Below, piece by piece: positions 1 through 64,000 of a stretch of DNA of 64,000 nucleotides. Every line of letters begins with the position of its first letter. The stretch's first letter is position 1. Both the position numbers and the translations under genes were made by a program. The notes under the pieces were generated by a model that did no database searches, had not been told where the DNA came from, and saw only the letters and a program-made list of their open reading frames with translations. The DNA lies in contig CP092081.1 of NCBI GenBank assembly GCA_022226935.1, positions 3,150,737 through 3,214,736 of the forward strand, written 5' to 3'. This DNA is from Nitrospira sp. (GTDB lineage Bacteria; Nitrospirota; Nitrospiria; Nitrospirales; Nitrospiraceae).

Positions 1-39
1 CCGCGTTTCTTCATGGGGTCGATCCGCATGGAGTTCTAG
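1..39 (+). CDS. C-terminal tail of a TonB-dependent receptor (partial)
   Basis: The first 39 bases encode the last 12 residues of an outer membrane protein (ending in Ile-Arg-Met-Glu-Phe) followed by TAG. A terminal aromatic residue is the usual C-terminal signature of outer membrane beta-barrels. The stretch differs by one base from the 3' end of the receptor gene at 6160-6198, so the truncated gene is a close paralog of that siderophore-type receptor. The rest lies outside the window. Confidence 0.8.
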   Translation, partial: PRFFMGSIRMEF

Positions 40-67
40 TTTCTGTCCCGCCCGTGCGCGAAAAGAT

Positions 68-96
68 GCCGTGCCCGCCGTTCCGGCGGGCACGGC
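68..96 (+). terminator. 13-bp perfect hairpin after the partial receptor gene
   Basis: Arms 68-80 and 84-96 are perfectly complementary with a 3-base loop (TTC). The position just after the stop codon at 39 and before the next promoter suggests a transcription terminator. No clear T-tract follows, so Rho-independent termination is not certain. Confidence 0.6.
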
Positions 97-133
97 GTCC
101 CTTCCCTGGTCACCGTGCGATTGTGCTGCAAAC

Positions 134-188
134 TGTAGCAAGTGTGAGCAATCGTCGGTAGACGAATTTATCGTCGGTTTCGTAGCAT
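134..188 (+). promoter_or_regulatory. Repeated 10-bp-register promoter element, copy 1
   Basis: TGTAGCA (134), GTGAGCA (144) and GTCGGTA (154) are spaced exactly 10 bp apart. The third unit runs into a -35-like TAGACG (159-164), followed after 18 bp by TAGCAT (183-188). Five further copies occur in the window at 3131, 6309, 12823, 17055 and 21457, each upstream of a small envelope-protein gene. Direct repeats in 10-11 bp register abutting a -35 are typical of OmpR/PhoB-type activator sites; that identity is inference. Confidence 0.7.
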
Positions 189-217
189 GGGCGCCTTCCA
201 CTCGACGGGTAAGGCGT

Positions 218-619
218 ATGAACGTATGGCGCTCCATGCATGGGGCTCGACAGTCGACACGGGGTCCGTTCCTGGCGGTCTCGGTCGTCTGCGTGCTCAT
301 TGTGATCCGCCTGGCTGCCGCCATCGTCTGCGCGACCTGTTTTACCGAACTGGAAACGCCGGCGACCCGCAACTTCCATCTCCATGGCGGCGGCGACCGG
401 GAGCCCTGTCACCGCGGGCAGGCCGAAGCCAAACCACTGGTCAACTGGGCCTGTTCGGTCAACCAGGATGACAATGCGTTTATCCTGCCCGAGATTCCGC
501 GCCTGCCGGTCGTGGTCGCGCTGTTTGTCCCGCTGGTGGTGCTGCTCGTTTTTTATCGCAGTCGCCTGCTGATTTCGGCCACCGGCCGCGGCCCTCCGCT
601 TGCCGCCTGCGCCTGTTAA
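218..619 (+). CDS. Small Cys/His-rich two-TM membrane protein, paralog 1
   Basis: This 133-aa protein has a hydrophobic segment near residues 18-36 and another near 90-108. Between them is a probable periplasmic loop carrying CxxC, FHLH, GGDR, PCHRG and WAC motifs. It ends in the motif GRGPP plus a short tail. It is clearly homologous to the products at 3216 and 6394, with the same order of Cys, His-x-His, Cys-His and Trp-Ala-Cys. ATG 218 is chosen because the predicted -10 lies at 183-188 and a GGGTAAGG-like site precedes it; longer in-frame starts fall upstream of the promoter. It heads a unit with the TonB receptor at 837. I do not recognise the family. Conserved Cys/His residues suggest metal or thiol chemistry as partner of the neighbouring receptor and PepSY proteins. 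Confidence 0.75.
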   Translation: MNVWRSMHGARQSTRGPFLAVSVVCVLIVIRLAAAIVCATCFTELETPATRNFHLHGGGDREPCHRGQAEAKPLVNWACSVNQDDNAFILPEIPRLPVVVALFVPLVVLLVFYRSRLLISATGRGPPLAACAC

Positions 620-649
620 CGCACCATCAACATCATCATTGAAGCGTCT

Positions 650-774
650 CGAGCCGGGCCTCCCGTGGTCCGATGCTGCCTGCGCCATGCGCATGGGTTC
701 GCATGATGACGAGCCGGACCGGACTGCGAACTTGTCCGGTCTTCTCCTCTGCCGCAGGCAGCGTATCGGGCTCG
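650..774 (+). promoter_or_regulatory. Structured 5' leader before TonB receptor
   Basis: The 217-base gap between paralog 1 and the receptor contains nested complementary arms: 650-655 with 769-774, and a perfect 10-bp pair 675-684 with 753-762. Inside are two crossing pairs: 697-703 with 725-731, and 717-724 with 734-741. The crossing pairs could form a pseudoknot or alternative folds. No known riboswitch consensus was recognised. Confidence 0.45.
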
Positions 775-836
775 GCGTCTGTTGTCCGTTCCCGAACAGA
801 CGGCCTGTGCCAGGAATGAAAGGAAGTTGTGCCACC

Positions 837-3053
837 ATGAAGATGCCTCGTCTCACATCGACACTCAGCACTCGAATCGCGGTTGCTCTTGGGGTCCTTG
901 TCTTCTGTCCCAGCCTGTCAGGATGGGCAGCCGAACCGGAGTCCGGGGAACCGGCAGAAGCAATCCCGGTGGTGGATGCCTCGGAGGTGCTGATCTCGGC
1001 TACCCGCACTCCGACCTCCATGGGAAGCCTGAACCAGGCGGTCACCATTGTGTCGGAAGAACAATTGCGGCAGCAGCTTGCCGCCTCGCCGAGCCGGAGC
1101 ATCACACAGATCTTGACGAAACTGGTGCCCGGCATGTCGCAGAACGACCAATCGATGGATTCCGGCACCTCACTGAAGATCAGAGGCCGGTCGATTGCGA
1201 TCTTGATTGATGGTGTGCCGCAGCAGAGCAGCCCGACGACGGAATTGGACCTCGCTCATATTGATCCCAGCGCCATCGAACGCATCGAAATCATCCGCGG
1301 TTCCACCGCGATCTACGGTAACGGCGCGATGGGTGGTCTCATCAATATCATTACCAAGCAGCCGGGCGAGGGCAAGCCAAGCTACTACACGGATGTGCAG
1401 GGCAGTGGATCGCTCACCCGAGTCTTGCGTGGACTCAGCGGCACGGTGGTGCAGGGCTTTCAGGGCAAGAAAGACTGGTTCGACTACAACATTATCGGCA
1501 GCTTCAGCCAACAGGGCGGGATGTTCGATGCGGAGGGCTCTCGCACCATGCCCGGCACCAATACGGTCGGTGGATTTGCCGACACGAAGAACTACAACAT
1601 CATGAGTAAGTTCGGCGCCACCTTCGGCGATCACCGGTTTCAACTGACCTTCAACCGCAAGGAGTCGCGTCAGGATACGAACTACCTGGTGGATCCCAAC
1701 GTGGACGCGTTGCCACGGACGTTTGCGCGGTACGTACCCGGTTTGTCGTTGGCCGACCAACCCAAGCTGGCGAATACGCAGATTAGTGCCGACTACACGC
1801 ATCCCCACCTGTTCCTCGGCAGCCGAGTTCATTTGCAGGGCTACTACCGTACGCAGCAGACGCGGTTTCCGACGCTTGACACTCGGCTGTTCGGCGGCAC
1901 GGATGTGTTGCAGGGCTATAACCAAAGCGACGTGTTGGGAACCAGGCTCGACATCACGACGCCCATTCCTATTTACGGAAAGCCGGAAATCGTGTGGGGT
2001 ATGGATTTTTCCAGCCAGCACGGCGCCCAGTCTACAACGCTGTACGATCAGTCTGTCTTTGACGGCTCCGGCGGACGGGTGTTCAGCAAGACGGGAGATG
2101 TGGCCTCATCTCCCTCCCGTGTCTTAAACAGTACTGCCGCGTTTGCGCAGGGCGAGTGGACTCCGCTTCCGGCATTGGTCTTGCGCGGCGGGGTTCGCTA
2201 TGAGCGGGTGAAAGTGACGAGTAGTGACTTCACCGGGAACGGCTCGTTTCTCGCGGCGAGCGCCATCGAATTCGACACGACGGTGTTCAACGCGGGATTT
2301 GTGTATCACTTGCTGGACCCGTTGGATCTGTTCTTCAATTTTAGCCAAGGATTCAATGTGCCCGTCGGGTCGATCGACAATGCGTTGGGCAATGTGCCGG
2401 CCGGTACCGCCATCTCGCTGCAGCGCTTACAGCCGCAACGAGTGAATAACTATGAACTTGGTCTGCGAGGTAAATGGAGCAAGGTTCAGGCTTCGGTGTC
2501 CGGATATATCTCCAAGTCGTCGCTGGGGCTGAACTTTGATCAGTTCACGAATTCGTTGCGGCGCGCCCCGCAAAATATCTACGGGGTGGAGGCCACCCTC
2601 GATGTGCAGCCGATCGACCGGGTTCGACTCGGTGGAACCTACACCTTCGTGGAAGGCGATCAGACCATCGGGTTCAATCCTGATGTGCGCGTGCCGTTGA
2701 ACGGCTTCTCCATCGCTCCGCAGAAGATCACCGCCTACCTCGAACACCTGACGGTCCCGGAATGGCAATGGCGCAACCGGATTCAAGTGCTCTATTCCGG
2801 CAGCCGCTCTCGCTCGTTGACCGCATTCAATTCCGGCATTGATCCCACCGCGGATCCCTTCGGCCAGACGGAGTATTTCCTGGTCGATCTGATCAGTACG
2901 GTCAAAGCCGGGCCTGGCACGCTCCGGTTCGGGGTGGAAAATCTGCTGAACAAACAGTACGCGACGCCGTTCAATCAGATTTCCTTCACCAACAGCTTTT
3001 ATTTCGCGGGGCGCGGGACGACGGCCTCGATTGGGTATTCGATTTATTACTGA
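837..3053 (+). CDS. TonB-dependent outer membrane receptor
   Basis: The 738-aa product has a signal peptide (about residues 1-33, ending near GWAAEP), a plug domain (about 45-165, with the typical LKIRGRSIAILIDGVP and IERIEIIRGSTAIYGNGAMGGLINIITK motif region) and a beta-barrel ending in an aromatic residue (IGYSIYY). TonB receptors import metal chelates or cofactors across the outer membrane using TonB-ExbBD energy. The plug resembles catecholate/FepA- or BtuB-like receptors; the ligand cannot be read from sequence. ATG 837 follows AAAGGAAG at 819-826; an ATG at 816 is an alternative. It lies downstream of the small Cys/His protein and a structured leader, probably in the same transcript. 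Confidence 0.92.
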   Translation: MKMPRLTSTLSTRIAVALGVLVFCPSLSGWAAEPESGEPAEAIPVVDASEVLISATRTPTSMGSLNQAVTIVSEEQLRQQLAASPSRSITQILTKLVPGMSQNDQSMDSGTSLKIRGRSIAILIDGVPQQSSPTTELDLAHIDPSAIERIEIIRGSTAIYGNGAMGGLINIITKQPGEGKPSYYTDVQGSGSLTRVLRGLSGTVVQGFQGKKDWFDYNIIGSFSQQGGMFDAEGSRTMPGTNTVGGFADTKNYNIMSKFGATFGDHRFQLTFNRKESRQDTNYLVDPNVDALPRTFARYVPGLSLADQPKLANTQISADYTHPHLFLGSRVHLQGYYRTQQTRFPTLDTRLFGGTDVLQGYNQSDVLGTRLDITTPIPIYGKPEIVWGMDFSSQHGAQSTTLYDQSVFDGSGGRVFSKTGDVASSPSRVLNSTAAFAQGEWTPLPALVLRGGVRYERVKVTSSDFTGNGSFLAASAIEFDTTVFNAGFVYHLLDPLDLFFNFSQGFNVPVGSIDNALGNVPAGTAISLQRLQPQRVNNYELGLRGKWSKVQASVSGYISKSSLGLNFDQFTNSLRRAPQNIYGVEATLDVQPIDRVRLGGTYTFVEGDQTIGFNPDVRVPLNGFSIAPQKITAYLEHLTVPEWQWRNRIQVLYSGSRSRSLTAFNSGIDPTADPFGQTEYFLVDLISTVKAGPGTLRFGVENLLNKQYATPFNQISFTNSFYFAGRGTTASIGYSIYY

Positions 3054-3083
3054 GTGATCCCGGAATCCTGTGTGAAGCAGGCT

Positions 3084-3103
3084 CGGCATTGGTCACAATG
3101 CCG
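3084..3103 (+). terminator. Hairpin after TonB receptor
   Basis: Perfect 8-bp arms 3084-3091 and 3096-3103 with a 4-base loop lie 30 bp after the receptor stop codon and before promoter copy 2. There is no T-tract, so this is a probable but not certain terminator. Confidence 0.5.
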
Positions 3104-3130
3104 GGCCTGTCCACGTGTTCCAGAGAGCTG

Positions 3131-3185
3131 TGTAGCAAGAGTGAGCAGGCGTCGGTAGACAATTCTCCCAGTCGTTTCGTAGGGT
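3131..3185 (+). promoter_or_regulatory. Repeated promoter element, copy 2
   Basis: TGTAGCA (3131), GTGAGCA (3141) and GTCGGTA (3151) lie in exact 10-bp register. They lead into TAGACA (3156-3161), an 18-bp spacer and TAGGGT (3180-3185). Layout is the same as copy 1, and the gene that follows is a paralog of the gene after copy 1. Confidence 0.7.
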
Positions 3186-3215
3186 GAGGGCCCTTATTTT
3201 CTGCCGGGGTAGTGG

Positions 3216-3623
3216 GTGAAAGACGTCTGTCGGTTTATGCATGTGCCGGGGCATCAGGGGAGCAGATCGCGCCATGCAGTGCTGCTGGCGCTGTTCCTGA
3301 TCGGCATTCGCCTCGTCGCCGGATTCCTCCATGTCAGTTGCTTCAACGAAATCGAGCCACCGCCCGCGCGGTCGTTTCACCTCCATGCCGGCGGCGATAG
3401 AATCCCCTGTCATCACGGCAAGGCCCCGACAAGCCCGCTGAGTGATTGGGCCTGTTCAGTCAATCAGGATGAGTCTGCCTTTATCCTGCCCGATGTCCCG
3501 CTCTTGCCGGTGGTGGTGGCGCTGTTTCTTCCGTTTCTGCTTTTCAGGCTCTCGTTCGGGAGTCGTTCTGCGATTGTTCCTCACGGCCGCGGTCCACCCT
3601 ATCTCTTCCTTCTCGTCTCGTAA
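3216..3623 (+). CDS. Small Cys/His-rich two-TM membrane protein, paralog 2
   Basis: The 135-aa product has an N-terminal membrane segment (about residues 20-37), a periplasmic-type loop with SCF, FHLH, GGDR, PCHHG and WACSVNQD motifs, and a second hydrophobic segment before a terminal HGRGPP motif. It shares all invariant Cys/His positions with the products at 218 and 6394, apart from the first Cys of the CxxC pair, here replaced (HVSC). GTG 3216 is used; ATG 3237 is equally possible, and no strong ribosome binding site decides. It is followed by a structured leader and the receptor gene at 3850. Function is unknown; a metal- or thiol-handling partner of the receptor is inferred. Confidence 0.72.
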   Translation: MKDVCRFMHVPGHQGSRSRHAVLLALFLIGIRLVAGFLHVSCFNEIEPPPARSFHLHAGGDRIPCHHGKAPTSPLSDWACSVNQDESAFILPDVPLLPVVVALFLPFLLFRLSFGSRSAIVPHGRGPPYLFLLVS

Positions 3624-3832
3624 CGCAGGGTTCTCATCCATATCACCTAATCGGGAGTCGCACGGCCGCTACACCGAAGGCGGGCCGCACGCCAGGGAAC
3701 CGGCATCATCCGATGCCGGAAGGGACAGGTCTTTGAAGGACCAGCCCCGTACACCCTGCGTGCAGCCGCTCAGCCTTCGTCACCGGTCTGCCCCCGGCAA
3801 GTTCCGGTTCCGTGCGTGTAGAGCGGGAACCG
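3623..3832 (+). promoter_or_regulatory. Structured 5' leader before the amber-interrupted receptor
   Basis: Long-range arms 3623-3631 and 3753-3761 (perfect 9 bp) enclose a perfect 8-bp hairpin at 3700-3719. A further hairpin, 3805-3811 with 3826-3832, ends exactly where the AAGGAGGA ribosome binding site (3833-3840) begins. That placement suggests control of translation initiation. Parts resemble a cobalamin riboswitch loosely, but the conserved core was not found. Confidence 0.42.
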
Positions 3833-3849
3833 AAGGAGGAGTGTTGTCG

Positions 3850-6198
3850 ATGAAGTCAACGGACTCGTGTCAGAACGCATCTCGATCTCTCATATGTCTT
3901 CGCCGCGGCTCCGCGGGCATCGGCAGAATCGTCGCGGTCGCCGGCCTTACGTTGCTGACGGCCTGTATCGGTCCGCACAAACCGGTGGCGACGGACAAGA
4001 CTTCTGCCACTCCAGCTGCCGCACCGGTTCAGGGAGAATCGATCGGGGACTCCGGAGGAGACAAGGCGACGCAGGCAAGGCAGTCTCCGCCGGCTCTGCC
4101 CGTGCCGCTTCCCGTACCCGTTCAGGCCGAAGTCTTGGCCGGAACGGGAGCACCCACAAGGGACGATGCTCCCGTTGTTGATGTCAAACCGGTGCATATT
4201 GTGGCGCAAGCCGAGTCCTATCACGTGACAACCACGGCGACGGCGACCAAAACCGACACACCGATCATGGAGACGCCGATGTCGGTGAAAGTTGTCCCTC
4301 AACAGGTCATGCGCGATCAGCAGGTCGTGCGGGTCGATCAGGCGCTGAAAAACGTCAGCGGCGTCATCAGCGGCGCCGAGGGCGACATGCAGTTTAATGT
4401 GCGGGGGTTTGATCAGTTTAACTTCTATCGCGATGGCTACCCGTTTCAGAGCCAGTGGTTTCACGGAGAAGACCTGACGAATATCGAGCGGGTGGAGGTC
4501 TTGAAAGGCCCCGGCTCCATTCTCTATGGACGGGCCGAGCCCGGCGGCATCATCAATTTCGTCACGAAGCAACCGCTGGATCAGCCCTATTATTCGCTGC
4601 AGCAGTAGTTCGGCTCGTATGGCTGGTACCGGACCAACGCCGATCTGACCGGTCCGTTGACCGCAAACAACTCCGTATCCTACCGATTGAATATCGGCTA
4701 TCAAACGAACCAGACGTTCCAGCAGTTCGGGGGCAATGAACGGCTGATTGTGTCCCCGCAGGTGCGATGGCGAATCACGGATCACACCACCTCTACTCTG
4801 AAGTATGAGTACAGCGATATCTCGCTCACGGGCAAAGGCAATATTCCTCTGCTGGGCAACCGTCCGGCCCCCATTGCGCGGGAGTTGAATCTCGGCGAAC
4901 GCTGGAACCTGCAGAACGATAAGTATCATCTGGTCTCATTGATCACGGAGCATGCCTTCAACGACGCCTGGTCGATCAGGCATCGGTTCAATTTCAGCAA
5001 CCATCAATTGACGTTAACCGGACAGAATGTGGGGAATGCCGCGGCGAACGGGGATGTGAGTCGATTCTTCTTTGCGCAGAATACAGACGGTCGGGACTAC
5101 ACGCGCAATGTGTTCAATGCCCTCGAGCTCACCGGCCACGTCACCACCGGCCCGATCAAGCACAGGCTCCTGTTCGGGGGAGACTATCTCCACAGCGACA
5201 TTCGCGCGACGATGGCAGGGTTTACGCCGGCCACCGACGACGTGAGCAATATCTTCAACCCGGTTCACACGGCGGGACCGCCGGTCATCGCGCCTGGTGA
5301 TGTGACGAAATACACCCGGTCGCTGCCCTGGTTCGGTCTCTACGCGCAGGATCAAATCGAGTTGCCCTACCATATCCACATTCTCGCGGGATTCCGATAC
5401 GACAACGCGAAGACGTCCACCTCCAACGAGAATCTGGGCGTTCGCACGCCGACCATCAAGGATACGAATGAGCGGATTTCGCCACGAGCCGGCGTCGTAT
5501 GGCGTCCGGTGCCGGAGTTCTCGCTCTACGGCAGTTATACGGAAAACTTTGGCGCGTCGAATACGTTTACCGCCGGTTCGGTTGTGCCGCTGCCGCCGCA
5601 AACGGCTCAACAATGGGAGGTGGGGGCCAAGACGGAACTGTTCGGCGGCCGGTTTATCGGCTCATTGGCCTACTTCGACCTGACCAAGCAGAATTTGCCG
5701 GTCTTTTTTCCCGGGGAAACCAGGGCGGTCGGCGAGGGTGAGAGCCGTGGTGTAGAGTTGGACGTCAGCGGGGAAATTCTGCCGGGCTGGAGCGTTATCG
5801 GGGCCTATGCCTACACGCCCTTTGCCAAGACCACAAAGGATGATCCCGCGCTTGGGACGATGGGGAAGCGCCTCAACAACGCGCCCGTCAATAGCGGCAG
5901 TCTATGGACCGTCTATCAGTTCCAGGAGGAAACGCTCCAAGGATTGCGGGTGGGAGTCGGGGTACAGGGGGTGGGTGAGCGGCAGATCGGGTTCGGCGAA
6001 ACGGCCCAGGCGCCGGGATATGTGATCACCAACCTGATGGCGAGTTATCACTGGCGTGTCGGCACGGCCCGGTACACGGCACAGCTGAACGTCGATAACC
6101 TGCTCGACAAAAGCTATATCGGTCAGGTCTTCTCGTATGGTCCGACCTACTACGGTATGCCGCGTTTCTTCATGGGGTCGATCCGGATGGAGTTCTAG
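3850..6198 (+). pseudogene. TonB-dependent siderophore receptor interrupted by in-frame TAG
   Basis: Reading from ATG 3850 (ribosome binding site AAGGAGGA at 3833-3840), the frame encodes a signal or lipobox-like N-terminus (LLTAC), a Pro/Ala-rich linker, a siderophore-receptor plug (METPMSVKVVPQQVM, RVEVLKGPGSILYGRAEPGG) and a full beta-barrel ending in RMEF. Codon 253 (4606-4608) is TAG. The paralog at 13333 has GAA (Glu) at the equivalent site, so one base change from GAG explains the stop. No frameshift is present and the downstream frame is intact for about 530 codons. This may be a recent nonsense mutation, a phase-variable or suppressed stop, or a sequencing error. If the stop is real, no barrel would be made. 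Confidence 0.85.
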
Positions 6199-6238
6199 GG
6201 GCGTGAAACGTGAAGTCTGAAGCGAACGGAAACGAGAG

Positions 6239-6265
6239 TGGCTCACGACGACATGTCGTGAGCCA
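6239..6265 (+). terminator. 11-bp perfect hairpin after receptor
   Basis: Arms 6239-6249 and 6255-6265 are perfectly complementary with a 5-base loop. The hairpin sits 40 bp after the receptor stop and before promoter copy 3. No T-run follows. Confidence 0.55.
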
Positions 6266-6308
6266 TCGGCAGGGGATGCGGTCTACACCACGAAACCCCG
6301 GTGTGGAC

Positions 6309-6362
6309 TGTAGCACCTGTGAGCAACAGGTAGTAGACATGAGGGTGGCAGTTTCGTATGGT
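6309..6362 (+). promoter_or_regulatory. Repeated promoter element, copy 3
   Basis: TGTAGCA (6309) and GTGAGCA (6319) are in 10-bp register, with a third, weaker unit at 6329. TAGACA (6334-6339) and TATGGT (6357-6362) are separated by 17 bp. It precedes the third member of the small Cys/His protein family. Confidence 0.7.
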
Positions 6363-6393
6363 AGTGCGTCTGAAACTGTATAGAGTATTTGTG

Positions 6394-6792
6394 ATGAACA
6401 AGCTCCTCCACATCATGTCTCTCCGTGGGCGAACGGGGCGGGCCCCGTCGCTGCTCTTTGTCGTCGCCTGTCTGCTGGTGGCCATCCGTGTGGTGGCCGG
6501 CTTCGTGTGTCATACGTGCTTCATTGATTTCGAACGGCCGACCTCTCGGAGTTTCCATCTCCATGCTGGGGGAGACCGTGATCCTTGTCACCACGGTCAA
6601 GCCGAGGCAAGTCCCCTGACGACCTGGGCCTGCACGGTGACGCAGGACGAAACGGCGTTCATCCTTCCGGACGTACCACGTCTCCCGATTGTGGTCTCTG
6701 AGTTTGTGCCGCTGTTGCTACTGCTCCTGTCGTATCGCACCCTGTTTCAAATTGCGGCCCACGGCCGCGGTCCTCCCGTGACGTACTCCTGA
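6394..6792 (+). CDS. Small Cys/His-rich two-TM membrane protein, paralog 3
   Basis: The 132-aa product has a membrane segment at about residues 19-37, then CxxC (VCHTC), FHLH, GGDR, PCHHG and WACTVTQD motifs, a second hydrophobic segment and a terminal HGRGPP motif. Start ATG 6394 is chosen because the -10 of promoter copy 3 ends at 6362, making the longer ATG 6358 impossible from that promoter. It precedes the PepSY protein gene at 6972, not a receptor, which links this family to inner-membrane metal reduction or release as well as to receptors. Family unknown to me. Confidence 0.75.
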   Translation: MNKLLHIMSLRGRTGRAPSLLFVVACLLVAIRVVAGFVCHTCFIDFERPTSRSFHLHAGGDRDPCHHGQAEASPLTTWACTVTQDETAFILPDVPRLPIVVSEFVPLLLLLLSYRTLFQIAAHGRGPPVTYS

Positions 6793-6908
6793 TCACCCGT
6801 TTCATCCGTACTGAATAGCCACCATCCCGATGCGGGTCCGAGGGGAATGGAGCCGTGTTGTGGAATACGTCTTCACCCGGCGTCCGTCTGTCGCTGGAAT
6901 GAGGACTG

Positions 6909-6953
6909 CCCTGCGGACGGTGTCATCGCTGCCGCAATGCTGCGTCCGCAGGG
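6909..6953 (+). promoter_or_regulatory. Perfect 11-bp hairpin next to PepSY gene ribosome binding site
   Basis: Arms 6909-6919 and 6943-6953 are perfectly complementary with a 23-base loop. The right arm ends 3 bases before AGGAG (6957-6961), the ribosome binding site of the PepSY gene. It could modulate translation; no T-tract is present for termination. Confidence 0.45.
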
Positions 6954-6971
6954 CGCAGGAGTGTCTGTCGC

Positions 6972-8207
6972 ATGTCTGATAGAGCCGTCACATCTTCGTC
7001 GATTGCGGGGGCATCCGGCGAGCTCGTTCAAGCCGGAGTGCGGGACCGTCGCGCGCGAGTGTGGCGAACGTGGTGGGTGCAGGCGCATCTCTATTTGGGC
7101 CTGATCGCAGGGGCGCTGCTGGTGGTCTTCGGATTGACGGGCAGTATCCTGGTGTTCTTTCAGGAAATCGACGAGTGGCTGAATCCTGCATTGCTGACGG
7201 TGGGCGCGCCTGCAGACGGGCAGAGTAGCTACCGGCCGATAGGTGAGATTTTGGCGGCGGCAGAGCAGGCGGCGGCGCCGGGGAGCCGTATCACACAGGT
7301 CTATGGGTCGACGAAACCCGAGCGGGTCATGGCTGTCTATATGGAGCAGCCGTCGAAAGCCTGGCAACGGATTTTTGTCGATCCCTACCGGGCCCGAGTG
7401 ACGGGGGTACGCAGTTATGGGCCCGACGAATGGATCCCGCACTACTTGGTGGATGCGATTTTTGCACTGCACTACCAGCTGTTCGCCGGGCTGACGGGCG
7501 TGACCCTGGCGGCAATCGCGGCCTGGTTGCTGATCCTGTCCCTGGTCACAGGTGTGATCGTCTGGTGGCCGGTGAACGGCCAATGGCGATACGCGTTTGT
7601 CATCCGACGGCCGTTCGCCCTGTTCCGGTTGCTGTTCGATCTGCACAAAACGGTGTCGCTGTATCTCTGTCTGGCGATCGGCGCCGTGCTCCTGTCTGGT
7701 GCCTACATGAATTGGGCCGAGCCGATTATCTGGATCACGCAGATTCTGTCGCCAGCCACCCGTGGCCCTGCGCAATCTGCTCCGCCGACTGTTGTGGATG
7801 GATCGTATCCGATCAGTCCGCAACGGGCGGTGGAATTGGCCGCAGCTCGGTATCCCGAGGGCCGGCTGAGCTCCATTGCCATGCCGGACGATGCGACGGG
7901 AGTTTATCAAGTCGGCAGGCAGGGGGTGCCGGGGCTCAGTGCGTTTTGGTCGGAGCGGATCGTGAGCGTCGATCAGTACAGCGGCGCGATCGTTGACGTG
8001 CGCGCTCCTGATACGAGGCGGAGCGCCGGGGAAACGTTTCTCGATTGGCAATGGCCCCTGCATTCGGGGCAAGCGTTCGGCCTACCCGGCCGCTTGCTGG
8101 TCTGTGCGAGCGGCCTGGCCTGCCCGGTCATCTACGCCACCGGGTTTCTCATGTGGTGGCGCAAGCGACGGGGACGAGCGCGTCGGTCGCTCGCACCGGC
8201 CTCGTAG
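6972..8207 (+). CDS. PepSY-associated transmembrane protein (putative siderophore/ferric reductase)
   Basis: The 411-aa protein has the PepSY_TM layout: a first membrane helix (about residues 37-59, LIAGALLVVFGLTGSILVFF), a periplasmic PepSY segment, membrane helices near 172-194 and 220-242, a second periplasmic PepSY region, and a final helix near 375-397 followed by a basic tail. Conserved His residues lie at HLYLG, LHYQLF, LHKTVSLYL and LHSGQ. Family members such as FpvG and PiuB-like proteins reduce ferric siderophores in the periplasm. ATG 6972 follows AGGAG at 6957-6961. It is the first gene of the probable PepSY-MFP-ABC unit after paralog 3. Confidence 0.85.
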   Translation: MSDRAVTSSSIAGASGELVQAGVRDRRARVWRTWWVQAHLYLGLIAGALLVVFGLTGSILVFFQEIDEWLNPALLTVGAPADGQSSYRPIGEILAAAEQAAAPGSRITQVYGSTKPERVMAVYMEQPSKAWQRIFVDPYRARVTGVRSYGPDEWIPHYLVDAIFALHYQLFAGLTGVTLAAIAAWLLILSLVTGVIVWWPVNGQWRYAFVIRRPFALFRLLFDLHKTVSLYLCLAIGAVLLSGAYMNWAEPIIWITQILSPATRGPAQSAPPTVVDGSYPISPQRAVELAAARYPEGRLSSIAMPDDATGVYQVGRQGVPGLSAFWSERIVSVDQYSGAIVDVRAPDTRRSAGETFLDWQWPLHSGQAFGLPGRLLVCASGLACPVIYATGFLMWWRKRRGRARRSLAPAS

Positions 8208-8287
8208 CCCCCGGTGCGGCAGATTGCAGTGCGAAGGAAACCAGAAGGAATGGCACGACTCGCTGCCGTTCCGTGGAGGAGGTTCCC

Positions 8288-9556
8288 GTGTTCAGTCATC
8301 AATCATCTGATCGTCCTGAGCCTCGCAAATCCGGCATCCATGATGCCGATTTAGACGGGTTGGCGATTTCTCGTCCCGCGCCTGGTGGCACTCCGTCTTC
8401 TGGTGGTCGCCGATGGCCGTGGCTGACGCTGGCGGTCCTCCTGGCTGTGGCGGGCTTGGCCTGGAGTACGGCCTGGCTTCGACCGGACCAACGAGTTGAA
8501 GTGGTTCCGGTGGTGCGCATGCCCTCCGGGAGCGGGGCAGGTCTGGCGGCGACCGGGTATGTGGTCGCGCAGCGGCAGGCGTCGATTGCCTCGAAGGGCA
8601 CCGGACGGCTGATCTACTTCGGCGTCAACGTGGGGGATCGGGTGAAAGAAGGGCAACTGATCGCGCGCATCGAACATGACGACATGGACGCGCTGTACCG
8701 GCAGGCCTTGGCCCGGCTGGGCGTGGCGCGGGCGCAATTGGGTGCCGCCAAACCGGAGCTTGAAGAGGCGACGCTGAGTTTCGAGCGGGTGAAGACGCTT
8801 CTGGAGCAATCCTTTGTGACCAGATCCGAATACGACATGGCGTCAGCGCGGCTTCGCCGCGCCGCTGCGGCGGTCAAGTCTGCCGAAGCGGCGGTGACTG
8901 CGGCAGAAGCCGAACGGCAAAATGCCACGGTGCAGCTGGAGAATACGAGTATTCGCGCGCCGTTCGACGGTGTCATCGTGAAGAAACTGGCCGAGATCGG
9001 CGAAGTCGTCTCGCCGTTCACCGCGACCGTCCGCTCCGGCGGGTCCGTGGTGAACATGGTCGATCCCCTGTCGGTGACGGTGGATGCCGAGGTGTCGGAG
9101 GCGATGATTCATCGTGTGCGCGCCGGTCAATCGGTGGAGATTCAGCTCGACTCCGTGCCGGGCCACCGGTATCAGGGCGAGGTCTTGCAGGTGATGCCGA
9201 TTGCGGATCGCGCCAAGGGTACCGTGTTGACGCGCATCCGGTTTCGTGACCTGGACGATCGGGTGCGGCCTGAGTTGAGCGCAAAAGTGACCTTCGGCCC
9301 GATGCCGGGTGCGCCGACCGAGCAGGGGGAAGACTGGGGCGTGCCCTCCACCGCCGTGGTGATGCGTGAGGGGCGAACAGTGGTGCTGATCGTGCGCGCG
9401 GGGATCGTGGCGGAAGCGGTGGTGCAAGCCGGCACCGCCGTGGCCGGGATGGTCCCGGTGCATGGGCCCCTCGTTCAGACCGATGAAGTGATCGTTGCGC
9501 CGACCGAGACGCTCCGTTCCGGAAGCACGGTCTCGGTGTTCCACCGTGCTTCGTGA
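8288..9556 (+). CDS. Periplasmic adaptor (membrane fusion) protein of MacA/HlyD type
   Basis: The 422-aa product has a cytoplasmic N-terminus of about 40 residues, one membrane helix (about 44-62), a biotinyl-lipoyl-like half motif (ATGYVVAQRQASIASKGTG), a coiled-coil hairpin (about 130-215), the second lipoyl half (IRAPFDGVIVKKLAEIGEVVSPF) and a beta-barrel. Such adaptors join an inner-membrane ABC exporter to an outer-membrane channel. Start is GTG 8288, 5 bases after GGAGGAGG (8275-8282). The next genes encode the matching ATPase and permeases; no outer-membrane channel gene is seen nearby. Confidence 0.88.
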   Translation: MFSHQSSDRPEPRKSGIHDADLDGLAISRPAPGGTPSSGGRRWPWLTLAVLLAVAGLAWSTAWLRPDQRVEVVPVVRMPSGSGAGLAATGYVVAQRQASIASKGTGRLIYFGVNVGDRVKEGQLIARIEHDDMDALYRQALARLGVARAQLGAAKPELEEATLSFERVKTLLEQSFVTRSEYDMASARLRRAAAAVKSAEAAVTAAEAERQNATVQLENTSIRAPFDGVIVKKLAEIGEVVSPFTATVRSGGSVVNMVDPLSVTVDAEVSEAMIHRVRAGQSVEIQLDSVPGHRYQGEVLQVMPIADRAKGTVLTRIRFRDLDDRVRPELSAKVTFGPMPGAPTEQGEDWGVPSTAVVMREGRTVVLIVRAGIVAEAVVQAGTAVAGMVPVHGPLVQTDEVIVAPTETLRSGSTVSVFHRAS

Positions 9557-9567
9557 AGGGCCCATCC

Positions 9568-10251
9568 ATGGTTGATCCGGTCGTCCATCTCCATCAGGTC
9601 ACCAAGACGTACAGCCGCGGAGGCACGGAGGTGTCTGTGATCAAGGACCTCTCCTTCGTCATCCCGGCGGGGACCTTTCTCGCAATCATGGGCCCGTCAG
9701 GCTCCGGCAAAAGCACGCTGCTGAACGTGATCGCCGGCATCGATCGGCCGACGAGCGGGTCGGTGGTGGTGGCAGGAACCAGGCTGGATCAATTGTCAGA
9801 GGGTGAGATGGCTCGATGGCGCGCGCGCCATATCGGCTATGTCTTTCAAACCTACAATCTCATTCCGGTCCTGACGGCGGCGGAGAATGTGGAATTGCCG
9901 CTGGCGTTGACGCATTTGACGCGACGGGAGCGAGTCGACCATGTGAAGACGGCGTTGCGCCTAGTGGGACTGGCTGATCGCATGGATCACTATCCGCGGC
10001 AGCTGTCGGGTGGGCAGGAACAGCGGGTGGGCGTGGCGCGCGCGATCGTCAGCGACCCGACCATGATCCTGGCGGACGAACCGACCGGCAATCTCGATCG
10101 CGAATCCGCCGACGACATCCTGACGCTGTTGGCTCGGCTGAACCGGGAACTGGGGAAGACCATTGTCATGGTGACTCATGATCCTCGCGCCGCCGAGCGT
10201 GCGCAGATGATCCGGCATCTGGAAAAGGGGCTTCTGGAGATGCCGCCGTGA
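9568..10251 (+). CDS. MacB/LolD-type ABC transporter ATPase
   Basis: The 227-aa protein shows Walker [10 protein letters not shown] (residues 42-50), Q-loop FQTYN, signature LSGGQEQR (146-153), Walker B MILADE (166-171) and switch His204. The EPTGNLD extension is typical of the MacB/LolD branch. It powers the mechanotransmission exporter formed with the adaptor at 8288 and the permeases at 10248 and 11624. ATG 9568 is preceded by AAGGG at 9556-9560. Its stop overlaps the next start by 4 bases, indicating translational coupling. Confidence 0.93.
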
Positions 10252-11414
10252 CGCTGCTGCACTTGATGCTCAGAAATACGATCAGGCGGCCGGTCCGCCT
10301 GGCGCTCACCATCGGCGGCCTGGCGATGGTCGTGTTGGCCTTCGGCCTGCTGCGACTGACGCTTGATGAATGGCACAGCGGCGTGAAGGCGGCGGCACAC
10401 AACCGGCTGATCAGCGTGCATGCCATGTCGGACTCTTTGCAGTTGCCGCTGGCGTATAAAGAACGGATCGCAGTGATTCCTGGTGTGCAGCTGGTGCATT
10501 ACGGCAACGTATTCGGCGTGGAGTACCGCGATGCCAAGGAGTCGTTCGGGGCTTTCGCTGAACACATGGGGACCTTTTTTGAAACGTACCCGGAGATCCT
10601 CTTGAACGAAAGCGATCGCCTGGCGTTCCTCAAGGACCGAGGCGGCTGCATCATCGGGTGGAAACTCGCGGCCCGATTCGGTTGGAAGGTTGGGGATGTG
10701 ATCCCGCTCAAGGGCACGACGCATCCCGGGAATTGGGAGCTGGTCGTCCGCGGCATCTTCCACAGCAGCAACCCCGCCATCATGGGTGAAGGCGAACTGT
10801 ATGTGCATTGGCAGTTTGCCAACGAGCGTTTGAAGACGACGGTGCCCGACCGTGTCGATCAGGTGGGCTGGTACGTCGCCACGACAGCCCCGGGCGTGAA
10901 TCCCCGCACGGTGGTCGCGGCCATCGATGCCACGTTTGCCAACTCCTTTGCCGAAACTAGAACGGAGCGGGAACAGGCGTACATCGCCGGTTGGGTCGCA
11001 CGCGCCGGCGCATTGCTCGATGCCTTGGATTGGCTGTCGGGCGTGATGAACGGCATTGCGACCCTGGTGTTGGTCAATGCGCTGGCGATGGCGGTACGCG
11101 AGCGAACCAGGGAGTACGGTGTCATGAAGACGTTGGGATTTCGGCCGCGTCACTTGGTGACGCTGGTCCTCGGCGAATCGCTGCTGGTGGCGTTGGGCGG
11201 GGCAGTGGCCGGATTAGGGTTGTTGTACCCGGCGGCGCGGCTCTATGCGGTCATGGTGGCGGGCGGGAAAACAGTGGGGACGTACGAGATCACCGCCGAG
11301 ACAATCTGGTTGTGCCTGGGCGTGATGGGAGTGGTCGGCGTGCTGGCGGCCCTCTGGCCGGCGGTACGCCTCAGCCGCATGACGACGCTGGAAGGCTTGC
11401 GTCACCGGGGTTAA
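10248..11414 (+). CDS. FtsX/MacB-type ABC permease 1
   Basis: The 388-aa protein has one N-terminal membrane helix (about residues 18-36), a periplasmic MacB-PCD-like domain (about 45-255) and a C-terminal FtsX domain with three helices (about 268-388) containing the REYGVMKTLGF motif. It starts at GTG 10248, overlapping the ATPase stop (GTGA). It should dimerise with permease 2 to export a small molecule or peptide; siderophore recycling is inferred from neighbouring receptors and PepSY proteins. Confidence 0.88.
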   Translation: MTLLHLMLRNTIRRPVRLALTIGGLAMVVLAFGLLRLTLDEWHSGVKAAAHNRLISVHAMSDSLQLPLAYKERIAVIPGVQLVHYGNVFGVEYRDAKESFGAFAEHMGTFFETYPEILLNESDRLAFLKDRGGCIIGWKLAARFGWKVGDVIPLKGTTHPGNWELVVRGIFHSSNPAIMGEGELYVHWQFANERLKTTVPDRVDQVGWYVATTAPGVNPRTVVAAIDATFANSFAETRTEREQAYIAGWVARAGALLDALDWLSGVMNGIATLVLVNALAMAVRERTREYGVMKTLGFRPRHLVTLVLGESLLVALGGAVAGLGLLYPAARLYAVMVAGGKTVGTYEITAETIWLCLGVMGVVGVLAALWPAVRLSRMTTLEGLRHRG

Positions 11415-11604
11415 CCCGCATTCTTCATGGCGGTTCGTCGTGAAATCGCCGAGTCACGTGGCGAGACCGGCGCGCGGAGCCGGGAGGACCCGATGCGTAC
11501 TCATGCAGTACGGTGAGGATCCGAGGGGCGAGCCCGCCGGCCGAAGGCCTGTCGTAGTAGTGAATCGGCGATTGCAACAGAAGTGTTCATGGAGAATGCG
11601 GGTT
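11413..11604. repeat. Long hairpin repeat inserted between the two permease genes
   Basis: Perfect 12-bp arms (11413-11424 and 11593-11604) enclose the whole intergenic space, with a second pair at 11444-11452 and 11565-11573. The centre has GCGTAC and GTACGGTGAGGAT, matching the centre of the repeats at 44811, 51217, 55354 and 56885. It splits an otherwise tightly packed operon. Confidence 0.6.
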
Positions 11605-11623
11605 ACGGTCACGAGGTCACTGG

Positions 11624-12793
11624 TTGTTGTGGAGCGTATACAGTCTGAGGAACCTGTGGGCGCGACGCGTCACGACGCTGCTGACGCTGTCGGGACTGGG
11701 CCTCGTGGTCTTCGTGTTTGTGGCGATTCTCATGCTGGCGCATGGCCTGGAGCGAACGATGGGGAGGACCGGCGATCCGGCTAATGCCATCCTGTTGAGT
11801 AAAGGCGCGCTGTCGGAGATCGAAAGCAGTCTGTCGCGGGATCAGGCCGGGGTGCTGGCCGCGCAGCCGGACGTGGTCACCTTGGAGGACCATCAGGTCG
11901 CGGCGGTGCGTGAAATTGCCTTGCAGCTCACCTTGCGCAAGCAAGACCGAGGGAGCCTGGCCAGTCTTTCCGTACGCGGCTCTTCGCCCGTCGTGTTTGC
12001 CGTGCGTCCCCGCGTACGCATCGTACACGGGCGAGCGTGGCAGCCTGGCACCACGGAGGTGATTGTCGGCAGCCAGGTGGCTAGGCAGTTTCCCGAAGCC
12101 CGGCTGGCTGAAACGCTGCGGTTTGGGCGGCGGGAGTGGACCGTTGTGGGGATCTTCGAGGCGGAGGGCAGCGGATTCGATTCGGAGGTGTGGGGAGACG
12201 TCGATCAGATGATGACCACGTTCCATCGCACGGCGTTCTCGTCCATGACGCTGCGCCTCGCCGACCCGGAGATGCTGCCGGCATTCAAGGCGAGATTGGA
12301 GCGCGATCCCCGATTCAAAGTCTCGGTGAAACGCGAACCGGAATACTACGAAGGGAAAGCCGAAGGCCTGGCCCGGCTCATTCGTGTCACCGGGTTGTTC
12401 CTGACCGTGGTGTTCAGTGTCGGCGCGATCCTCGGGGCGACGATGACGATGTCCGCTTCCGTGGCGCATCGGACGACCGAGATCGGCACGCTCCGCACGC
12501 TGGGATTTACGCGCGGCCACATTCTGCAGGCGTTTATGCTCGAATCAATCCTGTTGGGCCTTGCCGGCGGTCTGTTGGGCGTGGCCGGTGCGGCCCTGTT
12601 GAATCGCGTGACGATTTCGACGGTGAACTGGGATACCGGGGCTGAATTGGCGTTCGGGTTTCACCTCACCCCCGGCATGGTCGGCGAGGGGGTGCTGTTC
12701 GCGGTGTGCATGGGGCTCATCGGAGGATTGGTCCCGGCCGCCCGTGCCGCCCGGCTCGACATTGTGCAAGCGCTGGGGGAGCGGACGGCGTAG
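11624..12793 (+). CDS. FtsX/MacB-type ABC permease 2
   Basis: The 389-aa protein begins (M)LWSVYSLRNLWARR, the common N-terminus of this permease group. It has a membrane helix at about residues 17-40, a periplasmic domain, and a C-terminal FtsX domain with TEIGTLRTLGFTRGHI and two more helices. The start is TTG 11624 with GAGG at 11613-11616; no ATG or GTG fits. It pairs with permease 1 and the ATPase at 9568. The 209-bp gap from permease 1 is filled by a hairpin repeat. Confidence 0.86.
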   Translation: MLWSVYSLRNLWARRVTTLLTLSGLGLVVFVFVAILMLAHGLERTMGRTGDPANAILLSKGALSEIESSLSRDQAGVLAAQPDVVTLEDHQVAAVREIALQLTLRKQDRGSLASLSVRGSSPVVFAVRPRVRIVHGRAWQPGTTEVIVGSQVARQFPEARLAETLRFGRREWTVVGIFEAEGSGFDSEVWGDVDQMMTTFHRTAFSSMTLRLADPEMLPAFKARLERDPRFKVSVKREPEYYEGKAEGLARLIRVTGLFLTVVFSVGAILGATMTMSASVAHRTTEIGTLRTLGFTRGHILQAFMLESILLGLAGGLLGVAGAALLNRVTISTVNWDTGAELAFGFHLTPGMVGEGVLFAVCMGLIGGLVPAARAARLDIVQALGERTA

Positions 12794-12822
12794 GTGTTGC
12801 GCAGGCAGATTTCTGCACGATC

Positions 12823-12876
12823 TGTAGCATCGGTGAGCACCCATCCGTAGGCAGTCCGCCGAGCGTCTGGTATAAG
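12823..12876 (+). promoter_or_regulatory. Repeated promoter element, copy 4
   Basis: TGTAGCA (12823) and GTGAGCA (12833) are in 10-bp register, with a degenerate third unit at 12843. TAGGCA (12848-12853) and TATAAG (12871-12876) are 17 bp apart. It starts the unit with the small protein at 12897 and the receptor at 13333. Confidence 0.7.
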
Positions 12877-12896
12877 CTCGCGCAGGAGTCTGTCAC

Positions 12897-13238
12897 ATGT
12901 CTCGCCTCGATCGATCCTGGAAAGTCTACGTCGTCCTGCTTCTCTTCCTGCCGGTCTGGTGGTGGCTTGGTCTGCCGCCGCTCTGGAGCGCGGTGGACCT
13001 GGCCGAGCACTATGCGGTTGAAGGGGAGCATACGGATGGTTTTCCTCAGCATCCCTCTTCCGGGATTGATTCGCCCCAAGAGTCTGCCGCAGTCGGTCTT
13101 CCATGTATTGAATCCCTAGCTCCTCCACCGGTCGTTGTTTGGTTCCCGCACTTTCATGTTGAAGACCGGCCGCCGACGGGCTGCTTCTCTTCCTACTCCC
13201 ATGGTCTGCGTGCTCCTCCCACGTTGATGCTCGCGTAA
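12897..13238 (+). CDS. Small membrane-anchored His-containing protein
   Basis: The 113-aa product has one strong N-terminal membrane helix (about residues 10-30, rich in Leu/Trp) and a periplasmic-type tail with scattered His (EHY, GEHTDGF, FHVED), two Cys and a C-terminal HGLRAPP motif. That motif resembles the HGRGPP ending of paralogs 1-3, and the gene holds the same position after a copy of the promoter element. Sequence identity elsewhere is too low to call homology. AGGAG at 12884-12888 supports ATG 12897. Function unknown. Confidence 0.6.
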   Translation: MSRLDRSWKVYVVLLLFLPVWWWLGLPPLWSAVDLAEHYAVEGEHTDGFPQHPSSGIDSPQESAAVGLPCIESLAPPPVVVWFPHFHVEDRPPTGCFSSYSHGLRAPPTLMLA

Positions 13239-13332
13239 CGTCCCAGTACGCCCACATAAGGTCGTGTGCCGCCATGCCGAAGTCTCTTTTCGTGCGGGCT
13301 GCGACCCGTTCGCATCAACGAGGAGCATCACG

Positions 13333-15720
13333 ATGTTGTGTTCGACCACGTCTACGTCCCGCCGGTTCGCCACTGTCAGTCGAATTCATTCGGTGACGAT
13401 CACGGCCATTCTTGTTCTTGCCCTGCTGCCTGCCTGCATGGGACCACAGGTCCAACCGGCGCCATCCTCTCAGGATCAGGAGCGCGTGGCCGAGCAGAGT
13501 CCACCTGCCGACGTACCCAAGGTAGACGAACCGGTTCCAGCCAGTACGCCGTCCCCGTCCGTTGCGCTGCCTCTGCCTGTGTCGCCGGCGGAGGGCTCTC
13601 GAGCCGATATGCTTCCGGAGTCGGGAGACATCCCGGTGGTCGAGGCCAAGCCGGTCTTCGTCACTGCGCAACGCGAGTCGTACACCGTAGAGTCGGCGTC
13701 TACTGCGACGAAGACGGACACGCCGCTCATGGAAACGCCGATGGCCGTGCAAGTGGTGCCGAAGCAAGTCATGCAGGATCAGCGGGTGAATCGATTGCAG
13801 GATGCGTTGCAGAACGTGAGCGGAATCCGTTCGAATAACAACGACATTGAAGGGTATGTGTACAAGATTCGGGGGTTCAACAGCTTGAACGTATTTCGCA
13901 ACGGGTTGACCCTTGCAGGCGGCCTCGGCTCCCAACCTGGTATGCATGAGACGGCCAACCTGGAACGGATTGAAGTGTTGAAGGGCCCTGCTTCTGTACT
14001 GTTTGGTCGGGCAGAGCCGGGTGGTCTGATCAATCTGGTGACCAAGCGTCCCCTCGCGACACCGTACTACAAGCTGGAGCAGGAATTCGGCTCCTACAAC
14101 CATTATCGAACGGTCTGGGATGCAACGGGGCCATTAAATCAGTCAGGGACGGTGGGCTACCGGTTGTCCGGCGCCTATCAAGACTACGGCTCGTTTCGAG
14201 ATTTTCAGGGCGGGCGGCGGGTGTTTCTCGCTCCGGTCCTGGCCTTCAAGCCGACCGATCGGACCGATTTGATCATCGACCTGCAGTATCTGAGGAACGA
14301 TGCGCAGAGCGATACGATCTTTCCCGCTCTTGGCAATCGCCCGGCGCCGATCGCACTTCGCCGGTCGTTCCAGGAAGCCAACGATCCCAGCGACTGGACA
14401 GGAAATTTCAACCTCGGCTACGACTTGACTCACCGGTTCAACCAGAATTGGTCGCTTACCAGCCGCTTCCTGCTTAGTAAAGGCAGCCTGAAAAAGTTGA
14501 ACGTCTTCGCCACGGCGTTGGACGACGCCACCGGAGTGCTCGACCGCACTACGCAGTTCCAAAAACTCATGAGCACCACCTACGCCACCAACCTCGATCT
14601 CAAAGGAAAGTTTGATGCGCTGGGCGCAAAGCATCAGGTCCTGGTCGGTGTGGACTACCTGCATGACACCTACGATTATAGCTACGCGGAGGGCCTTTCG
14701 AATTTTCCCATCAATATCTTCAACCCTGTGTATGGCAGCATTCCGACCTCGGCCTATGACGAGGCGATGAACGGAGTCGGGTTTCGAGGGTTTTCGTCGT
14801 CGCTCGTGAAGCAGGCCGGTGTCTATGTTCAAGATCAGATCACCCTCTTCGACAAGCTGCATGTCTTGCTCGGGGGACGATACGACCACGCGGAAGTCGG
14901 GCAGGGAAACAGTGACGTCTCTCGTGAGGAAGCCATTACCGATCGCCACGGACGATCCGTGAGAACGGACGGGCAGTTCAGTCCTCGCGCCGGGATCCTG
15001 TACCAGTGGACGCCGCGACTCAGCACCTATGGGAGCTATTCCAAATCCTTCGGCGCTAACAATGGACGCTCGGCAACAGGGGAGGCATTGCCTCCTGAGC
15101 GCGGCGAGCAATTCGAGGTGGGCACGAAGGCAGAGTTGTTTCAGGGCCTCTCGGCCACGGTGGCGCTGTTTCATCTGACCAAAAAGAACATTCTGACGCC
15201 GGATCTCGCCACGCCGGACCCCACGGATACCAGGGCGGTGGGCGAGGCGCGCAGTCAAGGCGTAGAAGTCGATCTCTTGGGCACGGTCACGACGCAGCTG
15301 AATCTGATTGTGACCTATGCGTATCTCGACACCAAGGTGACGCGTGACGAGAGTGGCCTGCAGGGCAATCGTCTGGACAATGTGCCCTCGCATAGCGGAC
15401 GGGTCTTCCTCGTGTATCACTTCGGGGGAGAGGACGGGTTGGGCTGGCGGGTCGGTGGAGGCGTCTCGGCGGCCAGCGCGGTGTCCGGGGATCGGGAAAA
15501 TACCTTCGACCTTCCTGCCTATTATCGACTGGATGCCATGACAAGTTATACGGCCATGTTGGGGAAGCAACGGCTGACGGCCCAGCTCAACCTGCGCAAT
15601 CTCACGAATACGAAATACTTCGACGGGACCGATATTTTTTACAACCAGCGATCGCCACGGTTTGGCCTGTTTGCCGCGCAGCCGCTCATGGCGTTCGGCA
15701 CGATTCGAATGGAATTCTGA
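13333..15720 (+). CDS. TonB-dependent siderophore receptor with lipobox-like N-terminus
   Basis: The 795-aa protein is the intact paralog of the interrupted receptor at 3850. It has an N-terminal hydrophobic segment ending in LLPAC (lipobox-like), a Pro/Ser-rich linker to about residue 100, a plug (METPMAVQVVPKQVMQDQRVNRLQDALQNVSG; IEVLKGPASVLFGRAEPGG) and a beta-barrel ending IRMEF. The plug is of the FhuA/FpvA hydroxamate-type siderophore group by general look. AGGAG at 13321-13325 supports ATG 13333. Promoter copy 4 and the small protein lie upstream, and a PepSY gene follows 27 bp downstream. Confidence 0.93.
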   Translation: MLCSTTSTSRRFATVSRIHSVTITAILVLALLPACMGPQVQPAPSSQDQERVAEQSPPADVPKVDEPVPASTPSPSVALPLPVSPAEGSRADMLPESGDIPVVEAKPVFVTAQRESYTVESASTATKTDTPLMETPMAVQVVPKQVMQDQRVNRLQDALQNVSGIRSNNNDIEGYVYKIRGFNSLNVFRNGLTLAGGLGSQPGMHETANLERIEVLKGPASVLFGRAEPGGLINLVTKRPLATPYYKLEQEFGSYNHYRTVWDATGPLNQSGTVGYRLSGAYQDYGSFRDFQGGRRVFLAPVLAFKPTDRTDLIIDLQYLRNDAQSDTIFPALGNRPAPIALRRSFQEANDPSDWTGNFNLGYDLTHRFNQNWSLTSRFLLSKGSLKKLNVFATALDDATGVLDRTTQFQKLMSTTYATNLDLKGKFDALGAKHQVLVGVDYLHDTYDYSYAEGLSNFPINIFNPVYGSIPTSAYDEAMNGVGFRGFSSSLVKQAGVYVQDQITLFDKLHVLLGGRYDHAEVGQGNSDVSREEAITDRHGRSVRTDGQFSPRAGILYQWTPRLSTYGSYSKSFGANNGRSATGEALPPERGEQFEVGTKAELFQGLSATVALFHLTKKNILTPDLATPDPTDTRAVGEARSQGVEVDLLGTVTTQLNLIVTYAYLDTKVTRDESGLQGNRLDNVPSHSGRVFLVYHFGGEDGLGWRVGGGVSAASAVSGDRENTFDLPAYYRLDAMTSYTAMLGKQRLTAQLNLRNLTNTKYFDGTDIFYNQRSPRFGLFAAQPLMAFGTIRMEF

Positions 15721-15747
15721 TTCAGGCTGTTGCAGAAGGAAGCCGGT

Positions 15748-17031
15748 ATGTTCACCAGATCATTCTGGGTTCGCCTGCATCGCTGGGCCGGGCTGACGAT
15801 GGCGGGATTCTTGATCGTGGTCGGCCTGACCGGCAGCCTGCTGGCTTTTTACCCTGAGCTCGAGCGGCTGGTGCACCCACACTGGTACCCCGACCGCGAT
15901 CCATCCACATGGTTAAGCGCCGGGAGGCTTGGAGCGCATCTGGACACTGCCGAGCCGCGATTGCGCGTCACGCAGGTGTCTCTTCAAGGATTCGACGGCG
16001 CGACCTCTGCGTGGGTCGAGCCACGGATCGATCCGGCCACCGGCCAGCCCTTTCAACTTGGGTATGACTATGTCGTCTTGGACCCGGCGACAGGTACCGT
16101 GCTGGACCGGATGCAATGGGGCTCGCTCCGGAATGGGTGGACCGGTCTCATGTCCTTCGTCTATGCGCTGCACTATTCCTTGGCCTTGGACATGCCGGGT
16201 GTTTGGCTGCTGGGCATCTGTGCCTTCATCTGGACGCTGGATTGTTTCGTCGGCTTCTATCTCACGTTTCCTGCGAACCAATCCCGAACCGGCCAGGCGA
16301 ACAGGCAGGAGTGTGTTGCGCACGTGAGTTGGTGGCAGCGCTGGAAGACGGCATGGATGATCAAGTGGCCTGCCAGCCCCTATCGGCTGAATTTCGACCT
16401 GCATCGAGCGAGCGGTTTGTGGCTGTGGGGTGCGCTGCTGATCTTCGCCTGGTCGAGCGTCTACATGAATCTCTGGGATACGGTCTATACCCTGACCACG
16501 CGGGCGTTCTTCGACTACCGCCCGTATTGGACAGAGTTTCGACCACGGCCTGTTCCGATGGAGCGACCGGGGTTGAATTGGCTGGACGCGCAGACAGTCG
16601 GGGAGCGGCTGATGGCGGTGCAAGTTGCGCAGGCGGGACTGACGGTGCGCCGGCCGGTTTCCCTGCGACTGTATCGCGAATTCGGCCTCTATCAGTATCA
16701 GGTTGAGACCAACCGTGAAATCGACGATCGCCCTCGCCGCTACACGACCCAGGTATTTTTTGACGCGGATAGCGGGGCGCTGAAATTCACCTTGCTGCCC
16801 GCGGGCCAATATGCCGGCAACACTCTCAGCAACTGGCTCTATGCCCTGCACATGGCCAATGTGTTCGGGCTTCCCTATCGAATCTTTGTGTGTTTGCTGG
16901 GGGTGGTCATCGTCCTGCTCTCCTCGACCGGCGTCTATCTCTGGTGGAAGAAACGGCGATCCAGGGCCACGGCTCAGGCGCGACGGGGTAGTGCCACTGT
17001 CACTGCCTCCCCCGGACGGGCGTCTGCATGA
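15748..17031 (+). CDS. PepSY-associated transmembrane protein 2
   Basis: The 427-aa protein starts with a membrane helix following a conserved LHRWAGL motif (helix about residues 16-38), has PepSY-type periplasmic regions, middle helices near 150-175 and 220-245, a late His-rich helix region (LYALHMANVFGLPYRIF) and a final helix followed by a basic tail. This is the PepSY_TM (PiuB-like) family, linked with ferric-siderophore reduction or release. ATG 15748 is preferred, with AGAAGGAAG just upstream; TTG 15730 is an alternative. It follows receptor 13333 closely, probably in one operon. Confidence 0.86.
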   Translation: MFTRSFWVRLHRWAGLTMAGFLIVVGLTGSLLAFYPELERLVHPHWYPDRDPSTWLSAGRLGAHLDTAEPRLRVTQVSLQGFDGATSAWVEPRIDPATGQPFQLGYDYVVLDPATGTVLDRMQWGSLRNGWTGLMSFVYALHYSLALDMPGVWLLGICAFIWTLDCFVGFYLTFPANQSRTGQANRQECVAHVSWWQRWKTAWMIKWPASPYRLNFDLHRASGLWLWGALLIFAWSSVYMNLWDTVYTLTTRAFFDYRPYWTEFRPRPVPMERPGLNWLDAQTVGERLMAVQVAQAGLTVRRPVSLRLYREFGLYQYQVETNREIDDRPRRYTTQVFFDADSGALKFTLLPAGQYAGNTLSNWLYALHMANVFGLPYRIFVCLLGVVIVLLSSTGVYLWWKKRRSRATAQARRGSATVTASPGRASA

Positions 17032-17054
17032 TGAGTGAACGAAACGAATAATTG

Positions 17055-17108
17055 TGTAGCATCCGTGAGCATCCGTCGGTAGACAAGTTTCTTCGAAGGG
17101 CGTAGATG
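17055..17108 (+). promoter_or_regulatory. Repeated promoter element, copy 5
   Basis: TGTAGCA (17055), GTGAGCA (17065) and GTCGGTA (17075) lie in exact 10-bp register. TAGACA (17080-17085) is followed after 17 bp by TAGATG (17103-17108). It precedes the His-rich secreted protein at 17134. Confidence 0.7.
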
Positions 17109-17133
17109 AGTGTCCAGGAAAGATCGTAGACCT

Positions 17134-17466
17134 ATGAATCGATTGTCCATTAAAACCTCCGCCGCCGTCGTGACCCTCGGGGTCGCTGTGCTGTATCTGG
17201 CGTTGGCGCTCGTCGCTCCGGGTTGTTCCTTTGCCCATGCGACCCCGTCCGGAGATCACCACCAGCATTCCGGGACAGACTCTCATTCCACGCTCTGTTC
17301 ATGGGCCTGTCAGGCCACGTCCGATGTCGGGCCAGTTGCACACGCGGCCGGCGGCATGGTCTGGGCCGTCCAACTTCATCAGCTTCCTTCTGCTCCTCTA
17401 CTCATCGACGTTCAACGTCACGCTTCTCTGCACACCCGTGCGCCGCCGGTCTCCGTGAGGGGATAG
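17134..17466 (+). CDS. Small His-rich membrane/secreted protein
   Basis: The 110-aa protein has an N-terminal hydrophobic segment (about residues 9-29) followed by a metal-ligand-rich stretch (GCSFAH, GDHHQH, TDSHS, LCSWACQ). The tail ends in a RAPP motif like the product at 12897. The CSWAC segment recalls the WAC motif of paralogs 1-3. ATG 17134 fits the -10 of promoter copy 5 (17103-17108); the longer ATG would lie within the promoter. It is the last gene of the metal island and has no receptor directly downstream. Periplasmic metal binding is inferred. Confidence 0.65.
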   Translation: MNRLSIKTSAAVVTLGVAVLYLALALVAPGCSFAHATPSGDHHQHSGTDSHSTLCSWACQATSDVGPVAHAAGGMVWAVQLHQLPSAPLLIDVQRHASLHTRAPPVSVRG

Positions 17467-17520
17467 TTCGGGCGGGGCGCGCGTCGCCTTTCTTCACAGC
17501 AGGATTGAGGGTCGGGCTGT

Positions 17521-17536
17521 TCAGGTTCAAACCTGA
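17521..17536. promoter_or_regulatory. 16-bp palindrome in a 356-bp non-coding gap
   Basis: TCAGGTTCAAACCTGA has perfect 7-bp arms and a 2-base centre, the size of a dimeric repressor site. It lies in the gap 17467-17822, which shows no convincing gene. It may be an operator for the HTH gene at 17823 or chance. Confidence 0.35.
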
Positions 17537-17822
17537 AATGGCATCGCCTCTGCACTGTGAGCCGCCACAATCGGGCGTTCGGCCTGAGCTATTCACTCGA
17601 AGTGTCTGCGTCCGGGGGTGAATTGCCCTCTCCCTCGGCTGACCGGCGGCGCAGGTGCTTCCCTGTGACCTCCGCTGCCGGTTCCCAAAGTGTTGTTGTG
17701 ACAGATGTAGGGGCTACGCATGGTGGACCCGGCTGTTCGGGAGGCTCGTCCCCCTCGCGCAGTCGGGGAGGGGCGGTGTCGAAGCCGCTCCTTTCCACCG
17801 CCAGGTCTGAAGGAGTGAGGGG

Positions 17823-18068
17823 ATGGATCAACCGCTGTTGCGAGTCAAAGAAGCCGCGCAACTCCTTCAAGTGAGCAAGTGGACGATCTATCGCTGGATC
17901 GATGAAGGGCGACTGGAGGCGACGAAGATCGGAGGGGGCAGTCTCCGTATTTTCCGTCGTTCCGTGGCGGCTCTGGTCGAGAGCAATCGAACCGATTCCC
18001 GTCCCGCTGACTTCGCGCCGCACTTGAAAATGGTGCCGCTGAGCGGGCGCCGGGCGACCAAGCGATAA
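17823..18068 (+). CDS. Excisionase-family (helix-turn-helix 17) DNA-binding protein
   Basis: The 81-aa protein has the MerR-like/excisionase HTH pattern: LRVKEAAQLLQVSKWTIYRWIDEGRLEATKIGGGSLRIFRRSVAALVE at residues 6-53. The wing-forming GGG-x-LRIF matches the HTH_17 family. The C-terminal 28 residues are basic and unstructured. Such proteins act as phage/plasmid excision factors or as small transcription regulators. No integrase or att site is seen here, so a regulatory role is more likely. AAGGAG precedes the ATG by about 10 bases. Confidence 0.8.
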   Translation: MDQPLLRVKEAAQLLQVSKWTIYRWIDEGRLEATKIGGGSLRIFRRSVAALVESNRTDSRPADFAPHLKMVPLSGRRATKR

Positions 18069-18079
18069 ACGCGTCAAGA

Positions 18080-18163
18080 CGGATCCTGAGGTTGTGCACC
18101 CTTCTTCAGGATCTGCCTCCCCGGGGTGAGTGGGACGGCCTCCCCCTCCACCCCGGCCCCTCG
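18080..18163 (+). repeat. 84-bp two-hairpin element, copy A
   Basis: Differs from copy B (18902-18985) at 4 of 84 positions; the first 49 bases are identical. Two perfect 8-bp hairpins are present: 18082-18089 with 18106-18113 (the loop contains GTGCAC), and 18121-18128 with 18149-18156. It lies upstream of the P460 gene. Arms are preserved between copies, which suggests a structured RNA or protein site. Confidence 0.75.
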
Positions 18164-18222
18164 GGGGCGGATTGCGAGATGTGCATGGAGTGCCAGGCAT
18201 GATGCAGAGAGGAGAAGTGCCC

Positions 18223-18768
18223 ATGGTCAAGATGATCTGCGCGATGGCGGTGTTGGTGAGCCTGAGTTGGGTTGGTGGTCTGGCAGGAGCGGTGGTTCAC
18301 GCTGCCTCTCCAAAGGACGGCGAGGTGGCGCTGCCGGCCGACTACGCCAATTGGCCGAAATTTTTGAGCGGGGTACAACGGGAAGATACGAAGCAGGTGC
18401 GGGAGTTGTATGTGAATCCGGGCGTCGCCAAGGCCTGCCCGGCGGGGGCGTTTCCTCACGGCACCAGGCTGGTGATGGAACTGTATAAGGCGAAGACTGA
18501 GGGCGAGACGGTAGTAAAGGGCACGGATGGGAAGTTGATCAAGGGCGATCTGGCGAAAATCTTTGTCATGGAAAAAAACGAGGGGTGGGGGCAGGACGTG
18601 CCGGATAATTTGAAGAACGGTAGCTGGGTGTTTGGCGCCTATGGCCCTGATGGCAAAGCGCTGGCCGAAGACTTCACGAAGTGCCGGGCCTGCCACGCGC
18701 CGTTGGCGCAGAAAGATTTCGTGCATCGGATGGATGAGTTCTGCGCCCTCAGCCAGAAGGTGCACTAG
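18223..18768 (+). CDS. Cytochrome P460 family protein
   Basis: The 181-aa protein has a signal peptide (about residues 1-27) and a mature domain with the P460 layout: YANWPKF, FPHGTRLVMELYK, KIFVMEKNEG, NGSWVFGAYGPDGK, and a C-terminal heme-c site CRACH with APLAQKDFVH after it. P460 proteins carry a c-type heme often cross-linked to a Lys and oxidise hydroxylamine or handle nitric oxide; activity here is not proven. AGAGGAG at 18208-18214 supports ATG 18223. A degenerate paralog lies at 20253. The upstream leader carries the duplicated hairpin element. Confidence 0.85.
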   Translation: MVKMICAMAVLVSLSWVGGLAGAVVHAASPKDGEVALPADYANWPKFLSGVQREDTKQVRELYVNPGVAKACPAGAFPHGTRLVMELYKAKTEGETVVKGTDGKLIKGDLAKIFVMEKNEGWGQDVPDNLKNGSWVFGAYGPDGKALAEDFTKCRACHAPLAQKDFVHRMDEFCALSQKVH

Positions 18769-18901
18769 CCGGCGGCATCGACGATGCGGGATGCGAACGA
18801 TGGGGCCTGTGTGCGGGTCTTGACCTACCTCCTCGCAGGACGCCCAAGGGGGGCGGTGGTTGGCCGCCTCCCATTTTTGCCCCGCTGTGCATCGGTTTTC
18901 T

Positions 18902-18985
18902 CGGATCCTGAGGTTGTGCACCCTTCTTCAGGATCTGCCTCCCCGGGGTGAATGGGATGGCCTCCCCCTTCACCCCGGCCCTTCG
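18902..18985 (+). repeat. 84-bp two-hairpin element, copy B
   Basis: Near-identical to copy A at 18080. Arms 18904-18911 with 18928-18935, and 18943-18950 with 18971-18978, are perfect, with all four substitutions outside the paired arms. It lies 88 bp upstream of the TPR gene start. Confidence 0.75.
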
Positions 18986-19072
18986 AGGCATCGGCGGTTT
19001 GGAGGTGCCGAGCTGAAGCGGACGAGCAGAATGGACAAGAATCGATCGAGGGTCCTGAGGAGAGGTGATCGG

Positions 19073-20221
19073 ATGACGCAGCGGTGGTGTCGAATGGGGT
19101 TCGTCAGCCTGCTCGCGCTGGTGGTGGTGTGCAACGGCGTGACCGGGACGGGCGCCATGGAGGTGGATGGCTGGACGCAGCGCTTCGAGGAGGGCGTGAA
19201 GGCCCGGGAAGCGGCGCGGTACGCGAAGGCTGAACCGATTCTGATGCAGGTCTTGCGGGAAGCCGAACAGGGTGGCGCCGATGACGCGCGAGTGGCGCTG
19301 GCCGCGAACCAGCTGGGATTGTTGTATCACGACCAGGGCAGGCTCTCAGAAGCCGAAGCACTCTATCTGCGCGCGCTCGGCACGTGGGAGGCTCAACTGG
19401 GGCCGGAGCACGAAGACGTCGCCGCCGCATTGAACAATCTGGCGGAAATCGCCCATGCCAAAGGCGATTGGCGTGCGGCGGAACCATTGTATGAGCGAGT
19501 GCTGAAGATCGAACGCCAGACGCTGGGCCCGGCGCATCCCGATGTCGCGATCAGCTTGAACAATCTGGCCGAGCTCTACCGCAAGCAGGGACGAGAGACG
19601 GCTGCCGAATCGACGTACCGATTGGCGCTCACGCTGATGGAGCAGGCGCATGGCCCCGATCATGTTGAGCTGGGGCCGGTGCTCAATAACCTGGCTGCGT
19701 TATACAAGGGCCGTGGGATGTATGCCTGGGCCGAACCGTTGTACGAACGGGCCTTGAAGGTCCGTCGGCTTCACTTCGGCAACGACCATCCGGCTGTGGT
19801 GATGAGTTTGAACAACCTGGCCTGCCTGTACCAAGCCGAGGGGCTGTATGCCTCGGCGCAACGCCATTTCGACGAAGCCTTGACGCTCGCCGAGCGGCTC
19901 TCCGGCCCTCAGAGCGCTCTGGCCGGCACGATTATAGGCAACATGGCGTTCCTGGCCGATCAACAGGGACTGATGGCTCAGGCGCAACTGTGGTATCAGC
20001 GCGCGCTGGTGATTCAGCAACAGCAACTCGGGGTGCACCACCCCACGGTTGGACTCCTGGTGGAACGATATGCCGTGGTACTCGACAGCATCGGCCAATC
20101 GGTGGAGGCCGGACTATATGCGGCGCGCGCCGCATCGATTCGCGCACGGTCTCAGCCCGGAGCGGTGAAGCAGGGCGCGGTCTCTTACCTTGGCGCGACG
20201 GTTGGAGAAGCCAGTCGATAA
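19073..20221 (+). CDS. Secreted tetratricopeptide (TPR) repeat protein
   Basis: The 382-aa protein has a signal peptide (about residues 1-28) and at least six 42-residue TPR units of the kinesin-light-chain/TPR_10-12 type. These are recognised by repeated LNNLA, LY...G, A-x-P-LYERAL and HP-x-V motifs. TPR arrays are protein-binding scaffolds; the partner is unknown. GAGGAGAGG at 19057-19065 supports ATG 19073; ATG 19031 is a weaker alternative. It sits between the P460 gene and its degenerate paralog. Confidence 0.85.
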   Translation: MTQRWCRMGFVSLLALVVVCNGVTGTGAMEVDGWTQRFEEGVKAREAARYAKAEPILMQVLREAEQGGADDARVALAANQLGLLYHDQGRLSEAEALYLRALGTWEAQLGPEHEDVAAALNNLAEIAHAKGDWRAAEPLYERVLKIERQTLGPAHPDVAISLNNLAELYRKQGRETAAESTYRLALTLMEQAHGPDHVELGPVLNNLAALYKGRGMYAWAEPLYERALKVRRLHFGNDHPAVVMSLNNLACLYQAEGLYASAQRHFDEALTLAERLSGPQSALAGTIIGNMAFLADQQGLMAQAQLWYQRALVIQQQQLGVHHPTVGLLVERYAVVLDSIGQSVEAGLYAARAASIRARSQPGAVKQGAVSYLGATVGEASR

Positions 20222-20252
20222 CCTGTGCCCCGATCAGAAAGGAAGGTGGTCC

Positions 20253-20777
20253 ATGCCGGTCAGTGACGCGGTGGCATCTCCTCAACGAACGACGGTCGCC
20301 GGGAAGCCGTACGACCAGACAGGATTGAATGTAGCGGTGGTGCGCTTGTTGGCGCTGGCGTTGGACATCAGCGGAGGGTGGTCGCCGGCTCCGCCCGCAG
20401 CCGGATTGATGATCCCGTTCGGCTATCGAGACTGGCCCCATCTTACGTCGCTTGTGCAGTCGTCTGGCGGGGCGCAAGAGCTCAGGTTTTACGTGTGCCC
20501 GAATGCGCTCCTCACGGCGGATGATCGATCATTTCCCGTGGGGACGGTGTTCGTGGTGGAATCCGAACCCTGTCCGGTAGGAATCGGCGCGCAGGAATCT
20601 CGTCCAGCGGTGTTTGTCATGGAAAAATGCGCGGGGATGACCCGGGATGAGGACGGGCCCGCACAGTCCGAATTGTGGATCTATGCGAGCTGGGATTCCG
20701 GCGGCCACGTGGCGACGGCGGATCCGGAACGATGTGGAATCTGCCGCTTGCCGTGGCTCACGCCGGGTCGCAATTGA
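20253..20777 (+). CDS. Degenerate cytochrome P460-like protein lacking the heme His
   Basis: The 174-aa product aligns by eye with the P460 protein at 18223: YRDWPHL, ELRFYV, FPVGTVFVVES, RPAVFVMEKC, SELWIYASWDSGG. The heme site is CGICR, with Arg in place of the axial His of CxxCH, so normal c-type heme attachment is not expected. No clear signal peptide is seen. AAAGGAAGG (20238-20246) supports ATG 20253. It may be a non-catalytic P460 relative or a decaying copy; the frame is intact, arguing for retained function. Confidence 0.65.
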   Translation: MPVSDAVASPQRTTVAGKPYDQTGLNVAVVRLLALALDISGGWSPAPPAAGLMIPFGYRDWPHLTSLVQSSGGAQELRFYVCPNALLTADDRSFPVGTVFVVESEPCPVGIGAQESRPAVFVMEKCAGMTRDEDGPAQSELWIYASWDSGGHVATADPERCGICRLPWLTPGRN

Positions 20778-20834
20778 TGATCGGTGGACGGAGCTCGACG
20801 GTTGGACTGCGCTGACCACGCAGTGGGCTCCGAT

Positions 20835-20864
20835 GAGGGAAGCGTACGCCCATACGCTTCCCTC
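20835..20864 (+). terminator. 12-bp perfect hairpin after P460-like gene
   Basis: Arms 20835-20846 and 20853-20864 are perfectly complementary with a 6-base loop. It lies 57 bp after the stop at 20777 and is followed by a pyrimidine-rich stretch. Probable terminator. Confidence 0.6.
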
Positions 20865-20915
20865 TCCCACCTTCTTCCTGCCGGTTGACCCGCTCCCACC
20901 ATCACATTCAACACC

Positions 20916-20941
20916 GTCCGCAAATGTTGTAGAATGCGGAC
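20916..20941. promoter_or_regulatory. Inverted repeat upstream of SmbP-like gene
   Basis: GTCCGCA (20916-20922) and TGCGGAC (20935-20941) flank a 12-bp spacer containing TAGAAT, a possible -10. It could be an operator for a metal regulator; not matched to a known box. Confidence 0.35.
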
Positions 20942-20981
20942 AAGTAGATCAGCTGCTCACCATTACACAGGAGGAATGCGT

Positions 20982-21284
20982 ATGACAGGATTACGTGCAG
21001 GAGTGGTGGTTGCTTCGTTGTGTGCCCTTGTGGCGGTTGCGCCGGCGAACGTGGCGCTGGCCGACGGCGGCGGACATGTGAAGGAAGTGATCAAACACGC
21101 CAAGGAAGGCGTGGAGCATGAGAAGGAAGCGATTAAGCATCTGGAGGAAGCGGTCAAGGGGAGTAACGATCCGCATGCGAAAGAGGCGTTAGAGCATGCC
21201 AAAGAGGCCGTCAAGCATGCTGAGGAATCCTTGGCCCATGCCGAACAGGCATCGAGCAAAAAAGGCAAAGGGAAGAGCAAGTAA
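20982..21284 (+). CDS. SmbP-like small periplasmic metal-binding protein
   Basis: The 100-aa product has a signal peptide (about residues 1-27, ending NVALA) and a mature helix built of repeated HAKE/EHEKEAIKHLEEAVK heptads with about ten His, then a Lys-rich tail. This is the pattern of SmbP from ammonia oxidisers, which binds copper and other divalent metals in the periplasm. ATG 20982 is 7 bases after AGGAGG (20969-20974); ATG 20976 is too close. It lies in a metal-rich neighbourhood next to promoter copy 6. Confidence 0.8.
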   Translation: MTGLRAGVVVASLCALVAVAPANVALADGGGHVKEVIKHAKEGVEHEKEAIKHLEEAVKGSNDPHAKEALEHAKEAVKHAEESLAHAEQASSKKGKGKSK

Positions 21285-21456
21285 CCAGACGATGAGGCCA
21301 CGGCGGGAAGCAGAGACGATCCGGCTTCCCCCGTGGCGTTCCGCCGGCCTCGCAACCGCCGGTCATGTCCTGCCGTTCGTCTCCACCCTCGACCGGGTTT
21401 CCTGAATCGCCGCAATCCTGTATAACCTCTTGCCGATGGTGGTCCGGAAACGATAC

Positions 21457-21520
21457 TGTAGCATCGGTAAGCATCCATGAGTGCGCGTCTGTAGACGACC
21501 GGATGCCTCGGGGCTATAAC
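21457..21520 (+). promoter_or_regulatory. Repeated promoter element, copy 6 (expanded by one unit)
   Basis: Units at 21457 (TGTAGCA), 21467 (GTAAGCA), 21477 (ATGAGTG) and 21487 (GTCTGTA) keep 10-bp register, one unit more than the other copies. TAGACG (21492-21497) and TATAAC (21515-21520) are 17 bp apart. The extra 10 bp keeps the sites on the same face of the helix relative to the promoter. Confidence 0.65.
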
Positions 21521-21543
21521 TCTCACCCTAGGGAGGTAGCCCC

Positions 21544-21888
21544 ATGCGATGTGTCTGTATAGTCCTGATCCAGCTCCTGATGGTGGCAGGGGGGACAGCG
21601 GGATGGGGGGCTGACGACTCGCTTGAGCGGCTGTTGCGAGCGCAGGCCTTCAACAGGGAGTTCGAAGGGTTTGATTCCTATTACGTCAAGATTGAGGCGG
21701 ATCAGCCGCAACCCGACGGATCGCATGAAGTACTGGCCATCGCCAGCGGGAAATTTTCAGACAATACAAAGCGCATGAAAGTGTTATTTCTCATCATGGA
21801 TGGTCTCATTGTCGGCGGTCAGGTGCTGGAAGGCACGGGTCTTCCTCCGTGCCTGACGCCGGAGCATCGTTCGTCTTCATCCCTTTAA
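21544..21888 (+). CDS. Small secreted protein of unknown function
   Basis: The 114-aa product has a signal peptide (about residues 1-22, ending GWGAD) and a mature part with no motif I recognise (FDSYYVKIEADQ, DNTKRMKVLFLIMDGLIVGGQVLEGTGLPPC). AGGGAGGT precedes ATG 21544. Promoter copy 6 drives it, so it belongs to the same putative regulon as the Cys/His proteins although it lacks their motifs. The cupredoxin-like gene follows 18 bp downstream, probably in the same operon. Confidence 0.65.
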   Translation: MRCVCIVLIQLLMVAGGTAGWGADDSLERLLRAQAFNREFEGFDSYYVKIEADQPQPDGSHEVLAIASGKFSDNTKRMKVLFLIMDGLIVGGQVLEGTGLPPCLTPEHRSSSSL

Positions 21889-21906
21889 CCCGACAGGAGG
21901 TTGTGT

Positions 21907-22386
21907 ATGCTGAGCAGGAGTGCAGTCTTGTTTATTGGTGCGTTGAGTCTGTTGTCGAGCGCCACGAGCGCCTGGGCGCTGCAGGCCGGCGGCGTCGAGG
22001 TGGGCGATCTCGAGACCGGTTCGGTGGTGGGACAGCCGTTCAAGGAATTGGAAGTGGACGCGCAGTTGTTTGCGGTCGAAGTGGGCACCCTGAAGGCCTG
22101 GTATCCACCAACCACGGTCATCGACTTCAAAGTCCGTCCCGGCCGGCCGGTGTTGCTGAAGGTGACGAATAACACGTCCACGGACCGTGGCTTCCAAATG
22201 ACGGATCCGGTCAACGCCGCCTCCCCGTTCGTGCTCAAGGCCGAAGTGGTGCTCAAGCCCGGTGAGACGAAGTATATCGGTATTCCGACCAGCGATTTGT
22301 TCAACGCCACGCAGGGCAACACCCTGACCTATCGGGACCAGCTGAACCCGAAGCAGCCTGGCGGCCAGTTGATCATGATCAAGTAA
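21907..22386 (+). CDS. Secreted cupredoxin-like domain protein
   Basis: The 159-aa protein has a signal peptide (about residues 1-24, ending SAWAL) and a beta-sandwich-like domain (KAWYPPTTVIDFKVRPGRPVLLKVTNNTSTDRGFQMTDP; VLKPGETKYIGIPTSDL) typical of cupredoxin-like folds. No Cys or His is present in the mature chain, so a classical type 1 copper site is absent. AGGAGG at 21895-21900 supports ATG 21907. It is probably co-transcribed with 21544. Confidence 0.68.
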   Translation: MLSRSAVLFIGALSLLSSATSAWALQAGGVEVGDLETGSVVGQPFKELEVDAQLFAVEVGTLKAWYPPTTVIDFKVRPGRPVLLKVTNNTSTDRGFQMTDPVNAASPFVLKAEVVLKPGETKYIGIPTSDLFNATQGNTLTYRDQLNPKQPGGQLIMIK

Positions 22387-22409
22387 TTGCCGAATCGATT
22401 CGGTTGTTG

Positions 22410-22445
22410 CAACGCCCCGTTCATCCCCGGATGGACGGGGCGTTG
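22410..22445 (+). terminator. Hairpin terminator after cupredoxin-like gene
   Basis: Arms 22410-22420 and 22435-22445 (11 bp perfect) extend inward by CATCC/GGATG. It lies 24 bp after the stop and is followed by TCGTT. It separates the gene from the convergent Slp gene. Confidence 0.65.
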
Positions 22446-22555
22446 TCGTTCAGGGCAGCCCTTATCAGAATTCCGCCCGGTGCAAGAAGGGCGCGCGCGC
22501 CGGCTCATTGTGCTCACGCGTGTCGAGCGGCGGGAGAATGCCGGAAATGGACATG

Positions 22556-23107
22556 CTACCAGTAGTAAGGAAAACGTCCGTACGGACCCCAGTAGGGATG
22601 CCAGAAGGGGCTGTAGTAGGGGTAGGGGCGGTATCGAGGGAGGTTCGACTCCTGAGACGGAATCCATGTGCGAAACGTGGTGATCTCAAGCACGGGATAG
22701 GTGTAGTCGGTCTCATCCAGCGGCTGAGTGACCGAGCCGGTCAGCTGGCCGGTGATAGTAAGGAAGGTCCCCTGCGGCACGGTCGCAGGGTCCAGAAAAT
22801 CCCGTCGAATCGCAATGAATCGTCCCTGCGATTTCATGAGGTCCAGAGACGGCTGCTGCGCCTCATTGAGAGGGAGCTGCAGCACTTCAAGGCGGGTGCC
22901 ATCTTTCATGCGCCGGGCCGAGAGCACTTGCCCGCCCAGCACGAGGGTCTGTCCTTTGAACGACTCCGGGGCGGCTTTGATCTGCGAAAACTGGGGCGTC
23001 GTCGCGGCGGCGTCTTCCGCCTCGCGCTGATCGGCGGAGGTCGCGCAGGCGGTCAGGATCGCGGCCATCCACAAAATACCGAGGCCCTGTAGAAGTTTGC
23101 CCCGCAT
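22556..23107 (-). CDS. Slp family outer membrane lipoprotein
   Basis: The 183-aa product has a lipoprotein signal peptide with lipobox LTAC (Cys about residue 21). The Slp domain follows: FSQIKAAPESFKGQTLVLGGQVLSARRMKDGTRLEVLQLPL, GRFIAIRRDFLDPATVPQGTFLTITGQLTG, YPVLEITTFRTW. The C-terminal tail is rich in Tyr/Pro/Trp. Slp lipoproteins sit in the outer membrane and are stress- or starvation-linked; the exact role is unclear. ATG 23107 is chosen over ATG 23116 because the latter lies within a TATAAT box. It is divergent from the DsbA-like gene. Confidence 0.82.
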   Translation of the reverse strand: MRGKLLQGLGILWMAAILTACATSADQREAEDAAATTPQFSQIKAAPESFKGQTLVLGGQVLSARRMKDGTRLEVLQLPLNEAQQPSLDLMKSQGRFIAIRRDFLDPATVPQGTFLTITGQLTGSVTQPLDETDYTYPVLEITTFRTWIPSQESNLPRYRPYPYYSPFWHPYWGPYGRFPYYW

Positions 23108-23111
23108 CGTT

Positions 23112-23157
23112 GGCATTATAACAGACGCATAAGTGTGCGAGCATTGTTTATAATGCC
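23112..23157. promoter_or_regulatory. Divergent -10 boxes forming an inverted repeat
   Basis: TATAATGCC at 23149-23157 (plus) and the same 9-mer on the minus strand at 23120-23112 face outward towards the DsbA-like and Slp genes, 28 bp apart. Each could be a -10 box; good -35 boxes are not evident, suggesting activator dependence or a regulator site. Confidence 0.5.
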
Positions 23158-23203
23158 GACGAGCCTATGACACGATTCAATTTTGAAAAAAGGAGTGCAG
23201 CGT

Positions 23204-23848
23204 ATGGTGATGCGTCCCGTGTGGCACAGTGGTCTGTTCGTGGGTCTGTTGGTGATGGGGCTCGTGGGGTTGGCGAGCACGGCGCAGGCGGCAAAAACTG
23301 AACTCAAGGGCAATTTTCAAATTCTCAGTGAGGAAAAATCGACCCACAAACCGGGCAAGGTCCAATTGGTCGAGTTCGCCGATTTCTATTGCCCGCATTG
23401 CCACCGCTTCGATGGCGAAGGGCTGATGATTCTCGAGAAGGAATTCGGGAACAAAATCGAAGCCGTCATGGTGGGGTATCCGGTGATTCCCGGCAAATTG
23501 CCGACGGCCTTCGATATGTATGAACAGGCCAAGAGCATGGGCAAAGGCAACGAGATGAAGCGGGCGCTGTTCCGGACCATCCACAAAGACAAGGTCGGCA
23601 TCATCGACAAGGCGATTCGTGAAGTGTTGATTCGCGAGGTCGGACTGAATCCGGCGGCCTTCGAGGAAGGACTGGCCAGCGCGAAACCGGCGAAGGCGTT
23701 CGAAGACGGGCGGAAATGGGGCGATCGCATCAAGATCCAGCAGACCCCGACCGTGTTGCTCGACGGCAACATCAAGGTGGAGCAAATCGATCCGGAGAAT
23801 TTGAAGCTGATCATCCAAAGCATCCTCGATGGAGACAGCAAAAAGTAG
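23204..23848 (+). CDS. DsbA-like thiol:disulfide oxidoreductase
   Basis: The 214-aa protein has a signal peptide (about residues 1-29, ending STAQA) and a thioredoxin fold with the active site FADFYCPHCHRF (CPHC, as in DsbA). A helical insertion follows, then the cis-Pro loop IQQTPTVLLDG. It would oxidise or isomerise cysteines of exported proteins, plausibly including cytochromes or the Cys-rich proteins nearby. AGGAG at 23191-23195 supports ATG 23204. The P-type ATPase gene follows 75 bp downstream. Confidence 0.88.
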   Translation: MVMRPVWHSGLFVGLLVMGLVGLASTAQAAKTELKGNFQILSEEKSTHKPGKVQLVEFADFYCPHCHRFDGEGLMILEKEFGNKIEAVMVGYPVIPGKLPTAFDMYEQAKSMGKGNEMKRALFRTIHKDKVGIIDKAIREVLIREVGLNPAAFEEGLASAKPAKAFEDGRKWGDRIKIQQTPTVLLDGNIKVEQIDPENLKLIIQSILDGDSKK

Positions 23849-23923
23849 ACGTCGTTTCTCTTGACGTGTGAAGTATCCATCGTCCGGAGCGAAAGAGGAA
23901 CGACCAGATACGAGGGCGAGCGC

Positions 23924-26818
23924 ATGGCACGTGATCCTGTCTGTGGCATGACGGTGGAGCCGGAAACGGCGGCGGGGCAGGCAGAGTACGAGGGAGCGAT
24001 CTCGTATTTTTGCAGCCTCTCCTGCCGTGACCGGTTTCAAGCCGCTCCGGCTCAGTACATCAAGAAGGCCGCCCCTGCCGGGGCCGCTGCTCAGCAGCCC
24101 ACCCGCCGCCCGTTGCCGATGATGCAGGCGATGCCTGCTCAAGAAACGGCCGCCGGGGGCGAACGCGATCCCGTCTGCGGGATGACGGTCCAGCCGGCCA
24201 CAGCGGCAGGCTCGCATATCCATGAACAGAAGACCTATTACTTCTGTTGCCAGGGCTGTCTCGAAAAGTTCCGGGCCGATCCAGTTCGGTACCTGGCTCC
24301 TGTCGCCGCACCTGTCTCGACACCACCGCGCCAGTTCGGAGGGAAGGCGTTACCCATGTTGGGGACTTCGCCCGCCGGTCCCGCCGCGGCGGCTGTCATC
24401 GACCCGGTCTGCGGCATGACCGTGGATCCGGCGACGGCGGCCGGGTCATTCGCGCACCAAGGCACCACCTACTTCTTCTGTTGCCAAGGGTGTCTCACCA
24501 AGTTCCGCGCCGATCCCGCACGCTATTTATCGCCGGGCTCCTCCAAAGAGACCATGTCCACAACTCCGGCCCCTCCCGGAACCAAGTATGTCTGCCCCAT
24601 GTGTCCGGAAGTGTTGGAAAACAAGCCGGTCCCCTGCCCGAAATGCGGCATGGCCTTGGAGCCGGATTCCGTGCAACCGCTGCCGACCAAGACGGAATAT
24701 GTCTGCCCCATGCATCCGGAGGTCGTCCAAGCGGAGCCTGGACCGTGCTCCAAGTGTGGAATGGCGCTGGAACCACGGACGGTCACCGTTGCGGAGGAGA
24801 TGAATCCGGAGCTGGTCGATATGGCCCGGCGGTTCTGGGTCGCCCTGGCGCCCGCGGCGGTCGTGTTTCTCCTGGCCATGTCGCACATGCTTCCGGGTCA
24901 TCCCGTGCAACATCTTCTGTCGGATACTCAGTCGGCCTGGGCACAGTTCATCCTCAGCACGCCCGTGGTGCTGTGGGCGGGATGGCCGTTTTTTCAGCGC
25001 GGCTGGATGTCCATCGTTCACCGCAGTCCGAACATGTTCACGCTGATCGCCATCGGCACCGGCACAGCCTACCTCTATAGCGTGATGGCCACCTTGTTTC
25101 CCTCCTGGATCCCGCCATCTTTCCATCTCGGGAGCGGGGCGGTGCCGGTGTATTTCGAAGCGGCCGCGGTGATCACGGTGTTGGTCCTCTTGGGCCAGGT
25201 GTTGGAGCTGCGCGCCAGGAGCCGCACGACCGGCGCGATCAGGGCTCTGCTCGGCTTGGCGCCGAAGACCGCCCGCCGGATAGAGGAGGATGGCCGTGAA
25301 GTGAATGTGCCTCTGGAGCAGGTGCAAGTCGGGCATCGGCTGCGGGTGCGTCCGGGCGAACGGGTGCCGGTGGACGGCGTGATTCTGGAAGGCGCCACGT
25401 CGATGGATGAGTCCATGATCACCGGTGAAGCCCTCCCAGTCGAAAAGTTTGCCGGAGAGCGGGTCACCGGAGGAACCATCAACGGATCGGGTGGCGTGGT
25501 GATGCGGGCGGATCGGGTGGGCGCAGATACGCTATTGTCTCATATCGTCCAGATGGTGGCCGAAGCACAGCGCAGTCGTGCGCCGATCCAGCGTACAGCC
25601 GACGTGGTGGCCGGATATTTTGTCCCGGTCGTCGTCGGCGTGGCGATTATCACCGGTGTGTTGTGGGCCTGGTTGGGACCGGAGCCACGCCTTGCCTATG
25701 CCCTGTTGAATGCCGTGGCAGTGTTGATCATCGCTTGCCCCTGCGCGTTGGGGCTTGCCACGCCCATGTCCATCATGGTGGGAACCGGGCGCGGAGCGTC
25801 GGCCGGCGTGTTGTTCAAAAAGGCCGAGGCGCTCGAGACCGTCGAAAAAGTCAGCACGCTCGTGTTCGATAAAACGGGCACGCTCACGGAAGGCAAGCCG
25901 AAGCTACGGGTAGTCAGCGCGACGCCGCCCTGGTCGGAGACGGATCTGTTGCGATTGGCCGCGTCGGTCGAACGAGGAAGCGAGCATCCGGTGGCCACTG
26001 CGATTGTCGGGGGGGCTGAAGCGCGAGGGCTGACGTTGGAGCCGGCGGTCGGATTCATGTCGAAAGCAGGGAAGGGTGTCATGGCAACCGTCGGGACGAC
26101 GCGCGTCGCGGTGGGCACCGTCGAGTGGCTGCGAGAGCTGCAGGTCGGCGACGAAGCAGCACTCGTCGCGCTGGACGCCAATGCCGAGCTGATGCGGCAG
26201 ACCGGGCAGACCGTGATGCTGGTGGCAGTGGATGGCCAGGCGATCGGATTGGTGGGCGTGGCCGACCCGATCAAGAGCTCCACCCCTGAGGCGCTGCGCT
26301 TGCTGAGACAGGAAGGCATTCGCCTGGTGATGGTGACCGGAGACCACGCGGTCACGGCGCAAGCGGTGGCCAAGGAATTGGGATTGGACGAGGTACGGGC
26401 CGGCGTCAAACCGGACGAGAAGAGCCGGATTGTGCAGGAGTTTCAGCGGCAGGGTCAGGTTGTGGCGATGGCCGGCGATGGCATCAACGACGCGCCCGCC
26501 CTTGCCCAGGCCGATGTCGGAATGGCGATGGGAACGGGCACCGATGTCGCGATGGAGAATGCCGGCGTGACGCTCGTGAAGGGCGATTTGCGTGGGATCG
26601 TCCGGGCCTACCGCTTGAGTAAGGCGACGATGCGGAACATCCGACAGAATCTCTTCTTCGCCTTTGTGTACAATAGTATTGGTGTGCCGGTTGCGGCCGG
26701 GCTCTTGTATCCGATGTTCGGGCTCCTCCTGAGTCCGATGATCGCGAGTGCCGCGATGACATTGAGCTCGCTGTCCGTGATTTCGAACGCCTTACGCCTG
26801 CGGCAGACCGATTTATGA
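23924..26818 (+). CDS. Copper-type P1B ATPase with three YHS and two heavy-metal-binding modules
   Basis: The 964-aa protein carries three YHS domains (about residues 4-46, 82-125, 160-203; each starting DPVCGMTV), two heavy-metal-binding modules (about 222-246 with CPMCPEV, 258-284 with CPMHPEV) and a complete P1B ATPase. The ATPase shows an actuator TGE site, metal site [10 protein letters not shown], phosphorylation loop [10 protein letters not shown], the SEHPVA motif and hinge [38 protein letters not shown] is the Cu+ (or Ag+) transporter signature. The enzyme exports copper from the cytoplasm. Start ATG 23924 has a weak GAGGG site. Classical HMA domains are replaced by the YHS array. 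Confidence 0.92.
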
Positions 26819-26885
26819 GTTCTGCGTGTGCAGGCTCATGGCGCGTGCTAACCTGGGTCCTGCCATTTTGAAGATTTTCCGAACC

Positions 26886-28319
26886 ATGTCGTTACGTCGA
26901 TCACGGATGGGCCTGTTGGCCTTGGGAGTCGTAGGTGCACTGCTGGGTAGCGGGCCGGAAGGGCTTGTATCCGCCGCAGATCTGCTTGCGCCGCGTTTCT
27001 CAAAGGTGAGCACGAACGGGGATTTGCAGGCGCAGGTGCGAGCTACCGCCGCCAAGGTCCTTCCTGCCGTGGTCAGCATTGCGTCCACCGTCATGGTGCA
27101 CGACCAGGGGTTCAGCGATGAAGGCCTGCCGTTCGGCATGTTTAAAGATGTGCCGCCTCGTCGCCAATACGGCCAAGGGTCCGGCGTGATTGTCTCGTCG
27201 GACGGCTACATCATCACGAACAATCACGTGGTGGCCGATGCGGTGGATGTCGAAGTGATCCTGGCCGATCGACGGCAGTTCAAGGGCCGCGTTGTTGCGA
27301 CCGATCCGAAAACGGATGTCGCGGTCGTGAAAATCAGTGCGAACGGCCTCCCAACGGCGGCCTGGGGCGATTCCAGCGCGCTCGCCGTCGGGGATTTTGT
27401 CCTCGCCATCGGCAATCCCTTGGGTCTGAGCCGCACGGTGACTTTCGGCATCGTCAGCGCGGTCGGGCGTGCGGACGTGGGAGTTGCCGATGTGGAAGAT
27501 TTCATTCAAACCGATGCGCCGATCAATCCGGGCAACTCGGGGGGCGCGTTGGTGAACACGAATGGGGAGTTGGTCGGGATCAACACGGCGATAGCCAGCC
27601 CCACCGGCGGCAGCGTCGGCGTCGGCTTTGCCATTCCCAGCAACATGGCCAGGACCGCCATGCAGAGCCTCATCAAGACGGGCCGCGTTGTGCGAGGATT
27701 TCTGGGCGCCTCGACCCAGGATGTGACGCCCTTGCTGGCCAAGATATTTCATCTGCCGGACGTGAAGGGCTCGATCATTACCGACCTGCAGGCCAAGGGC
27801 TCCGCCGAACGCGCCGGATTGAAGCGCGGCGATGTGGTAGTGCGGTTCGACGGTCGTGATGTCATGGACAGCGGCCATCTGCGCAATCTCATGGCGGCGG
27901 CCGCCATCGGCAGCAAACACCGGGTTGAACTGCTGCGAGATGCGCGACTAATGCAAGCGGAATTGACGGTGCAGGAAGCGCCGCGTGAACGGCAGCGGAA
28001 GGCGCAGACTGCCGAGACGGCCGGTCCCACGGCGCATCCCCTGTCAGGCGTGATCGTCGATGAGATCACGCCCGCGTTGGCGCGGCAGATGGATCTCCCT
28101 GCCAACAGCGGCCTGGTCGTGACGGATATCGAAGACGGGAGTCTGGCGGAAGTGTCGGGGCTGCAGCCCGGCGATCTGCTCCTGGAACTCAACCGACAAC
28201 CCATTCCCAACTTCAGCACCTTTCAACGGCTCGCCGAGCCGCTCCGCTCGACTGATCTTGCGTTGCTGCTCATCAATCGCCAGGGCAGTCTCCTCTACAT
28301 TCCGATCCAAAGCGAATAG
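26886..28319 (+). CDS. HtrA/Deg family periplasmic serine protease
   Basis: The 477-aa product has a signal peptide (about residues 1-30), a trypsin-like domain with triad His (ITNNHVV), Asp (KTDVAVV) and Ser (INPGNSGGAL), and two PDZ domains (about 245-335 and 375-470). HtrA proteases degrade or refold damaged envelope proteins. ATG 26886 gives the best signal peptide, but the ribosome binding site is weak; GTG 26826 and ATG 26838 are alternatives. It follows the copper ATPase by 67 bp on the same strand. Confidence 0.9.
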   Translation: MSLRRSRMGLLALGVVGALLGSGPEGLVSAADLLAPRFSKVSTNGDLQAQVRATAAKVLPAVVSIASTVMVHDQGFSDEGLPFGMFKDVPPRRQYGQGSGVIVSSDGYIITNNHVVADAVDVEVILADRRQFKGRVVATDPKTDVAVVKISANGLPTAAWGDSSALAVGDFVLAIGNPLGLSRTVTFGIVSAVGRADVGVADVEDFIQTDAPINPGNSGGALVNTNGELVGINTAIASPTGGSVGVGFAIPSNMARTAMQSLIKTGRVVRGFLGASTQDVTPLLAKIFHLPDVKGSIITDLQAKGSAERAGLKRGDVVVRFDGRDVMDSGHLRNLMAAAAIGSKHRVELLRDARLMQAELTVQEAPRERQRKAQTAETAGPTAHPLSGVIVDEITPALARQMDLPANSGLVVTDIEDGSLAEVSGLQPGDLLLELNRQPIPNFSTFQRLAEPLRSTDLALLLINRQGSLLYIPIQSE

Positions 28320-28479
28320 TCGTCTCCGCTGCATACCGATCCGCACAACTGGATTGTCTTGTGCGCAACTTTCCACGGCGAGTGATGTGCCCGGCCTGTA
28401 GGAATCTTTAAACAAATTGAGTTTCTGGATAACTGCGACATACTGATTGCGTGTCGAGCCGATTTCGCCGGCACGGTGC

Positions 28480-28869
28480 ATGAAGAGGTGGATCGTGTGG
28501 TCGATGAGAGCGGTGAGTTGTCTGCTTGCGCTGTTGTTGTGTTCGGCCTGTGCCTCAGAGCCCGATCAGGCGCCGTCGTATCTGATCGGCGTGTGGGAAA
28601 CCACAACCGACGGGTATACCGATCAACATATGTTCATAGACCAAACCAGGATCGGCTTCGGGACTAGCGCGCTTGCAGCGAACGGGTATGTGATCACGAA
28701 GATCGACGAAAGCCGTGAGGCCGGCAAGACGCTGTTTGTCGTGTCGTATCAGGATGCCGAACAGGCCAAATTTCAACTGGCCTTCTTTTATGATCCGGCC
28801 GGAGGGGGCCGGATTACTTTCAAGAACCAGGACCAGTTGACCTGGACGAAAAGGGCGGCGACCACATGA
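28480..28869 (+). CDS. Small lipoprotein of unknown function
   Basis: The 129-aa product has a hydrophobic N-terminus ending in the lipobox LCSAC and a mature domain (GVWETTTDGYTDQHMFIDQTRIGFGTS; FQLAFFYDPAGGGRITFKNQDQLTWTK) that looks like a small lipocalin- or beta-rich fold. ATG 28480 is used; ATG 28504 would also keep the lipobox. Its stop overlaps the next start (ATGA at 28866), so it is translationally coupled to the HAMP protein. I do not recognise the family. Confidence 0.7.
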   Translation: MKRWIVWSMRAVSCLLALLLCSACASEPDQAPSYLIGVWETTTDGYTDQHMFIDQTRIGFGTSALAANGYVITKIDESREAGKTLFVVSYQDAEQAKFQLAFFYDPAGGGRITFKNQDQLTWTKRAATT

Positions 28870-29501
28870 GCCGGCCACGATTCAGACGGCATTTCTTGTG
28901 GGATACGATCCAGCCGCGGTTTCTTGGCCTGAGCCTCCTCTATGTGGTGATGGTGATTGCCGCGGTGTCCGGCGCGTTGTTTCTTCCCCTGATGCTGCAA
29001 TTAGATCACCTCCCGCTGTCGTCGGTCGAGGCGCAACGGGTGGCCGATCAGTTCGAATTGTTGCATAGCCGGTTCTGGCCGGCTGTCGCGGCTGTGTCGT
29101 TGCTGCTGATCGTGCACGGCGTGTTTTTTACTCACCGGATCGCCGGGCCGCTCTATCGCTTCAGGCGAATTTTCCAGTCCGTGGCGAGCGGAGATTTGAC
29201 CGTGCACACGTCAATCCGGAAGAGCGACTATCTGCATGTGGAAGCGCGGTGTCTGGGTGAGATGGTCAGCGCGTTGCGAGAGAAGATCGGCCGGATCGAA
29301 GCGCACCATGCCGACATGACCCCGCAATTGGAACGGCTGAAGGCGGCTGCCGCCCGGGGCGCGATGCGCGAGGTGGAGCAGGAGGCAGATCGACTGCGCG
29401 CCATCGTCGACCAACTGGCGCTAGCGATGGAGCCCTTCCAGATCAAGCCTGAACCAGCTGAGCCGCACCCCGCACCATTGCCCGCCGCAGCAGGGTTCTA
29501 G
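28866..29501 (+). CDS. HAMP-domain membrane protein without output domain
   Basis: The 211-aa protein has two membrane helices (about residues 20-42 and 68-87), a HAMP domain right after the second (RIAGPLYRFRRIFQSVASGDLTVHTSIRKSDYLHVEARCLGEMVSALR) and a C-terminal coiled coil. It has no kinase, methyl-accepting or cyclase domain, so it may pass signals to a partner or be a pilus-associated regulator. It is coupled to the lipoprotein upstream and followed at once by a pseudopilin gene. Confidence 0.78.
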   Translation: MSRPRFRRHFLWDTIQPRFLGLSLLYVVMVIAAVSGALFLPLMLQLDHLPLSSVEAQRVADQFELLHSRFWPAVAAVSLLLIVHGVFFTHRIAGPLYRFRRIFQSVASGDLTVHTSIRKSDYLHVEARCLGEMVSALREKIGRIEAHHADMTPQLERLKAAAARGAMREVEQEADRLRAIVDQLALAMEPFQIKPEPAEPHPAPLPAAAGF

Positions 29502-29508
29502 GATCGTT

Positions 29509-30126
29509 ATGCCCCGCGTCCCTTTCGATCGTCGCCAGCAGGGATTTACCATCGTCGAGTTGGCGATTGTCATGGTGATTGTCGGCGCCCTCGCCGGATT
29601 GGCCATACCGACGTATTTGGGATATTTGGACAAGGCCAGAATCGCCCGCTGTATCGCCGAGATTCGCTACATCTCCCGCGTCGTCGATTCCTATAAGGCC
29701 GCTTACGATGTCTTCCCGGACACCCTTGCCGAAGCGGGAGCGGGCGACATCGTCGACCCCTGGGGCAATCTCTATGAATATCTGAATATTGCGGCGTTGA
29801 GCTTGCCAGGAAATGGTGGTGGCAACGGCAATGGCGGTGGCAACGGTAATGGTGGAGGCGGCGGAAAGAACGGTGCTTGGCAGTGGATCCTGCTCGATGA
29901 GGCCTACGCCGGTGGAAGTACGAACGGGAATAGCAAAGGCTCGGGCAACGCGAGCAAGGGTAAACCGCGCAAGGAGCGGTTTCTGCATCCGATCAATTCC
30001 GACTACGACTTGTACAGCATGGGCAAAGACGGGGAAAGTGTGGAACCGCTTACGGCCAAGAAAAGCCATGACGATGTCATTCGTGCGAACGACGGCAGTT
30101 TCGTCGGCTTAGCCGTGGAATTCTAG
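29509..30126 (+). CDS. Type II secretion/type IV pilin-like pseudopilin with Gly/Asn-rich insert
   Basis: The 205-aa protein has the prepilin cleavage motif (QQGFTIVELAIVMVIVGALAGLAIPTYLGYL): cleavage after Gly12, with Glu at mature position 5. A pilin-like globular domain follows (DPWGNLYEYLN, PINSDYDLYSMGKDG), as in GspG major pseudopilins. A low-complexity insert of about 50 residues rich in Gly, Asn, Ser and Lys interrupts it. Prepilin peptidase genes are not in the window. It lies between the HAMP protein and a hybrid kinase. Confidence 0.85.
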   Translation: MPRVPFDRRQQGFTIVELAIVMVIVGALAGLAIPTYLGYLDKARIARCIAEIRYISRVVDSYKAAYDVFPDTLAEAGAGDIVDPWGNLYEYLNIAALSLPGNGGGNGNGGGNGNGGGGGKNGAWQWILLDEAYAGGSTNGNSKGSGNASKGKPRKERFLHPINSDYDLYSMGKDGESVEPLTAKKSHDDVIRANDGSFVGLAVEF

Positions 30127-30140
30127 CGGGACGAGGCCTT

Positions 30141-32900
30141 GTGCAGATCGAATGGTATTTTCTCCACAGTCGTGTTGCCCGCCGAGTCTTTTTTCTCTTT
30201 ATTCTCTGTGCCCTCTTGCCCGTCGCCGTATTGAGTCTGGTGGCGTTGGAGGACGTGACCGGCCAGCTCACTCAACAATCTGAGCGCCGGGTACGACAGG
30301 AAAGTAAGGCCATGGGCATGGCCGTGTACCAGCGTCTGCTTCTGTTGGAAGCAGAACTGCTGTCGATCAGCCGCCAGCCCCGCGCCACCACATCTCATCT
30401 CGCCGGTGACGCAATACCCGTACCGCCCCTACCGAGCACGCCAGGATTTACCGGCATGGCTCGCCTCTCGGCTGACGGAACGGCGGACGTTTTTCTCGGG
30501 GAGATGCCTGCCATTCCATCCCTCTCGCAGGCGCGGTGGACGGTGTTGCGTCAGCAGAAAACAGTGCTGGTGAGCACCGAAGACACAGGTGTCAGGCGGA
30601 TCTTTCTGGCTCACCTCCACGATTCTAGCGAGGAGGCGGTGCTGGCCGAGATTCGCCAGGAGTATGTGTGGGATAGCGTCGGGAGCATGTCCCTTCCCAA
30701 AGACATGTTTCTCTGCGTCTTCGGAGCACCGACGGAGGTACTGTTTTGCAGCCAGCCCCTCTCCGAGCCATTACAGACGGAGTGGATAAAAGAGAGAGCA
30801 ACCGGGCGCGCGTCTGTATTTGAGTGGCGCGATGCCGAGGATTCGTACATCGCAGCATCGTGGGAAATTCCGCTGCGGTTTCAATTTTCGGCGACACCCT
30901 GGACGGTCGTGTTGAGTGAATCGCAACGCTACGCGTTCGAGCCATTGACGACGTTTCGAAAGCGGTTTATTCCCATCGTTGTAATCGGGGTGATGGGGGT
31001 GGCGTTGCTCAGTGTGATTCAGATTCGAAAGTTCATGGTGCCGCTGGAGCAGTTGGCGGAGGGGACCCGACGCATCGCAGCAAGAAATTTCTCGACGCCG
31101 GTGCGTGTACAAAGCGGCGATGAGTTCGAGAAACTGGCCGCCGCCTTCAACGAGATGGCCACTCGATTGAATCAACAGTTCACGCAGCTGGCTACCATCC
31201 ATGAGATCGACCGCTCGGTGTTGTCGGTGCTGGATCCGAGCCGCATTGTTGATACGGTGTTGACTCGATTGCGCGAAGTATCGCCCTGCGAAGGGATTGC
31301 CGTGTTGCTGATGGATTCGGCGGACTCGGCCCGTGGCTGGCTCTACGCCAGGGCAGGAATCAAGGACAAGCAGACGACGATGACCGGTGTGCCTGTGACT
31401 GAAGAAGAGCGCCGGATGCTTGCCTCCCATGAAGGCAGCATAACCGTGATCGGCGTGGAGGGAGCCGGGGCGTTCGCCTCCCTGTGCGAGCCCGAGGCCG
31501 TAGCCCTGATGGTGTTGCCGCTGTTCCGGTCGCGCGATCTGCTGGGCGGCATTGCGATGAGTTACCGTCGCGCGCCGGAAATGGATGCGGAGCACAAAGC
31601 GCAATTGCGTCAATTGGCCGATCAGGTGGCCGTAGCGCTGAGTAACGCCTCGGATCTGGCGGAACGGAAGCGGGCGGAGACCTCGCTACGCGAGAGCCAC
31701 GCTCGGCTGGAGCAAACGATGAGCGACCTGCAGACCGCACAACAGCAGATGGTGCAGCAGGAGCGACTCCGCGCCCTGGGGCAAATGGCGAGCGGCATCG
31801 CGCACGATTTCAACAATACGCTGTCGCCCATTATGGGTTTCAGCGAACTGTTGCTGATCGCTCCGCAGATGTCGGCCGATCCCGCGCAACTGAAGGAGTA
31901 TCTGCAGACCATCAATATGGCGGCCAAGGATGCGGCCAAGGTCGTCAGCCGCCTGCGCGAGTTTTATCGTCCCCGCCTCGATGCCGATCTGGCCGGTATC
32001 GTGGACCTGAATCGACTGGTCGAGCAGAGTGTGAAACTCAGCCAGCCGAAATGGAAGGATCAGGCCCTGGCGAACGGCGCGGCGATCGAGATCAAGACGG
32101 AACTGGCCTCGGTGTCTCCGGTGGCAGGCCACGAATCGGAGTTGCGCGAAGTGTTGACGAATTTGATTTTCAACGCCGTCGATGCCATGCCGAAGAGCGG
32201 CTCCATCACATTGCGGACGAAGGCGGACGGCGACCACGTGCGCCTGGAAGTCAGCGATACCGGGATGGGGATGACGGAAGAGGTGCGCCGGCGTTGTCTC
32301 GAACCGTTTTTCTCCACCAAGGGCGAAAAGGGATCAGGGCTCGGGTTGGCGATGGTGTACGGGATCATCAAGCGGCTGCGTGGCACGATCGATATTTCCA
32401 GTGCCGTTGGGGTCGGGACGACGTTCAGCATCCGTTTGCCGATTCAGGCCGGGCAAGAAGCCGGCAACAAACAGGAAGGCAACAGTCTGGCCGGTGTGCG
32501 GCTACGAGTTCTGGTGGTCGACGACGATCCGCTGGTGGGACGTGTGACAGGAGAATATCTACGGGTGGCCGGTCATCAGGTGGAAGTTGTCACCAGCGCG
32601 ACCGAAGCCGTGAAGCGCTTTAATCCAGAGCGGGTGCATTTGGTCGTGACCGATCACGGTATGCCGCATATGACCGGGCGACAATTGGCCGAAGTGATCA
32701 AACAGGTCTCCCCGGAGACCCCGGTGGTGCTGCTGACCGGCGGGGACGAAATTGAGGTGACGGAGACCGCTTCCTCAGCCATCGATGCCGAGCTGTGCAA
32801 GCCGCTGACCATGGCGGCGCTCCAACGAACGCTGTCGACCCTCAGCTTTCCGAGTGCATCCCGTGCGGCGAGCGGAAAAGAAATTGGCGACGCGGCCTGA
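30141..32900 (+). CDS. Hybrid sensor histidine kinase (dCache-like, HAMP, GAF, HisKA, HATPase, REC)
   Basis: The 919-aa protein has a first membrane helix (about residues 14-36), a periplasmic sensor of about 230 residues, a second helix (about 273-293), HAMP, GAF (about 350-505) and a short coiled coil. The HisKA box is IAHDFNNTLSPIMGFSELL with phospho-His555, followed by an HATPase domain (GLGLAMVYGIIK) and a receiver (VLVVDDDPLVG; VVTDHGMPHMTG). GTG 30141 follows GAGG. The next gene is a REC-HD-GYP regulator, its probable partner. Signal unknown. Confidence 0.92.
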   Translation: MQIEWYFLHSRVARRVFFLFILCALLPVAVLSLVALEDVTGQLTQQSERRVRQESKAMGMAVYQRLLLLEAELLSISRQPRATTSHLAGDAIPVPPLPSTPGFTGMARLSADGTADVFLGEMPAIPSLSQARWTVLRQQKTVLVSTEDTGVRRIFLAHLHDSSEEAVLAEIRQEYVWDSVGSMSLPKDMFLCVFGAPTEVLFCSQPLSEPLQTEWIKERATGRASVFEWRDAEDSYIAASWEIPLRFQFSATPWTVVLSESQRYAFEPLTTFRKRFIPIVVIGVMGVALLSVIQIRKFMVPLEQLAEGTRRIAARNFSTPVRVQSGDEFEKLAAAFNEMATRLNQQFTQLATIHEIDRSVLSVLDPSRIVDTVLTRLREVSPCEGIAVLLMDSADSARGWLYARAGIKDKQTTMTGVPVTEEERRMLASHEGSITVIGVEGAGAFASLCEPEAVALMVLPLFRSRDLLGGIAMSYRRAPEMDAEHKAQLRQLADQVAVALSNASDLAERKRAETSLRESHARLEQTMSDLQTAQQQMVQQERLRALGQMASGIAHDFNNTLSPIMGFSELLLIAPQMSADPAQLKEYLQTINMAAKDAAKVVSRLREFYRPRLDADLAGIVDLNRLVEQSVKLSQPKWKDQALANGAAIEIKTELASVSPVAGHESELREVLTNLIFNAVDAMPKSGSITLRTKADGDHVRLEVSDTGMGMTEEVRRRCLEPFFSTKGEKGSGLGLAMVYGIIKRLRGTIDISSAVGVGTTFSIRLPIQAGQEAGNKQEGNSLAGVRLRVLVVDDDPLVGRVTGEYLRVAGHQVEVVTSATEAVKRFNPERVHLVVTDHGMPHMTGRQLAEVIKQVSPETPVVLLTGGDEIEVTETASSAIDAELCKPLTMAALQRTLSTLSFPSASRAASGKEIGDAA

Positions 32901-32944
32901 CGGTGATAATCTCGACTGTAGGAATGTGCGCATAGAGGAGCGGC

Positions 32945-34027
32945 GTGAGCGCGATGCAGGACCTTAATGTGGGCACCACCAAACTTCTCCTGGTCGATGA
33001 CGAAGCCCATTGCAATAAATTGATGGAAGCCTTTCTCCAGCAGGCCGGCTTTAGCCGGATCACGATGACGAATGATTCTCGTCAGGCGCTGGAACTGTAT
33101 AAAAAGGTCAAGCCGGATCTTGTGGCCCTCGATATGCGTATGCCGCACATGGACGGGTTCGAAGTGATGCGGCAGTTGAGGCAGGTCATCCCCGCCGAGG
33201 AGTATGTGCCGATTCTGATCGTAACGGGCGAGTTGGATGCACCGACGAAACACAAGGCGCTGGCCGAAGGAGCCAACGATTTCATCAACAAACCCGTAGA
33301 TGCGACGGAAGTGGTGTTACGAATCAAGAATCAGTTGCAGACCAAACGCCTGCATCAGCAGTTGCAGATGCACAACGAGCATCTCGAGGCCCAGGTCCGG
33401 TTACGCACCAAAGTCGTGGAGCAGACGCAATTGGATCTGTTGAACCGTCTGGTGTTGGCGTCCGAGTACCGCTATGACCCGACGGCTGCACATGCCTGGC
33501 GTGTCGGGCGCGTGGCCATGCTGTTGGCGGAAATGAAAGGCCTGCCGCCCGATCAGTTGGATCTGATCAAGAAGACCGCGCCTTTGCACGATGTGGGAAA
33601 GATCGGTGTGCGCGAGGCCGTTATTTTAAAAGAAGGACCTTATGAGCCGGCCGATTGGGAGGCGATGAAGGCGCACACAAAGATCGGCTCAAAAATTCTC
33701 GCCGATAGCCGGTCGCCGCTCTTGATGATGGCGCGGGAAATCGCCCTGACGCATCATGAGCGGTGGGACGGGGAGGGCTACCACAAGCTGAAGGGCGTAC
33801 AGATTCCGCTCACCGGCCGCATCGTCGCGCTGGCAGACTCCTTCGATGTGATGACCCATGCCTGTTCGTACAGGACCCCGTTGACGCTGAGTCAGGCCAG
33901 AGAAGAAATCGCGCGCCATGCCGGTACCCAGTTCGATCCGGAGTTGAGCGCCCTCTTTGTGCGGCTCATCGATCGTGAAGGTGAAAATCTGCTGGTCGAC
34001 AAGGCAGGCATGCCGATATTCGGGTAG
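32945..34027 (+). CDS. Response regulator with HD-GYP-type output domain
   Basis: The 360-aa protein has a receiver domain (residues about 12-130, with phospho-Asp63 in ALDMRMPHMDG and Lys in NKPVDA), a linker helix and an HD-GYP domain (about 175-350). The HD-GYP part shows HDVGKIGV, HHERWDGEGYHKLKG and ALADSFDVMT. HD-GYP enzymes hydrolyse cyclic di-GMP. The canonical GYP tripeptide reads GYH here, so activity is uncertain. GTG 32945 follows AGAGGAG (32934-32940). It is likely controlled by the hybrid kinase just upstream. Confidence 0.87.
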   Translation: MSAMQDLNVGTTKLLLVDDEAHCNKLMEAFLQQAGFSRITMTNDSRQALELYKKVKPDLVALDMRMPHMDGFEVMRQLRQVIPAEEYVPILIVTGELDAPTKHKALAEGANDFINKPVDATEVVLRIKNQLQTKRLHQQLQMHNEHLEAQVRLRTKVVEQTQLDLLNRLVLASEYRYDPTAAHAWRVGRVAMLLAEMKGLPPDQLDLIKKTAPLHDVGKIGVREAVILKEGPYEPADWEAMKAHTKIGSKILADSRSPLLMMAREIALTHHERWDGEGYHKLKGVQIPLTGRIVALADSFDVMTHACSYRTPLTLSQAREEIARHAGTQFDPELSALFVRLIDREGENLLVDKAGMPIFG

Positions 34028-34175
34028 CGCATTCTGCCGACGCCGATCCGTCCCACCGATTTCGTTCGCCGCCCAAGTGATCGTCGAAGGATCTCCCCAC
34101 GGCTTGACGGGTCAGCGACTGGTTCTGTACTATCCGTGCCACGAAAATCAAAATCATGCTATCGCTTGAGGCCTC

Positions 34176-34595
34176 ATGAACAAACTGGCGCGTTTTGGCG
34201 TGTCCCTCGATCAAGACTTACTGGACGAATTCGATCACCTGATCGAGCGGCGCTCATATACCAATCGCTCTGAGGCGATTCGCGATCTGATTCGCGATAG
34301 TCTGGTCGGGCAGGAGTGGAATGAGAACAAAGAAACGGTGGCGACAATCACCTTCGTCTACGACCATCACGTGCCGGACCTCTCGAGGAAACTCACCCAC
34401 ATTCAGCATGATTTCCAAGGCCACATCATGTCTGGGATGCATGTGCATCTCGATCATGATCACTGCCTCGAGGTGCTGGTTGCCAAAGGCAAAGGGGCTG
34501 CCATTCGCAAGGTGGCCGATGCCTTACTGAGCGTCAAGGGCGTGAAGCACGGCAAGCTCACCATGACCACGACGGGCAAGGGGCTCAGCGTCTGA
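34176..34595 (+). CDS. nikR: NikR nickel-responsive regulator
   Basis: The 139-aa protein has an N-terminal ribbon-helix-helix (residues 3-45, RFGVSLDQDLLDEFDHLI...TNRSEAIRDLIRD) and the C-terminal ACT-like nickel domain. Ligands His78, His89, His91 and Cys97 keep the exact spacing of the E. coli NikR site (76/87/89/95). It would repress nickel uptake genes when nickel is sufficient. Its stop overlaps the next start. The TonB receptor at 35140 is a likely target; no clear NikR palindrome was found by eye. Confidence 0.94.
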   Translation: MNKLARFGVSLDQDLLDEFDHLIERRSYTNRSEAIRDLIRDSLVGQEWNENKETVATITFVYDHHVPDLSRKLTHIQHDFQGHIMSGMHVHLDHDHCLEVLVAKGKGAAIRKVADALLSVKGVKHGKLTMTTTGKGLSV

Positions 34596-35014
34596 TGACG
34601 ATTTGCGTGGTGGATGGTCGCGGCGGTGGTCTCGGTAGCCGGATGGTTGAAGGGTTGCGAGGCATCGTCGCGGACGGCCACGCCGTCATCGGAGTCGGGC
34701 TCAATCGTGTGTCGGCCGAAGCCATGGCACGGGCCGGCGCGACAGCCATCGAGACGGCACCACAGGCGATTCATCACCGGCTCCATGCTGCGGATATGAT
34801 CGTGGGTTCGCTAAGTTTGTTGATGCCGGGCTCCATGTTCGGTGAAGTGACGCCGGGTCTCGTGCAAACGCTATTGGAGTCTCAGGCGAAAAAGGTGCTG
34901 CTGCCCGTCAATAAACGGAAGGTCGAGGTGGTTGGCGCAGAGGGACGAACCCTTGATGCCTTGATCGACCATGCCGTTCAGCGGATTGCGTTTCTGCTCG
35001 GGCCGACCGCCTGA
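34595..35014 (+). CDS. DUF3842-family protein
   Basis: The 139-aa protein starts MTICVVDGRGGGLGSRMVEGLR, a glycine-rich nucleotide-binding-like loop. It continues with VIGVGLNRVSAEAMARAGA and VGSLSLLMPGSMFGEVTP, the pattern I associate with DUF3842. Function is unknown. It overlaps nikR by one base (TGATG), so the two are translationally coupled, suggesting a role tied to nickel homeostasis. Confidence 0.75.
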   Translation: MTICVVDGRGGGLGSRMVEGLRGIVADGHAVIGVGLNRVSAEAMARAGATAIETAPQAIHHRLHAADMIVGSLSLLMPGSMFGEVTPGLVQTLLESQAKKVLLPVNKRKVEVVGAEGRTLDALIDHAVQRIAFLLGPTA

Positions 35015-35139
35015 GGAAAACCGCCTCGCTCTTTCCTGAATTACAACCGCCAGATCACGAAGGTCTGCATCGGCCGGCAAGGGCCGCTGTCGGCCTGTGG
35101 TGAATGCTTGTCCGTTCACGGGATCTGCGGGGAGATGTT

Positions 35140-37191
35140 ATGCGACGGTGCGCAGGGCGAGTGAGGCTGGGAGGATTCTTCTTGTGGATTGGAATGGTGC
35201 TGTCGGCCCAAGCGCATGACCCGGATGCAGTGGACCTGGAAGTGCCTGAAATACAGGTTGAGGCCGATCGCCCCGTAGCAGCATCCTCCCAACAATTCAT
35301 CCCCGACAAGGAATATCTCATGCAGCCGCAGGGCCGCCCGGCCCAGGTGTTGCGGTTGATTCCAGGCTTCATTGCGGTGGAGCATTCGGGCGGTGCCGGA
35401 AAGGCCGATCAATATTTTTTGCGCGGGTTCGATGCCGACCATGGGACGGATGTCGCATTTTTCACCGACGGGATGCCGATCAATCTGCGCAGTCACGCCC
35501 ACGGGCAGGGGTACACCGATCTCAACTTCATCATTCCGGAAACCATCGAAGGCGTGGATGTCTACAAAGGGGCCTACCTGCCCGAGTACGGAGATTTCGC
35601 CACGGCCGGTGCGGTGAACTTTCGCACGCGCGAAATGGTGAAAGAAGGGGTCGTTCAGTCGGCCGGCGGACAGTTCAACACTCAGCGGCATCTTCTGATG
35701 TTCTCGCCGACCAAGGCTGCGGTGCGGACGCTGTTCGCGGCAGAAGGGTACTACACGGACGGGCCGTTCCAGAACGATAATCGATATTTTCGTGGCAATC
35801 TCTTGGGCAAGGCGACGATGAACCCGCTGGGCCGCGACGAACTGGTCATTACCGGCACCTTTCAGAAGTCGCAGTGGAACGGGTCCGGTGAAATTCCCCT
35901 CCGCGCGGTCCATGACGGTTCGCTGGATCGATTCGGATCGATCGATCCGAGCGAAGGCGGGAAGACGCTCCGCAGCACGGGCCGGATGAACTACCATTAC
36001 GACACGCCGGCGGGCGGGCGGTTCTTTGCCAATGCCAATGCCCAGTATTATCGATTCGATCTCTTTACGAACTTCACCTTCTTTCTGAATGACCCGGTCA
36101 ACGGCGACGGCTTTCAGCAATCGGATTGGCGCGTCGTTTATGGCGGCGATGTGGGCTATAAACAGCTCGTTCGATTTTTCGACATAGATGGGGCCGCCAC
36201 GGTGGGCGTGCAGGCACGGGTCGACGACATCCATGCGCGCCTGGCGCCGCAAGTGAAACGGGCGCCGCTGGGGACCACCGTGGACAGCACCATTCTCGAA
36301 GCCTCCTACGCGCCGTTCCTGAAGTTGGACCTCCAGCCGCTGCCTTGGTTGCGACTGTCTGGTGGCGTCCGCACGGAAGTGTTCACATTCGATGTGCGGA
36401 ACCGTTGTGCGACCTGCGCGGAACAACCGGCGGGCAATACCAGCTCAGGGCTCGTGCTGCCGAAAATGAACGTGATCCTGGGACCCTGGTTCAGGACGGA
36501 ATTCTTCGCCAACTATGGGGAGGGCTACCACAGTAACGACGCCCGCTCAGCGGTTGCCCAAGCCGCCTCTCCCTTGGCCAAAGCGAGAAACTACGAAGTC
36601 GGCGTACGCTCCAAACCCTGGGGGCCCGGGGGAGTCGAATTGATCGCAACTTTGTGGGCGCTGGACCTCAAGCAGGAACTGGTGTTCGTCGGCGATGAAG
36701 GGACGACGGAAATTCGAGGCGCGTCACGCCGGCGCGGCATGGAGGTCTCGGCACGGGGGCAGGTCTGGGGACCGCTCTACTTCAACGGCAGCGTGACCTG
36801 GACCAAAGCGGAATTCACCAATGGCGATGCGATTCCGCTGGCGCCGGAAGTGACGGCTTATGGAGCGTTGTTGTTGCGCTGGCCGGAAGGGCTGACATCA
36901 CAGATTCAAGCGACTTATCTCGGCGTGCGACCGCTGGTTGAAGACCGCAGCGCAAAGGCGCCGTCTTGGACCACGTTCGATCTGTCTGAGCGATATCAGC
37001 TTCCGGTAAAGTTGCCGCATGGCCGGCTGGAGGCATTCCTCTTCGTGCAGAATCTGTTCAATGCGAAGTGGGAGCAGGCCACGTTCTTTTTCGAATCCCG
37101 CCTGCGCAACGAAGCGACCGGCGTCGCGGACACGCATTTCGTGCCGGGGAATCCACGGTTTGTGATGGCCGGCCTGGCGTGGTATTTCTGA
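35140..37191 (+). CDS. TonB-dependent receptor (probable nickel uptake)
   Basis: The 683-aa product has a signal peptide (about residues 1-25, ending SAQAHD), a plug (VLRLIPGFIAVEHSGGAGKADQYFLRGFDADHGTDVAFFTDGMPINLRSHAHGQGYTDLNFIIPE; VDVYKGAYLPEYGDFATAGAVNF) and a barrel ending in LAWYF. The plug has an unusual His-rich SHAHGQGY stretch and differs from the siderophore receptors at 837, 3850 and 13333. Placement right after nikR-DUF3842 suggests nickel (or cobalt) chelate import; this is inference. GGGGAGA at 35129-35135 supports ATG 35140. Confidence 0.9.
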   Translation: MRRCAGRVRLGGFFLWIGMVLSAQAHDPDAVDLEVPEIQVEADRPVAASSQQFIPDKEYLMQPQGRPAQVLRLIPGFIAVEHSGGAGKADQYFLRGFDADHGTDVAFFTDGMPINLRSHAHGQGYTDLNFIIPETIEGVDVYKGAYLPEYGDFATAGAVNFRTREMVKEGVVQSAGGQFNTQRHLLMFSPTKAAVRTLFAAEGYYTDGPFQNDNRYFRGNLLGKATMNPLGRDELVITGTFQKSQWNGSGEIPLRAVHDGSLDRFGSIDPSEGGKTLRSTGRMNYHYDTPAGGRFFANANAQYYRFDLFTNFTFFLNDPVNGDGFQQSDWRVVYGGDVGYKQLVRFFDIDGAATVGVQARVDDIHARLAPQVKRAPLGTTVDSTILEASYAPFLKLDLQPLPWLRLSGGVRTEVFTFDVRNRCATCAEQPAGNTSSGLVLPKMNVILGPWFRTEFFANYGEGYHSNDARSAVAQAASPLAKARNYEVGVRSKPWGPGGVELIATLWALDLKQELVFVGDEGTTEIRGASRRRGMEVSARGQVWGPLYFNGSVTWTKAEFTNGDAIPLAPEVTAYGALLLRWPEGLTSQIQATYLGVRPLVEDRSAKAPSWTTFDLSERYQLPVKLPHGRLEAFLFVQNLFNAKWEQATFFFESRLRNEATGVADTHFVPGNPRFVMAGLAWYF

Positions 37192-37243
37192 GCATGACCA
37201 AGGCGACGTCATGGCATGGGCCTTACAGAAAAGGGAGAGCAGA

Positions 37244-38221
37244 ATGAAGTCAGGAAGCATGACCCAGTTCATAGACCATCACTACCGGCATTTCAACGCG
37301 GCCGCCATGAAAGATGCCGCACGGGCTTATCGTGCCCATCTGGAGGCCGGAGGGAAGATGCTGGTGACACTGGGCGGTGCCATGAGCACGGCGGAATTGG
37401 GGTTGTCCTTGGCGGAAATGATTCGCCAGGACAAGGTCCATGCGATCTGTTGTACGGGGGCGAATCTGGAAGAAGACCTGTTCAACCTCGTCGCACAAAA
37501 ACATTATGAGCGCATTCCGCACTATCGCGAGCTGACGGCGCAAGACGAGCAGAAGCTTTTGGAGCGCCACCTGAATCGTGTCACCGACACCTGTATCCCT
37601 GAAGCCGAAGCCATGCGACGCATCGAGGCTGCGGTGGCCAACGAATGGGTCTCCGCCGACCGGGCCGGGACGCGCGCGTTTCCCCACGAGTTCCTCTACC
37701 GCCTTCTGGTCAATGGAACACTCAACGCGCAGTACCAAATCGATCCCCGTGACAGCTGGATGCATGCCGCCGCGGAGCGCCGCCTGCCCATCTTTGTGCC
37801 CGGCTGGGAAGATTCCACACTGGGCAATATGTATGCAGCACGCTGCCTCTCGGGTGAGATGAAGAATGTGCATACCGTACGATCGGGCATCGAATATATG
37901 ATGCATCTGGCTCAGTGGTATACGGACCTCACCCAGGACCGTTCACTGGGGTTTTTTCAAATCGGAGGCGGCATCGCCGGAGATTTTCCCATCTGTGTCG
38001 TGCCGATGTTGCATCAAGATCTCCGAAGAGACCATGTTCCTCTCTGGGGTTATTTTTGCCAGATCAGTGACTCGACGACAAGTTATGGCTCGTACTCCGG
38101 CGCGGTGCCGAATGAAAAGATCACGTGGGGCAAACTGGGTATCGACACACCGAAATTCATTATCGAGTCCGATGCAACCATCGTGGCTCCGTTAGTCTTC
38201 GCCTATGTCCTTGGCTGGTGA
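37244..38221 (+). CDS. Deoxyhypusine synthase-like protein
   Basis: The 325-aa protein has the DHS fold signatures: LVTLGGAMSTAELG, ICCTGANLEEDLFN, IFVPGWEDSTLGNM, GFFQIGGGIAGDFPI and SYGSYSGAVPNEKITWGKL. The last contains Lys297, matching the catalytic Lys of DHS. Bacteria lack eIF5A, so these homologs are thought to act on polyamines (homospermidine-type synthesis) or unknown substrates. GGGAG before ATG 37244 supports the start. A SpeD-like gene lies at 56043. The next gene is a decayed epimerase. Confidence 0.88.
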   Translation: MKSGSMTQFIDHHYRHFNAAAMKDAARAYRAHLEAGGKMLVTLGGAMSTAELGLSLAEMIRQDKVHAICCTGANLEEDLFNLVAQKHYERIPHYRELTAQDEQKLLERHLNRVTDTCIPEAEAMRRIEAAVANEWVSADRAGTRAFPHEFLYRLLVNGTLNAQYQIDPRDSWMHAAAERRLPIFVPGWEDSTLGNMYAARCLSGEMKNVHTVRSGIEYMMHLAQWYTDLTQDRSLGFFQIGGGIAGDFPICVVPMLHQDLRRDHVPLWGYFCQISDSTTSYGSYSGAVPNEKITWGKLGIDTPKFIIESDATIVAPLVFAYVLGW

Positions 38222-38222
38222 C

Positions 38223-38885
38223 GTGCCGGTCAGTTTCAAAGATCGCTGTGTGCCGGTGACCGGTGGGGCGGGGTTTATCGGCAGTGCGGTTATATGGGGG
38301 CTCAATCAACGAGGATGCCACGATGTGGTCGTCATTGACCGGTTGGGGCATAGTGAAAAGTAGCGGCATTTAACCGGCTTGCAACTGTCCGATTACCTGG
38401 GAGCCGACGAATTTTGGCCCCGCATCGAGGCGGGAACAATGGACACGTTTGACCTAGTTCTTCATCTCGGCGCCTGTTCATCGACGACAGAACAAGACGT
38501 TGCCTATTTAATCCATAATAATTATGAGCTGACGAAAGAGACACGCGCGATGGTTCAAGAATTATCGAGCCGAATATCTCGACGGCCGCCAAGGGAGAGA
38601 TTTTGTCTAGGTCAGAGATGCGGTTGACATGACCTTGCATCTTGTGGGGCTCGAGCGCGCTTCAGGGTGTTTAATATCGGTTCGGGCCAATCACACACCT
38701 GGCTGGAGTTAGTGACGTCGGGCTTCCAGGCCATGGGAAGGGATCCGCAGATCGAATTTGTCGATATGCCCGAACACCTGAGGGAACGCTATCAATATTT
38801 CACATGTGCCGACATCAGCAAGCTTCGAGACACCGGATATTCCACACCGGTTAGGCCATTGTCTCTTGCCGTGAATGATATGTGA
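38223..38885 (+). pseudogene. Decayed ADP-heptose epimerase (HldD/RfaD-like)
   Basis: Frames carry pieces of an ADP-L-glycero-D-manno-heptose 6-epimerase: the Rossmann start TGGAGFIGSAVIWGLNQRG, FDLVLHLGACSSTTEQD, NNYELTKE, then (other frame) WFKNYRAEYLDGRQGRDFV, VRDAVDMTLHLV, then FNIGSGQSHTW, RERYQYFTCADISKLRDTGY. An in-frame TAG lies at 38361-38363 and another follows DFV; frames change at least twice. About half of the middle, including the catalytic Tyr-x3-Lys region, is missing. This is a clear remnant, starting 2 bp after the DHS-like gene. Confidence 0.85.
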
Positions 38886-39023
38886 CAGAATATCTCATTC
38901 CCGACCGCAGGCTCTCGATTCCAGAATGTATTGAAGGTCTTATGGAGCCCCGCGTCGATTGAAAGTGTGGGCCATGAGCATTTACGATTCGAGCGTGCTC
39001 GTAAGCCTTGTCTTGGAGCGGCC

Positions 39024-39599
39024 ATGATCCTTCCTCGTGACTATTTCGATCGTCCCACCCTCGACGTGGCCGGTTCGTTGGTGGGGAAATATCTCGTCCG
39101 CGAGCAGGGACGCCGGCTGATTGCCGGAAGAATCATCGAGGTGGAGGCCTACATCGGCACGGAGGACAAGGCCTGCCATGCTTCGAAGGGACGAACGGCA
39201 CGGACGGATGTATTGTTCGGGCCGCCGGGGCATGCCTATGTCTACCTGTGCTATGGCATGTATGAAATGTTGAACGTGGTCACGGAGCAGGAAGGATTTC
39301 CGGCGGCGATTCTGCTGCGAGCGGTGGAATGCGAAGGAAAATTAATCGATGGCCCGGGGCGGTTGACCCGCGCCTTCGATATCGACCGCCGTTTGAATCG
39401 GTGCGACCTGACGCTCGGCCAGTCCCTCTGGTTCGAGGATCGTGGCGATGCCCTGCCGATCGGCCTGCTGAATACCCATCCACGTATCGGTGTGGATTAT
39501 GCCGGGGAGTGGGCTCACAAGCCCTGGCGCTTTCGCCTGACGACGGAACTGTCTCAGCGACGTCGTTCTCTCGCCAGGCGGCCGCTTACCAAGAAATAA
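39024..39599 (+). CDS. 3-methyladenine DNA glycosylase (AAG/MPG family)
   Basis: The 191-aa protein matches the alkyladenine glycosylase family along its length: LPRDYFDRPTLDVAGSLVGKYLV, IIEVEAYIGTEDKACHASKGRT, LFGPPGHAYVYLCYGMYEMLNVVTE, ILLRAVE, GPGRLTRAF, IGVDYAGEWAHKPWRF. The catalytic Glu is in VEAY and the intercalating Tyr lies in YLCYGMY. It removes alkylated purines, starting base-excision repair. ATG 39024 follows GGAG (39015-39018). Confidence 0.93.
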   Translation: MILPRDYFDRPTLDVAGSLVGKYLVREQGRRLIAGRIIEVEAYIGTEDKACHASKGRTARTDVLFGPPGHAYVYLCYGMYEMLNVVTEQEGFPAAILLRAVECEGKLIDGPGRLTRAFDIDRRLNRCDLTLGQSLWFEDRGDALPIGLLNTHPRIGVDYAGEWAHKPWRFRLTTELSQRRRSLARRPLTKK

Positions 39600-39600
39600 A

Positions 39601-39629
39601 AAGGGGAAGCCGGTGTACGGCTTCCCCTT
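39601..39629 (-). terminator. Rho-independent terminator for the minus-strand gene at 39658
   Basis: A perfect 12-bp stem (39601-39612 and 39618-39629) with a 5-base loop is followed, on the minus strand, by TTTATTTC. It therefore terminates transcription of the 39658-40026 gene. The hairpin begins 1 bp after the stop of the converging glycosylase gene and may serve both. Confidence 0.85.
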
Positions 39630-39657
39630 CGCAGAACGGAGTCCAATAAATTAGGAA

Positions 39658-40026
39658 CTAGTCGATCTTGCGCTCACCGGTGATCTTGGTTGCGGATGTC
39701 ACGGGCGGCTCAATCTTGATCTGCGGACCCTGTACGTTCGGCAACCGGCCTGCGCCCTGACCTTCGGTGATCCGAGCATTGTCCGTCTTGGTCAATTTCT
39801 GCTCCGCATGCTTGCTGGAAGAATTTGCCGACTTGAGCAGCGTCGATTCTCCCCGTGCATCCGATTGTCCCGGGTCATTGGCCGTTGGCTGTCCGTTCAC
39901 CGGGCTACCGTCGTTCTTCATGGGATAACCTTCGTGCTTCGGCAACAGCGCCGGGTTTGCGGAGGCCATCGAACACAGAAACAGTACACCTGCAAGGGTC
40001 GCGACGCTGCCGATCACGAGTTTCAT
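39658..40026 (-). CDS. Small secreted low-complexity protein
   Basis: The 122-aa product has a signal peptide (about residues 1-23, ending MASANP) and a hydrophilic mature part rich in Gly, Asn, Lys, Thr and Ser without a recognised domain. It has its own terminator downstream. An AGGAG-like site (CAAAGGAGTAGGGGT upstream of ATG) supports the start. Function unknown. Confidence 0.7.
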   Translation of the reverse strand: MKLVIGSVATLAGVLFLCSMASANPALLPKHEGYPMKNDGSPVNGQPTANDPGQSDARGESTLLKSANSSSKHAEQKLTKTDNARITEGQGAGRLPNVQGPQIKIEPPVTSATKITGERKID

Positions 40027-40172
40027 ACCCCTACTCCTTTGAAAGAATGTGAAAGTATGGTGGTCGAATATATAGACGTTACAAGCCTTAAGAGTGCCGG
40101 AATCTTAGCTTCCTGAAGAAGCCGTGTCAAGAATAAAGGGGGGAGGGGAGGGCCGGCGCGGGAACCTCCTTT

Positions 40173-40217
40173 GCTCGCGCAACGCGCGGCCTCGGAAGGC
40201 CCTCGTTGGACGCGCGC
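40173..40217. repeat. 45-bp structured repeat, copy A (inverted partner at 47275)
   Basis: Matches the reverse complement of 47275-47319 at 44 of 45 positions. Within it, GGCCT/AGGCC and CAACG/CGTTG pair into a hairpin. It lies in a 384-bp gap (40027-40410) that shows no other gene or signal. Confidence 0.65.
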
Positions 40218-40410
40218 ACGAGGAGACTCCTCCACGCCGGTCCTTTGATGGCAAAGAGTGATGCGTGCTCGGCCCATGCGTGCGGGGTGGACGGCCTCGA
40301 TGACCACCCACAGGAGAGAGGCATGCGCTAAGAGGTGTGTGCAGTTGGACTCAGCAACCCACCCGCGGGTGTCGATGGGCGAGTGGTCGTCCTGGGAAGC
40401 GAAAGTGGAA

Positions 40411-42240
40411 CTAAGATGCGGCGGTGGGGCGACGCGGCGGGCGGCGTCCTCGTCCACGATAGCGGTGTGCCGGTCCACGGCTGACGCCGGGCAGGCGAAT
40501 CGTCACGGTCGTTCCCTCGCCGGGTGTGCCTGAAATCCCGATACTGCCCTGATGCTCTTCGACGATCTTTTTTACCGTAGCGAGACCGAGGCCCGTGCCG
40601 GAGCGCTTCGTCGTAAAGAACGGTTCGAAGACCTTGTCGACATGTTCCGGCGGGATCGGCGCTCCGTTATTCTTGATCAGGATCTGGACTTCCAGATGTT
40701 TTCCGGCGCGCTGGTTGCTCATGGTGATCGTCAGGATGCCGCCCGGAGTCATCGCCTCGATCGCATTTTTGAAGATGCTGAGGAAGACCTGTTGCATCTT
40801 CGCTTCATCGGCACGCACCGGCGCGAGGAGCTGCGGATATTCTTTGATCACTTGAATGCGGGTGGCTTCGAGTTCAGTCGCGACGACGGTCAGCGCGTTT
40901 TCGACCATTTCAGGGACGCGGCAGAGCCGGCGCATGAGATCCAGCGGTTTGGCGAAATCGAGGATTTCGTTCAAAATCGCCTCAATACGAATCAGGTCGC
41001 GCATCGCGTTCTCAACACGGGTCTGCGGGTCGAAGTCGAGAATGCCCTCCGCCGTGACTTCTTCCAACTGCGCGCGGATAGAGCCCAGCGGCTCTCTGAT
41101 TTCAGTGGCGAGGAAGGCGCTGAATTCTCCGATGGCGGCCTGCCGCTCCTGTTTTCTGATGACCGGCTCGGCAGAGATCAATGCCGTGGGACCGGCCTCG
41201 GAATCAGGGGCGCCTTCGGCTTTGGGGGCGCCTGCCGCTGCTGGGGGCGCAGCCTGGAGCAGATCCACCAATTTGAGGTTGATCGGTTCGAGCAGGCGGG
41301 CATCGGTGACTGCGTATCGGTCTGCTTCCTTCGAGGCCAGCGTGATGGTTCCGCCGACCTGGCCCCGCAAGAAGAAGGGTAACACCAACGACGATTGGAA
41401 GCGGTCCTTATACAAATGCTTGTGGTCGAGAAAGCGGCCCTGTGTGGAGGCCAGGTCATGGTCGACCCGAGGCTTGCGGTGACGCACCACCCAGCCGGCG
41501 GCGGAGGCATCGAGCGTCAGGCGCTGGCCTGCTTTGAGATCTTTCTTTTGGTCTTTCGGGTCGGTTTTTTGTTCCCCGGCGATGCCCAACACTTCCACGT
41601 TGCCGGCGAGCGGGTCATAGGCGCCGATCCAGGCGCGATCGAACGCCAGGGTTTGGCTCAACTCATTGAGCAAGGTGACGATCTTGCCCTGGATTTCCGG
41701 CGTCGCGTGGGAGGTCGGGGCATTGTAGGCATCCGGCGCGGCCATGACCGGTTGCGGTTCCTGCACGACCAGCGGTCGGCTGAGCAGCACATTCAGGTCG
41801 AAGAGGTTGTCGCGCTCGAGAGCCTTGGTGATGTCGTCCCCGGCCTGCTCAAGCATGGTCTTGTCTTTTTTGGCGTAGACCGCATTGTCTTTCCGTCCGA
41901 TGACTAGAAACCCATAGGTGCGGTTACGGTGGCGGAGCGGCACGCCAAGGAGCGATTTGGCGCCTGGAGTGATCAGGCGAAGGCGAATCGTGCGCGACGC
42001 TTCGGGGTCGTTCCCGACAGGAACGGCCGTCAACACCTTCTGGGACGACAGCGTGCGGCCGATCGATTGAACGTCCCGCGGAGTAAATCCTCGATGCACC
42101 TGCGTCGTCAGCGGTCCCTGTTCCTGGTGGAAAATCGCGACCAGCGCGGCATCGGCCGGCAATCCGTTGAGGACGGAGGTCAGGGTGCGTTGAAGATGGG
42201 TTTCCGCTGTGGCTTTCGCTGGTTCGACTGGGGGACTCAT
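40411..42240 (-). CDS. GAF-containing sensor kinase with Thr in place of phospho-His
   Basis: The 609-aa soluble protein has two GAF domains (about residues 15-160 and 185-330), a dimerisation helix region (about 365-430) and a complete HATPase domain (NAIEAM; FEPFFTTKRSGTGLGLATVKKIVEEHQGSIGI). At the H-box the sequence reads FLATEIREPLGSI, with Thr379 where the phospho-accepting His should be. It may regulate other kinases or act as a scaffold instead of autophosphorylating. The C-terminal 30 residues are Arg/Pro-rich. No response regulator is adjacent. Confidence 0.85.
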   Translation of the reverse strand: MSPPVEPAKATAETHLQRTLTSVLNGLPADAALVAIFHQEQGPLTTQVHRGFTPRDVQSIGRTLSSQKVLTAVPVGNDPEASRTIRLRLITPGAKSLLGVPLRHRNRTYGFLVIGRKDNAVYAKKDKTMLEQAGDDITKALERDNLFDLNVLLSRPLVVQEPQPVMAAPDAYNAPTSHATPEIQGKIVTLLNELSQTLAFDRAWIGAYDPLAGNVEVLGIAGEQKTDPKDQKKDLKAGQRLTLDASAAGWVVRHRKPRVDHDLASTQGRFLDHKHLYKDRFQSSLVLPFFLRGQVGGTITLASKEADRYAVTDARLLEPINLKLVDLLQAAPPAAAGAPKAEGAPDSEAGPTALISAEPVIRKQERQAAIGEFSAFLATEIREPLGSIRAQLEEVTAEGILDFDPQTRVENAMRDLIRIEAILNEILDFAKPLDLMRRLCRVPEMVENALTVVATELEATRIQVIKEYPQLLAPVRADEAKMQQVFLSIFKNAIEAMTPGGILTITMSNQRAGKHLEVQILIKNNGAPIPPEHVDKVFEPFFTTKRSGTGLGLATVKKIVEEHQGSIGISGTPGEGTTVTIRLPGVSRGPAHRYRGRGRRPPRRPTAAS

Positions 42241-42440
42241 CGACCTCTATGCAGGATGCTTGCGATTATGCAGGGGGCGGCGATTGTCGATCGGCGCCTT
42301 GGCGCTGATCGTGAACCATGACCCGCTACACGTTCGAAACACGATGCTCGTTATAGGTTGTGCGCTCTCCGCGGTGAAAATCGAGCGTCGGGGCGCATTG
42401 TAACAGTCATATGAGAGTAACTCAAGGAAAGTCGCTGCGT

Positions 42441-42914
42441 TTACGAGTGCTCGGACCCATCGGGATTGATGATGGTCGGCGGGCGTTGCGGCCGGCGGCT
42501 CGGTTCGACCCGGCTTTGTTCCACCACCAGCAGCATGTTGAGAAGACTGCTGACCAGACTGATGACGAGCGCGCCCCAGAACGACGCGCCGAACCCGAAA
42601 ACGGTAAACCCTTTGACCAACGCCGCCGTCAACTGCAGGAGCAAGGCGTTGATGACGACCATAAACAGACCGAGAGACACGACGATCAGCGGCAGCGCCA
42701 GCAAGTACAAGAGCGGGCGAATCAGGCTATTCAGCAGCGTCAGGACCAGCACGGCGGCCACCCCGGCGCCGAGACTGTCGGACTCGATGCCAGGCACGAT
42801 GGTCACGGCCAGAAAGACGGCGAGGCCCATGATCAGGACCCGCATTATCAGGGGGCGAAGGCCGTCGCCGCCTGGTCCGGTGTGCTGGTTGTGCGAAAGC
42901 TGAAACACGCGCAT
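42441..42914 (-). CDS. Phage-holin-family/DUF360-like 4-TM membrane protein
   Basis: The 157-aa product contains four hydrophobic helices with the pattern VFLAVTIVPGI...AAVLVLTLLNSLIRPLLYLLALPLIVVSLGLFMVVINALLLQL, characteristic of the 4-TM family PF04020. Function is unknown despite the holin-like label. The ATG at 42845 matches the usual family N-terminus better; 42914 is the longest start. It is next to small envelope genes on the same strand. Confidence 0.78.
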   Translation of the reverse strand: MRVFQLSHNQHTGPGGDGLRPLIMRVLIMGLAVFLAVTIVPGIESDSLGAGVAAVLVLTLLNSLIRPLLYLLALPLIVVSLGLFMVVINALLLQLTAALVKGFTVFGFGASFWGALVISLVSSLLNMLLVVEQSRVEPSRRPQRPPTIINPDGSEHS

Positions 42915-42920
42915 GGCGAG

Positions 42921-43241
42921 TTATTGGGCTGCCTTCGGTTGCGAATCGGAATAATGGACTTCCGTCGCCGTCAGGCCATCAGTCCCTTTCTCCGCTTCGA
43001 CCACCACCCGGTCTCCCACCTGCGGCGGACTTTTCGGGCGGCGCAGATTCCGCACTTTGTATTGCGTCTTGTCCGTGAGTCGAACCGAGACGATCTGACC
43101 CTTGGGGGTTTTGACCTCGATGTGGGTCGCATCGATGGCGGAGACGACGCCGAGCACATGCTGCCCGCTCCCGTGGGCGGCCACGAGAGCCGGAGCGCAG
43201 ACAAGGAGGAGTGCGAATATGAAGAGGCGAAGGAATGTCAC
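42921..43241 (-). CDS. Small secreted DUF5666-like protein
   Basis: The 106-aa product has a signal peptide (about residues 1-22, ending LVAAHG) and a small beta-barrel-like domain (VLGVVSAIDATHIEVKTPKGQIVSVRLTDKTQYKV; GDRVVVEAEKGTDGLTATEVHY), the layout of DUF5666 OB-like domains. It is probably co-transcribed with the cytochrome c upstream (23 bp apart) and the 4-TM protein downstream. Function unknown. Confidence 0.75.
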   Translation of the reverse strand: MTFLRLFIFALLLVCAPALVAAHGSGQHVLGVVSAIDATHIEVKTPKGQIVSVRLTDKTQYKVRNLRRPKSPPQVGDRVVVEAEKGTDGLTATEVHYSDSQPKAAQ

Positions 43242-43264
43242 GGGAAGATCCTTTCGTTGGAGTA

Positions 43265-43882
43265 TTAATGGTGATGCGCGCCGGTAGCGCTGGATGCGGC
43301 GGCGTCGTCTCCGCCCAGAAATTGATCAAACAAGGCCTCTTCCTGCAATTCTTTCTTGGTCTTTGGATTCAAGGCGGCCATTTCCTGTAATTCTTCTTCG
43401 GTCACGCTGGGCAGATGGCGGATGAAATGCACGAGTTGCCAGCTGCCGCTGTCCTTCGCCGGGTCGCCGGTGCCCCAGCCGGGCATGGCCGTGAAGCGAA
43501 TGCCGTTCTGAATGATGAAGAACAATTCTCCGTCGGACATGGTTTGCGTCTCCGGCAGACGCATATCAGGCGCTTTGGGGTAGACGTTTTTCCCGATCAC
43601 GGTCTCTCCGCTGCCGTTATTCGCATGGCAGGAGGCGCAGTGGTCGGCAAAGTGGGCGCGGGCTTCCTTCATCAGCTCCTGGGTGACGGGCAGGGGATTG
43701 CGGAGTCGCCGATTCTCATAGGGAATGGCCAAGTGGCGGAGTTGCCTGGCGATCAGCACCTCTAATTCGTTCGGTTCGGCCTTGGCGCTAAACCCTGTGG
43801 AGTAAGATTGGTATCCGAACCACCCGGCGATTGCCAGGGTCGCGACCAAGCCGACCATCAAGAGCCCGCAGAGTTTCTTCAT
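43265..43882 (-). CDS. Membrane-anchored monoheme cytochrome c
   Basis: The 205-aa protein has an N-terminal membrane anchor (about residues 5-25), one heme site CASCH (in FADHCASCHANNGSGETVIG) and the axial Met in FTAMPGWG. A His tail (GAHHH) ends the chain. This is the typical mono-heme class I fold (cytochrome c, Pfam CBB3 type). ATG 43882 follows GGGAAGG; the longer start at 43924 is less likely. It would transfer electrons in the periplasm; the partner is unknown. Confidence 0.88.
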   Translation of the reverse strand: MKKLCGLLMVGLVATLAIAGWFGYQSYSTGFSAKAEPNELEVLIARQLRHLAIPYENRRLRNPLPVTQELMKEARAHFADHCASCHANNGSGETVIGKNVYPKAPDMRLPETQTMSDGELFFIIQNGIRFTAMPGWGTGDPAKDSGSWQLVHFIRHLPSVTEEELQEMAALNPKTKKELQEEALFDQFLGGDDAAASSATGAHHH

Positions 43883-43987
43883 CAGCGACAAACCTTCCCA
43901 CTCAGGCCTCGCGCCTTTCCTCACTATACAGTCTCATCCCAATGAATGCCAATCGAGTGCGTTTGCAGCGGCTATGCGTGAGCGTAT

Positions 43988-44797
43988 TTATGTGGATCGT
44001 GTTGCAGGCGTGAGCAGGCGTAGCAGTAGGAGAGCCGTCACCGGCACGTACATCAAGAGGCCGGTGGTGCCTTGGAGGGTTTCGCCGATCCAGAAAGTGA
44101 CGGCCAGGTTGAAGAGCAGCACACCGTAATAGAGGCCCACGCCCAGCAACAGGCGATGGGTCGTCAAGGGCAGATGCGCCGGCAGGGGCTGGCTCAACCG
44201 CCGGTCCAACGCAAAATAGATCAACAGCGAAATGGCGCCGACCACCGCCCATCCGGCGTAGTTGGCCATGGGCACGCCATAATGGACGCCCGGGTCCGGA
44301 TAATAATAGATCTTGCCGAGGAACCAGCGGTCGCCGCGAAGCGCCACCGGATCGATCACCATGTCGATAAAAGCGAAGAACAGCACCGTCAAGATGAAGA
44401 CCTGCCACGAAGTTCGCTCCCTGAGCGCGAACGACAGTCGAGGAGGCCGCAGGCCTGGTTCCTGATGGCCTGGGGCCACCGGCAGGAGCAACAGAAGGGC
44501 GAGGCAATAGCTGGCGAATAAGAGGAACGAAAACGAGATCGAATCCATGAAGGGAATATTGGAGATGTACAGTTCCTGCCCGATGGTCGAACCATTGTAG
44601 TGATACCAGCCGAAGGGGATGCCGGTGCGTGTCGAGGAATACTCACAGGAGAAGGCCGTAATCCAGCTGATGAGCCAGAATCGCCATGTTCGCGGCCAGC
44701 CGATGAGCGCAACAGCTGAAATCAGAAATGCGGCAAGGAAGGCAAAGACGTAGGGGCGAAACCAAATCGTTTTGAGAAACAGAAAGAAGAATTCCAT
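43988..44797 (-). CDS. Carotenoid biosynthesis protein (DUF422, CruF-like)
   Basis: The 269-aa protein is strongly hydrophobic, with about seven membrane helices. It contains the DUF422 motifs EYSSTRTGIPFGWYHYNG, IPFMDSISFSFLLFASY and FIDMVIDPVALRGDRWFLGKIYYYPDPGVHYGVPMANYAGW. Members such as CruF hydrate the 1' double bond of acyclic carotenoids. Neighbours HpnA and a polyprenyl synthase support an isoprenoid context. Confidence 0.88.
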   Translation of the reverse strand: MEFFFLFLKTIWFRPYVFAFLAAFLISAVALIGWPRTWRFWLISWITAFSCEYSSTRTGIPFGWYHYNGSTIGQELYISNIPFMDSISFSFLLFASYCLALLLLLPVAPGHQEPGLRPPRLSFALRERTSWQVFILTVLFFAFIDMVIDPVALRGDRWFLGKIYYYPDPGVHYGVPMANYAGWAVVGAISLLIYFALDRRLSQPLPAHLPLTTHRLLLGVGLYYGVLLFNLAVTFWIGETLQGTTGLLMYVPVTALLLLRLLTPATRST

Positions 44798-44810
44798 TGG
44801 GCAAGTGGAG

Positions 44811-44930
44811 GATGCTCAAAAAGGTCTTTTAGCAAGGCCGCAGGCGCTGGCAAGACCGGAGGCGTACCCTTGAGGGTACGTTGAGGATCTTGTCGAGCCG
44901 AGAACGCAGCTCAAAGCCTTTTTCAGCATC
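44811..44930. repeat. Dispersed GTAC-centre hairpin repeat
   Basis: Outer arms GATGCTcAAAAAGG and CCTTTTTcAGCATC pair across the whole intergenic space. The centre is GGCGTACCC and GGGTACG. It matches the centre of repeats at 11413, 51217, 55354 and 56885. Confidence 0.7.
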
Positions 44931-44932
44931 CG

Positions 44933-45916
44933 TTAAGCATAGCCATGCTCGCGGAACCATCGCACCGCCTTTTCCAGCGCAACTTCAACCGGTGTTTGGG
45001 GCAGGCCGAGTTCCCGGATGGCCTTCGAACAGTCGTAATGCATTTTGTATTTGGCCATCTTTACGCCTTCGAGCGGGATGCGCGGCGGGATGCCGGTCAG
45101 ATTCGCGATCCATTGATTCGCGTAGGCCAACGGCAGGATGGCCAGGCGAGGGAGTTTGACGGAAGGCGCTTTCACCCCCGTGATCCGGCTGAGGATGTGA
45201 AAGACCTCGTTCAGCAACAGGTTCTTATTGCCGAGAATGTAGCGTTCGCCCTGACGGCCCTTTTGCATCGCGAGTAAATGGCCTTGGGCCACGTCGTCCA
45301 CATCGATGAGATTCATGCCGGTTTCGATGTAGGCGGGCATCCGGCCTTTCATGAAATCCACGATGATCTGGCCGGTGGGGGTGGGCTTCACGTCCGCTTC
45401 GCCGACCGGCGCGCTCGGGTTGACGATGACGACCGGCAAGCCCTCCCGCGCGAGTTTCAGCACTTCCTGCTCGGCCAGGTATTTTGAACGTTTGTAGTGA
45501 CCAGCCATCTGTTCCAGCGACACCGGCGTGTCCTCGGTGCCCAACCCTCCGCCGGGCGGCAAGCCGATCGCGCCGATGGTGCTGCAATAGACCGTGCGCT
45601 CAATGCCGACCTCGCGCGCGGTTTCGAGCAGCGCTCTGGTGCCGGTGACATTGATCTGGTAGAAGATGGAGGGATCTTTGGCCCATAGCGCATAATGCGC
45701 CGCCACGTGATAGAGCTGCCGGCAGCCGCGTAGGGCTTGTCGAAGAGAGTCGCGATCCCGGAGGTCTCCGTGGACCTGCTCCACCGGCAGGCCGGCGAGG
45801 TTCTGAAGATCGGCCCCCTTGCGGGAAAGTGTCCGAACTTCTACGCCGGCCTTCACCAGCGCACGTGCCACAGCCCCGCCGACAAATCCTGTCGCTCCGG
45901 TGACGAGGGCTTTCAT
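44933..45916 (-). CDS. hpnA: Hopanoid-associated sugar epimerase HpnA (SDR family)
   Basis: The 327-aa protein is an extended SDR: nucleotide motif VTGATGFVGGAVARALV, catalytic Tyr-Lys in AGHYKRSKYLAE, then VNPSAPVGEADVKPTPTGQIIVDFMKGRMPAYIETGMNLIDVDDVAQGHLLAMQKGRQGERYILG. The last stretch is diagnostic of HpnA. HpnA is linked with hopanoid side-chain or squalene metabolism. The polyprenyl synthase is upstream on the same strand with a hairpin repeat between. Confidence 0.9.
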   Translation of the reverse strand: MKALVTGATGFVGGAVARALVKAGVEVRTLSRKGADLQNLAGLPVEQVHGDLRDRDSLRQALRGCRQLYHVAAHYALWAKDPSIFYQINVTGTRALLETAREVGIERTVYCSTIGAIGLPPGGGLGTEDTPVSLEQMAGHYKRSKYLAEQEVLKLAREGLPVVIVNPSAPVGEADVKPTPTGQIIVDFMKGRMPAYIETGMNLIDVDDVAQGHLLAMQKGRQGERYILGNKNLLLNEVFHILSRITGVKAPSVKLPRLAILPLAYANQWIANLTGIPPRIPLEGVKMAKYKMHYDCSKAIRELGLPQTPVEVALEKAVRWFREHGYA

Positions 45917-45979
45917 GCCTGAGATACCGTGAAACGTGAAAGGGGAAACGTGAAAAGGTAATGCTGAAAGACGCTGGAA

Positions 45980-46062
45980 CGTGAAACGTAAGACGCGAAA
46001 CGTGGGGAATATTGGAAGATGGTGTGATCGAAGAGATTGCGTTTCACGTCTTACGTTTCACG
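45980..46062. repeat. CGTGAAACG-rich inverted repeat
   Basis: Arms 45980-46002 and 46040-46062 match at 22 of 23 positions. The same CGTGAAACG words recur at 6203-6215, 45929-45955 and around 60336-60428. It could end transcripts between the polyprenyl synthase and hpnA. Confidence 0.6.
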
Positions 46063-46069
46063 CCTCACG

Positions 46070-46960
46070 TCAGTTCTTCCGCGCAGTGATGTAGCGAGCG
46101 ATCTCGCGGAGCGGATCGGCCGAGGGCCCGAATGTGTTCAGCCGGCCGATCGCGCGAGTCACGCAGTCGTCCGCCAGCTTGCGCGCGCCTTCGACGCCAT
46201 AAAACGTCGGATAGGTCTTCTTCCCGCGCTCGGCATCGGTATTGGGATTCTTGCCGAGTTCCTCGCGCGTCCCGGTGACATTCAACACATCGTCGGCGAT
46301 CTGGAAGGCCAGTCCGATGTCTTCGGCATAGCCGGTCATGTCATCGAGCTGCCGATCCGTCGCTCCGGCCGCCATCGCGCCCATGCGCACGGCGGCGCGG
46401 ATCAACATGCCGGTCTTATGCTTGTGGATGTTCTGGAGCGTGGGGAGATCAATGTCCTGATTCTCGGCCTGAATGTCGAAGACCTGCCCGCCCACCATGC
46501 CCATGTTCCCCGATCCGTAGGCCAGCTCCTGAAGAATACGCACTTGCCGGGTGGGCTCACAGCCTTTCATGAGCTCGGGCCGGCTGATGAGATCGAACGC
46601 CATGGTCAGCAGGGCGTCGCCGGCCAGAATCGCCATCGCTTCGCCGTACACCTTGTGGTTGGTCGGTTTGCCCCGGCGAAAGTCGTCGTTGTCCATCGAG
46701 GGCAAGTCGTCGTGAATCAGGGAATAGGTATGGATGAATTCCAGCGAACAGGCCACGGCCATCAGTCCTGGCGGTGTGGTGCCAATCGCTTCGGCCGCGG
46801 CGATGGTGAGGATCGGTCGGACGCGCTTACCGCCTGCCATCAGACTGTAGCGCATGCTCTCATGGAGCGTCGTGGGAGGCGTAGCAGTGGGCGGGCTGAC
46901 CTGATCGAGAAAACGGTCCACTGCCAGCCGCTTCTGTTCGAGATAGTCTTTAATGTTCAT
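46070..46960 (-). CDS. Polyprenyl (farnesyl/geranylgeranyl) diphosphate synthase
   Basis: The 296-aa protein has the trans-prenyltransferase motifs GGKRVRPIL, first Asp-rich motif DDLPSMDNDD, KTG (HKHKTGMLI) and second Asp-rich region FQIADDVLNVTGT with KKTYPT after it. It condenses isopentenyl diphosphate with allylic diphosphates. IspA-type (C15) or C20 product length is not resolved from sequence. ATG 46960 gives the expected N-terminus. It would supply hopanoid, carotenoid and quinone synthesis. Confidence 0.92.
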   Translation of the reverse strand: MNIKDYLEQKRLAVDRFLDQVSPPTATPPTTLHESMRYSLMAGGKRVRPILTIAAAEAIGTTPPGLMAVACSLEFIHTYSLIHDDLPSMDNDDFRRGKPTNHKVYGEAMAILAGDALLTMAFDLISRPELMKGCEPTRQVRILQELAYGSGNMGMVGGQVFDIQAENQDIDLPTLQNIHKHKTGMLIRAAVRMGAMAAGATDRQLDDMTGYAEDIGLAFQIADDVLNVTGTREELGKNPNTDAERGKKTYPTFYGVEGARKLADDCVTRAIGRLNTFGPSADPLREIARYITARKN

Positions 46961-47274
46961 GGGTAGATACAGGACATTGGCGATGAGTGGATGGGAACCG
47001 GCGGAGAGTAGCAAAAGGGTGAAAGGGGTGTCAATGAAGCCGGCATTCACCTGGTGGCCGTGCGCGCATAATTGGTGTCTATGTGGTTCTTGTCTTCTCA
47101 TCCCTCGTTCCCTCTTAAGAAAGTAGTTGGGTGGTTTCTCCCATTACATTCGTCCAAAGTTTTTTATTTCTCGCCCTGAGGGAGTTGCCCGGCGGCCTGT
47201 CCCTGCGCGTATGATTTCGTGCTTATTCTCGTTTCTTTTTACGACCTACTTTGTAGGAGGGTGGTCGGCTAACT

Positions 47275-47319
47275 GCGCGCGTCCAACGAGGGCCTTCTGA
47301 GGCCGCGCGTTGCGCGAGC
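47275..47319. repeat. 45-bp structured repeat, copy B (inverted partner at 40173)
   Basis: Reverse complement of 40173-40217 with one mismatch. Similar purine/pyrimidine-rich flanks extend beyond the core in both copies. The gap 46961-47397 holds this repeat and the promoter at 47360. Confidence 0.65.
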
Positions 47320-47359
47320 ACGGGGGACCATCAGGCCGGCCCTCCTTCCCCCTCCCTCC

Positions 47360-47389
47360 TTGTTTTTTCTTCGACCCCTTCGTTATACT
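47360..47389 (+). promoter_or_regulatory. Sigma70-like promoter for the zinc-ribbon gene
   Basis: TTGTTT (47360-47365), an 18-bp spacer and TATACT (47384-47389). The predicted start of transcription lies only a few bases before ATG 47398, so the message would be nearly leaderless. Confidence 0.5.
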
Positions 47390-47397
47390 TCGGCGCC

Positions 47398-47691
47398 ATG
47401 AATATTCTTCGCAATGGCGGCGGTGACTGGGAGCCGATGCTGCTGGGGATCGAACCCCGGAGCTGTAAGGTCTGCAGCCAGGGCCTGTACCGCGATAAGA
47501 CGATGCTCCGCGGGGGATGGTCGCGTTGCGCGGTTTGCGACGAATTCGTCCATTACAGTTGTCTTGCGAGCGGAAAATTCAGTTTCTTGAAGCAGCGCCC
47601 GCGGATTTGCAAAACCTGCAAGACTGCCGCGGAGCAGGCCAAACAAGCTCCTTCGTCCCCATCCAGCCAACCCGCGCCCGTCGGGTCATGA
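47398..47691 (+). CDS. Small zinc-ribbon-like protein
   Basis: The 97-aa protein has Cys pairs in CKVC, CAVC, a HYSC segment and CKTC, forming one or two probable zinc sites (treble-clef or PHD/zinc-ribbon-like), then a Ser/Pro/Ala-rich tail. Function unknown. There is no clear ribosome binding site, in keeping with a short leader. Its stop overlaps the next start (ATGA at 47688). Confidence 0.68.
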   Translation: MNILRNGGGDWEPMLLGIEPRSCKVCSQGLYRDKTMLRGGWSRCAVCDEFVHYSCLASGKFSFLKQRPRICKTCKTAAEQAKQAPSSPSSQPAPVGS

Positions 47692-48023
47692 CCCTGTTAT
47701 TGGATCCGCAGCAGCGTTCAACCAGGCCGGCCTGGCACGTGTTCTTTTCGCACACGCTCCGGTATGTGCTCGCGCCGCTGCTGTTCGTGTCCAGCGGATT
47801 TTTTACGGCGAATTTCATCGTGAGCGGCCACTACACCTGGCCTCGGACGAGCCGCGTGTTTGTCTTGACCCTCACCCTGCTGATTCTTGCCTACGAGTTC
47901 ATTTACAAAGATCGCACCATTCAGTCGAATACCCCGGATCGGGCGTTCAATGCGGTGCTGTATTCCTGTATGATTCCCTATGCTCTCGGTGTATTGATGA
48001 TGCTGGGACTGACCAAGCTGTGA
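47688..48023 (+). CDS. Small 3-TM membrane protein
   Basis: The 111-aa protein has hydrophobic helices at about residues 26-46, 55-73 and 90-108, separated by short polar loops. It overlaps the zinc-ribbon gene by 4 bases, so the two are translationally coupled. I do not recognise the family; no catalytic motif is visible. Confidence 0.65.
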   Translation: MTLLLDPQQRSTRPAWHVFFSHTLRYVLAPLLFVSSGFFTANFIVSGHYTWPRTSRVFVLTLTLLILAYEFIYKDRTIQSNTPDRAFNAVLYSCMIPYALGVLMMLGLTKL

Positions 48024-48208
48024 CAGCTTGGTCAACGAGACCGAGGGCCTTGCTCTTCCAGCGCGGAAAGGTAAAACGGGAGAACATCGTGCCTCGTCTC
48101 TCGTGAAGCGTCTCTCGTTTGGGATCGGAGCTGATGGCTGACAGCTGATGGTTCTGAACAAACGACGCTTCACGAACGACGAACGAAGCGGGGTATAGAC
48201 AGGTAGCT

Positions 48209-48589
48209 ATGGCACAGCGGTTTCAAAGCGGCGCGTTTGTCCAGCAATGTTTCGCCGTTCATCCCTTGTGTCTGTCGCTCAAACGCATCGACGACGACGG
48301 ACGGCTGGTGGTCGCCTGCACCTCCTGCCGCATGATGCATCTCATGACACCTGAACAGGTGGTGGGGCGGGTTGCGGCCGTGCCGCTTGGCGGCGAAGTG
48401 GAGGCCCCCAAAGCACAGCCTACGGCGAGAGAGGTGCTGGAAGACTGTCTGCGGGCCCACCCTGTCTCCGTCACCATCAGGGAGTTGGATGTGATTCGCG
48501 ACCAGGTGGGGTTGCGGTGCGGTGAATGCCGGCGCATCTTCGATATGCAGGTTTCGGCGTTTGAATCTCTTCAGAAATCCCAATCGTGA
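48209..48589 (+). CDS. Small protein with two tandem CxxC half-domains
   Basis: The 126-aa protein contains two copies of one module: Cys-x2-3-HPL/V...CxxCR-x3-x-M. The first is at about residues 14-46 (AVHPLCLSLK...VACTSCRMMHLM) and the second at about 81-114 (RAHPVSVTIR...LRCGECRRIFDM). Each could form a zinc ribbon, or the pair may share one metal. ATG 48209 lacks a strong ribosome binding site. Function unknown. Confidence 0.65.
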   Translation: MAQRFQSGAFVQQCFAVHPLCLSLKRIDDDGRLVVACTSCRMMHLMTPEQVVGRVAAVPLGGEVEAPKAQPTAREVLEDCLRAHPVSVTIRELDVIRDQVGLRCGECRRIFDMQVSAFESLQKSQS

Positions 48590-48651
48590 TCGTCCTTCTT
48601 CGTTCGTGACCGTGATCCTTCCGGGTGTTTGACATCGGTCTCATCAAGCGA

Positions 48652-49299
48652 ATGACGGATAGTCCCTTCATGCCAAGCCTTCGTTCCGATTCGTTACTGA
48701 CGTCGGACGAGCTCAAACTCCTAGGAGATCGGGATCTCTTCCGTTCCAAAGAGCGGACGATCCTCAAGGTGCAGGCTCTCCTGGCAACCCTCCAGGCCGG
48801 TTTGCGGGAAGATCTGGGAAAGACAACGTTGTTGCTGCCTCCCGGGTTCGATCCGGCGAAGACCCAGTCGGTGAAGGGCGAACGCTTGGAGCAGTGCCCC
48901 TACCAATACCTGGACTACCCGAAACATTTTCATGGCGACGACAAGTTTACCTTTCGCTCCTTATGCTGGTGGGGTCACCATCTGGTATTTGCGATGATCG
49001 TCGAGGGCGGGCAGGTGAAGCCGTGCAAAAAGAACTTCTTTGACCGGTTTCACCAGCTGGCCGGCCAGGGTCTGGAGCTCTCTCTGGCGCCCACGTTATG
49101 GGAATGGAAGCGCGGCGAGGGCTACACCTTGCCGATCACGCATGATCGGAAAGCCCAACTGGCGGCCGTGTTGTCCGGGCGGGCCTGGTTCAAGATCGCG
49201 CGGTTTGTCCCGCTGGATTCGCCGGCTTTACGCGAGGGACGCCTACCGGAGATTGGGCGGGAGACCTTCCGGAGCCTCTTCCCCCTTCTCAGCCCCTAA
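48652..49299 (+). CDS. Conserved-looking protein of unknown function
   Basis: The 215-aa product shows no domain I recognise. Visible features are PYQYLDYPKHFHGDDKFTFRSLCWWGHHLVFAMIVEG (aromatic, with His pair) and a central Lys/Phe-rich CKKNFFDRF. It is soluble, with no signal peptide. Start is uncertain: GTG 48625, ATG 48652 and ATG 48670 are all possible. Confidence 0.6.
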   Translation: MTDSPFMPSLRSDSLLTSDELKLLGDRDLFRSKERTILKVQALLATLQAGLREDLGKTTLLLPPGFDPAKTQSVKGERLEQCPYQYLDYPKHFHGDDKFTFRSLCWWGHHLVFAMIVEGGQVKPCKKNFFDRFHQLAGQGLELSLAPTLWEWKRGEGYTLPITHDRKAQLAAVLSGRAWFKIARFVPLDSPALREGRLPEIGRETFRSLFPLLSP

Positions 49300-49454
49300 C
49301 CATCCCAAATATTCTGATTCTCAGGCGGTGAGGGTCCGGCGAACTGCCTGAGAATTTTCCTGCTGAAATAGGTCCTTCCCGTTTGTCATCCGGCTGCGAG
49401 TTGGGTAGACTGGGCGCGTTTTAGTAAGGCCACATACTGACAGGGGAGGCATGT

Positions 49455-50105
49455 GTGATTGCACAGGGATGTCGAATCGCGAGTCAGGTCTGTATTGCGG
49501 TGGGATTAGCGCTGCTCTGGGGCTGTGCCGGAACCGGAGAAATGGTGTCGCTGAATGTGCAACCGCAGCAACCATTTGTGCAGAGCGGCCAACCCGAGCC
49601 GCTGAAAATCGTCATCGAGCCGTTTGAAGACCATCGCGCGGACAAAACGAAGATCGGCCAGCGCACCCATTTGGGCGGTGGGGTCACGAATTTTAATGTC
49701 AGCGGAGGATCGCCCGGGGTCACGATCGCCGAAGCGTTGGCCGAAGCCTTGCGGTGGCGGGGCTGGAACCGTCGCGGCTGGGATGCGCGTGTGGTGCAGT
49801 CAGGCGTGGGTGTCTCGGGCGCAGACATCGTGATCAGCGGAGAAATTCGAGATTTTTCAGCCAACGCCAAGAGCCGCGTGTTCAACACGAAATTAACGGG
49901 CGAGAGCCGCTTGGTGATCAAGGCAAAGAACGCCTCGGACGACAGTAGCACGCAGCGCAATCTCCAGGGCGAACAGAGCAAGCTGGTGTTCTGGTTTACC
50001 AGCGAGGATGTCGAGAACCTCATGTCCGGTCTCTTGCAGGACGGCATCGAGCGGTTTATCGCCGATACGAAGATTGAGGGCCGCGCGTTGAAGTCGGCCA
50101 AGTGA
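49455..50105 (+). CDS. YajG-like lipoprotein
   Basis: The 216-aa product has a lipoprotein signal with lipobox LLWGC, then a domain (KIVIEPFEDHR, GVTIAEALAEALRWRGW, ADIVISGEIRDFSANAKSRVFNTKLTGESRLVIKAKN) resembling the YajG/LptE-like periplasmic lipoproteins. GTG 49455 follows AGGGGAGG (49442-49449) with 5-base spacing. Function unknown. Confidence 0.7.
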   Translation: MIAQGCRIASQVCIAVGLALLWGCAGTGEMVSLNVQPQQPFVQSGQPEPLKIVIEPFEDHRADKTKIGQRTHLGGGVTNFNVSGGSPGVTIAEALAEALRWRGWNRRGWDARVVQSGVGVSGADIVISGEIRDFSANAKSRVFNTKLTGESRLVIKAKNASDDSSTQRNLQGEQSKLVFWFTSEDVENLMSGLLQDGIERFIADTKIEGRALKSAK

Positions 50106-50150
50106 GGCGCCTGAGAATCGACAGCGGCGCGGGGACCGCGGAGGAGCGTT

Positions 50151-51212
50151 GTGCGTGAACGCCGCTGGGAAACTGCCGGCCGGCTGACCTTTCAGGAGAT
50201 CCTGGCGGTCGGCGAGCGCCTGGGAGCCTTGGGCCTCAAGCCGGCCCATCCCGCCAAAGACGTGATCTGCTATGTGGAGGATTGGGCGGTCGAGTCCCCC
50301 CAGGCCTTCGATCAACTCGATCATTGGGCCACAGAAGACGTCACGCTCCTTCACATCCGCGACGCCTGGCAGGGCGACTTTTTTCTGCTGGCTGGCGGCT
50401 ACCATACCGTGTACCAGCGCTTTCAGGACGTCGGCACCTACTGCTCCATCAGCCATCCCTGGCGCACCAAACCCGGCTTGCGGTTTCATCATCCCACCTC
50501 TATGTTCTGGCTGGGGTTTCGTCATAATCATGCCTTTATCCGGGTGCGCCTGCATACGCAGGACGTGGTGACGCCAGGGGAAACGCGGGAGGATGCGCGA
50601 CGGGTTGAATGGGTGGATGAGCGGCGGGCTATCTTTCTCGATGCGATCGCCCTGCTGGATTTGCCGGTGGAAACCTCCGTCGACAAGGAGAATCTCGTGC
50701 TGACGCCGGCGGACTCGGCGACGCCGTTTTTCTGTTCCTGGCCTGACGCCTTCGGGCCATGCCAATTCGAATACAACACGCTGGACGCGTATGAGTTTCT
50801 CGTCCCGGCAAGCAAACTGGCAGCTACATTTGCGCCGCAACCGGCCGGGGTGCGGGCCTATCTCACCGGATTTTCCGAACAGGCGTTGGACGCCTTTGCC
50901 GCGGTGCAACCGGGTGCCCGGACGGTCTACCGCTGTTCCGTGCATTGCGCGTTGGGGGAGTTGCCGGAAGTGTTGGAGACCATCGCGCCGCTGGGCCGTC
51001 TCTACAGTACCTTGTGCGAGTTCCAGACTCAGGAGCTGATGCCAGACGGAGAGGATGCGTCGGCCATCATCGGGATTGTCGGGGGCGCCGGGGGTTTTCA
51101 GCTTGAGGCACGGCTGAATCGGGCGCCCTTGGACGAGGAGCACATGGCCGGATGGTTGGAGCGACTCTTGGGAATGCCGGTCGTGTATGCTCCGTTACCC
51201 CCCTTCCTGTAA
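50151..51212 (+). CDS. Protein of unknown function
   Basis: The 353-aa soluble product has no recognised domain. It has clustered aromatic and His residues (YHTVYQRF, SISHPWRTKPGLRFHHPTSMFWLGFRHNHAF) that could bind a ligand or metal. GTG 50151 follows GAGGAG (50141-50146). It lies 45 bp after the lipoprotein gene and may be co-transcribed. Confidence 0.62.
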   Translation: MRERRWETAGRLTFQEILAVGERLGALGLKPAHPAKDVICYVEDWAVESPQAFDQLDHWATEDVTLLHIRDAWQGDFFLLAGGYHTVYQRFQDVGTYCSISHPWRTKPGLRFHHPTSMFWLGFRHNHAFIRVRLHTQDVVTPGETREDARRVEWVDERRAIFLDAIALLDLPVETSVDKENLVLTPADSATPFFCSWPDAFGPCQFEYNTLDAYEFLVPASKLAATFAPQPAGVRAYLTGFSEQALDAFAAVQPGARTVYRCSVHCALGELPEVLETIAPLGRLYSTLCEFQTQELMPDGEDASAIIGIVGGAGGFQLEARLNRAPLDEEHMAGWLERLLGMPVVYAPLPPFL

Positions 51213-51216
51213 GACC

Positions 51217-51335
51217 GGCGGCTGAAAATGATCCCCAACTGCGTTCTCAGTCATTCCAGACCCTCAACGTACGCAAGAGTACGCCTCGGGTCCTTCATTC
51301 CCTGCGGCCTTGTTGGTTGATCATTTTGAGCCGCC
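51217..51335. repeat. Dispersed GTAC-centre hairpin repeat
   Basis: Arms GGCGGC-tg-AAAATGATC (51217-51233) and GATCATTTT-ga-GCCGCC (51319-51335) pair across the element. The centre is ACGTAC...GTACGCCTC, as in the copies at 55354 and 56885. The remaining gap to 51481 shows no gene. Confidence 0.68.
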
Positions 51336-51481
51336 GGGAAAATTATGAATACCGAGACCCGGTTCTTACCTGATACTGCCACAGGTGTTCGCCTCTAGCG
51401 ACACAGTCGCGGCGTTTCCGTATGGAAGCCTCGATTTCGCTCTTCGTTTGACAATCGCCAGCGTCTCCTGAAATCTAGCGC

Positions 51482-52594
51482 ATGGTCTCATTACAACGGT
51501 TCCAATCGGTTTTGGGGAAGCCCTACCTCCCGCCGCTGTTTTTCTTTAGCGGCGTAACATATGACACCCTGGTATTAACGCGGATCGACCGTCTGCGGGA
51601 TAATCTATTGTTGCTGGCCTATCTGACCCTGTTGGGATTCTTGATCGTCCTGACCGGGCGCTTGGGGACCCAGGAAGCCACGGTGGATGATCTGCCGCCG
51701 GACGCGCCTTTCTTCATGAAATGGGTCGTACAGGCCAAGCCCTATGCACCGATGGCCATTCAGTTCCTGCTCGGGGGACTCTTCAGCGCCTACGCCATCT
51801 TTTATTCTAAGAGTGCCACCTTTGCCGGGACTGCCGTGTTTTTCTGTGTGCTGGTCGGATTCCTGGTGGCGAACGAATTCCTCCGCAGCCGGTTATCGAA
51901 CGTGCAGGTGCTGGTGAGTCTCTACGCCCTTGTCTGTTTTGCGTTCTTCACGTTTTTCCTGCCGGTGATGACCGGCTGGATGAATGCCGTGATCTTCCTG
52001 GCCGGAGCCATGGTGACCGTGCTGATCGTGTTGCGCGTCGTGCAGTTGATCTATTGGAATAACGCTGATCGTACGCCTCGCGAAGCGATGTGGGCGGGTG
52101 CGCCGGCCCTGGCGCTCATCGGGCTGCTGGTCGGCTTCTATTTCATGAACTGGATTCCACCGGTGCCTCTCTCGTTGAAGTTCGGCGGGATGTATCATGA
52201 GGTGAAACGCTCGGACGATCGGTATGAACTGAGTTTCGAGAAATCCTGGTACGAGGTGTGGAAGACTTCGGACAATGTGATCCCGGCCGACGATCCGGTC
52301 TATTGCTTCACGGCGGTGTTCGCGCCTGTCGCGCTGAAGACCACGATCTACCATCACTGGTATTACCGGCCCGACTCCGATCACCCGTATGCCGATGCGG
52401 ACCGCATTCCGCTGAAAATTTCCGGCGGGCGGGCGGGCGGCTATCGCGCCTACACCTTCAAGGAGGGGCTCGACCCGGGAGATTGGCGCGTGGATGTGGA
52501 AGCGGAAGACGGACGTGTCATCGGCCGGGTAGCAGTCAAGGTACTGGACAAAACGGCAGTCGGGCCGCTGTCGTTGACGACGGTGGTGTATTAG
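51482..52594 (+). CDS. DUF2914-domain membrane protein
   Basis: The 370-aa protein has about seven membrane helices in its first 230 residues (LLAYLTLLGFLIVL, MAIQFLLGGLFSAYAIFY, GTAVFFCVLVGFLVA, VQVLVSLYALVCFAFFTFF and others). A C-terminal soluble domain follows (VYCFTAVFAPVALKTTIYHHWYYRP; GGYRAYTFKEGLDPGDWRVDVEAEDGRVIG), typical of DUF2914. Function unknown; the soluble part is likely periplasmic. A truncated FKBP-like ORF follows 5 bp downstream. Confidence 0.82.
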   Translation: MVSLQRFQSVLGKPYLPPLFFFSGVTYDTLVLTRIDRLRDNLLLLAYLTLLGFLIVLTGRLGTQEATVDDLPPDAPFFMKWVVQAKPYAPMAIQFLLGGLFSAYAIFYSKSATFAGTAVFFCVLVGFLVANEFLRSRLSNVQVLVSLYALVCFAFFTFFLPVMTGWMNAVIFLAGAMVTVLIVLRVVQLIYWNNADRTPREAMWAGAPALALIGLLVGFYFMNWIPPVPLSLKFGGMYHEVKRSDDRYELSFEKSWYEVWKTSDNVIPADDPVYCFTAVFAPVALKTTIYHHWYYRPDSDHPYADADRIPLKISGGRAGGYRAYTFKEGLDPGDWRVDVEAEDGRVIGRVAVKVLDKTAVGPLSLTTVVY

Positions 52595-52599
52595 CCTCG

Positions 52600-52803
52600 A
52601 TGAAACGTTCGAAGGCCCCCGTATTCCTTGACCAGCGTGAAGGCAACGGTCCGGAGGCTCAACGGGGCAATCGCGTTCTGTACAACTGCCGCATGTTCTT
52701 ACATCGCGGCGATGAGGTGCCGCTCAATGAACGGCAGGCGGCCAACCTGCCGGCGCACATCCTGAGGGTGCGGAAGATCGATAAGCCTGAAAGGAGAGAA
52801 TAG
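52600..52803 (+). pseudogene. Truncated FKBP-type peptidyl-prolyl isomerase N-terminus (possible)
   Basis: The 67-aa ORF (GNGPEAQRGNRVLYNCRMFLHRGDEVPLNERQAANLPAHILRV) resembles the N-terminal part of an FKBP-like isomerase I have seen in related genomes, but the domain is cut before its core strands and a stop follows. It could also be a small genuine protein. The next bases to 52974 carry no continuation that I can recognise. Confidence 0.4.
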
Positions 52804-52974
52804 GACATGTCCGTCAGCAGGGCGATCCTAAGACTGAAGGCCAGCCACTTCTATGGTGTATTCAGGTAGGAGGATGAATCCTGTGTGAACCGCAGGTCTA
52901 ACGAACGGACACGATCTAAGCGATGGTCATTCTGAAGCACGTTCAATTGCTCCCTCCGCGAAGGAGACAAAGCC

Positions 52975-53874
52975 ATGAGATGGTGCCATTTTCGTCTGAT
53001 GACGGTCTTTCTGTGTTGGGTGATGGTCAGCGTCTCGCTTCCGGTACTGGCCGACGAGCCGAAACCTCCAGCTCTTCCCTGGGTCATGGGGCCAACCGAA
53101 GCGAAGCTGGGTGAGCAAGCATTGCTGAAGCTTCCCAAAGGCTATCAATTCCTTGGCGCGCAAGAGACACAGGCGCTGTTGAAGAGAATGGGAAATTTTC
53201 CCTCCGGTTCCGAGCTAGGGTTGATCACGGCGACCGGCGAAGGCGAGCAGTGGTTCATGGTCGTGCGCTATATCGATGCGGGCTATGTCAAAGACGACGA
53301 GGCGGCCAATTGGGACGCCGACGCGCTCATGACCTCCATCAAGGAAGGCACGGAAGAAAACAATAAGCAGCGCCAAGCGCAAGGGTTCCCACCACTGATC
53401 ATTCGCGGGTGGGAAGAGAAGCCGCACTATGATAAGGCGGCGAACAAGGTGGTGTGGGCGATCTCGGCGCAGGAACGGGATTCGCCGATGGGCGTCAATT
53501 ACAACACGTTGGCCTTGGGGCGGCAGGGGTATCTCAGCATGAATATGGTGGGGTCGCTGGAACAGCTGCCGATGCTGAAGCCGCATGTCAGCCAGTTGCT
53601 GGCCAATGTGGAGTTCGTCGAAGGCAAACGGTACACGGACTTCAATAGCACAACGGACAAGGTGGCGGCGGTCGGTCTGACGGCGCTCATCGCGGGCGCA
53701 GCCGTCAAGTCGGGCCTATTGGCGAAACTGTGGGCCTTCATTATTCCCTTGGTGTTGGCCGGCAAGAAGCTGTTGATGCTGCTGGTGATTGCGCTCGGCG
53801 GATTAGCCGCCAAATACCTCAAGAAGAAACCGCAGGCGGAGCAACCTGGCAGCGGCGGAGGATTGTCGTCGTGA
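52975..53874 (+). CDS. DUF2167-domain membrane protein
   Basis: The 299-aa protein has a signal peptide (about residues 1-26), then the DUF2167 pattern: LPWVMGPTEAKLGEQALLKLPKGYQFLGAQETQALLKRMGNFPSGSELGLI, WFMVVRYIDAGYVKDDE, YNTLALGRQGYLSMNMV. Two C-terminal hydrophobic segments (about 225-243 and 246-272) precede a Lys/Gln/Gly tail. Function unknown. GGAGA-type site before ATG 52975. Its stop overlaps the M50 protease start (GTGA), so the pair is translationally coupled. Confidence 0.85.
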   Translation: MRWCHFRLMTVFLCWVMVSVSLPVLADEPKPPALPWVMGPTEAKLGEQALLKLPKGYQFLGAQETQALLKRMGNFPSGSELGLITATGEGEQWFMVVRYIDAGYVKDDEAANWDADALMTSIKEGTEENNKQRQAQGFPPLIIRGWEEKPHYDKAANKVVWAISAQERDSPMGVNYNTLALGRQGYLSMNMVGSLEQLPMLKPHVSQLLANVEFVEGKRYTDFNSTTDKVAAVGLTALIAGAAVKSGLLAKLWAFIIPLVLAGKKLLMLLVIALGGLAAKYLKKKPQAEQPGSGGGLSS

Positions 53875-54584
53875 AAATTCTCCTACTGCTCCTCGGCGGC
53901 CTCAAATTCGGCAAGATCGCGCTGACCGGCGGGACTATGCTCCTGTCGATGGTGGCGTATAGCTTTTTCTACGGCTGGTGGTACGCGGTCGGATTTGTGC
54001 TCCTGATTCTGTTTCACGAGTTGGGGCATTACGCCGCGGCCAAACAGCGCAACCTGAACGTGGGGGCTCCCACCTTCATTCCCTTCGTCGGCGCCTGGAT
54101 TCAGCTCAAGGAACAACCCATGGACGTGGAAACCGAGGCTTATGTGGGGATTGCCGGTCCGGTTGCCGGCACCGTGGCGGCTATGGGCTGCTATTACGCC
54201 GCCGAATATACCCAGAGTCAATTGCTGCTGGCGCTGGCCTACGCGGGGTTCATGATCAATCTGTTTAATCTCATTCCGCTCTCTCCGCTGGACGGTGGCC
54301 GGATCACTGCCATCATCTCCCCGAAGGTGTGGTGGCTGGGCGTGCCGATCCTGATCGCTCTCTTCGTCATGAACCAGAGTCCCATGCTGCTGTTGATCGC
54401 GATTCTGGCGATTCCGCACGTGATGTCTACCTTCCGTGGCGGGCCGCCGGGCCTCCCCGAACGCTACTACGAGGTGCCGCTCTCAACCAAAGTCAGCTAT
54501 GGCCTCTACTACCTCGGCCTCGCCGCATTTCTTGGTATCATGAGTTATGAGACGCACCTGCTGCTGCCGTCCGGTCGCGGGTAA
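53871..54584 (+). CDS. M50 (site-2-type) membrane metalloprotease
   Basis: The 237-aa protein has several membrane helices and the zinc motif HELGH (in LILFHELGHYAAAK). The second conserved motif is NLIPLSPLDGGRI (third zinc ligand Asp). M50 enzymes cleave substrates within the membrane and often control sigma factors. No PDZ domain is present. GTG 53871 overlaps the DUF2167 stop, suggesting joint function. Confidence 0.88.
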   Translation: MKILLLLLGGLKFGKIALTGGTMLLSMVAYSFFYGWWYAVGFVLLILFHELGHYAAAKQRNLNVGAPTFIPFVGAWIQLKEQPMDVETEAYVGIAGPVAGTVAAMGCYYAAEYTQSQLLLALAYAGFMINLFNLIPLSPLDGGRITAIISPKVWWLGVPILIALFVMNQSPMLLLIAILAIPHVMSTFRGGPPGLPERYYEVPLSTKVSYGLYYLGLAAFLGIMSYETHLLLPSGRG

Positions 54585-54637
54585 CCGGATGTACCATTCC
54601 TATCACTTCCCTATCACTTCGCCTCAGGGTGGATGCC

Positions 54638-55348
54638 GTGAACACATACACGGCTGAAGTGAGCCGCATTCAGGATCTGACGCATGACGTGCGAGCGATT
54701 GAGCTACGTCTGCTGGAACCCGCGAGCATCACCTTTAACGCCGGACAATTCGTCTCGTTCGAGGTGCCGAAAGATGGACAGCCCCGTCCCGTGACGAGAC
54801 CCTATTCGATTGCCTCGCCGCCGGAGCAGCGCGAGCGCCTCCTTCTCGTCCTCAATCTGGTCCAGGGTGGGCCCGGTTCAAGCTACCTGTTTAGTCTGCG
54901 TGAAGGGGAGCGGACGTCGTTTAAGGGACCGGCTGGCGCATTTTACCTCCGGGACGATGGGACGAAGGATCTGTTGTTCGTGGCGACGGGAACCGGCATC
55001 GCACCAATTCGGAGCATGATTTTGGCGCAATTGCAGCGGCAGCCGGATCGGCCGGTCACGTTGTTTTGGGGGCTACGCAGCCAACGGGATCTCTACTGGC
55101 AGGATGAATGGGCTGCGCTGGCCGCAATGCATCCGAATTTTACCGCTGTGACCACGTTGTCCAGGCCGGAGTCGGGGTGGCAGGGCGCGAGTGGGCGCGT
55201 GACGGCCTTAGTGGAGGGGAGGATCTCGTCCGTGCGGAATCTTGCCGTCTATCTCTGCGGCGGGAACGGGATGATTAAGGATGTGACGGGCCGGATCAAT
55301 GCCAAGGGGCTGTGTCCGATTTATCGCGAAAAGTACTACGACGAGTGA
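54638..55348 (+). CDS. Ferredoxin-NADP reductase-like FAD/NAD(P) oxidoreductase
   Basis: The 236-aa protein has the FNR-type FAD motif RPYSIAS (in PVTRPYSIASPP), a phosphate loop GPGSSYL, the NAD(P) motif LLFVATGTGIAPIRSMI and the C-terminal YLCGGNGMIKDV. There is no fused iron-sulfur domain, so it probably transfers electrons between NAD(P)H and a separate carrier. GTG 54638 follows AGGGTGG (54626-54632); GTG 54629 is an alternative. Confidence 0.88.
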   Translation: MNTYTAEVSRIQDLTHDVRAIELRLLEPASITFNAGQFVSFEVPKDGQPRPVTRPYSIASPPEQRERLLLVLNLVQGGPGSSYLFSLREGERTSFKGPAGAFYLRDDGTKDLLFVATGTGIAPIRSMILAQLQRQPDRPVTLFWGLRSQRDLYWQDEWAALAAMHPNFTAVTTLSRPESGWQGASGRVTALVEGRISSVRNLAVYLCGGNGMIKDVTGRINAKGLCPIYREKYYDE

Positions 55349-55353
55349 CGTCC

Positions 55354-55690
55354 GATGAAAGAGGTCGCCAGCGGCGTTCTCGGTCGCAAGCTCCCCTGCG
55401 ACGTACCCAGAGGGTACGCCTCAGTCGTCAAGCTTCCTGCGGCCTTGCTGGACGACCTCTTTGATCGGCCTGCTTGTCTGAGTGATGAAAGAGGTCGCCG
55501 GCATCGTTCTCTGTCGCCTGCCTCCCTGCGGCATACCGAGAGGGTACGCCTCAGTCGGCATGCTCCTTGCGGCCTTGCCGGACGACCTCTTTGATCGGCC
55601 CGGTTATTGGCGTGATGAAAGAGGCCGCGAGCGGCGTTCTCGGTCGCACGACTCCCGGCGACGTACCGACAGGCTCCTGTCCCCGGCGAA
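55354..55690. repeat. Tandem 129-130-bp GTAC-centre hairpin repeats (2.6 units)
   Basis: Units start at 55354, 55483 and 55614; the third is truncated near 55690. Units 1 and 2 begin GATGAAAGAGGTCG and end CGACCTCTTTGATC, forming a long hairpin with a GTACC/GGGTAC centre (AGAGGGTACGCCTCAGTCG shared). This fills the whole gap 55349-55707. Confidence 0.78.
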
Positions 55691-55707
55691 TGACAGCTGA
55701 GGCAGAC

Positions 55708-55887
55708 TTATTTAGGGGCGCGCTTCGTGGTGTGCTGAAAGACGCACTTGGGGCAGGTGTAGTGAATGAATTGTCCCCCGGCGACCAATCGTTTCGTCAT
55801 GGCCACCTTGCACCAGGTGCACAGGCGGTCGGGCAATTCAGCTGTCGGGGACGGGGTGTTGGATGGCGAGGTGGATGGTTCAGTCAT
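55708..55887 (-). CDS. Small zinc-ribbon protein
   Basis: The 59-aa product has two Cys pairs, CTWC and CPKC, spaced about 20 residues apart, the pattern of a single zinc ribbon. The N-terminus is Ser/Thr/Pro-rich. ATG 55887 is chosen; ATG 55896 is 3 codons longer. Function unknown. Confidence 0.6.
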   Translation of the reverse strand: MTEPSTSPSNTPSPTAELPDRLCTWCKVAMTKRLVAGGQFIHYTCPKCVFQHTTKRAPK

Positions 55888-56042
55888 GGCGCGCATTCTC
55901 GCTAAGGGCGTGAGAGTTTGTCAATGTGCGCGCGGCGTGAGAAATTTCGGAGATAAATATTTACAGTGTTTCAAACGTTCAGTATAGTGCAAAGACATGC
56001 TGCGCCACTCCCTCCACCCCCAACAGAAAGGTCGTATCGCAT

Positions 56043-56486
56043 ATGCACAACGCCGAAGGTGCCACCTCCGACGACATCTCATCATCTTCAGCCAGGATTG
56101 CTGACTCCGCAGTCCATCCGGACTCTGTCGGACCCGGCAAGGCCTGGGGTATTTGCACCTCCGTTGACCTCCACGATTGCATTCCCGAACGCATCCGCGA
56201 CGCCAAACAAATTGAAGCTTACGTGGTGCAGCTCTGCGAATTGATCGAAATGAAGCGCTACGGCGCCTGCCAGATCGTCAATTTCGGTGAAGGTCGCGTG
56301 GCGGGTTACAGCATGGTGCAGTTGATTGAGACGTCCTTGATCAGCGGGCACTTCGCCAACGACACCAACAGCGCCTATCTCGATATTTTCAGTTGCAAGG
56401 GCTATGAGCCGACCGTCGTCGAAGAATTCTCCAAGGCCTTCTTCGGTGCCCGTCGTTCGAGCCATCGGGCCATGTTGCGATACTAG
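56043..56486 (+). CDS. S-adenosylmethionine decarboxylase-like (SpeD-like) protein
   Basis: The 147-aa protein has a disordered 30-residue N-terminus, then a SpeD-like fold: AWGICTSVDLHDC, IEAYVVQLCELIEMKRYGACQIVNFGEGRVAGYSMVQLIETSLISGHF, SAYLDIFSCKGYEP. The last motif matches the vDvFtCg end of SpeD. The self-cleavage Ser of the usual ESH motif is not obviously conserved (ETSLIS here), so it may not form the pyruvoyl group. Its role would be polyamine-related; the DHS-like gene is at 37244. An AGAAAGG site precedes ATG 56043. Confidence 0.65.
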   Translation: MHNAEGATSDDISSSSARIADSAVHPDSVGPGKAWGICTSVDLHDCIPERIRDAKQIEAYVVQLCELIEMKRYGACQIVNFGEGRVAGYSMVQLIETSLISGHFANDTNSAYLDIFSCKGYEPTVVEEFSKAFFGARRSSHRAMLRY

Positions 56487-56537
56487 CCTGGTACGTCCGC
56501 CCCGGCGGGAAACGTACTCTCGCCGGGGCGCCATCGC

Positions 56538-56882
56538 ATGACTCACTCACAACCCAAAACGGTGCGAGCCTTTTTTGCTACGCTCGCCGACAAGCTGGAT
56601 CCGGAAGCGGCCGAAGGGCTGGATGCCGTCTACCAGTTCGATTTGAACGGGGCCGACGGCGGACAGTACCAACTCCAGATTCGAGACGGCGCCTGCCAGA
56701 TATCCGAAGGGACGCATCCGGACCCGAATGTCACGCTCGCGATGTCGGGTGAAGATTGTCTACGTGTACTGAACGGCCAGGTCAGCGGCACTATGATCGC
56801 CATGACGGGCCGGCTCCGCATCAGCGGTGATATGGGGTTGGCGATGCAGTTGGCGTCCCTCTTCCCCAGTCTCCGCCCCTAG
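56538..56882 (+). CDS. SCP2 sterol-binding-domain protein
   Basis: The 114-aa protein is a stand-alone SCP2 fold: FFATLADKLDPEAAEGLDAVYQFDLNGADGGQYQLQIRDG, HPDPNVTLAMSGEDCLRVLNGQVSGTMIAMTGRLRISGDMGLAMQLASLF. The last stretch is diagnostic. It forms a hydrophobic pocket for lipids, perhaps hopanoid precursors. It lies 51 bp after the SpeD-like gene. Confidence 0.88.
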   Translation: MTHSQPKTVRAFFATLADKLDPEAAEGLDAVYQFDLNGADGGQYQLQIRDGACQISEGTHPDPNVTLAMSGEDCLRVLNGQVSGTMIAMTGRLRISGDMGLAMQLASLFPSLRP

Positions 56883-56884
56883 CA

Positions 56885-57002
56885 TGATGTTGAAAAAGTC
56901 CGCCAGCTTTGTTCTCGCGTCTCTCTGAGGCTCGACGTACAGGATACAGTACGCCTCGCCTCTTCGTTCGCTGCGGCCGCGCTGAACGGCCTTTTTGAAC
57001 AT
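56885..57002. repeat. Dispersed GTAC-centre hairpin repeat
   Basis: Arms GATGTTgAAAAAG and CTTTTTgAACATC pair across the element; the centre is GACGTAC...GTACGCCTCGCC. Lies just after the SCP2 gene and before the convergent RND gene, so it may act as a terminator for both. Confidence 0.7.
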
Positions 57003-57144
57003 CCTGCGTCTCCCGCCACTTCTTAGCCTGTTTCATGAAGCAAAGAAGGTCTCGTGTAGGCTGTTCGAGACAACTGCCAGCGGCGTTCTCATCCCCCTTT
57101 CCCCAAGAGTCCATTCAACCCACGTTCGTCCGCGACGACTTCGG

Positions 57145-60100
57145 TCACGCCTGCTGCCCGGCCAACTCCGCTTCTGCCGGTGTGTCTCCCAGTTCGTCGG
57201 CCCGCCGGGGGAACCGTTCTTCCAGCATCGTATAGACGGTCGGGACCAGAAATAACGTCAGGATCGTCGAGACGGTGAGGCCGCCCACGACCGCGCGCGC
57301 GAGCGGCGCATTGGTTTCGCTGCCGGTCCCCAACCCGAGCGCCATCGGGATGAGGCCGACTACCGTGGCGAGGGAGGTCATCAAAATCGGCCTGAGTCTG
57401 GTGCGCGCGGCCGTCACGACGGCGGTGGAGAGGGCTAGCCCTCGGCGCCGGAGCACATTGGTGTAATCCACCAGCAAAACGCCGTTCGAGACGACAATGC
57501 CCAGCATCATGATGATGCCCATCAAAGAGGAGGTCGAGATCGTGGTGTTGGTGAGGTAGAGGATCACGATCACGCCGGGAATGCCCATCGGCACCGAGAA
57601 CATGATGATGAAGGGATCGATCAGCGACTTAAATTGGGCGGCCATCACCATGTACACCAGAATCAATGCCAAAGCGCTGGCATACATGAGGCCCTCGAAG
57701 GTCTCCCGTTGTTGCTGGATTTGGCCGGCCAGCCGGATGCTGAAGCCTGTCGGCAACTGTATCTGGGCGAAGGCCGTTTCCAGGTCCTGAGCAATCGCGC
57801 CGAGATCGCGGCCGACGGGATTGGCGGTGATGTGGACCACCCGCTGGAAGTATTTGCGCTCGATCTTGACGGGGCCGGCGTTTAATTTCAGCGTGGCCAG
57901 ATTCTTCAGCAACACCGGCTCGCCGTTCTTGGTCGTCAATAACACATGCTCAATGGCGGTCAGGTCCTTGCGATGTTCCTCGGCGAGCCAGGCGCTGATG
58001 TAGTACTCGTTCCCGTTCTGCGGATCGGTATAGATAATCGGGTCGGTCTGGCCGTTGCCGTTCATGGAGAACAACACGGCATTGGCGACATCCGTTTCGC
58101 TGATCCCCAGGAGCGCCGCCTTTTCTCGATCCACGACCACGTTCACTTCGGGATAGTTCTCTTCCCGGCTGACTTCGATGTCCGCCATGCCGGGGATCTT
58201 GTGCATGATCTCCTGCGCCTGCTGGATGACGGTGCGGGCCTTTTCGAAGTCGTAGCCGTAAATCTCCACGTCGATGGATTTTTGCGAGCCGAAGCTCGTC
58301 ACGCGTTTGACCAGACCGCCCGGATCAAAAAACATCGCCACGCCGGGAAACAGTTTGACCACCGATGGCCGGACGGCGTTCATGATTTCAACCTGGTTAC
58401 GCTGCCGCCGGTCGGGCGAAACCAGGTACACGGAAATGACCGAGGTATGCGGTCCCGTGTTGGGATTGAATAACGAGGAGCGACCCTGCGCGAGCACGCC
58501 GGTGCTGGAGGCAATCGCTTCCAGCTCGTCCGGGGGGATCTTTTCCCGCAGCACCCGTTCGACCTCGGCGACTTGGTCGACGGTCTTTTCTACTCGCTGG
58601 CCGACGGGCGCACGCAAGACGATGCGGAACTGGCTTTCATCCGACACGGGCAAAAATTCGGTCCCGATAAAGGGCAACAAGGCGAGCGAACTGACGAACA
58701 GCGTCACCACGGCAACTAATAACGTGCGGCGATGGGCCAAGACCCACCGCAGGCTACGTTCATACCCTTCGTCGAGGGCCTCGTAACGGCGCTCGCTCCA
58801 GCGCATGATACGCACGAACCAGGAGGGCAGAGAACGGTGCGCTTCTTCTTCGGACTTTAAGAAGCGATAACAGAGCGCCGGGGTGACGGTCCGCGAAACA
58901 AAAAACGAGGTGAACAGGGCGATGGCGATCGTGAGGGTCAGCGGAATGAGCAGGAGCCGCGCGATGCCGACGATAAAAAACATCGGCAGGAACACGACGA
59001 CGGTTGTCACCGTGGACGCGAAGATCGGCATGGCGACCTCGCGCGCGGCATTCACGATGGCATCCCAGCGGTTCCGATCGACATTCAGGTGGCGTTGAAT
59101 GTTTTCGAGTTCGACGATCGAATCGTCCACCAGACGCCCGATACCCAGCGCCAGCCCGCCCATCGTGAAGACATTCAGCGTCTGGTTGGTGAAATAGAGC
59201 ACGATGAAGGTCACCAGAATCGACAGCGGGATGGCGACCGAGATGATCAGTGTGCTGGTGAGGTTTCGCAGGAACAGGAGAATCACCGCCGCCGCGAGCA
59301 ATGACCCGTGCAGCGCCTGCTCGATGAGGTTCTTGATCGATTGCCGGATGTAAATCGACTGATCGAAGGAGATTCCCAACTGCACGCCCGGCGGGATGCC
59401 GATCATGTTGGGGATGGCTTTGCGCAAGGCATCGACGACTTCGACCGTATTGGCGATCGGTTGCTTGTTGACCCTGAGATAGACAGACCGTTTGCCGTCC
59501 GTGCGCACGACGTTGGTTTGAATGTCCGATGAGTCGGTCAGCACCCCGACATCCCGCACGCGCACGGGATTGCCGCGCGCGTCGATCTTCACGACGACGT
59601 CGTTGATCGGTTCCACGGTTTTGAACTGGGTGTTGGTGAACACGTTGTAGTCGAGGTTTCCGGCCTTGATGTCGCCCGATGGCAAGATTAGGTTGGACGC
59701 CTTCACCGCCTTGACCACATCCAGGATGGAGAGGCCGCGCGCTTGCAGCAGAGCCGGGTCCAGATTGATGTTGATCTGTCGGATCTTCCCGCCCTCCACT
59801 GTGGCCGCCGCGACGTTGGCGATCTGCTCGATTTGCGGGGCGATGGTGTTGTAGGCCAGGTCGTACAGCGCCCGTTCATCGAGGTCGCCGCCGGCGGCGG
59901 TGACGATGGCGACGGGAATGTTGGAGACGTCGAACTTGACGATGAAGGGTTGCAAGATGCCCGGCGGCAGCTGGTTGAGAATCTGAGTGATGCGCTGCAT
60001 CACCTCCATTTGGCCCACGTTGATGTCCGCGCCCCAGTTGAACCAGATCTGCACCGCGCCGATGCCCTGCTTGGCAAACGACTCCACATGTTCGACGTTG

Positions 60101-60324
60101 GAGGCGGAACTGACGGCCTTCTCAATGGGGTAGACGACGCTCTGTTCGATATCGAGCGGAGGCGCGCCCTTGTAAATGACGCCAACAAAGGCGACCGGCA
60201 CCTGAATGTTGGGAAAGAGATCGACCGGAAGCCGCTCCAGTGAGGTAGCCCCTAGGATCACCATGGCCAGGGACAACATCAGGATGCCGATGCGATTGCG
60301 GAGCGCGAGGAGTGTCAGCCACAT
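57145..60324 (-). CDS. RND multidrug efflux pump, inner-membrane transporter (AcrB/HAE1 type)
   Basis: The 1059-aa protein has 12 predicted membrane helices and two large periplasmic loops, the full RND length. It shows N-terminal RNRIGILMLSLAMVILG, proton-relay Asp pair in GLALGIGRLVDDSIVELENIQRHL and C-terminal VDYTNVLRRRG. HAE1-type pumps export hydrophobic drugs; a metal (HME) role is less likely. It is the last gene of the tetR-MFP-RND operon. No outer-membrane factor gene is nearby. Confidence 0.93.
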   Translation of the reverse strand: MWLTLLALRNRIGILMLSLAMVILGATSLERLPVDLFPNIQVPVAFVGVIYKGAPPLDIEQSVVYPIEKAVSSASNVEHVESFAKQGIGAVQIWFNWGADINVGQMEVMQRITQILNQLPPGILQPFIVKFDVSNIPVAIVTAAGGDLDERALYDLAYNTIAPQIEQIANVAAATVEGGKIRQININLDPALLQARGLSILDVVKAVKASNLILPSGDIKAGNLDYNVFTNTQFKTVEPINDVVVKIDARGNPVRVRDVGVLTDSSDIQTNVVRTDGKRSVYLRVNKQPIANTVEVVDALRKAIPNMIGIPPGVQLGISFDQSIYIRQSIKNLIEQALHGSLLAAAVILLFLRNLTSTLIISVAIPLSILVTFIVLYFTNQTLNVFTMGGLALGIGRLVDDSIVELENIQRHLNVDRNRWDAIVNAAREVAMPIFASTVTTVVVFLPMFFIVGIARLLLIPLTLTIAIALFTSFFVSRTVTPALCYRFLKSEEEAHRSLPSWFVRIMRWSERRYEALDEGYERSLRWVLAHRRTLLVAVVTLFVSSLALLPFIGTEFLPVSDESQFRIVLRAPVGQRVEKTVDQVAEVERVLREKIPPDELEAIASSTGVLAQGRSSLFNPNTGPHTSVISVYLVSPDRRQRNQVEIMNAVRPSVVKLFPGVAMFFDPGGLVKRVTSFGSQKSIDVEIYGYDFEKARTVIQQAQEIMHKIPGMADIEVSREENYPEVNVVVDREKAALLGISETDVANAVLFSMNGNGQTDPIIYTDPQNGNEYYISAWLAEEHRKDLTAIEHVLLTTKNGEPVLLKNLATLKLNAGPVKIERKYFQRVVHITANPVGRDLGAIAQDLETAFAQIQLPTGFSIRLAGQIQQQRETFEGLMYASALALILVYMVMAAQFKSLIDPFIIMFSVPMGIPGVIVILYLTNTTISTSSLMGIIMMLGIVVSNGVLLVDYTNVLRRRGLALSTAVVTAARTRLRPILMTSLATVVGLIPMALGLGTGSETNAPLARAVVGGLTVSTILTLFLVPTVYTMLEERFPRRADELGDTPAEAELAGQQA

Positions 60325-60408
60325 ATCGGAGATGTGAACGGTGAAACGTTAGAGGTGAAACGAAGGGGATGCCCCGTCAATGGAGGAGGTCCTTTCACGT
60401 GGTACCTG

Positions 60409-61602
60409 TTACGACTCACGTTTCACGGCTTCCAGCGGCTGGACTTGGACCGGGACGCCTTCGCTGACCAGATCCTTGCCGGAGACGATGAGTTGCTCGT
60501 CCCCCGCAAGGCCCTTTACCACTTCCACACGATTCTCGGTGCGAGTCCCGAGTTCGACCGGAACCTGATGAGCGTTCCCATCCTTGACGACATAGACATA
60601 CTGCGATTCTTCGAGCCGGCTCACGGCGTCCAGTGGAATCTGAATCGCCTGGGGATGTTTGCCGACCAGGACTTCGACGCGGGCGAACATGCCGCCTTTG
60701 AGGCGATGGTCTTTGTTCGGCAAATCCACTTCCACAGTCATCGTGCGGGTGGCACGGTTCAAGGCCTGGACAATGCGGGTGACTCGGCCCTCGAAGACCT
60801 CATTGGGGTAGGCCTCGGCGCGGACATCGGCGCGTTGCCCGACCTGCACAAGCGGGACGTCCTTTTCCACGACTTCGATCAACGTGCGCACGGTTTCGAC
60901 GTCGTGCACGCTCAAGATGCCGCGCGACACGGTGGACGTGCTGGCCGTGGTGCCGCTGACGTAGGCGCCGGGATCGAGGTTGCGTTCGGCGATATAGCCC
61001 GCAAAGGGCGCGCGGATATAGGAATAGGCCAGGTTGGTTTCGGCTTGTGCCAAGGCGACGGTCATCTGTTGCACCTGGGCACGCAGGGAATCCTGTAGCG
61101 CCACGGCCGCATCGCGGTTCACCAGGGCCGTATCCAGATCCTGCTGGGAGACGAACTGGTCTTTGATCAGCGCTTGCATGCGGTCGAGTGTCAGGGTGGC
61201 ATTGCGCACGCCGGCGTCCTGCTGGACGACCTTCGCTTGAGCCGACAAGAGATTGGCCTTGGCCTGATTGACGGCATGGATGTAATCGGTATGGTCGATC
61301 TCGACCAGCAACTGATTGGCCTTTACCAGATCGCCTTTATCCACGTAGATCTTGGCAATGTAGCCGTCCACGCGGGAGAAAATATTCACGAGCTGGTTCG
61401 GAATCAAATCGGCGGTATAGGTCAGCCGCACGTCGAGATCCTGTCTGATAGGCGTCATCGTGCCCACGGTGAGGATGCGGTTTTTGCGCGGATCCGTCTT
61501 GGCGCCGCTGGTGAGTCGGAACACCACCAAGGCCGCCACGGCGATGAAGAGGATGAGGCCCAAGGTGACGATCGGATGACGTCTGATCGGATTACCGGAC
61601 AC
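60409..61602 (-). CDS. RND efflux periplasmic adaptor (AcrA type)
   Basis: The 397-aa protein has an N-terminal membrane helix (about residues 10-30), lipoyl halves (VDGYIAKIYVDKGDLVKANQLLVEIDH; IRAPFAGYIAERNLDPGAYVS), a coiled coil of about 80 residues, and beta-barrel/MP domains. It bridges the RND pump at 57145 to an outer-membrane channel. Its start overlaps the tetR end by 11 bases. Confidence 0.9.
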   Translation of the reverse strand: MSGNPIRRHPIVTLGLILFIAVAALVVFRLTSGAKTDPRKNRILTVGTMTPIRQDLDVRLTYTADLIPNQLVNIFSRVDGYIAKIYVDKGDLVKANQLLVEIDHTDYIHAVNQAKANLLSAQAKVVQQDAGVRNATLTLDRMQALIKDQFVSQQDLDTALVNRDAAVALQDSLRAQVQQMTVALAQAETNLAYSYIRAPFAGYIAERNLDPGAYVSGTTASTSTVSRGILSVHDVETVRTLIEVVEKDVPLVQVGQRADVRAEAYPNEVFEGRVTRIVQALNRATRTMTVEVDLPNKDHRLKGGMFARVEVLVGKHPQAIQIPLDAVSRLEESQYVYVVKDGNAHQVPVELGTRTENRVEVVKGLAGDEQLIVSGKDLVSEGVPVQVQPLEAVKRES

Positions 61603-62239
61603 GAGTCAGGCCTCGCTTCTTATCGGTGGAGAAAGGCTGGAGACCTGTCAAAAAGAGTTCCACATAGGTGGAGACAATGTCTTTATGGGAACAGTGCAAG
61701 GGCACGTCGAAAATTTCGTGCAACAGCCGGTGATGGACCACCATGCCGATGAAGGCCCGCGCAGCCAGCAGAGGATCGATCGCACGAAACGCCCCCTCAT
61801 CGATCCTGGTCTGAATATATCCGGCTAAATAGTCGTAAAACACCCGGTGTTGCTTGCCGAAAAACATATCCGCTAGCTCATGGCCCTCCAGCGCACTGAA
61901 GAGCAACAGGCGCAACATCGTGGGATCGGCTCCTGGACGGATCCGATAGCTGGCGATCAACGTAAAGACCCGATGGTCGTCACGTTTGCGCGCAAATTCC
62001 TCCACGGCGCTCAGCAATTCACTCAACGGAGCCTTTTCGGCAAGGATGGCCGTGTACAGTGCCCGTTTGGTCGGAAAGTATTTGAACACCAACGCCTCGC
62101 TCACGCCGGCAGCCTTGGCGATTTCTTTGGTGGTGGTGCCCTTGAACCCTTTGGCGGCAAACAGGTTCGCGGCAGAAGAAATCAGGCTGGCCTGGCGATC
62201 GTGACTGGCATTGCGGGAGCTGGCGGTCGTCGCTTTCAC
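61592..62239 (-). CDS. TetR-family transcription regulator
   Basis: The 215-aa protein has the TetR HTH at about residues 15-60 (ISSAANLFAAKGFKGTTTKEIAKAAGVSEALVFKYFPTKRALYTAIL) and an all-helical ligand domain (LFSALEGHELADMFFG). It probably represses its own efflux operon. A perfect inverted repeat lies just upstream of its start, at 62253-62276. Confidence 0.92.
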   Translation of the reverse strand: MKATTASSRNASHDRQASLISSAANLFAAKGFKGTTTKEIAKAAGVSEALVFKYFPTKRALYTAILAEKAPLSELLSAVEEFARKRDDHRVFTLIASYRIRPGADPTMLRLLLFSALEGHELADMFFGKQHRVFYDYLAGYIQTRIDEGAFRAIDPLLAARAFIGMVVHHRLLHEIFDVPLHCSHKDIVSTYVELFLTGLQPFSTDKKRGLTRVR

Positions 62240-62252
62240 GTCCTCGTTCGTC

Positions 62253-62276
62253 CGGTGAGTGAGTGGTTACTCACCG
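62253..62276. promoter_or_regulatory. Probable TetR operator
   Basis: CGGTGAGT (62253-62260) and ACTCACCG (62269-62276) form a perfect 8-bp inverted repeat with an 8-bp spacer, 14 bp upstream of the tetR start on the minus strand. Size and place fit an autoregulatory TetR operator. Confidence 0.65.
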
Positions 62277-62376
62277 ATCAAGGTATCATGCAAGAATGAA
62301 GTGTGACAAGGGTCGCGAATATTCCGTCCACTGCGGGAGCAGTCCCTGTAGAGGATTGGAAGCGATAGAGGATCGG

Positions 62377-62916
62377 TTAGGGGACGGGAGGTAAATTCCC
62401 TTCGTTGAGCTTCACGCGGAACGCTTCGCTCTCGAAAAAAATCACGCCTTGGCCCGTGCGAAGGTCGTAGCGGAGGATGATCGCGCTGTCGGGGCCCTGC
62501 CAGTTGAAAAATTTCACCGCGCCGCCGGCCATCTGGCCGGGGGTGTGATCGATCGGGCCGAATTGTTGTTGCAGGAACGTCAGCAGCCGATCATGGGTCT
62601 CCTTGCCGGTATACCGAACCATGACGCGGGCGAACTTGCCTTCGACCGTGCTGAACTTCATCGACTCGACCGTCGCCGGGCCTAGCTTCCTGGGCGTGGA
62701 GGTCAGTTCATACGTCTGGATTCGGCCGGCCTCTTCCACTCTCACGAACTGGTCTGATTCGGTAAAGGTGGCTCCCCAAGGAATGCCTTCGAACCCATTC
62801 GGATCGTTCTCCATGGGGACAGCCAGCGCCGGGGCGACTGGGGACAGCACCATCACTCCAAGGACGAGGATCAATAGGCAACGGCATGGATGAAGGAAAG
62901 TCTGTCCGTGCAGCAT
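62377..62916 (-). CDS. Secreted protein of unknown function, paralog A
   Basis: The 179-aa product has a signal peptide (about residues 1-31, ending APALAV) and a domain with the motif NDPNGFEGIPWGATF. Further features are STVEGKFARVMVRYTGKETHDRLLTFLQQQFGPIDHTPGQMAGGAVKFFNWQGPDSAIILRYD. It is homologous to the product of the gene immediately upstream (62920), sharing NDP-G-W-G, FARV-RY-G and PGQM positions. Function unknown. The start lies 4 bases after the stop of its neighbour, so both are in one operon. Confidence 0.72.
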   Translation of the reverse strand: MLHGQTFLHPCRCLLILVLGVMVLSPVAPALAVPMENDPNGFEGIPWGATFTESDQFVRVEEAGRIQTYELTSTPRKLGPATVESMKFSTVEGKFARVMVRYTGKETHDRLLTFLQQQFGPIDHTPGQMAGGAVKFFNWQGPDSAIILRYDLRTGQGVIFFESEAFRVKLNEGNLPPVP

Positions 62917-62919
62917 CAA

Positions 62920-63471
62920 TTATTCCGCCGTATCCGACATGAGATCTTGAAAGCGTGGTGCCAGGTTTCGGCTTTCGATAAACACAAAACCGCGATCTCG
63001 GTTTGCCTCATAGGTCAGCGTGATCTCTGTTTCCGTTCCACGCCAGGTATATTGTTGGTTGAGCCCTCGCATCATCTGTCCGGGTAGCCGCTCGATCGCG
63101 CCATAGGTCCGTTCGAGATATTGCAGCACCTGCTTATGCGCCTGCGCGCCGTGATACCGAATGGTGACGCGCGCAAACTGCGCGTCGACCGTCGAGAGAT
63201 GCACGCTTTCGACCGGGATATCGGCGTAGACCGGCGGGCGGTCGCGAAATTCATAGTCGGTGGTATGTGTGTTCTCACGGGTGACCGTGAGGTCAGGAAT
63301 GTCCGTGAGGGGAATGCCCCAGGAAAGATCGTGGTAACCGTGCGGGTCGTTGGCCATCGTGATAGCGAACACCGGCCCGGCAGTGAGGAGCAGCAGTGCG
63401 CTGACGCACCCGATGCGCTGCATGAGGCGGAGAGGCGACCATATTGAAAACGCGTTGCGCATGGCTTTCAC
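62920..63471 (-). CDS. Secreted protein of unknown function, paralog B
   Basis: The 183-aa product has a signal peptide (about residues 1-36, ending PVFAI) and the same domain as paralog A: ANDPHGYHDLSWGIPL, STVDAQFARVTIRYHGAQAHKQVLQYLERTYGAIERLPGQMM, ITLTYEANRDRGFVFIES. GTG 63471 with GGGA upstream is chosen; ATG 63462 is possible. A tandem duplication of one ancestral gene explains the pair. Confidence 0.72.
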   Translation of the reverse strand: MKAMRNAFSIWSPLRLMQRIGCVSALLLLTAGPVFAITMANDPHGYHDLSWGIPLTDIPDLTVTRENTHTTDYEFRDRPPVYADIPVESVHLSTVDAQFARVTIRYHGAQAHKQVLQYLERTYGAIERLPGQMMRGLNQQYTWRGTETEITLTYEANRDRGFVFIESRNLAPRFQDLMSDTAE

Positions 63472-63533
63472 AAGGTCCCACTCGGCACGCTACCATGGCC
63501 GTTCACACAGCGGCAACTCTCGATGCCGCGTTC

Positions 63534-63562
63534 TTGTGAATGGAGGACCCCTTGGCTATAAT
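63534..63562 (+). promoter_or_regulatory. Sigma70-type promoter for the TPP-enzyme gene
   Basis: TTGTGA (63534-63539), a 17-bp spacer and TATAAT (63557-63562), with the start codon at 63607. Close to consensus. Confidence 0.75.
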
Positions 63563-63606
63563 GCGCCTCTTGTGCCGGGGCCCGTCAGGCGACAGGAGCA
63601 TGGTTC

Positions 63607-64000
63607 ATGGTCGACAGTGATGTATTTGTGCAGGCCCTCGAAAATCTGGGCGTCAATTTCTTCACCGGCGTGCCCGATTCCCTGCTGGGCGGCATCATCG
63701 AGGAATTGCTCACGCGCAAGCTGTACACGTCGGCCGTGCGCGAGGATGAAGCGGTCGCGATGGCGGCTGGTGCCTTCATGGCCGGAAAGATCCCTGCCGT
63801 CCTCATGCAGAACTCCGGACTCGGCACGTCGCTCAACACGCTGCTTTCACTCAATATGATCTATCGGCAACCTTGCATCCTGCTGATCTCCTGGCGGGGT
63901 TTCGAGGGCAAAGATGCTCCGGAACATCTGGTCATGGGCGAGACGATGCCGCAGTTGCTCGATACCATGAAAATTCCTCACCGCACCTTGTCGGAACAGA
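63607..64000 (+). CDS. Phosphonopyruvate/sulfopyruvate decarboxylase-like TPP enzyme (partial, runs off the window)
   Basis: The first 131 codons form the N-terminal (pyrimidine-binding) half of a thiamine-diphosphate decarboxylase: FFTGVPDSLLGGIIEELL, VREDEAVAMAAGAFMAGKIPAVLMQNSGLGTSLNTLLSL, ILLISWRGFEGKDAPEHLVMGETM. The catalytic Glu lies in REDEA. These motifs match phosphonopyruvate decarboxylase and sulfopyruvate decarboxylase alpha subunits; the two cannot be separated from this half. ATG 63607 follows AGGAG (63594-63598) with 8-base spacing. Confidence 0.85.
   Translation, partial: MVDSDVFVQALENLGVNFFTGVPDSLLGGIIEELLTRKLYTSAVREDEAVAMAAGAFMAGKIPAVLMQNSGLGTSLNTLLSLNMIYRQPCILLISWRGFEGKDAPEHLVMGETMPQLLDTMKIPHRTLSEQ

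Follow-up and report, generated by a model that had tools for sequence, protein, structure and literature searches.

A structured RNA element of about 85 nt, made up of three consecutive hairpins, is present in two copies within one heme/metal-protein operon of Nitrospira, where it lies between co-directional cistrons. We consider it nearly certain that this element is a genuine structured RNA. It constitutes an RNA family without an entry in Rfam that was previously uncatalogued and is restricted to one family of bacteria. On current evidence it is probably a lineage-specific cis-acting intercistronic RNA module of this Nitrospiraceae operon; from sequence we infer both its transcription within the polycistronic operon and any regulatory effect. 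Nitrospira are key nitrite oxidisers, and there is strong support for this RNA family, which is associated with genes for small metal-binding proteins and for heme proteins of the P460 fold. The features of the locus within the stretch of DNA analysed (64 kb, hereafter the window) are given below, with scores for the two copies from R2, the wider of the two covariance models that were used.

17134-17466, + strand: His/Cys-rich exported small protein, the usual upstream gene of the locus
17608-17688, + strand: divergent type B module with the same two-hairpin architecture, located before the HTH gene; fold z-score -3.6
17823-18068, + strand: 81-aa HTH_17/excisionase-like DNA-binding protein; stop codon 11 bases before copy 1
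18080-18166, + strand: element copy 1 (type A); P1 18080-18115, linker 18116-18120, P2 18121-18156, P3 18157-18166; R2 88.3 bits
18223-18768, + strand: exported cytochrome P460-family protein (PF16694), gained or lost with one element copy
18806-18878, + strand: hairpin pair between the P460 gene and copy 2; its last hairpin is terminator-like and has a T run (18848-18872)
18902-18988, + strand: element copy 2 (type A); P1 18902-18937, P2 18943-18978, P3 18979-18988; R2 90.8 bits
19073-20221, + strand: exported TPR protein, downstream of copy 2
20253-20777, + strand: P460-like protein with a weak PF16694 match, often directly after the element in other genera
20934-21284, + strand: SmbP-like small metal-binding protein (PF16785), often directly after the element in other genera

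Copy 1 sits between the small HTH gene (stop at 18068) and the cytochrome P460-family gene, and copy 2 between the P460 and TPR genes, the distance from the end of the element to the start codon being 56 bases for P460 (ATG 18223) and 84 for TPR (ATG 19073). The first-pass annotation had described 84-bp copies at 18080 and 18902 with 80 shared bases. This is borne out (80/84 over the first 84 bases), and the match extends to 87 bases, of which 82 (94%) are equal in register. The whole-genome search that it had proposed recovers the second copy with an E-value of ~1e-33, far above chance, and no third copy exists in the 64-kb window or in the complete 4.23 Mb Nitrospira chromosome. A scattered mobile repeat, the reading that had been named as fatal to an RNA role, is therefore not what is seen: two copies in 4.23 Mb, one or two per genome, in homologous loci across the genus and at a fixed locus with constant orientation do not fit a REP/BIME or MITE repeat. 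Concerted evolution of the two copies was also considered and left no sign, the differences within genomes (mean 5.2) equalling those between genomes (4.9-5.4).

On the + strand each copy is predicted to fold into P1 (12 bp), P2 (10 + 4 bp, 14 bp in all) and a short C(UUCG)G hairpin, P3, with fold energy z-scores of -2.5 and -4.6; P3 is predicted to be weaker in copy 2. The stems are longer than the 8 bp given in the first-pass annotation, and the third hairpin is an addition to it. The P1 loop reads GUUGYGCACYCUUC, the apical part of P2 reads GGNGGUGGCCUCCC and P3 is capped by CCC-UUCG-GGG. Within the first 84 bases the copies differ at element positions 51, 57, 69 and 81, and the earlier statement that all changes lie outside the stems holds for the 8-bp cores but not for the extended P2 stem, in which two of them fall. 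These two changes convert pair 51-68 from G-U to A-U and pair 50-69 from A.C to A-U, so pairing is kept or improved.

Covariation across homologues, another analysis proposed at the outset, supports the fold. In an alignment of 56 distinct homologues, which was fitted to the named structure and whose covariation figures lean towards it, two-sided compensatory changes occur at 23/29 base pairs, 95.2% of cells are paired and the covariation score is 0.452; the shuffled control (80.6% paired, 13 pairs, score 0.18) and the slid-partner control (31-65% paired, score at most 0.11) lie far lower. An unfitted MAFFT alignment of the genus copies points in the same direction with less variation, and corrected mutual information recovers P1 and P2. 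The latter analysis shows nothing convincing beyond the nested stems that would indicate a pseudoknot or kissing loops. Pairs 2-39, 11-31 and 12-30 are mostly G-U on the + strand and would become A.C mismatches on the opposite one, and the functional strand is therefore that of the genes. A protein-coding reading is ruled out by the one-base length differences between copies together with the base-pair covariation.

Within the genus Nitrospira, a nucleotide search finds a match in 26/29 genomes, that of G021 reaching only E 0.007 and being missed by the covariance models, which detect one or two copies in 25/29 genomes and none in G009, G015, G016 and G021. The covariance model R1, built from an alignment (A1) of 25 distinct genus copies, gives full-length matches in 66/147 genomes and 10/22 genera of the family. 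With R2, matches occur in 78/236 genomes of the order and 64/396 of the phylum, every one of them in the same family; among the 396 phylum genomes no covariance-model match falls outside it. An exact-pattern scan of 84,980 species returned 32 stretches, and nearly all of these records, among them Candidatus Nitrospira defluvii, are named Nitrospira (one is named Nitrospiraceae and one Nitrosospira). When the locus is aligned for 20 genus genomes, the element has a mean pairwise identity of 0.92-0.98, compared with ~0.6-0.8 in the HTH gene, 0.54-0.77 over the greater part of the upstream gene and 0.36 immediately behind the element. Identity this far above that of the flanking genes in a non-coding stretch shows strong purifying selection. 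Loop and linker sequences, and not the stems alone, hardly vary within the genus and in much of the family.

The genes around the element are as constant in orientation as the element itself. Among 85 copies with distinct flanks, in which closely related genomes are each counted separately, 328 neighbouring locus genes lie on the same strand and 0 on the opposite one. The upstream neighbour is the HTH gene in 50/85 copies, a tie that is hence common, not obligatory, and the association cannot be reduced to this gene alone. Downstream, the neighbour is a TPR gene in 26 copies, an SmbP-like gene in 19, a P460-like gene in 16 and P460 in 12. Loci in other genera are of a similar type, the element standing beside TPR, P460, P460-like, SmbP-like or HMA-like genes. 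Pfam backs the names HTH_17, Cytochrome_P460, TPR and SMBP. The C-terminus of the P460-like protein (20253-20777) carries CGIC instead of the CXXCH heme motif, and this protein may therefore have the P460 fold but no heme. Covariation, strand-specific G-U pairs and the constant orientation and locus together lend strong support to the initial suggestion of an RNA leader-type element in a transcribed context.

As far as the 3-kb loci reach, all two-copy genus loci except that of G004 share the order His/Cys-rich small protein, ~370 nt, HTH gene, element, P460, element and TPR. The 12 one-copy genus genomes mostly show HTH-element-TPR, the loci of G010 and G020 being different and the TPR gene of G020 broken. 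P460 was searched for in the one-copy genus genomes and is absent; all that the incomplete genome G002 has is a 32% match, containing a stop, downstream of its element. P460 thus comes and goes with the second copy as a presence/absence unit; in G004 (L033) the two copies are separated only by a non-coding remnant. The co-regulation of P460 and TPR put forward in the first-pass annotation proves too narrow a proposal, because most one-copy genus genomes keep the element before TPR without P460 and because, family-wide, it precedes SmbP-like, P460-like and other genes, mostly after an HTH gene. SmbP is a copper-binding protein. The neighbourhood, with its SmbP-like, His/Cys-rich and TonB/PepSY genes, points to metals at least as much as to hydroxylamine/NO. 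Proteins of the P460 fold are known to oxidise hydroxylamine and to bind NO. A c'-beta-type member from Nitrospira has been studied (PMC11928373).

In our preferred reading, that of a cis-acting intercistronic module, each copy would act on its own as a post-transcriptional module that controls or processes the gene that follows. A protein, or another RNA, would recognise the conserved loops and thereby determine how stable the downstream cistron is, how it is processed or how well it is translated relative to the HTH regulator in front. A self-contained module is favoured over a switch with its own expression platform because sequence conservation drops abruptly where P3 ends and the distance to the start codon is variable. 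The element might also act as a 3'-UTR of the HTH gene, since it is often closer to the end of this gene (8-20 nt) than to the next start codon. As a kind, a cis-acting structured RNA in an operon has precedent; what is unusual is that it recurs ahead of several cistrons within one operon. A bolder version of this reading, which we put forward only tentatively, is that the module, with its two sub-types, stands before several cistrons so that a single signal or RNA-binding protein may tune each of them separately, and that new cistrons such as P460 may have been recruited with their own copy, which would amount to a new lineage-specific regulatory RNA class. The system lends itself to testing, with a single locus, natural one- and two-copy species (the cultured Candidatus Nitrospira defluvii is one of the latter) and clear loop motifs.

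Intercistronic stem-loops that process or stabilise polycistronic transcripts are a known kind of element, and the present one resembles them in having stable hairpins between probably co-transcribed genes. A plain mRNA-stability or RNase-processing hairpin block without a specific partner would account for the very stable hairpins between cistrons and for the reuse of two-hairpin blocks in the same operon. We nevertheless regard it as rather unlikely, as near invariance of the loops and linker goes beyond what simple stability needs, and the nearly invariant loops and repetition before several genes also set the element apart from known stem-loops of this kind.

It is unlikely that the element is a riboswitch or attenuator in which P2 acts as a terminator-like or sequestering hairpin and P1 senses a ligand (metal, NO or heme). 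In favour of this, a run of T4 or more follows P2 in 12/29 divergent copies against 2/88 main copies, and a T run after P2 is found in the divergent sub-group and in type B. From the sequence, P3 could in principle also compete with the 3' arm of P2. In the main type, including both window copies, only two T follow P2 and the element ends in the UUCG hairpin; the longest T run averages 1.95 over the 88 main copies, and the combination of a GC-rich hairpin and a T run that marks an intrinsic terminator is absent from the main type and present in some divergent copies only. No conserved expression platform follows P3, and pseudoknot or loop-loop covariation was looked for without success. Base pairing between the P1 loop and the ribosome-binding site that follows is likewise not supported: the loop energies for the P460 and TPR leaders, -10.6 and -11.7, are not clearly better than those of shuffled loops (-12.7 and -10.2), and such pairing is no stronger behind the element than at other genes of the locus (P460-like -11.8). 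An attenuator origin of the element is possible, as some divergent members carry a terminator T run. In low-scoring copies of genus g6 (L133-L136, L138-L140 and L142) a T run after P2 replaces P3, and the P2 of this sub-group, which stands before HMA-like and SmbP-like genes, resembles an intrinsic terminator.

The type B block at 17608-17688 has no significant R2 score in the window and was recognised by its conservation and its relatives in other genera. Its second hairpin shows two-sided changes in most pairs, in a mixed alignment in which the first hairpin is poorly aligned. At loci that already have a main copy, R2 also yields additional weak full-length matches, every one of them on the strand of that copy and many in the gap that precedes the HMA-like gene; they keep the two-hairpin plan with different loops (GGCGGCCUCCUU in the first). 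Several conserved, well-folding blocks lie between the His/Cys-rich and HTH genes (17436-17810), among them another conserved hairpin block at 17718-17802 and a predicted hairpin, likewise conserved, that extends over the stop codon of the 17134-17466 gene. The hairpin pair at 18806-18878 is conserved too and is still present in G004 between the two elements without P460.

Comparison with catalogued RNAs bears on a further alternative, a small RNA processed from the operon transcript and acting in trans, the C-rich loops of which (CACCCUUCUUC, GGCCUCC) would pair with the ribosome-binding sites of other messages, extra copies raising its dose. Neither the window region nor eight diverse homologous loci gave a gathering-level match to Rfam 15, and none of the weak E-value matches in the window region overlaps the two copies. 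The only faint match of similar flavour, far below the cut-off, is CcsR1, of the CCUCCUCCC-motif family, at 18815-18888. The element shares CCUCC in exposed loops of GC-rich hairpins with the CcsR-type small RNAs (RF02791), but it has no homology to them at gathering score and is not a stand-alone gene. A trans-acting RNA would be in keeping with the very stable fold and with pyrimidine-rich loops that hardly vary. We judge this reading distinctly unlikely, since the element is always locked between similar genes and is not seen as an orphan gene, no promoter-like site was found in 17400-20400 and, within the genus, the second copy tracks the presence of the second gene. The element also resembles the orphan candidate structured cis-regulatory RNAs of intergenic surveys (such as PMC2864571, PMC8632094 and PMC11109978), which were likewise found by covariation, are intergenic and adjoin a consistent gene set; in contrast to them, the present element belongs to one family only, is duplicated inside a single operon and is intercistronic. 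The word Nitrospira does not appear in the main text of these three surveys, and no RNA-level regulation in Nitrospira is described in the literature searched.

A recombination or mobility site (an integron-like or excisionase-associated hairpin) that moves a P460 cassette with the help of the excisionase-like HTH protein is highly improbable: P460 does lie between direct copies and comes and goes with one of them, and the HTH protein matches the excisionase domain model TIGR01764, but the locus is constant in genus genomes, the viral contigs and plasmids searched contain no match, there are only 2 copies per genome, the G-U pairing is specific to the RNA strand, no attC core GTTRRRY/RYYYAAC is present (GTTGTGC misfits and the copies contain no AAC) and ordinary homologous recombination between direct repeats would account for the presence/absence pattern.

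A few further features of the window deserve mention. A second repeat, GTAGCANNNGTGAGCANNCGTCGGTAGAC, occurs at 132-170, 3129-3167, 12821-12859 and 17053-17091, all on the + strand. With up to 3 mismatches allowed, the whole genome contains only these four, all inside the window; they precede three TonB-receptor genes and the His/Cys-rich gene at 17134. The repeat looks like an operator or promoter common to these operons, and its direct repeats might suit a BldC/excisionase-like HTH protein. The plug and barrel domains of one TonB receptor are encoded in two separate ORFs (3442-4608 and 4657-6198), which suggests that this receptor is frameshifted or split. Finally, a tandem repeat at 55354-55673 consists of 130-bp units that are ~82-85% identical.
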